IMG/VR virus record: IMGVR_UViG_3300042502_000996 | Span: 1 to 22,173 of that record | Direction: 5' to 3' (one strand) | DNA length: 22,173 nt | Source: a virus | Shown here: piece after piece, positions 1 to 22,173 of the stretch | Numbering within the stretch: the first letter of the stretch is position 1 | How the letters are laid out: each line of letters starts with the position of its first letter | Program-made: the position numbers and the translations under genes | The notes under the pieces: model-generated | Seen by the model: the letters and a program-made list of their open reading frames with translations, nothing else | What the model was told of the DNA's origin: nothing | Database searches by the model: none

Positions 1-371
1 CCACCTCCACTACCACCAGCCGTTCCAGGATTATTTGCGTATCTTCCGCCAATACCACCACCCAGGGCAACGATATTTATACTTCCGCCAACAATGCTTG
101 AGTTTGCTCCAGCGGCATCTCCTGCACCACCACCGCCTACTGTTACTGTGTAAGAAACTCCAGCAACAACAGATATTGCTCCTTCAACAAATCCACCACC
201 GCCTCCACCGCCACCGACATAATTACCACCACCACCTCCACCACCTACTACTAAATATTCAACTGCATTTGGTTTTTGAGATACCCAATTAAAACCAGAT
301 ACAGCATCTCGTACTTCATTTAAATTCCATAAACCAGATGCCCCAATACTTTGCCCAGGAAATTGCGGCAT
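1..371 (-). CDS. Glycine-rich tail tip/adhesin protein, 3' end cut by window edge
   Basis: The frame opens with an ATG at 371 and runs off the left edge, giving about 123 visible residues. The N-terminus (MPQFPGQSIGASGLWNLNEV) leads into a segment rich in Gly-Gly runs that starts around residue 46 (VEYLVVGGGGGGG) and continues to the edge. An amphipathic strand followed by long glycine tracts is the usual look of Gly-rich phage tail tip or receptor-binding proteins, in which polyglycine helices form the exposed tip. Its start overlaps the stop of the upstream gene by one base (TAATG), so translation is probably coupled. The related Gly-rich domain at 11453-12799 has a different N-terminal half. 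The assignment to the tail is by sequence type and neighbourhood; the target on the host is unknown. Confidence 0.8.
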   Translation of the reverse strand, partial: MPQFPGQSIGASGLWNLNEVRDAVSGFNWVSQKPNAVEYLVVGGGGGGGNYVGGGGGGGGFVEGAISVVAGVSYTVTVGGGGAGDAAGANSSIVGGSINIVALGGGIGGRYANNPGTAGGSGG

Positions 372-724
372 TAACTAATCTCCTCATAACTACAGACTGC
401 TTCAAGGTCGGAGTTGGCAGAAGCAGTAAGGCGCAATGAGTCTCCTTCTTCTAGATAAAAAGATTTACTAATGACATCCAGTGTTGCATCTGCTGGTACC
501 GAAACTGTTTTAGCAATGTGATAAGCAGTTGTTGAACGATACAAATCAACGGTAACATCCGCAGTATTTGTTCCGTCAATATTAGAGACATAAAGGGCGT
601 TAACTTTAAATACTTTTCCGCTTGAACCAGAATTTGTAACGATTGCAGTTGCCGATGTTGTAATAGCAAGAACTGCTGTTTTTCCCGTGATTGTTGTTAC
701 CGATACTATATTAGGTGCTGCCAT
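371..724 (-). CDS. Small beta-rich virion protein (117 aa), probable tail accessory
   Basis: No named family is recognised. The protein has no signal peptide or membrane segment. It is made of alternating hydrophobic and Thr/Ser residues typical of a compact beta-sandwich, with a central pattern (KVNALYVSNIDGTNTADVTV) in which a strand is followed by Asn/Asp turns. The same pattern occurs in the small proteins at 3087-3422 and 14216-14548. The ATG at 724 has a clear ribosome binding site (AAGGAG, five bases upstream), which fixes the start. It lies 12 bases after the 10-residue-repeat protein and directly before the Gly-rich tip protein, so a role as a fibre or baseplate decoration protein is likely but inferred. 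Confidence 0.7.
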   Translation of the reverse strand: MAAPNIVSVTTITGKTAVLAITTSATAIVTNSGSSGKVFKVNALYVSNIDGTNTADVTVDLYRSTTAYHIAKTVSVPADATLDVISKSFYLEEGDSLRLTASANSDLEAVCSYEEIS

Positions 725-736
725 AATTTCTCCTTG

Positions 737-1192
737 TTACCCGAATACAACTGCCATAGCAATTGCCTTACCTGTTGATGCAGGTGTAAAACCTAAATTT
801 GTAGCCGCAACATTTGCTGCAAGCTGTGTATTTGTAATTGTTGTATTTGCAATTTGGGTTGCAGTAATTGTAGTGTTTGCAATCTGCGTTGCAGTAATTG
901 TTGTATTAGCAATTTGTGTTGCAGTGATTGTAGCATTTGCAATTTGTGTCGCAGTGATTGTAGCATTAGCAATTTGTGTTGCAGTAACTGCTGTATTTGC
1001 AATCTTCGCTGTCGTTACGGCTGTATTAGCAATCTTTGCTGTAGTGACAGCTAAATCAGTTATTTGATCAGTAACGATACCTGTAATTAATCCGCCTGTC
1101 ATTTCCCAAACATAACCCGACCATGTGTATGTGCGTGGACCTACCGTGTAAGTGTCGTTAGTAGCTGGGGAAGCAGGGAATGTAAATGCCAT
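737..1192 (-). CDS. Tail fibre shaft protein with eight 10-residue repeats
   Basis: The 151-aa protein starts with MAFTFPASPATNDTYTVGPR, a short segment (TYTWSGYVWEMTG) like the 'measured parameter' adaptors of phage fibres, and then eight head-to-tail 10-residue repeats (consensus TxITATQIAN). It ends in LGFTPASTGKAIAMAVVFG, a terminus common in phage fibre proteins. The repeats are a regular beta or triple-helix shaft in appearance, with hydrophobic Ile/Ala and Asn at fixed places. The ATG at 1192 is chosen because it lies 10 bases after the stop of the preceding gene. An in-frame ATG 30 bases upstream (1222) would overlap that gene and encode residues resembling another gene's C-terminus. 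The role is inferred from composition and neighbours. Confidence 0.72.
   Translation of the reverse strand: MAFTFPASPATNDTYTVGPRTYTWSGYVWEMTGGLITGIVTDQITDLAVTTAKIANTAVTTAKIANTAVTATQIANATITATQIANATITATQIANTTITATQIANTTITATQIANTTITNTQLAANVAATNLGFTPASTGKAIAMAVVFG
815..1054 (-). repeat. Tandem 30-bp coding repeat, eight units
   Basis: Eight in-phase 30-bp units encode 10-residue repeats that drift from TAVTTAKIAN at the upstream end through ATITATQIAN to TTITATQIAN and TTITNTQLAA. Adjacent units are nearly identical in DNA, and the ends are more diverged, as expected from recent unequal exchange in the middle of the array. Copy number probably varies between related phages. Confidence 0.85.
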
Positions 1193-1202
1193 TAGATACC
1201 TG

Positions 1203-1862
1203 CTACGACTTCCTATATCCATAAACGCTAATTTGCCCAGCAGTCATTGTTCCTGAACTATCATTAAAAAATCTAAAATCCGTGTAACTGGTTGAGTTTT
1301 CTAATGAACCCGCAAAAGTTCCAACGTAACCACGCCCATAGTACCCACCATTCATTTGAGTTCTAACGGAAAGAAACGGGGCTATCAAATCAAATGTGCT
1401 AGATGTGGTTGGTACACCAGCATCAGTAAGACCAACAAACCAAAAGTTTGAATTATTCTGTGGCACAAAAGTCCACGCCGTAGCATTATATAATGCATAA
1501 ACCATGTTCCCGTAATAACCAGTAGCAGTAGTACCCATTTTCAAAGCAAGTCCTTGCGAAGCACTCGTTTGCAGACCAGTTACAACTACTCTGTAATTAT
1601 CGTAAGTTGCAGAAAAAACATTTGTAACAGCAGTTGCTGCCTCACCTGCAACAACTGCTTGCGTTTTAATGAACTCTAAACCTGTTGGGTTTTGTGCAGG
1701 GCTGTTCGGGATAACCCACGCCGTACCGTTGTAAATATACAAACGGTCCGTGTCGGTCTCAAAAATCATTTGACCTTCAAACGGCACAGCAGGGCGGGTT
1801 GAAGAAGTACACACACCAGGTTTAATAATTGATTGCGCACCAACAACAGAACTAAGAGGCAT
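1203..1862 (-). CDS. Tail fibre protein, shared-adaptor paralogue A (219 aa)
   Basis: This is one of three consecutive genes whose N-terminal 50 residues are alike: a Pro-Gly-Val-Cys-Thr-Ser-Ser-x-Arg-Pro-Ala motif, then PFEGQ, an ETDTDR turn, and a strand ending NGTAWV. That segment is the kind of attachment and trimer-nucleation module found near the N-terminus of modular phage fibres. The C-terminal 150 residues are specific to this copy: a beta-rich domain containing YDNYRVVVTGL and ending TAGQISVYGYRKS, a pattern common in phage fibre head domains. The start is the ATG at 1862, which overlaps the stop of paralogue B by one base (TAATG). A longer in-frame version would extend into that gene. 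Receptor binding is inferred. Confidence 0.8.
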   Translation of the reverse strand: MPLSSVVGAQSIIKPGVCTSSTRPAVPFEGQMIFETDTDRLYIYNGTAWVIPNSPAQNPTGLEFIKTQAVVAGEAATAVTNVFSATYDNYRVVVTGLQTSASQGLALKMGTTATGYYGNMVYALYNATAWTFVPQNNSNFWFVGLTDAGVPTTSSTFDLIAPFLSVRTQMNGGYYGRGYVGTFAGSLENSTSYTDFRFFNDSSGTMTAGQISVYGYRKS

Positions 1863-2485
1863 TATCCTGAAATCTCCATAAGGGTAATTCGGTTTACGGC
1901 ACCAGACCACAAAACAAAAGAACCACCCAATGTAGTGTGGTTTATTCCTGTAAGAGAATAAGTAATAGTTGAAGTAGTACCAGCAGTATCAAAAGCATGA
2001 ATATCGTATTGTTGATGAGCCGAAACTCCGTATGAACCAGCAGAGTTCATTTGAAAGTTGTGTGTCCAATCACCAAAAGAATTACTACTGGAAGTAATTT
2101 TATTACCAGAGCCAACAGCACCTCTGCGAATCCACAAAGAATAATAGTTAGAAAAGTTAGTTGGATAACCACCAAAAGTAAAAAATATAATTATTTTTGA
2201 AGAAGCAGACTTTGGAGTAATCTGTACAAGGTTGCTAATAAACATGGTTTCAGAAGCACTAGTAAGATTTTGGTCGCCAAATGCTGGCTGATTAGTTACA
2301 ACCTGCAAAACACTTCCGTTTGTTGTAGCAGATGACGCAAAATATCTCCACGATGAACCATTCCAAACACCAAGCATGTCGGTGTCAGTTTCATAAATCA
2401 TCTGCCCCTCAAACGGTGTTGCGGGTCTGTTAGACGAAGTACAAACGCCTGGTCTTAGCCCTTGTGTAGTAGCAGAAATAGTCAT
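1862..2485 (-). CDS. Tail fibre protein, shared-adaptor paralogue B (207 aa)
   Basis: The N-terminus carries the same adaptor as its two neighbours (LRPGVCTSSNRPATPFEGQ, then YETDTD and WNGSSW). The remaining roughly 150 residues are different: a segment with ITPKSASSKIIIFFTFGG, then IRRGAVGSG, and a C-terminus NRITLMEISG. The combination of an 'iTPkSasSKi' strand, an Arg-containing strand and a terminal LMEI motif recurs in phage fibre heads that I recognise by pattern but cannot name. The start is the ATG at 2485, which shares its A with the TGA of paralogue C (TGATG); AAGGA lies eight bases upstream. The longer in-frame reading would begin inside the neighbour and adds residues unlike a fibre N-terminus. 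Confidence 0.8.
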   Translation of the reverse strand: MTISATTQGLRPGVCTSSNRPATPFEGQMIYETDTDMLGVWNGSSWRYFASSATTNGSVLQVVTNQPAFGDQNLTSASETMFISNLVQITPKSASSKIIIFFTFGGYPTNFSNYYSLWIRRGAVGSGNKITSSSNSFGDWTHNFQMNSAGSYGVSAHQQYDIHAFDTAGTTSTITYSLTGINHTTLGGSFVLWSGAVNRITLMEISG

Positions 2486-3087
2486 CAGCGAATCCTTGTC
2501 CCAGAAAAAGAATTGTATGTAATACCAGCAGAATAAAGACCAGTAGCAGGCACAATCCACCTGACTCTTACGGTGTCAGCAACAGCAAGTTTTACTGTTG
2601 CTGACGAAATAGAGAAAACATCTGACCCCCCTTGCGCTGGTGTTTGAGAACCATTTATGTCCAACCCAGTGCTACCAGATGTGACTAATTGGATTCTAAA
2701 ATAACCGCTTGTTCCAATGTTGTAACAGTTTCCTGCAACATTAAATTGATAAATGCCAGCCTGCCCCGCAGGAACAGTGAATACCCCAGAACTGACCGAT
2801 GATGTGTCATCATACAAGGTGGTGTTGTATGCGAGATAAGCATTATTAACGACACTTCCGTTTCCCCCAGAAAAATACACAAGGAAGTTTGGGTACACCG
2901 TTGCCGAAGTTGGTGAATACGAACCTGCGCTACTTGTCAGCACCCACGCTGTTCCGTTGTATACCAACACTCTGTCGGTATCAGTCTCATAAATTTGCTG
3001 TCCTTCAAACGGAGAAGCAGGGCGAGTAGAACTAGTGCAAACCCCTTGCTTCAAAGAACCAATACCGTAAGCAGAATCTAAACCCAT
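2485..3087 (-). CDS. Tail fibre protein with C1q-like head, paralogue C (200 aa)
   Basis: Residues 1-50 repeat the shared adaptor (LKQGVCTSSTRPASPFEGQ, YETDTDR, NGTAWV). From about residue 65 the protein reads like a C1q/TNF-type jelly-roll: FLVYFSGG, an Asn-rich turn, YNTTLYDD, SGVFTVPAGQAGIYQFNVAG, and a closing strand ending YNSFSGTRIR. 'FtvP..GiYqF' is the diagnostic C1q-like strand pair, and phages use such trimeric heads as receptor binders. The ATG at 3087 overlaps the preceding stop (TGATG). As the first of three paralogues it may resemble the ancestral copy, but order alone does not show that. Confidence 0.82.
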   Translation of the reverse strand: MGLDSAYGIGSLKQGVCTSSTRPASPFEGQQIYETDTDRVLVYNGTAWVLTSSAGSYSPTSATVYPNFLVYFSGGNGSVVNNAYLAYNTTLYDDTSSVSSGVFTVPAGQAGIYQFNVAGNCYNIGTSGYFRIQLVTSGSTGLDINGSQTPAQGGSDVFSISSATVKLAVADTVRVRWIVPATGLYSAGITYNSFSGTRIR

Positions 3088-3422
3088 CAGTTCGTCTTAT
3101 CCCAGCCAACCACCGTAACATTTACTTTGCTCGCCGTGTCAGACAAGCCCTGTAAAGTCTCAGTAGCCAACAAAACTAAAGCTGTATCCCAAACCATCAC
3201 ATCATTGGCACCAATCGGCAACGCAGACATTATTCTATTAGCAGCAGTAGCCGCAGAACCAATAGCTAAAGTAACAGTACGGTCAACCGTATCCGTGTTA
3301 GCAATAATGATTTGCTTAACCACATATGTATGACCAGCCGCTACTGTGAACAAAGTCGTAGTAGAAGTACCAAGTTGGGTAGGCGCACACAATCTTGCTT
3401 CCGCTCTGTCACCTGATGCCAT
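3087..3422 (-). CDS. Small beta-rich virion protein (111 aa)
   Basis: No family is named with confidence. The N-terminus (MASGDRAEARLCAPTQLGTS) leads into FTVAAGHTYVVKQIIIANTDT, then alternating hydrophobic residues and a C-terminus VNVTVVGWDKTN. The strand pattern 'tyvvkqIiiaNtd..drtvtl' resembles small phage head or tail decoration proteins with an Ig-like or jelly-roll fold, including the genes at 371-724 and 14216-14548 here. The start lies one base after the TAA of the 280-aa fibre gene (TAATATG), with GGGAG overlapping that gene's last codons as ribosome binding site. It precedes the three paralogous fibres, so it may be their attachment or capping partner; that is inference. Confidence 0.7.
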   Translation of the reverse strand: MASGDRAEARLCAPTQLGTSTTTLFTVAAGHTYVVKQIIIANTDTVDRTVTLAIGSAATAANRIMSALPIGANDVMVWDTALVLLATETLQGLSDTASKVNVTVVGWDKTN

Positions 3423-3423
3423 A

Positions 3424-4266
3424 TTAGCTCCCTATATCCATAAGTATTATTGCTGCATTCCGAGTATCAGTCATAACATCTGAACTAAATGTTGCATTAA
3501 CCCATGCGCTACCGCTCCATTGTAGCACTTGACCCGAACTTGCGCTAGTGATAGTTACATCGCCAATATCATCCAGCGCATTAATGGTTGGAATTGTTGC
3601 ATTTACCCAAGCCGAACCATCCCACTTCAAGAACTGCCCTGTGGAAATACTCGTAATAGTTACATCTCCAACATCATCAAGTGCATTAATAGTTGGAATT
3701 GCAGCCCAAGCCAAGCCTGTAGCTGTTGAAGAATTAGCTTTTAAGAAATAACCGTCTGTCCCCGCACTTAATTTTGCAGCAACATTATCAGCAGTTCCTA
3801 CAATCAAATCACCCTTTGCATCAATCACATTAAGAGGTACGCTGTCTGGGACTGCACCAATTTCTGCCCACGCAGAACTGTAATAAACATAAGTTCCGCC
3901 AGTTACAGAGTCAAACCATATTTGACCAGCAATAGGGGAAGACGGAGGTGCATCAGAGACCACTGCAGCCATACCTGAAGAACCAATCTCAACCCAGAAA
4001 GAATCATAATAAACAAATGTTTGAGCAGTATCTGAATCAAACCATAAGTCCCCCGAAGATGGGCTAACAGGTGGTGTTGTAGAAATCGCTATACTGCTAC
4101 CAGTAGCGATAGCAGATGCCGCAGAGCTTAGTATAGAAATTGCATTACTAGAATCCTTATAATATAAAATACCATCATTATAATTGACAGCAAGCTCCCC
4201 AGCTTCAAGCGAAGTGGGGGCTGTATTTGCCGTTCCAGAATTCTTTAATTTAATTACATTAGCCAT
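3424..4266 (-). CDS. Modular tail fibre with two pairs of internal repeats (280 aa)
   Basis: The N-terminus (MANVIKLKNSGTANTAP, then LEAGELAVNYNDGILYYKD) is the common attachment segment of phage fibres ('apts L..gElavN..dg.lyy') and is shared with the next gene upstream at 4280-6148. Two repeat pairs follow: residues 65-96 and 107-137 (PPxSPxxGxxWFDS...YVYY.s.W.EIG), and residues 191-224 and 226-259 (PTINALDDxGDVTITS...GQxLxWxGSAWVNAT). A middle segment IDAKGDLIVGTADN is also widespread in fibres. The C-terminus is AAIILMDIGS, and its codons contain the ribosome binding site of the next gene. AAGAGG seven bases before the ATG supports the start. Confidence 0.82.
   Translation of the reverse strand: MANVIKLKNSGTANTAPTSLEAGELAVNYNDGILYYKDSSNAISILSSAASAIATGSSIAISTTPPVSPSSGDLWFDSDTAQTFVYYDSFWVEIGSSGMAAVVSDAPPSSPIAGQIWFDSVTGGTYVYYSSAWAEIGAVPDSVPLNVIDAKGDLIVGTADNVAAKLSAGTDGYFLKANSSTATGLAWAAIPTINALDDVGDVTITSISTGQFLKWDGSAWVNATIPTINALDDIGDVTITSASSGQVLQWSGSAWVNATFSSDVMTDTRNAAIILMDIGS
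3490..3696 (-). repeat. Tandem duplication of a 35-residue fibre module
   Basis: Two adjacent copies of about 105 bp encode PTINALDDxGDVTITSxSxGQxLxWxGSAWVNAT. A single diverged copy of the same module lies near the N-terminus of the fibre at 12799-14223 (LNGLGDVVITS...MYDGTNWVNS), so the unit moves between fibre genes. Confidence 0.75.
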
Positions 4267-4279
4267 TCAAGCCTCTTAA

Positions 4280-6148
4280 TTAGAAAGTACCACCATCTAT
4301 TGTAGCAGTATTTGCAGCAAGCGCTGTGAGCTGTGAGCTAAAGGCTTGAACATTAGACCCAATTGCAAGACCCAATGCAGTTCTTGCATCAGAAGTCGTT
4401 GTTGAACCAGTACCACCATAAGCAACACCGATAGCAGTTCCTTGCCATACGCCAGTGCCAATAGTTCCTACAGATGTAAGGCTTGAAGTAATGACGCTTG
4501 ATGCCAAAGTTGTATTTGAAAGAACGGCAGAGCCGCCAATGTAGTATGACTTACCAGCAAGAATATTGAAATGCTCAGAAGATGTCCAAGCATCGGTAGC
4601 ATCTACCCAGTTAAGAGTCTTGTCTGTTGCGCCAAGAACTGTAATACCAGCACCATCAGCTGTTGTATCTGTTGGTGTTGCAACATTAGCAAGAACAACA
4701 TTCTTGTCCTCAACAACGAGTGTTGCTGTGTTAAGAGTTGTTGTATTACCATTAACAATCAAATCCCCAGAAACTGTGAGGTTGTTTGAGATAGTAACAT
4801 TGGCTGGAAGGCTAAGCGTTACTGCACCAACACCAGAGTTTGACACTGCAATCTCGTTCGCTGTTCCTGTTAAACCAGTTACAAGGTTTGTTGCTCTATC
4901 ACTAACTTGTGAAGCAGTGATTGAAATTGTTGAGTTTGCAGCAGCAGTTAAACGACCCTGTGCATCAACAGTAAATGTAGCAACAGTTCCTGCAGCACCA
5001 TAAGAACCACCAGTAACGGCTGTGTTATCAAGGTCAATTGTAACCTGATCTGTTGCACCACCAGCAGTTGCTGTAAGACCAGTACCACCAGAGATTGTTA
5101 ATGTATCCCCTGCAGTAATTGTTTGACTAGTTCCAGTATCGCCAGCAAGTGTGAATGCTTGAGCAGCTACCGAGAAGTTGACCTTTGTATTGGCATCATC
5201 ATAAGTAACTGTAATCCCAGATTGTGTACCATTAGTTACTAATGTGCCAAAAGCATCTTGGGCAGCTTCTACAAAATCAGAAACGGCTGTTGATGCAATT
5301 GAGATTGATGTAGACACAGCATTGGTCAAACGACCTTGAGCGTCAACCGTGAATGTTCCAACAGAAGATGCATTGCCATAAGTAGCAGCTGTAACAGCGG
5401 TATTAGCAAGATCCAAAGTGACAGCACCAGATGTTCCACCACCAGACAATCCAGTCCCAGCGGTTACTGATTCAATATCACCAGCATCGTTGGTAAAGCT
5501 AATTACACCAGTTGTAGTATTATAGGCAAGATCTCCAGAAACACTAATTGATGCTCTTGTATTTGCTGTAAAATCACTAACTTGTGAAGACAAGATAGAG
5601 ATTGTATTACTAGTTGCTCCTGTCAAACGACCTTGAGCATCAACTGTAAACACACCAACAGCTGATGTGTTACCATATGTACCAGCAATAACGGCTGTAT
5701 TATCAAGATTTAATGTGATTGTGTCAACAGATGCTGCTGATGATGTTAAACCAGTTCCACCAGCAATTGTAAGAGTATCAGTTCCACTAGAAATAGAAAC
5801 TGAGCCGCTATCGCCAGCCGCTGTAAAAGAAGTTGCGACATTGGCAATTGCACCGTCAACATAAAGCTTGGTAGCGGCATGGGTGTTTGCAGAAGGGGTA
5901 GGCACAATAACTACACCAGAGAAAGTTTTATCCCCAGTAATAGTTTGCGTTGTCCCGAGCGTAGTGTATGCTCCATAACCGCCAATTGCAATAACAGATG
6001 TTGCACTGCCACCAGCGCCACCAGTTCCTGTACCATAATACAAAATATTGTCTGCTTCGTTAAATGCTAATTCCGCATTTTCCAGACTTGTTGGTGCACC
6101 TGCAGCACCAACAGATGACCTTCTCTTAATTCTTAGCGTATTAGCCAT
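4280..6148 (-). CDS. Long tail fibre with three shaft repeats (622 aa)
   Basis: Residues 1-40 are the fibre attachment segment (MANTLRIKRRSSVGAAGAPT, then LENAELAFNEADNILYYG). Residues 70-101 carry a widespread fibre motif (TGDKTFSGVVIVPTPSANTH, then AATKLYVDGAI). Residues 112-419 hold three long repeats, each ending in FTVDAQGRLT at 167, 266 and 392. Residues 428-488 have the ANVTISNNLTVSGDLIVNG, TTTLNTATLVVEDKN block typical of marine and cyanophage-like fibres. The C-terminal 60 residues (GTGVWQGTAIGVAYGGTGST, then LGLAIGSNVQAF and TIDGGTF) match common distal fibre ends. It lacks a recognisable self-cleaving chaperone domain. The ATG overlaps the preceding stop by one base. Host attachment is inferred from family knowledge. 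Confidence 0.87.
   Translation of the reverse strand: MANTLRIKRRSSVGAAGAPTSLENAELAFNEADNILYYGTGTGGAGGSATSVIAIGGYGAYTTLGTTQTITGDKTFSGVVIVPTPSANTHAATKLYVDGAIANVATSFTAAGDSGSVSISSGTDTLTIAGGTGLTSSAASVDTITLNLDNTAVIAGTYGNTSAVGVFTVDAQGRLTGATSNTISILSSQVSDFTANTRASISVSGDLAYNTTTGVISFTNDAGDIESVTAGTGLSGGGTSGAVTLDLANTAVTAATYGNASSVGTFTVDAQGRLTNAVSTSISIASTAVSDFVEAAQDAFGTLVTNGTQSGITVTYDDANTKVNFSVAAQAFTLAGDTGTSQTITAGDTLTISGGTGLTATAGGATDQVTIDLDNTAVTGGSYGAAGTVATFTVDAQGRLTAAANSTISITASQVSDRATNLVTGLTGTANEIAVSNSGVGAVTLSLPANVTISNNLTVSGDLIVNGNTTTLNTATLVVEDKNVVLANVATPTDTTADGAGITVLGATDKTLNWVDATDAWTSSEHFNILAGKSYYIGGSAVLSNTTLASSVITSSLTSVGTIGTGVWQGTAIGVAYGGTGSTTTSDARTALGLAIGSNVQAFSSQLTALAANTATIDGGTF
4892..5815 (-). repeat. 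Three diverged shaft repeats within the 622-aa fibre
   Basis: Each repeat of roughly 100 to 125 residues contains GTGL, an L(D/A)NTAV strand, a YGN or YGA turn, FTVDAQGRLT, and an ISI..S.VSD end. The DNA copies differ at many third codon positions, so the duplications are not recent, unlike the 30-bp array at 815-1054. Confidence 0.78.
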
Positions 6149-6447
6149 TAGTAGTTTCCTCCATCCATTAATAACGATGCTGCACTATGAACATGATCTG
6201 CCCTTGCTGCTAGCACACTCACACCTATTACCCCAGTCCGAGCGATGTCGGCAGGAGTAGTATCTGCAAAATTTAAATATGGCATATTTATTGTTGCTGG
6301 CGCTGATGTGAGCACCGTAGTATCATTTGTTTGCACTGTTATGGCTGTAATTTCAGACGCAACAGTAATATTAGAAATATCTGAAGAAATAGAAAGTGAA
6401 GTTATATCACCAGACTTAACCTGAACGGTTGTAGTATCTCCTGACAT
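6148..6447 (-). CDS. Small fibre-type protein ending in DGGNY (99 aa)
   Basis: The N-terminal 50 residues are a quasi-repeat of short strands (TTVQVKSGDITSLSISSDIS, then NITVASEITAITVQ). The C-terminal part (GVIGVSVLAARADHVHSAAS, then LLMDGGNY) is a terminus seen in many phage fibre proteins, where the 'DHVHS' segment precedes a capping 'mDGGnY'. It is probably a fibre-tip or linker subunit. The start is the ATG at 6447, which overlaps the stop of the upstream gene (TAATG). A strong GGAGGTGAG lies six bases before it, so a longer in-frame start at 6477 is rejected. The last codons contain GGAGG that serves the 622-aa fibre start. Confidence 0.75.
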   Translation of the reverse strand: MSGDTTTVQVKSGDITSLSISSDISNITVASEITAITVQTNDTTVLTSAPATINMPYLNFADTTPADIARTGVIGVSVLAARADHVHSAASLLMDGGNY

Positions 6448-6779
6448 TATCTGCTCACCTCCCCAACAACTATGCAAGACCCCGTAATTAGGGTTGTGAT
6501 AGTAGTACCATTAGTTTCTTGAAAATCATAAACATAAGTTCCAGATGCTATGTTAGCAGTAGACGCTGATGTTAAAGACAAGACAACAATTCCGTTTGCG
6601 GCATTGGTAATATTTGATGTAAAAGTAGCACTAATTATATCAGAATTTCTTTTTTTTCTAATTTGACCAGTATAAGTTCTACTTGTAATGTTTACATTTG
6701 CATTAGCGCTATCTTTTATACGCAATTCATGCGCATAAGTATCGCCTTGATAAATACTAATATCTCTAGTTGCAGCCAT
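6447..6779 (-). CDS. BppU-like N-terminal domain baseplate/fibre protein (110 aa)
   Basis: The sequence begins MAATRDISIYQGDTYAHELRI and continues with a strand YTGQIRKKR, a central LSLTSASTANIASGTYVYDF, and TTLITGSCIVVGEVSR. 'Di.iyqGDt...l.ikd' followed by 'G.i...yvyDl....g.....l..G...v' is the pattern of the BppU/receptor-binding-protein N-terminal Ig-like domain that docks fibres onto baseplates. The whole protein is just that one domain. It sits between the endolysin and the fibre genes. GAGG five bases before the ATG supports the start. An A8 run within the coding strand (near 6648-6655) is read through in frame. The family call is by pattern, not by a search. Confidence 0.7.
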   Translation of the reverse strand: MAATRDISIYQGDTYAHELRIKDSANANVNITSRTYTGQIRKKRNSDIISATFTSNITNAANGIVVLSLTSASTANIASGTYVYDFQETNGTTITTLITGSCIVVGEVSR

Positions 6780-6810
6780 AATACCTCTATAAGATATTAT
6801 CGTAAATTGC

Positions 6811-7650
6811 TTATGCTAGCAATACAGCCCAGGTCGCTGCATCAACTTTTCCAGTTACAGGAATGCCTTTATCTTTTTGAAATTTCTTCACAATTTCCAA
6901 AGTTTTTAAACCAAAATCACCGTCTTGTGAACACGCATAACCCTTTTCATTTAATAATGATTGAGCTTTTTTAACAGCTGGACCTTTATTATCTTTAATG
7001 ATAACTGGTTGGCTTGCGGCTGCAGCAACATTGGCTGGGGGAGTAGATGCCTTTACTTCAACAGCAGCTTTCTGTTCTGCAACAGAACCGAACATCCCCG
7101 CTGGTTTTGGGTTACGAGCAACATATTCTTGCACAGCAGCAGTTGGAGTATCTCCAGATACATAACGAATATGCCAAGGCTCTGAAGGAACAACTTCCCA
7201 ACTCCACCCAAACTTTTCAACATTTGCAATCAACCAATTCATCCTTTTCTTTTCCGAAGCACCAGCAATATCCACAGCCAGCCCGAGGTTATGCTGCGAT
7301 TTACCTGGTGTTGCAAGCATTGCCATACCTTTCTTCAAATACCAAGTCTTACCTTCAAAAGTTTTTGTTGAACCAGTACCCGTATCTTGAAGGCTATAGC
7401 GAGTTAAAAATCCAGCCTTTTGGCTGTCATAACTGCGATATAAATCACCGCTGCTCGTGGGAGTAAGTTCTACGCCAGCAGCTTTTGCAGCCTCAACCAT
7501 TGCATTCCAAGCATCTGCTGCAAGATAAAATAATTTTCCACCCGTTGGAATATCTCGCAACAAACTTGGGTGCAACTTACCTGGTTCTACACTTTTTAAT
7601 GCAGCAGGCATTTTAACTGGAACAATATAATCCCATTCAACTTTAGCCAT
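6811..7650 (-). CDS. Endolysin: M15 D,D-carboxypeptidase-type peptidase with peptidoglycan-binding domain
   Basis: This protein cuts the peptide part of peptidoglycan to release phage. Residues 60-165 are a VanY/M15 zinc peptidase. The YRSYDSQ segment is at 71-77. SQHNLGLAVDIA (118-129) supplies zinc ligands His120 and Asp127, and EPWHIRY (157-163) supplies catalytic Glu157 and zinc ligand His160. A linker rich in Ala/Pro/Lys (180-220) leads to a PG_binding_1 domain at about 223-278 (KKAQSLLNEKGYACSQDGDF, then FQKDKGIPVTGKVDAATW). All expected catalytic residues are present. There is no signal peptide, so it needs a holin to reach the wall, and holin candidates lie directly upstream. The ATG overlaps the preceding stop by one base. 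Whether it is a carboxypeptidase or an endopeptidase cannot be told from sequence alone. Confidence 0.93.
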   Translation of the reverse strand: MAKVEWDYIVPVKMPAALKSVEPGKLHPSLLRDIPTGGKLFYLAADAWNAMVEAAKAAGVELTPTSSGDLYRSYDSQKAGFLTRYSLQDTGTGSTKTFEGKTWYLKKGMAMLATPGKSQHNLGLAVDIAGASEKKRMNWLIANVEKFGWSWEVVPSEPWHIRYVSGDTPTAAVQEYVARNPKPAGMFGSVAEQKAAVEVKASTPPANVAAAASQPVIIKDNKGPAVKKAQSLLNEKGYACSQDGDFGLKTLEIVKKFQKDKGIPVTGKVDAATWAVLLA

Positions 7651-7889
7651 TATTTATCTCCTCCAACTTTTCTGTTAAACACAGCATCAATTTCTTCTAA
7701 AGATAGTTTACCATCATCTAAGAAGGCTCGTGAGAGTCCTTCTACAACAACGGCAACCCCAGCAATTCCAGCCATAAAGCAAGCTTTCCATAAAGGCACA
7801 TCGGCTATAGCGCCAGCTCCGATAACACCAAGAGCTGACGCAGAAAAAGTAGCCAGTATTCTAAAAAGAATATTCTGTATTTGTTTCAC
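7650..7889 (-). CDS. Probable holin, two membrane helices and EF-like tail (79 aa)
   Basis: Two hydrophobic helices are visible (about residues 10-29 and 33-49), separated by a short DVPLWK loop. A charged C-terminus with DDGKLSLEEIDAVF follows. The layout of two helices, a basic N-terminus and an acidic 'lDDGklsleEid' tail matches small holins of phages of Gram-positive hosts. The gene directly precedes and overlaps the endolysin by one base, the classic lysis arrangement. The start is GTG at 7889 with AGGAG five bases upstream; no better ATG exists. The Asp-Asp-Gly...Glu-Glu stretch resembles half of an EF-hand loop, but metal binding is not implied. Confidence 0.75.
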   Translation of the reverse strand: MKQIQNILFRILATFSASALGVIGAGAIADVPLWKACFMAGIAGVAVVVEGLSRAFLDDGKLSLEEIDAVFNRKVGGDK

Positions 7890-7916
7890 TTAAACTCCTA
7901 AATTATTTTAGAGGGA

Positions 7917-8114
7917 TTATTTTCCCCGACCAAAAGCAGCATCGTTTGGATTCAACCAACGCATGATTACAGGTGCAAGAGCAGCAACTCCAGCAGTACC
8001 GATAGCTTTCAAATCATGATTACCTGTCATATAAACTGCGAGTCCAGCTCCAATAAAGGATCTTGCCCAAGACGCAACCATTTTCTTATTATTCTCATTT
8101 AACAAAGTAGACAA
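7917..8114 (-). CDS. Small two-helix membrane protein in lysis block (65 aa, TTG start)
   Basis: From the TTG at 8114 the protein is 65 aa: a polar N-terminus (STLLNENNKKMVASWARS), two hydrophobic stretches (about residues 13-29 and 33-50) broken by TGNHDLK, and a basic/Gly tail NPNDAAFGRGK. The start was chosen because AAGGAGGTGG lies seven bases upstream of this TTG. Reading from the TTG at 8135 would place the ribosome binding site inside the gene. Position between two other small membrane genes and 27 bases before the 79-aa holin candidate suggests a holin, antiholin or pinholin partner. Which of the three small proteins makes the lesion cannot be decided here. Confidence 0.7.
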   Translation of the reverse strand: MSTLLNENNKKMVASWARSFIGAGLAVYMTGNHDLKAIGTAGVAALAPVIMRWLNPNDAAFGRGK

Positions 8115-8166
8115 AAGACCACCTCCTTGCCCCAACGGGCGATACTACATTATATCGTAACTATTA

Positions 8167-8334
8167 TTATTCATCATCCTTCTTGATCATTTGACCAACA
8201 AGATGAATTACAGCAGCAATTACTGTGATTTTAATTGCAGAATTAAGCGTTGGACCAGACAGAGTAATAAATACCATAAAAGATCCAGATAAAGTCCATG
8301 TTAAATCATGCATTTCTTTTAACAATTTTTTCAT
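8167..8334 (-). CDS. Small membrane protein, 55 aa, lysis block
   Basis: A short frame runs from ATG (8334) to TAA (8167). It encodes MKKLLKEMHDLTWTLSGSFM, a hydrophobic stretch through VFITLSG, a turn PTLNSA, a second hydrophobic stretch IKITVIAAVIHLVGQM, and a charged end IKKDDE. Basic N-terminus, two helices and a mixed-charge tail fit a small holin or antiholin. It overlaps the stop of the 657-aa gene by four bases (ATGA), a standard coupling junction, which supports it as a real gene despite its length. It fills what would otherwise be a gap of almost 200 bases. Function beyond 'membrane protein of the lysis block' is inference. Confidence 0.72.
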   Translation of the reverse strand: MKKLLKEMHDLTWTLSGSFMVFITLSGPTLNSAIKITVIAAVIHLVGQMIKKDDE

Positions 8335-10304
8335 TTTATTCTCCTCCTAGGCTGACCCTTACGCCTATTAATTTTAGATGATTTTCCATTATCGGGCATA
8401 CCGCCCCCACCAGCAGGTGAGCCTCCACTTCCACCCGATGACCCACCAGATAGTGGTGCAGCGCCAGCAGCAGTTGTAAGTGTTGTAGCGATTGCAGTTA
8501 CAGCAACAAATGTTCTTCTTACCCCAACATTAATGCCTGAATCAGTCGGGACATATATATCAAACACCCCTTCAAATATATTAAGTTCTTCTTCAAATGC
8601 CTCTTTCACTTCCGTAGGAGCGTCTACAAGAGCTTGTGAAATTGCAAGACCATCTTCTGCTGTAACTTCAGAAACTACAATCACATCAAAGACTTCAGTT
8701 GCTTGCGATCCATCAATGCTTTCAAGCACTTTGGGGCTTGTTGCTAATTCAGTTGCTTGATCAGCAGAAACACCGCCATCTTGACTGATAACTAAATCAA
8801 CTACTTGTGAAACTTGATCCGAACTAATTGTATCCGATTCCAAAACATCAACTACCGCAGTAAATGCTTCTTGTGTGAGAGGCTGTTCAAGCACAGCCGT
8901 AAAGGTTGTAACCAATACCTCATCAGATACTTCCTCATCAAAGATAGCCGTAATAACCGCTGTAAGTTCTTCAGTGGATACAGGTTGCGAAAGTACATCC
9001 TCGGCAAGAGAAATAGTTTCTGCATCAGACAAGTCTCCGTCAAAAGCCGCAGTAAATATTGCTGTCAATTCTGCTGATGAAAGGTCAGAACTTAACAAGT
9101 TTTCAACAATTGCACCCATCTCTTCTACACTTGCTTCCTCACTAAAGACAGTATCCATTACAATTGTAAGTTCTTCACCCGAAAGACTAGAACTCAGCAA
9201 ACTGACAAGGACTTCAGACACCTGCTCTGTATCAGATGTATCGGTAAGTACGGCATCCATCACCGCAGTAAATTGTTCAGTAGAAAGGTCTGCGTCCAAG
9301 ATATTATCAAGTGCAGCCGTTATTTCTTCTGTTGAAGCGTCAGCTGTAAAGGTGTCTTCAAGGATATTCGTTAATACCGCATCCGATATAACCTCACCGA
9401 CAGAAGGTAGCGTTATATCTGTATCAACAGTAATGTCTGTATCAGGCACACTGGTGTTCGGAACAACTTCTTCAGGAATTGAGCTTGTGGTTTCAGCAGG
9501 TGTTTCTACAACAACAGGCTCGGGATCTGGAATTGCAACTGTCGTAGGCTCTGGAGACACCTCCACAGGAGCCTCTGGGAGCGTTTCTGGTGTACTTATA
9601 ACCTCAACCGTGGTTGCTGGAGCCTCTGGTGTAATTATAACAACTACCGCTGTTGTTTCTGGGATTACTACGGTTGTTGTTTCTGGAATTTCTACGGTTG
9701 TTGTTGTTTCTGGGATGGTGCTTGTTGTTGTAGTCGTGGTTGTAGTCGTGGTTGTAGTAGTAGAGGTAGTCGTAGTGGTAGTAGAAGTTGTTGTAGTTGA
9801 TTCAACAATACCATTCCATAAAGATAAATTGCTAATTGTAAGATGACCAGGTTGACAGCAGGTATCTATTGAGTATTGGCGAAATGTAAAGATGTCGCCT
9901 TCTTCAACAGGCACAGACAAGGTTCCCGATGAAGTGTTGACTTGTGTAATCAGCGTGTAAACCCCGTTGATACCGTACTGCGGTGGGTCATATACCCAAC
10001 CGTCATTCGTTTGATATGACCAAGTGAAATCAAGAGTTTCTAAATCAGCAGGGATAATGGTTTCAATTTTGACCCAATGCGCTCCCCCACAAGGTGATCC
10101 TTGCGGTGCTAATTGGTTATCAGGACCATGTAAAGTTATGGCGTTGTCTACGGCTTCAATGTAACCACCACAGTTTTGTGATTGGCTGTATGTCCACTCG
10201 CCAAGCGCATCGGCTTTAACAGAGTACGGTGTTGGAAAAAACCAAACAAAAATAAGTGCGGGCAAAATTACCCAAGAACCTTTTCTAAATTTAATTCTTT
10301 TCAC
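8331..10304 (-). CDS. Secreted Thr-rich multidomain surface protein (657 aa), function unknown
   Basis: A signal peptide is evident: basic MKRIKFRKGS, a hydrophobic core WVILPALIFVWFF, and a likely cleavage after VKA at residue 31. Residues 36-165 form a Cys-containing beta domain (Cys45, Cys72, Cys149, Cys150) with 'TWSYQTNDGW', 'VPVEEGDIFTF' and 'GHLTISNLSLW', a pattern I associate with secreted bacterial beta-sandwich domains. Residues 170-196 are almost pure Thr/Ser, and 197-300 are Thr/Pro/Glu/Val-rich. Residues 301-560 are about ten acidic helical repeats of 20 to 28 residues (S-x-E-E-x-T-A-V-x-x-x-[VI]-[LF]). A hydrophobic stretch (598-617), a Gly/Ser run and a basic tail RRKGQPRRRIK follow. 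It starts at GTG with no ribosome binding site but a TATAAT six bases upstream. It ends inside the lysis block. An exported, possibly membrane-anchored, mucin-like protein is clear; its role is not. Confidence 0.85.
   Translation of the reverse strand: MKRIKFRKGSWVILPALIFVWFFPTPYSVKADALGEWTYSQSQNCGGYIEAVDNAITLHGPDNQLAPQGSPCGGAHWVKIETIIPADLETLDFTWSYQTNDGWVYDPPQYGINGVYTLITQVNTSSGTLSVPVEEGDIFTFRQYSIDTCCQPGHLTISNLSLWNGIVESTTTTSTTTTTTSTTTTTTTTTTTTTSTIPETTTTVEIPETTTVVIPETTAVVVIITPEAPATTVEVISTPETLPEAPVEVSPEPTTVAIPDPEPVVVETPAETTSSIPEEVVPNTSVPDTDITVDTDITLPSVGEVISDAVLTNILEDTFTADASTEEITAALDNILDADLSTEQFTAVMDAVLTDTSDTEQVSEVLVSLLSSSLSGEELTIVMDTVFSEEASVEEMGAIVENLLSSDLSSAELTAIFTAAFDGDLSDAETISLAEDVLSQPVSTEELTAVITAIFDEEVSDEVLVTTFTAVLEQPLTQEAFTAVVDVLESDTISSDQVSQVVDLVISQDGGVSADQATELATSPKVLESIDGSQATEVFDVIVVSEVTAEDGLAISQALVDAPTEVKEAFEEELNIFEGVFDIYVPTDSGINVGVRRTFVAVTAIATTLTTAAGAAPLSGGSSGGSGGSPAGGGGMPDNGKSSKINRRKGQPRRRIK
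9660..9797 (-). repeat. Poly-Thr low-complexity tract
   Basis: Mixed ACT, ACA, ACC and ACG codons encode some 25 nearly uninterrupted Thr residues, then spaced PETTT units (IPETTTTVE, IPETTTVV, IPETTAVV). Codon mixing argues for selection on the protein, not simple trinucleotide slippage. The PETT units are spaced at 9 to 10 residues. Confidence 0.85.
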
Positions 10305-10310
10305 ATATAG

Positions 10311-10316
10311 ATTATA
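10311..10316 (-). promoter_or_regulatory. Putative -10 element for a leaderless transcript of the 657-aa gene
   Basis: A perfect TATAAT on the minus strand lies six bases before the GTG at 10304. No Shine-Dalgarno exists in the 50 bases upstream, and no convincing -35 hexamer is seen. This spacing would place the transcription start at or next to the start codon, as in leaderless mRNAs, which are common in actinobacteria. Confidence 0.45.
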
Positions 10317-10355
10317 GTTTAAAAGTTATTCTTAAGATAACTGTGATATTTAATA

Positions 10356-11444
10356 CTAATTAATCAAAGACAAAGCTAAGTCTCTTTTTAGTTTCAATAT
10401 ACTCCACCTAAAATTATAATGCTCTGTTGCATTATGATAATTGTCAGGAATCAAACCCAATACATCTTTATAATCATCCAAAGAATAATCTCCTTCAATT
10501 CTCATATTTAAAAGTGTCTGAGCAAATTCATCATTGGCAGAGTCAATATCCATTTGAATTTCAGCATCAAGATTGCCGTACTCTGGGTAACAAGACATCA
10601 GACCCGATAAAGACATGTGAGCCATTTTTTGTTTAACAAAATTAAGCAACTCTTGGTTTGTTTCAACAACATCAGCAGGTCGCATACGAGCATTGGTGTT
10701 GCCTTTTAGGTATTCAGCAACTTGCATGTCTACTTGGTTTGCTACTAATGAACTATCAAAACCTATTTGTTCAAGAAACTTTTTGGCATCCAAAGAAATT
10801 GGCTCTGTGCTATTAAAAGGCGCATCAGCCAATACAGCCCATTCAGTTATTAGACGAAACATCTCCGACAAAGTTATCGTAGAGGTAGGGATAATATCTT
10901 CATTAATAACAATGTTTTTAAGAGGTTCTTCTTCTACTGTGTTTATATATATTAAGTTTGACACCCCGCTTATATTTATGATCGGCTCATAAACAGTAAT
11001 CTCTCCTGCTTTTGGGGATCTGTAAGGTAAAATTCCATCCGAAGTTATGTAGCGTTCTGAGCCGTAAAAAGTATTATCGCAACGCCAATCATCAGGATCA
11101 ACATAAATAGGTTTAGAGTTAGCAAATATAAAAATACCTTTATCTGCATAATCCACTGTTGGATTCCAATATGATATTACACGCTCAAAAGGTAATAAAC
11201 TAACATATTCTTCTTTGTCACCGCATATAGCAACAAGGCTATGCACTGTCTGAAACTCCCAATAAAGCCCAAATGCTACGAGCAGTTTGCCATCAGGCAT
11301 GCGATGCAGGTTGTACGCAATAAATTCTTCATCACCTGCTGGTGTCCTACGAAACAGTTTTAAAGAATCATCCGTGATACTGTCAAGCATATAAAATAAT
11401 TTATAATATTTCAAGTTGTTTATGTCGTAATTTTTTGTTTCCAT
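10356..11444 (-). CDS. Unrecognised acidic protein within the fibre cluster (362 aa)
   Basis: I do not recognise this protein. It has no signal peptide or membrane helix and, unlike its neighbours, is not Thr/Gly/Ala repeat-rich. The first 180 residues are mixed strand-like segments rich in aromatic residues (YYKLFYMLDS, FGLYWEFQTVHSL, ERVISYWNPTVDYADKGIFI, DPDDWRCDNTFYGSERYITS). The last 180 are mostly helical and acidic (LITEWAVLADAP, EFAQTLLNMRIEGDYSLDDY, KLKRDLALSLIN). Globular and soluble is all that can be said. A strong ribosome binding site (AGGAGG, four bases before the ATG) and an 8-base gap tie it to the Gly-rich adhesin upstream. A fibre assembly chaperone or an adhesin-specific partner is possible but only by position. 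Confidence 0.75.
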   Translation of the reverse strand: METKNYDINNLKYYKLFYMLDSITDDSLKLFRRTPAGDEEFIAYNLHRMPDGKLLVAFGLYWEFQTVHSLVAICGDKEEYVSLLPFERVISYWNPTVDYADKGIFIFANSKPIYVDPDDWRCDNTFYGSERYITSDGILPYRSPKAGEITVYEPIINISGVSNLIYINTVEEEPLKNIVINEDIIPTSTITLSEMFRLITEWAVLADAPFNSTEPISLDAKKFLEQIGFDSSLVANQVDMQVAEYLKGNTNARMRPADVVETNQELLNFVKQKMAHMSLSGLMSCYPEYGNLDAEIQMDIDSANDEFAQTLLNMRIEGDYSLDDYKDVLGLIPDNYHNATEHYNFRWSILKLKRDLALSLIN

Positions 11445-11452
11445 AATTCCTC

Positions 11453-12799
11453 CTATGGTCCGTAATAAGTGAAGTATACCTGACCAACAACACCAGGGCT
11501 ACCGTTTGCAAAAACACCATCCCCACCAGCGCCACCAGCGCCAACATTGTATGGGGAGCCGTTTGCTCCTTGAGTATGTCTATCACCACCACCACCACCG
11601 CCAGCATTTCCCCAAAAACCATTTCCAGGACCACCATTACCAGAAACTACATTACCAGTTGCTGTCGCTACACCATTGCCGCCATTGCCATCATTACCTG
11701 CTCCACCACCCGCTGCTTTGTAAGTGCTCTTGCCAACTATATATACAGCATAATTACCACCTGTATATGCAGGGTTATCTCCGCTACCAACATTACCACC
11801 GTAACCCTCATAAGCACCACCTCCACCTCCACCAGCAACAAGGGATGAAAACTGACTTCCATAAAGTTGACAGTAACCGCCAGGAGCGCCATTAAAGGTT
11901 CCTGTATTTCCGTCCTGCAAGTTGTAACCTCCAGCACCAGGGTTTTGAACAACAATGGTCATATAGCCATCAGCTGCCGTAAACGCAACATTGGTTCTAG
12001 CAACATAACCACCAGCGCCACCACCTGAACCAGTATAACCACCTCCTCCACCTGAGCCAATTATATAAACTTCAGGCAATGGATGAGGAACTAAGCCAGA
12101 AACAGTAGGAACAGTCATGTTGTGAACTCCAGGAGTCCGCGTACTGTATGCTCTCAAACCCCAAGTGTTAAACGAAGTAACACCTGAATATGTAGTTCCA
12201 GCACTATTTACTGCTACAACCCGAACATAATAACCGACACCACCACCATCAACACCTGCGCTAGTTGACAACCCAGTTTGTGTATAAGAAACAGCAGCGG
12301 ATTGAGTAGTCACAGTGGCAACAGCCGCCTCGGAGGACAAAGCGGCAAAGCTGTTCGTTGTGTTGTACTGAAAATAAACTGCTGTACTTGAGCCATTAGC
12401 GCTTATTGTTGCATTAAAAGTTCCACGACTTTGGTTAACATTGTTTACTGCATTAATTGTAGTTGTAGGTGCAGCAAAAGTTGTGAACGAAACAGCACTT
12501 GAAGCAGGACCAGAACCAACAATATTCACAGCCCTCAAATAAACGCTATAACTAGTAAATCCTGAAAGACCACTAATTGTAATTGGACTGGTTGCATCAG
12601 CAGGACTAAGTGCAGTCCAAGACGAGTTGTTAAACGAATACTCATAGTTTGTTATCGCCGAACCACCATCATCAGATGGTGCAGTAAACGATATAGCAAC
12701 ACTTGTACTAGATGCAACAGCACTTAACGATGTTGGAGCTGTTTTAGGAGCAGTAGCGCCTTTCATGCTCCCGATCATCCCCGAGAGTACACCAGTCAT
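11453..12799 (-). CDS. Tail adhesin with fibronectin-III-like domains and glycine-rich tip (448 aa)
   Basis: Residues 19-107 are a fibronectin type III domain (PTSLSAVASSTSVAISFTAP, YEYSFNNSSWTAL, ITISGLSGFTSYSVYLRAVN). Residues 111-212 are a second, Fn3-like domain (YYVRVVAVNSAGTTYSG). After a short linker, residues 241-448 are Gly-rich (VYIIGSGGGGGYTGSGGGAG and so on), ending in GVVGQVYFTYYGP. Fn3 domains followed by a polyglycine tip are typical of phage receptor-binding or tail tip proteins, where polyglycine helices expose short loops to the host. The start overlaps the preceding stop by one base (TAATG). Binding partner unknown; the partial protein at the left edge has the same type of tip. 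Confidence 0.85.
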   Translation of the reverse strand: MTGVLSGMIGSMKGATAPKTAPTSLSAVASSTSVAISFTAPSDDGGSAITNYEYSFNNSSWTALSPADATSPITISGLSGFTSYSVYLRAVNIVGSGPASSAVSFTTFAAPTTTINAVNNVNQSRGTFNATISANGSSTAVYFQYNTTNSFAALSSEAAVATVTTQSAAVSYTQTGLSTSAGVDGGGVGYYVRVVAVNSAGTTYSGVTSFNTWGLRAYSTRTPGVHNMTVPTVSGLVPHPLPEVYIIGSGGGGGYTGSGGGAGGYVARTNVAFTAADGYMTIVVQNPGAGGYNLQDGNTGTFNGAPGGYCQLYGSQFSSLVAGGGGGGAYEGYGGNVGSGDNPAYTGGNYAVYIVGKSTYKAAGGGAGNDGNGGNGVATATGNVVSGNGGPGNGFWGNAGGGGGGDRHTQGANGSPYNVGAGGAGGDGVFANGSPGVVGQVYFTYYGP

Positions 12800-14223
12800 T
12801 AGGTTAGTCCGTTACCGCTGATTATCCATGTTGTTGAAGCTATCTTTACAGCAGTTGCCATACCAAGCGCAGCAAGAGTTCTTGAACCAGTACTTCCAAT
12901 ACCAGCTAAATACATTGTGTCTGTTGTTATTGCAATAGTAACTGTTGCACCCGTGCCAGCAATAAATACAAGAGTTGTACCAACAGGCATAGCGACATTG
13001 GAATTAGCAGGAATAGTTACTGTACGAGTTGCGGTAGAATAAATGTGTAATCCAGCATCAGCTGCAACAACACTATAAGCGCCCGTGGTAGTAGAATTCT
13101 GTGGTAGACCCATATACCCAATACCACTAGCCGCAGTTGATGTTGTGCCAGCAGCAGGGCTTCCAGTTATGGTTCCTGTAAATGTTGGACTAGCAGTTCC
13201 AGCTATATTGTCGTAAGTTGAACCATCATTAGTGAATTGCCATTTATCTGTTGTTTCATCCCAGCTAATTAAAACATTTGTAGAAGTACCTCTTTCAACT
13301 TCAATACCAGCATTTAATGTAGGAGAACCAGTTTCACCAGAATTAAGCATAATGAAATTATCTTCAACATTAAGATTAGCAGTATTGAGAGTAGTAGTAT
13401 TTCCACTAACAGTTAGATCACCAGTTACTACAAGATTGTTTGAAATGGTAACATTAGCTGGTAAGCTAATTGTAACGGCTGAATTTTCAGAACCAGAACC
13501 AGATACAGTTATTTCATTTGCGGTTCCAGCAATTGTCGCAATATAGTTACCAGTTGTATCTGTTCCAAGATCAATTTGATCATTAACCCAAAGAGTTCCG
13601 TTATACTTTAAAAAATCACCAGAAGCTTTGTCAACAAGGGAAACATCGTGCATCCACTCAAGATGGTTATTCCCTGGAATAATTCTTATTGCAATCTGAC
13701 CAGTGGAAGCATGACGAACGGTAATGAATGCAACAGCAAGGTCATGTTGTGGTCTTACATTTGTGAGTTTTCCATCAACGGTTGGGTGGGCAAAAAGGAT
13801 GTCACCAGCAGCCCAAGTCTCGTCACCAACCGCAAGTGCACTGGCGGTGTTTCCTCTTGTGTCAAGACCAGTTAGAGTTCCAAAACTCATCACTTCGCCG
13901 TTAACGCCGCTAGATATATTGCTTGTAGCAATGCCCATCGCACGAAGTTCTGAGTTTTCTGTTCCTGTTACTTGAAACGGTGCAACATCTATTCTTCCGC
14001 TAGGTTCTGCGTCAACAGCACCAACCAAGGTTCCTTTGGGTATGGTTGAGCCAGTATTGTTTCTGACAAGGTATACATCTGGGATGTTGCTGTTTACCCA
14101 GTTGGTTCCATCATACATCAATCCTTGGAATTGAAGCGGAGAAGTAATAACGACATCGCCTAAACCATTAAGCGTATCAGCGTTTTCGCTTTCTGAAAGT
14201 AAAGACCTATTAAGATCAGGCAT
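12799..14223 (-). CDS. Modular tail fibre (474 aa)
   Basis: Residues 18-48 are one copy of the LNGLGDVVITS...YDGTNWVNS module duplicated in the 280-aa fibre. Residues 50-182 (VYLVRNNTGSTIPKGTLVG, RIDVAPFQV, HDLAVAFITVRHASTGQIAI) form a domain common in marine-type fibres. Residues 196-214 repeat an adaptor-like DKASGDFLKYNGTLWVND. Residues 232-294 (AVTISLPANVTISNNLVVTG, TTTLNTANLNVEDNFIML) are homologous to residues 428-488 of the 622-aa fibre. The C-terminal 130 residues are a beta-rich head (VTIPANSNVAMPVGTTLVF, AVKIASTTWIISGNGLT) of the type that ends 'W.isG.gl'. It overlaps the preceding gene by eight bases. Host attachment role inferred. Confidence 0.86.
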   Translation of the reverse strand: MPDLNRSLLSESENADTLNGLGDVVITSPLQFQGLMYDGTNWVNSNIPDVYLVRNNTGSTIPKGTLVGAVDAEPSGRIDVAPFQVTGTENSELRAMGIATSNISSGVNGEVMSFGTLTGLDTRGNTASALAVGDETWAAGDILFAHPTVDGKLTNVRPQHDLAVAFITVRHASTGQIAIRIIPGNNHLEWMHDVSLVDKASGDFLKYNGTLWVNDQIDLGTDTTGNYIATIAGTANEITVSGSGSENSAVTISLPANVTISNNLVVTGDLTVSGNTTTLNTANLNVEDNFIMLNSGETGSPTLNAGIEVERGTSTNVLISWDETTDKWQFTNDGSTYDNIAGTASPTFTGTITGSPAAGTTSTAASGIGYMGLPQNSTTTGAYSVVAADAGLHIYSTATRTVTIPANSNVAMPVGTTLVFIAGTGATVTIAITTDTMYLAGIGSTGSRTLAALGMATAVKIASTTWIISGNGLT

Positions 14224-14548
14224 ACTCTACACCGCTAATTGTAAATGTAACAGCGTTAGCCGTAACTTGATCAACATAGATTTTACTATTAGCAGGTATA
14301 ACTATTGATGTATTATAATACACAACATTATTTGCCAATACAGTAACATTGCTCACTACCTTATTATTATTAGCAGCAGATGCCGCCCCAACAAGAATAT
14401 GGATACTACAAACGGCATTAGAGGATGTTGTATTGCAAAGATTAATGTTTTTAATAATTGAATAGTTCCCAACTGTATTTGCTGTTGTGTAAGCATCTAT
14501 AGCTGATCCACTTCCTATGTAAAAACTTTTTGGTGTTAAATTAGCCAT
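14216..14548 (-). CDS. Small beta-rich virion protein (110 aa)
   Basis: The protein has a pattern of strands with Asn-rich turns (YSIIKNINLCNTTSSNAVC, IHILVGAASAANN, VYYNTSIVIPANSKIYVD) and a C-terminus VTFTISGVEYA. This 'i.kninlcNts....v.i.ig' followed by '...ipa.s.i.l' pattern is frequent in small phage head or tail completion and decoration proteins. It is shared by pattern with 371-724 and 3087-3422. The start is the ATG at 14548, one base after the upstream stop (TAATATG). A start seven codons earlier would overlap that gene and add residues MFGWGYN that are encoded mainly by its last codons. Function not established. Confidence 0.7.
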   Translation of the reverse strand: MANLTPKSFYIGSGSAIDAYTTANTVGNYSIIKNINLCNTTSSNAVCSIHILVGAASAANNNKVVSNVTVLANNVVYYNTSIVIPANSKIYVDQVTANAVTFTISGVEYA

Positions 14549-14549
14549 A

Positions 14550-14891
14550 TTATACCCCCATCCAAACAAGAACTTCGTTATCGTATGTTGTTGTATTCAT
14601 ATCTTGTATAACAGCTGCATCCAAGACATGATCAACATCAGAACCAGAAACATGAGAACTGGCAACTGTACCGTCATACCCTCTTTGGAAAACAGTAAGA
14701 GTGTTACTTGCTCTTGAAGAGATTAAAACTTTTTCTTCTGCCGAAGTACCACGATCCAAAATAATTACAAACGGATTAACCCCAGTTGGGTATGTTGAAC
14801 CATCAGCAACTGAAATTGAAGAAGCGCTGTTGCTGATATTAGCAGAAAGAGTTGTCTTGAGCACCGCACCATTGAATTCTCTTCTCAGCAT
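14550..14891 (-). CDS. Tail/baseplate-type structural protein (113 aa)
   Basis: The N-terminus (MLRREFNGAVLKTTLSANIS) leads to SSISVADGSTYPTG, VNPFVIILDRGTSAEEKVLI and LTVFQRGYDGTVASSHVSGS, then VDHVLDAAVIQDMN. 'tTLsa.it....sItvadgs.yP.g..pfvi.iD.gt..EEkvli.......tv.rg.dGt.a..H..g..v.h...a..' is a widespread phage structural domain that carries a strand-turn unit near fibre proteins. I recognise the pattern but not a symbol. GGAG lies eight bases before the ATG. It sits between two other small virion proteins and is about as long as expected for a single domain. Confidence 0.74.
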   Translation of the reverse strand: MLRREFNGAVLKTTLSANISNSASSISVADGSTYPTGVNPFVIILDRGTSAEEKVLISSRASNTLTVFQRGYDGTVASSHVSGSDVDHVLDAAVIQDMNTTTYDNEVLVWMGV

Positions 14892-14900
14892 ACTAATCTC

Positions 14901-15284
14901 CTAGTCAATGCTGATATCAAGATCGCCTGTTGCGATTCTTAGAGTGTCCCCAGCATCCGTTGTTTTGTTTGTTGTAAGAGTCCCATGCAACAATAAGTTA
15001 CCGCTGGTCAAAGCGTCAAAAATACCGATTGCAACTGTCGTAACTGCAGGCATCCCTGCAAAGTCAATATTGGCACTGTTAGATGTTGCACCACCAGACG
15101 ATGCAGAAAAAGTTGCAGCCTGTCTAGCATACGAACCACCAGTGACTTGTGTTCCACCGCCCGTGTCATCTGGGGCAGCTGTGTACAAAGCGACATAAAC
15201 AGTAGTCGGCATTGTATATGCGGTTGTACCTAGAAAATGGTCAATCAATTTGTTTTCAAGATAGTTAGAAAGATTCCCTGCCAT
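14901..15284 (-). CDS. Conserved phage virion protein, minor tail type (127 aa)
   Basis: The opening MAGNLSNYLENKLIDHFLGT, then TTVYVALYTAAPDDTGGGTQ, SYARQAATF, and a C-terminus LHGTLTTNKTTDAGDTLRIA, form a complete and very common small phage structural domain ('ls.yle.kllDh.lg......p..vyvaLyt.aP.d.ggGtev.gg.YaRq.'). It is usually annotated as a tail or virion protein in actinophages and others. AGGAGG lies seven bases before the ATG and within the tail of the upstream gene. A globular beta fold with an N-terminal amphipathic helix is expected. Its exact place in the virion is not known from this window. Confidence 0.78.
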   Translation of the reverse strand: MAGNLSNYLENKLIDHFLGTTAYTMPTTVYVALYTAAPDDTGGGTQVTGGSYARQAATFSASSGGATSNSANIDFAGMPAVTTVAIGIFDALTSGNLLLHGTLTTNKTTDAGDTLRIATGDLDISID

Positions 15285-15286
15285 AT

Positions 15287-15586
15287 TTAGCCCTCCTGTT
15301 TATTATAATACAATTCCTTTTCTTCGTCATTAGGTAGTCTAAAATTATCTAATGTTAAAAGAAAATTAGCTTCTTCTAATGGAACTTCTTCCATTTTAAA
15401 TGTTTGAGAAAAGTTGATACCCGACACTGTTGAATAACCAGCACCGCTTTCAAAAAAAACTAAAACTTTTTGATCTTTGACAACAGCCTTTTCAATTTCT
15501 TCTTTCTTAACAGCAACTTTTTTGACAGGAGCTTTTTTAGCTTCATCAAGTTTTTTTGTTGTAACGCTATTCTTTTGCTGAGTCAT
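15287..15586 (-). CDS. Hypothetical protein with Lys/Ala-rich N-terminus (99 aa)
   Basis: Residues 1-40 are highly charged and repetitive (KKLDEAKKAPVKKVAVKKEE), probably disordered. Residues 41-99 look like a small folded domain (VLVFFESGAGYSTVSGINFS, FLLTLDNFRLPNDEEKELYY). It is the first gene after the hairpin that follows the major capsid gene, and it is separated from it by 98 bases. AGG about nine bases before the ATG is a modest ribosome binding site. In many phages a small protein with this layout (basic tail plus mini-domain) lies just downstream of the capsid gene, but I do not recognise a family. Confidence 0.62.
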   Translation of the reverse strand: MTQQKNSVTTKKLDEAKKAPVKKVAVKKEEIEKAVVKDQKVLVFFESGAGYSTVSGINFSQTFKMEEVPLEEANFLLTLDNFRLPNDEEKELYYNKQEG

Positions 15587-15635
15587 ATTACCAATCCTAT
15601 CATCTAATTATATTTAAATCAATTTACATGATAAA

Positions 15636-15662
15636 GGGCGGGGTTCGTTGTGAACCCCGCCC
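15636..15662 (-). terminator. GC-rich hairpin after the major capsid gene
   Basis: A perfect 11-bp stem (GGGCGGGGTTC paired with GAACCCCGCCC) with a 5-base loop lies 23 bases beyond the capsid stop. On the minus strand it is followed by TTTATCATG, a weak U-tract. It stands out in AT-rich surroundings. It is likely a partial rho-independent terminator or a 3'-end stabiliser for the capsid mRNA, limiting expression of the downstream genes. Confidence 0.8.
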
Positions 15663-15684
15663 ATCACCAATTAACTATTAGTTA

Positions 15685-16731
15685 TTAAAGGGTACGAAGC
15701 TTAACATTCTTACCGATTACATATGAATCAGCATTTTCAATGTTATTCGCAACTCTCATGTACTGTGTGTACTCAATTGTGTCAGTCTTTGGCTTGAACT
15801 GGCGATACACTGTGATGTCACGGTGGATACCAATAACACGGTTATTTGGGAAGGTAAGTTCCACGAAACCATGGCTGCCTGAAGCTGCTGAGTAGTCACC
15901 AGTTGCCGTTTCTGGCATCAAAGGGACTTCAACCAATGGGATACCGAATGGGGAAAGACCAGTTGAACCTGGACCACCATTCATTCTCATTGAACCTTGC
16001 AAGAAAGCCATTTCACCAGCTGTTGACATTGGAGCAGGTGCGCCTGCTGTTGCGTCAGTTGCCGAGTTTGGATTTCCCAAGCTGTAGATTGAGTCCTGAA
16101 CAACTCCTGGACCTGTGAAGAATCGCAGTTCGTTACGGCGTTGCAAGTACTTGCTTGGCAAGTTACGCAAAACCTTGTCATATGTTGAGCGGGAAACATT
16201 GTTTCCAGCGAAATCTACGACACGACCTGAAGTTCTTGCCAACTTGTTGAAACCATCAAGAGCTTTGATAAGACTATTGTTTGACGATGTATTACCATTG
16301 ATAAACAAATCATCCATATCGTTTGCAGTCTGGCGAGCCATAATCTGTGCGATATGATCTTCCAACGATGCACCCTCAATGTTATCTTCCAACGACTCTG
16401 TTGAGATATTCCAATCCAAACGGAGCTTAACTGTTGTAAGCGAAACCTTGCTGAATGTGACAGCTGCGTTTGCGCCATCATCTGTTGCCTCAGTTGCTTT
16501 TGCAAGCAAACGAGTACCAACGGACACCTTATCAATGTCCATTTGAGGTGTGCGCATGCGCACAACTCTTGCGTTCTGCATGAGAACTGATTGATCAACA
16601 ATGAAGTCTAGGAAACGATTTGCCTGCTCTGGGTAGAGAAGACCGCCGCCGCCGCTGACTGGACTGCTGTTTGAAACCACTGCTGTAGTGACTTCATTTG
16701 CTTTTTCTAAAATTTCTTGTTGTGTTGCCAT
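15685..16731 (-). CDS. Major capsid protein, HK97 fold (348 aa)
   Basis: It builds the icosahedral head. The N-terminus (MATQQEILEKANEVTTAVVS) is short, and residues 28-60 (GGGLLYPEQANRFLDFIVDQ, VLMQNARVVRM) are the N-arm and start of the E-loop region of a common phage capsid family. Residues 122-165 (LEDHIAQIMARQTANDMDDL, NGNTSSNNSLIKALDGFNKL) match the spine helix and P-domain. The C-terminal half has the beta strands around FVELTFPNNRVIGIHRDITV, YRQFKPKTDTIEYTQYMRVA and ADSYVIGKNVKL. Length is normal. GGGAGGATT lies about nine bases before the ATG. It follows the protease-scaffold gene by 14 bases and is itself followed by a strong hairpin, consistent with high, separately terminated expression. 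Confidence 0.93.
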   Translation of the reverse strand: MATQQEILEKANEVTTAVVSNSSPVSGGGGLLYPEQANRFLDFIVDQSVLMQNARVVRMRTPQMDIDKVSVGTRLLAKATEATDDGANAAVTFSKVSLTTVKLRLDWNISTESLEDNIEGASLEDHIAQIMARQTANDMDDLFINGNTSSNNSLIKALDGFNKLARTSGRVVDFAGNNVSRSTYDKVLRNLPSKYLQRRNELRFFTGPGVVQDSIYSLGNPNSATDATAGAPAPMSTAGEMAFLQGSMRMNGGPGSTGLSPFGIPLVEVPLMPETATGDYSAASGSHGFVELTFPNNRVIGIHRDITVYRQFKPKTDTIEYTQYMRVANNIENADSYVIGKNVKLRTL

Positions 16732-16745
16732 ATGATAATCCTCCC

Positions 16746-17108
16746 TTATGACCTATAACCCAGGGAGTTGATTAACTCCTGTGGCAAATATGTATTCTTC
16801 CAGAATGATACATTAGCCGACTTAGCAAGTGCTTCGCCTTCTTCCTCATCATCTTCTGGATCAACGCTCTTCTTAACTGCACCAGCTGCTGCGAAAGCAT
16901 CAACCTTTTCGGTTTGTTCTGCCAAAGCAACTTCTGCTACTTCTAATTTCTGCTGAAGCTCAGCATTCTGTGCTTCAAATCCCTTTGCGACTGTTTCAAG
17001 TTTTTCCTGAACTGAAGCTTCAACTTCTTCTTTGATTGAAGTAGCAAAGCCAGCTAGTTTCTCGTCAACAACAGCACTGAGAGCATCTTTAAGGACATTA
17101 ATATCCAT
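16746..17108 (-). CDS. Possible nested scaffold protein, in-frame internal start (120 aa)
   Basis: Within the protease gene an ATG at 17108 has a consensus AGGAGG (17114-17119 on this strand) five bases upstream, stronger than the site of the full-length gene. Starting there gives 120 aa: MDINVLKDALSAVVDEKLAG, a heptad-like helical region to about residue 75, an acidic DPEDDEEEGE stretch, and the C-terminus INSLGYRS. This is the size and character of a phage scaffold. The layout mirrors lambda, where the Nu3 scaffold is made from an internal start in the protease gene C. The alternative is that the AGGAGG is a coincidence of Gln-Glu-Glu codons (CAG GAG GAA), so this is a proposal only. Confidence 0.45.
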   Translation of the reverse strand: MDINVLKDALSAVVDEKLAGFATSIKEEVEASVQEKLETVAKGFEAQNAELQQKLEVAEVALAEQTEKVDAFAAAGAVKKSVDPEDDEEEGEALAKSANVSFWKNTYLPQELINSLGYRS

Positions 17109-18680
17109 TTCTTCCTCCTGTGTGTTTCCAATTACTTCAATTGTGTTTGAAGCCTTTTCTTCAACATCTGGCACAAGCCAATTAACAAACTTTTTTACAA
17201 GCGAAAGTCTGTTGATGTCTTGTTCATTCATGTCAGAGATCTTATCATAAGTATCATTTAATTGCAATTCTGTATCTTGCTGCATAATTAATTCCATATT
17301 TTCATTTTCCTTTTTAAGTATAGCAAAGTTTTCTACATTAGTCTTATCATAATCAAAGCTTTTTGTAGTATTTGCAAATATCTCGTTTAGCATACTCAGA
17401 ATATGAGCTGCCGATGGCTCGCCATCTTGGTTTTCTGATTTAACAGTAATATCAGGAACACAGTTTGGAACCATATTTCCATTCCCATCTTCCTTTTCGC
17501 CCTCTTGATGATAACCGTCAAGACAAGTATTTTCTTCTTTCTTCATCTTCTTTTTTGGCTTAAACTTTGGATAACCAGATGGCGAATTTGCCATAGTTGG
17601 AGTCTTAAATTTCCCCTGTGAGGGATATTTTGATTCTGCATTGTCTGTACTAACAGACACTGCTGGTGCCCCACCGCCTGCACCAAGACCATCTTTTGCA
17701 ATATCTCCACACTCCCCACACCCACAATCACACTCATCTTCTTTTGCAAGATCAATAATCTGTTCCAAAAGAGCATCTTCAAAAGAAATTGACTCATCAA
17801 AATCATTTTCAAAATCTCCCTTTTCTTTTGTTTTTGCGTATCTCTCAAGAAGCCTTCTGCCTTTAGCAGCCAGTTCTGCTGCATCTGCCATATTTTGTGG
17901 AACTGGCTCACCCCATGCTGCTGCTGAAAGAGCAAGTCTGCTTGGTTCACCATTAGGCTTTTTCATTGGTCCAGATGGATTTGTAAAAAATCTTGTTAAG
18001 AAAGAACCCTTACGGCGCATTTTCTCAGGAGTATCTGCAGCACCACGAACTCCTGGTTTAAGATTTGCGCCTTCAGTTTCCTTGAAGTGCCTTCTTCCTG
18101 CAGCAGTTAATCCACCTTTTGGATCTTTAAGCGGTTGCTTTGCTTTTGCCAATTGGCAATCAAGATCGCAATCAAGAGCGTACTTGAATAAGCCTTCTTC
18201 ATTCATTTTAACAATGTCAATAATAGCCAGCGCATTTGCTGGGTTGTCAACTAGGCTCAATTCTCCAAGGACATACTCTTTAATAATACTTACTGGCTTT
18301 CCTTTAAAAAATTTTTCAGAAGATTCTTCTCTAGAGACAACTTTGCCTCCAATAGAGAAAGAACGAAGTGTGCCATCCAACACCTTTTGCCAAGTGTCTT
18401 CAGCGCCTTTAGAAATATAAGCTTCTACTTTAAAACCATTATAAACAGCACCGTCTTCACCTTGAATAATAATTGGCTCATAACTTACTGCTTTGCCAAC
18501 TGCAATAGGGGAATGCATTTCTCTGATGTTTCCACCCCAATTTGCAAAAGCTTCTCTAGAGGCTTCAAAGTCAACAATGTCACCAGATTTATCAACATTA
18601 TCTGCTGTAGCAATACCTACAACAATACGCTGCTCCCTTTTAATCATATCAATAGGGAAGGCAAAATTAAAATCTGTCAT
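16746..18680 (-). CDS. Prohead protease fused to a DUF6321-like domain and scaffold-like tail (644 aa)
   Basis: It processes the capsid shell during head assembly. Residues 1-160 are a phage prohead serine protease (XkdF/U35-like): the His in REMHSPIAVGKAV (about 56), the Ser in LRSFSIGGKV (about 109) and an acidic residue in VLGELSLVDNPA (about 140). Residues 186-285 match the DUF6321-type block (GGLTAAGRRHFKETEGANLK, then KGSFLTRFFTNPSGPMKKPN). Residues 315-326 are Cys-rich (DECDCGCGECGD), and a second Cys/His segment CLDGYHQ...NCVP lies near 386-408. The last 120 residues are an acidic, coiled-coil-like scaffold (VDEKLAGFATSIKEEVEASV). The ATG at 18680 has GAGG about nine bases upstream; a GTG six bases earlier would sit too close to it. 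At 644 aa it is much longer than a plain prohead protease. Confidence 0.86.
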   Translation of the reverse strand: MTDFNFAFPIDMIKREQRIVVGIATADNVDKSGDIVDFEASREAFANWGGNIREMHSPIAVGKAVSYEPIIIQGEDGAVYNGFKVEAYISKGAEDTWQKVLDGTLRSFSIGGKVVSREESSEKFFKGKPVSIIKEYVLGELSLVDNPANALAIIDIVKMNEEGLFKYALDCDLDCQLAKAKQPLKDPKGGLTAAGRRHFKETEGANLKPGVRGAADTPEKMRRKGSFLTRFFTNPSGPMKKPNGEPSRLALSAAAWGEPVPQNMADAAELAAKGRRLLERYAKTKEKGDFENDFDESISFEDALLEQIIDLAKEDECDCGCGECGDIAKDGLGAGGGAPAVSVSTDNAESKYPSQGKFKTPTMANSPSGYPKFKPKKKMKKEENTCLDGYHQEGEKEDGNGNMVPNCVPDITVKSENQDGEPSAAHILSMLNEIFANTTKSFDYDKTNVENFAILKKENENMELIMQQDTELQLNDTYDKISDMNEQDINRLSLVKKFVNWLVPDVEEKASNTIEVIGNTQEEEMDINVLKDALSAVVDEKLAGFATSIKEEVEASVQEKLETVAKGFEAQNAELQQKLEVAEVALAEQTEKVDAFAAAGAVKKSVDPEDDEEEGEALAKSANVSFWKNTYLPQELINSLGYRS

Positions 18681-18706
18681 TAACACACCTCGTAACTATA
18701 TAGCAT

Positions 18707-18725
18707 ATATTGTTTTTAACAATAT
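18707..18725 (-). other. AT-rich inverted repeat upstream of the protease gene
   Basis: An 8-bp perfect stem (ATATTGTT with AACAATAT) around a 3-base loop lies in the gap before the protease gene. Immediately downstream on the minus strand, TTGTTA and TATAGT occur 16 bases apart, a possible weak promoter. It could also be an operator or only AT-rich chance; no decision is possible. Confidence 0.3.
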
Positions 18726-18731
18726 TGCAAA

Positions 18732-18983
18732 TCAGCCCAGTGCAAATACTGCTACTGCAGAGCCCGCAGTGACTACTTCAATACTTGTGTAGTCACCACC
18801 AATTTCTACATACTCTGTAGACTCCGCTGGAAGCAAGACTGTATATAGCCCATTGAGTTTAATATCAACATCACTAGCGCCCTTGTTGTAGACATAGATC
18901 TCACTTGTGTGTTGACCAATATTTACAGCTCCGTCAGCTGTTACTAAATTTTTATTTGAATACACCAAAGTATTTTCACTCAT
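18732..18983 (-). CDS. Small beta-rich protein between portal and protease (83 aa)
   Basis: The protein reads as one small beta domain: MSENTLVYSNKNLVTADGAV, EIYVYNKGASDVDIKLNGLY, TVLLPAESTEYVEIGGDYTS, and IEVVTAGSAVAVFALG. 'iyvyNkg.sdvdi.lng....lpp....yv.i...yt.ievvtag' is the layout of small phage head-associated proteins with an Ig or jelly-roll fold. It overlaps the end of the portal gene by eight bases and so is translationally coupled to head genes. A head decoration or portal-associated role is plausible but not shown by sequence. The ribosome binding site is weak, as expected for a coupled gene. Confidence 0.68.
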   Translation of the reverse strand: MSENTLVYSNKNLVTADGAVNIGQHTSEIYVYNKGASDVDIKLNGLYTVLLPAESTEYVEIGGDYTSIEVVTAGSAVAVFALG

Positions 18984-20634
18984 TCCAATCTCCTTGATTA
19001 AACTTACTGGTTGAATCGTTGTTCACTCCAGAATCCTGATTTTGACCACGCTCGGCTTGTGCACCGTCTGCTCGTGGATCACTTGTTGCCCCATCACCAG
19101 TAGGTGACTTTGGCGGGTCTGAAGCAGCATTATTAGAATTCCCTATTGGGGCACCAACATCATTTGCAGCCGCATCATTTTGTTCTTTTTTGATATTTGT
19201 TGGGAAAGGCAAAACGAAGTCACCATCAAATCTTTCAGGAAGACCAATTTGATTTCTCACTTCATTCGGCGTAATAACCTCTGTTCGCAAATACCTATCA
19301 TTAATTCTTGATTGGATGTCCTCATCAATGAGGTCAATTTTCTTTAATCTCAATTGAACCAAGTCAGTAAACTCAAGCATAAGTCTGTTCAACTTCTTTT
19401 CAATGACCGCTTGGTCTGGTCCAATAACTTGCATCTTGAAGCTTTTATCAGCATCCCTAGATACTGCAAGGTTTGCATTATCATATACACCAACTTTTGG
19501 AGCAGGTACTCTGTTCGCAACCAAAATTTCATCTCTGTTAGATTTACGATATTTATCAAACGAAGAGTCCTGCACACCAGCTTCAAGCTTTTCAAACTTA
19601 ATATCGGCATCAGAACCAATACTTGCTGGGATAGGAATAACTAGAGTCCCATGATTGCGACCTTTAACTTCTGTTCTAAAATAATTTACAAGCTCTTGCT
19701 TAGACTTGTTACTAAGTTTTGCACCCTTTAAAATGATTGCATATCGTGGAATAGCTTTGTTTTCAAAATAATCAATATTATATTCTTTTGCGAACTTATC
19801 CCCGATAATAGCCGTAGCTGCCGAAACTGCGGCTGGCACTCCATAATAAGAGTTGTTCGGTGAATAAATTTTAAAATGAATTAACTCGTTTGGCTTTGGG
19901 TCATTATTGATTGGGTCAAGTGTTTCTTTATCTTGAAACTGTCTAAAGAATACGGCTTGGATTTTATTACTTTTCGCAATTTGGACATATCCATCACGCT
20001 TTCTTCTTACCCGAACAAGCGTTGCTGGTACATGACCAATATACCCAATTTGACCAGAATTATTTCTACCAACTTCCAAATAACCATTTCCTACAGTAAG
20101 GACATCTTGCCAAACACGAACTAGTGTTTCAATCAATGTTTCTTCAACATTTAAATTTTCAAAAATTTCATCAATACTTTCTTTCAAATCTTGTTGCGAC
20201 TGTCTAAGCCGTGCAATCTTTTCTTCGTTCCCTTGTGCTTTCTCAATTCTTCTTCTTGCCTTAAGCGTTTCTGTAAATTCATAACCCAAACCAACAGTGT
20301 TCATAACTCTTGCATTGATAGCAGCATAATGAATTGCGCTTTGGTCATAGAGTCCAGCAAGAGTATCTAGGTCATACGGGGGGCTGACGATATCATAAAG
20401 TGAATACCCACTAACTCTTTCTGGGTCAATATACTTAGATTCAGTACCGTCTGCACCTTCATGCTTCTTTTCAAGCTTTGCAGCTTTTCTTTTCATTTTA
20501 GGAGACAGCGAAGATATTTTTACAAAAGAAAAAGGGTCTGTCTCTTCTGCCTTTGTAGAAAACCCCATATATGAAATATCATCTATTTCATTATCGTTAT
20601 AATCATCTTCCATTACTTCCATTTTATTTTCCAT
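18976..20634 (-). CDS. Portal protein, PBSX-like (552 aa)
   Basis: It forms the dodecameric DNA entry ring at one head vertex. The conserved core runs from YDIVSPPYDLDTLAGLYDQS and AINARVMNTVGLGYEF through VWQDVLTVGNGYLEVGRNNS and HVPATLVRVRRK, to NELIHFKIYSPNNSYYGVPA and FAKEYNIDYFENKAIPRYAI, then SNRDEILVANRVPAPKVGVY and the wing/crown helices. The last 60 residues (SNNAASDPPKSPTGDGATSD and on) are a hydrophilic low-complexity tail. The ATG at 20634 is chosen because it lies one base after the upstream stop; an earlier in-frame start at 20688 would overlap that gene by more than 50 bases and add a non-conserved leader. The order portal, small protein, protease, capsid is standard. Confidence 0.93.
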   Translation of the reverse strand: MENKMEVMEDDYNDNEIDDISYMGFSTKAEETDPFSFVKISSLSPKMKRKAAKLEKKHEGADGTESKYIDPERVSGYSLYDIVSPPYDLDTLAGLYDQSAIHYAAINARVMNTVGLGYEFTETLKARRRIEKAQGNEEKIARLRQSQQDLKESIDEIFENLNVEETLIETLVRVWQDVLTVGNGYLEVGRNNSGQIGYIGHVPATLVRVRRKRDGYVQIAKSNKIQAVFFRQFQDKETLDPINNDPKPNELIHFKIYSPNNSYYGVPAAVSAATAIIGDKFAKEYNIDYFENKAIPRYAIILKGAKLSNKSKQELVNYFRTEVKGRNHGTLVIPIPASIGSDADIKFEKLEAGVQDSSFDKYRKSNRDEILVANRVPAPKVGVYDNANLAVSRDADKSFKMQVIGPDQAVIEKKLNRLMLEFTDLVQLRLKKIDLIDEDIQSRINDRYLRTEVITPNEVRNQIGLPERFDGDFVLPFPTNIKKEQNDAAANDVGAPIGNSNNAASDPPKSPTGDGATSDPRADGAQAERGQNQDSGVNNDSTSKFNQGDWNE

Positions 20635-20635
20635 G

Positions 20636-20965
20636 TTAGATACCGCTCCCGAAATGATTGTCATACATGTCTTCAAATGGATCAGCAATCAAGCCATCAG
20701 CAAGCCGTGCTGTTTGATCTTCTCGTTCCGAAGCAGAAACTTTTCTTCCACCTGGAACCCATTTAACATAACCAGTATCTTCACCAGTCCAATACTTACC
20801 AGCCTGCAGGACTCTGCTTTCTACTTTTAGATCATAAACATGACCTTCTGCACACAAGACACCATCACCATCAGATAAAGCTTCGTGCTTATCTGTAAAA
20901 TATACACAGACACCAAACGCCCGTTCAGGAACCCAAATATTTTTATCTTTAATCATGTCTGACAT
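20636..20965 (-). CDS. Hypothetical protein upstream of portal (109 aa)
   Basis: I do not recognise a family. Residues 1-60 suggest a small beta-barrel (IWVPERAFGVCVYFTDKHEA, VLCAEGHVYDLKVESRVLQA), with aromatic WTGEDTGYVKWVPGG in the middle. The last 40 are polar and helical (ASEREDQTARLADGLIADPF, then DMYDNHFGSGI). It has no signal or membrane segment. The final codons carry GGGAG, which serves as the portal's ribosome binding site. The gene itself has no Shine-Dalgarno but a TATACT seven bases before the ATG. It is the first gene of the head operon and may encode an accessory head or packaging protein; this is position only. Confidence 0.68.
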   Translation of the reverse strand: MSDMIKDKNIWVPERAFGVCVYFTDKHEALSDGDGVLCAEGHVYDLKVESRVLQAGKYWTGEDTGYVKWVPGGRKVSASEREDQTARLADGLIADPFEDMYDNHFGSGI

Positions 20966-20972
20966 ATGTATC

Positions 20973-20978
20973 AGTATA
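20973..20978 (-). promoter_or_regulatory. Putative -10 element for a leaderless head operon transcript
   Basis: TATACT on the minus strand ends seven bases before the ATG at 20965, inside a 63-base gap after the reductase stop. The gap holds no Shine-Dalgarno and no clear -35. The spacing would start transcription at the ATG. The same layout is seen at 10311-10316. Confidence 0.42.
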
Positions 20979-21028
20979 CACCAATTTTATTCAAATAGAG
21001 ATGATTTTGTACGCAATCAATACAGAAA

Positions 21029-22173
21029 CTACTTAACTGGGCATGCTCCTGTAGCACAATCATCCATTTCAATGGTCAGATCGGTAGAGTTTTGATGAAT
21101 AGGTGTTGAAAAATCCAATTTGTTGAGAGCTTTCTCATATTCCTCTTTACTGATTTCTTCATATGGCGGAAGTGCAAAGTTATGATCAACATGCAACAGG
21201 AAAGATACTGACTTAACCGATGAATCATAATTCTTAGACAGCCATTCTTTTATAGAACTAAGCTCTTCTTTTTTATAATACACAGTTACCGATACAGCAT
21301 TATCAGCCCAAACAGTTTGCATTTTCCTTACCCATTCAAGTTGTTCAATAGCTGTCATATTTGAAGCAAGAATTGAATTTTCTGGAGATTGGCAAGGGAA
21401 CTCAACAACATAGCGAGTATGGTCTTCACGACCATCCAAACCCATATCCCAAGTTACTTTATAGCCTCTCTTTCGGCAGGCATCAACTAATGGGTCAACA
21501 GAGCTGAACCGCACCCTGCGAATATAGTAAGGGGCAAAAGCTGGGTGAATACCAGGAGTTACGCCTGGAAGCAATGACAAAGTTCCTGAAGGTTGAACAG
21601 TGGTCAATCTAACTGATTGATTCCAGCCTCTTTCTTTGCTATAGGACTGATCGTAGGATTTTAGGTAATCATAAGCTTCAGACAACCAGCCAATTTGCTT
21701 TTCATCACATTGCAAAATACCAGTAATAGATTGCCCAAGTCTAGTGTTCTTTCTAACGATGTTAGTAGTTTTTTCGTATGGGTAAGATAGTTGCGTAATT
21801 TGCTTTTGAACCAAATACAACAGTCTTGAAATTTCTAACAACTGGGCTAGACTTTCAACATTAGGTAAAAAGATTGTTGCAAGGTTACACGACTCACCAT
21901 CTGCAAGCGCAATCTCTGCGCAAGGATTGAATCCTTCAATAGAGGGATCTAGGGATTTCTCACCAAGTCTTCCATAAGTTCTTGCAAGTTTGCGGTTGAC
22001 AAGACCATATGGTTCTCCTGTACCATCATAACCCTTCCAGAGTTCAGGAAGGATTTCATCATAAGCGTCTGCATAAATACTATTATTACTGTTGGCTCGC
22101 CAAGCAGGAATATTTCCAGAACCCCAATTCTTTGCTTTCAAAAACAACATATCATCAGGATCACCAATAGCAA
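21029..22173 (-). CDS. nrdJ: Class II adenosylcobalamin-dependent ribonucleotide reductase, C-terminal part
   Basis: It reduces ribonucleoside triphosphates to deoxynucleotides using a B12-derived thiyl radical, supplying DNA precursors for phage replication. The reading frame is open to the right edge (AIGDPDDMLFLKAKNWGSGN...), so the N-terminal half, with the allosteric and first active-site parts, is outside the window; the ATG at 22150 is internal. Visible residues include FNPCAEI (thiyl radical Cys and Glu), a partner Cys 11 residues later (SCNLATIFL), PSGTLSLLPGVTPGIHPAFA (substrate phosphate binding) and the C-terminal CATGACPVK. The Cys spacings (11 and 5) equal those of the Lactobacillus leichmannii monomeric enzyme (408/419 and 731/736). 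It ends 63 bases before the head genes. No intein or frameshift is seen in this part. Confidence 0.93.
   Translation of the reverse strand, partial: AIGDPDDMLFLKAKNWGSGNIPAWRANSNNSIYADAYDEILPELWKGYDGTGEPYGLVNRKLARTYGRLGEKSLDPSIEGFNPCAEIALADGESCNLATIFLPNVESLAQLLEISRLLYLVQKQITQLSYPYEKTTNIVRKNTRLGQSITGILQCDEKQIGWLSEAYDYLKSYDQSYSKERGWNQSVRLTTVQPSGTLSLLPGVTPGIHPAFAPYYIRRVRFSSVDPLVDACRKRGYKVTWDMGLDGREDHTRYVVEFPCQSPENSILASNMTAIEQLEWVRKMQTVWADNAVSVTVYYKKEELSSIKEWLSKNYDSSVKSVSFLLHVDHNFALPPYEEISKEEYEKALNKLDFSTPIHQNSTDLTIEMDDCATGACPVK

Follow-up and report, generated by a model that had tools for sequence, protein, structure and literature searches.

A two-gene module of phages and Acidimicrobiia chromosomes that may display exchangeable lectin-like domains on infected cells

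Introduction

Phage proteins that are worn by the infected cell are a known kind. The superinfection-exclusion gene of phage T5, whose product Llp prevents superinfection, adjoins the receptor-binding gene, and superinfection exclusion has been credited with preventing non-productive adsorption to fragments of lysed cells (PMC9586334). T5 Llp and T1 Cor are exported envelope proteins encoded beside receptor-binding genes and, as such, offer a possible functional analogy, without homology, to the phage protein described here; they differ from it in being small lipoproteins that act on outer-membrane receptors and have neither stalk nor partner. A second comparison is with LysZ of the Corynebacterium phages CL31 and Cog, which is described as a protein of 177 aa with one transmembrane domain (TMD) in an N-in/C-out orientation (PMC13056207). 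LysZ is likewise a membrane-anchored phage protein in a lysis setting and is proposed to act on cell-surface glycans, but no stalk, solenoid or two-transmembrane (two-TM) partner is described for it; compared by description, our protein departs from LysZ in its length (657 aa) and in its combination of a signal peptide with a C-terminal TM helix. Stalked surface proteins of the LPXTG and PEP-CTERM types also resemble it, in that a motif, a hydrophobic helix and a basic tail follow one another at the C-terminus; it has neither motif and instead carries a YVPx(2)SxIxVx(2)RR segment and a dedicated two-TM partner.

The partner falls within phrog_29041, which has no assigned function, and the large protein is in no PHROG. 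Pfam, NCBIfam, PHROG and PADLOC have no model for either the C-terminal core or the large protein as a whole, in keeping with an earlier, sequence-only reading of this DNA, which knew of no described phage family with such an architecture. PADLOC gave no match to anti-phage defence or counter-defence models, no solved structure matched the core by sequence, and no related description was found in the open-access papers searched. A fused homologue is encoded by the lake metagenome-assembled Actinomycetia phage DSL-LC01 (WJZ48438.1, annotated as hypothetical); it has other ectodomains, groups weakly with host sequences, and is not discussed as such a protein in the available part of PMC10611076. 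In the sources searched, neither the module nor its partner nor its host relatives appear to have been described.

Setting and architecture of the 657-aa protein

The window, the whole stretch of DNA analysed, is a 22.2-kb viral record whose late genes all lie on the minus strand, in the order portal, prohead protease, capsid protein, tail genes, 657-aa gene and lysis block. Its capsid protein shares 53% identity with the one in Samisti12/Jay2Jay-type Streptomyces phages, and WhiB is encoded in five of the six large contigs that bear relatives; these two findings indicate an actinobacterial host, and we place the host of the window phage among freshwater-type actinobacteria. The large gene runs from 10304 to 8331 on the minus strand, starts with GTG and encodes 657 aa. 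The positions given in the sequence-only reading (8331-10304) are right, on the minus strand. Features of the locus are as follows.

10311-10316, minus strand: −10 hexamer (TATAAT) of the putative leaderless-type promoter of the pair, ending 6 nt ahead of the GTG
10212-10304, minus strand: signal peptide, residues 1-31, ending VKA/D (sequence, hydropathy)
9807-10211, minus strand: ectodomain, a Cys-containing beta-sandwich, residues 32-166 (AF2 model, fold matches, conservation)
9705-9806, minus strand: poly-Thr tract, residues 167-200
9387-9704, minus strand: T/P/E/V-rich (PETT-type) stalk, residues 201-306, differing in length among relatives
8589-9386, minus strand: acidic alpha-solenoid, residues 307-572, in 17-residue helical units whose number differs among relatives (autocorrelation, AF2 model, alignments)
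8514-8807, minus strand: conserved C-terminal core, residues 500-597, ending YVPx(2)SxIxVx(2)RR and common to host proteins
8460-8528, minus strand: C-terminal hydrophobic (membrane) helix, residues ~593-615 (hydropathy, AF2 helix)
8334-8459, minus strand: Gly-rich linker and basic tail, residues 616-657
8334-8167, minus strand: 55-aa two-TM obligate partner (phrog_29041), its ATG overlapping the large-gene stop by 4 bp
7917-8135, minus strand: holin-like 72-aa two-TM protein, the next gene after the module and a neighbour outside it
7650-7889, minus strand: holin-like protein (phrog_443, phrog_26427), neighbour
6811-7650, minus strand: endolysin with VanY and PG_binding_1 domains, neighbour

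The order of parts that had been read from the sequence alone (signal peptide, Cys-containing beta domain, about 25 near-consecutive Thr residues, long PETT-type stalk, acidic helical repeats, hydrophobic stretch and strongly basic end) holds throughout, with one change of number. The signal peptide, judged by sequence inspection, hydropathy and conservation, has n-, h- and c-regions ahead of its VKA/D end, and K30 and A31 are invariant in 18 relatives; there is no lipobox (no Cys at +1) and no LPXTG-like motif ahead of the TM helix in the translated sequence. AlphaFold models residues 31-166 as a beta-sandwich (pLDDT 87, pTM 0.84). In the tract that follows, 25 of 34 residues are Thr, with a longest run of 13, a length reached in none of 10,000 composition shuffles of the protein; the tract mixes ACT, ACA, ACC and ACG codons, which rules out a simple DNA repeat.

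Autocorrelation over residues 307-585, whose net charge is −61, peaks at 17 and 34 residues, and AlphaFold renders the C-terminal part (mean pLDDT 80) as a row of ~17 short helices followed by one long hydrophobic helix. The repeats are thus acidic as first described, but "about ten" was an undercount of single helices. The solenoid has no PDB fold match at E ≤ 0.001, and its Pfam matches to Glycos_trans_3N and GatB_Yqey, below or near cut-off and limited to short helical stretches, were set aside as chance. In the core, 7 host and 13 viral sequences all keep F-E, Y, S and R-R. Hydrophobicity of the final helix is only moderate. The invariant Arg-Arg (residues 596-597; 8519-8514, minus strand) lies on what is presumed to be the outer side of this helix; kept in hosts and phages alike, it breaks the positive-inside rule and, like the moderate hydrophobicity, counts against the reading that we put first below.

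One scan of IMG/VR yielded 138 loci encoding relatives of the large protein, 77 of them distinct and retained. Their alignment shows a fixed order: signal peptide, ectodomain, stalk, solenoid, core ending YVPx(2)SxIxVx(2)RR, and hydrophobic helix. The window gene begins TATAAT-N6-GTG, with no Shine-Dalgarno sequence, and the promoter-like hexamer that the sequence-only reading had pointed out is real: diverged relatives keep TATAAT at its exact distance. TATAAT-N5/6-GTG stands at the orthologue start in about a dozen (L003, L005, L007, L008, L014-L016, L018, L027, L029, L031 and L039), where the rest of the upstream DNA varies and a Shine-Dalgarno sequence is again absent; L006, L019 and L055 have a Shine-Dalgarno sequence in place of the leaderless-type start. 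Leaderless promoters are common in actinobacteria.

An obligate two-TM partner

The partner gene, missing from the default list of open reading frames, has its ATG at 8334-8332, across the large-gene stop at 8333-8331. Among 65 evaluable relatives, 16 are fused to the two-TM protein and the other 49 lie directly upstream of a separate two-TM gene, at spacings from a 4-bp overlap to ~100 bp. A reciprocal search seeded with the two-TM family only, whose results partly overlap the first contig set, found at least 585 IMG/VR loci; in 80 of the 81 with enough upstream sequence for evaluation, the core protein is encoded directly upstream, and in the remaining one it lies 215 bp further up. Fusion and adjacency in the first set, together with the reciprocal result, make the pair obligate. 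At such numbers, it is a common, if unnamed, gene pair, and the viruses that carry it probably have as hosts aquatic actinobacteria that are abundant but poorly cultured.

The sequence-only reading took the overlapping gene for the first of the lysis block. The four-base overlap is real, but the gene is not simply a first lysis gene, because it was never seen without the large protein and its profile has no significant similarity (hhalign) to the two neighbouring holin-like families; a common origin with those families is not supported. In six fused relatives, a strong Shine-Dalgarno sequence (AGGAGG in L021, L026, L032, L060 and L070, AAGGAG in L002) precedes an in-frame internal ATG at the start of the hairpin, which suggests that they probably make a second, separate two-TM product from one gene. 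Such a product in the five AGGAGG relatives, the two-TM architecture and the position ahead of the holin would suit a lysis timing device comparable to RI and T of T4, with the two-TM protein acting as holin or antiholin under the control of the large protein from outside the cytoplasm. We nonetheless regard such a device as very unlikely, given that the two-TM protein was never found apart from the large protein, has no profile similarity to the neighbouring holin families and is present in host chromosomes.

Relatives in Acidimicrobiia chromosomes

Host homologues, which the sequence-only reading had proposed looking for in actinobacteria, exist in Acidimicrobiia genomes. One Acidimicrobiaceae MAG contig (L081) carries the core amid ordinary chromosomal genes, and matches occur in 7 of 395 genomes in a class-wide sample and in 14 of 222 genomes of the family that includes the L081 genome; these samples overlap and consist largely of draft genomes, so that both counts are lower bounds. 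A sample drawn across the phylum had 2 matches in 396 genomes, neither of them new to the Acidimicrobiia set. A host scan with the full-length alignment found no relatives, and one with the C-terminal part found them; the former came up blank because its search patterns lay in the phage-specific ectodomain. In L081, the homologue (7554-8998) occupies two reading frames, with a frameshift between 8174 and 8288 that reflects either decay or an assembly error. A further candidate, L080 (Gammaproteobacteria MAG JAURLY010000091.1), was rejected as a host member and not counted: its fused homologue is followed by holin and endolysin genes, and the contig looks like a mis-binned phage.

In the wider regions, the neighbours of the host genes are housekeeping genes, with synteny common between genomes (glyoxalase-like/DedA, P450/MFS and groEL/tsaD). 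The two-TM module is either fused or encoded by the next gene (the latter in L107, L110 and L117); it was not seen at L105 or L106, and L106 reaches its contig end. These Acidimicrobiia surface proteins (L081, L085-L090 and L105-L117) share with the window protein a signal peptide, the core ending in RR, the C-terminal helix, the two-TM module and, in most cases, a stalk rich in Thr or Pro; the window pair, for its part, has the FE/Y/S/RR core, the partner immediately downstream, and the signal peptide with a low-complexity stalk. They differ from it in having other ectodomains (DUF4082, RCC1 and BspA-like DUF285), few solenoid helices and no phage genes around them. A tree of the core puts the host sequences in two places among the viral ones, although several of its deep branches are weak. 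Capture from a host surface protein had been guessed at from the stalk; the occurrence of the same module in ordinary chromosomal surroundings of Acidimicrobiia supports, by sequence comparison, an exchange between phage and actinobacterial surface protein. The pair links a class of host surface proteins to a phage late gene and serves as independent evidence for the host group of such phages.

With its signal peptide, stalk and membrane helix, its partner in the membrane and its relatives among surface proteins, the 657-aa protein is likely to be displayed on the infected cell, in line with the export that the sequence-only reading had proposed. The gene does sit among tail genes, as that of a virion fibre or decoration protein with an incidentally hydrophobic N-terminus would; a signal peptide, a C-terminal TM helix, an obligate membrane partner and host surface-protein homologues make a virion role highly improbable.

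Exchangeable ectodomains

The window-type ectodomain has a mean column identity of 81% across 37 phages and is under strong purifying selection (median dN/dS 0.12 over 68 pairs within the group having the window's ectodomain). It has no Pfam match and no match in a search of the phage record collection. Foldseek matched it to carbohydrate-binding modules (CBM35, 16, 4, 29 and 61) at E ~1e-4, with a low TMq of at most 0.58 among the matches listed, and jelly rolls are generic folds; the best PDB fold matches include phage tailspike domains besides carbohydrate-binding modules (TM-score ≤0.58). The ectodomain was not found in any of the tail proteins examined, and a ligand shared with tail proteins therefore cannot be argued from sequence; nor was it found in 222 host genomes, a weak result from a search run without a positive control.

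Other viral members keep the core with different ectodomains, some of them without a Pfam match: PA14, which has a lectin-type fold in other proteins, scores above the gathering threshold in L032, L078, L121, L191 and L194, and fn3 occurs in L198. As such, viral ectodomains are swapped between members. PA14 and fn3, along with the adhesin-type domains of the host members, would also fit an adhesin or coat, by which the infected cell sticks to cells or particles or has its own coat replaced through host-type anchoring; what either would gain the phage in the late stage of lytic growth is hard to see, and we consider this improbable.

Gene neighbourhood and possible functions

A lysis-block setting, assigned to the gene from the window alone, is correct there but is no general rule. 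A VanY endolysin lies within 1.5 kb of the pair in 32 of 55 loci of the first set and in 36 of 70 of the second; in other relatives (e.g., L008, L019 and L027), the pair is beside tail-fibre genes and the endolysin is ~10-19 kb away. Genes upstream frequently encode tail or fibre proteins bearing Gly_rich_2 or fn3.

The frequent lysis-cassette setting, seen in the window as a place just ahead of the holin and endolysin genes, is compatible with a lysis role as well and counts against the masking of receptors put forward below, of which a LysZ-like lysis aid is the main rival. An accessory lysis factor of this kind, or a Gram-positive "spanin," would be an anchored glycan-binding protein that loosens the outer wall after holin and endolysin have acted. 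We think this unlikely, since the endolysin is distant in the three relatives named above, host chromosomes keep the module without lysis genes, the pair has its own promoter, and LysZ is described as much smaller and oriented N-in/C-out.

The reading that we put first, a plausible one if somewhat short of even, is that the pair is a phage-borne two-component surface-display module, present also in Acidimicrobiia chromosomes, whose ectodomain masks surface sugars. The signal peptide would export the large protein, and the C-terminal helix and two-TM partner (a single polypeptide in the fused relatives) would hold it in the cell membrane; the acidic solenoid and Thr-rich stalk would then carry an exchangeable ectodomain of lectin-like type across the wall to the outside. 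The leaderless-type promoter presumably drives the pair from within the late (tail/lysis) region, and infected cells, given that location, probably wear the protein late. The idea that Acidimicrobiia possess a cell-surface anchoring system composed of the RR-ending core and an obligate two-TM partner, with no sortase or lipid anchor, and that phages use it to redecorate infected cells with such domains, strikes us as a nearly even possibility. Stalked proteins would then be anchored in a Gram-positive-type envelope by a route that is undescribed and open to testing.

Receptor masking itself, which we favour by analogy with T5 Llp and its gene beside a receptor-binding gene, is a tentative and rather doubtful suggestion. 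The ectodomain may bind a cell-surface glycan and so mask sugars used by the phage's own tail fibres, which would cut superinfection and the loss of progeny to cells or debris. Display with masking is consistent with the pairing, the host members, a fold whose best, low-scoring matches include carbohydrate-binding modules and tailspike domains, the swapped ectodomains, the low dN/dS, the conserved promoter and the fibre-gene neighbours. If masking is true, the pair would be a superinfection-exclusion system made of host-type surface protein parts.

Other genes in the window and its relatives

Three tandem, partly overlapping small genes on the minus strand of the window (1203-1910, 1862-2560 and 2485-3087; span 1203-3087) share the N-terminal segment GVCTSS(T/N)RPAxPFEGQxIxETDTD and diverge beyond it, resembling an array of fibre-tip genes on one common anchor. 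Also on the minus strand are a tail-type protein with ~7 near-identical (T)ATQIANxTI repeats (737-1222), a gene in which a prohead protease is joined to DUF6321 and to a long, charged and probably scaffold-like region (16746-18686), and, at the window edge, the C-terminal part of a ribonucleotide reductase gene (21029-22150).

Among the relatives, a second gene (MARARGLG..., ~187 aa), which lies ahead of a terminase-like gene, has a leaderless start as well, in the form TATAAT-N6-ATG (L008 11430, L015 9663, L016 10560 and L039 10268). In the large relatives L008 (8177-11392), L016, L027 and L039 (7836-10260), the genes after the pair encode a glycosyltransferase-like protein, either a PhyH dioxygenase or a methyltransferase, and an epimerase, a possible glycan-modifying cassette.
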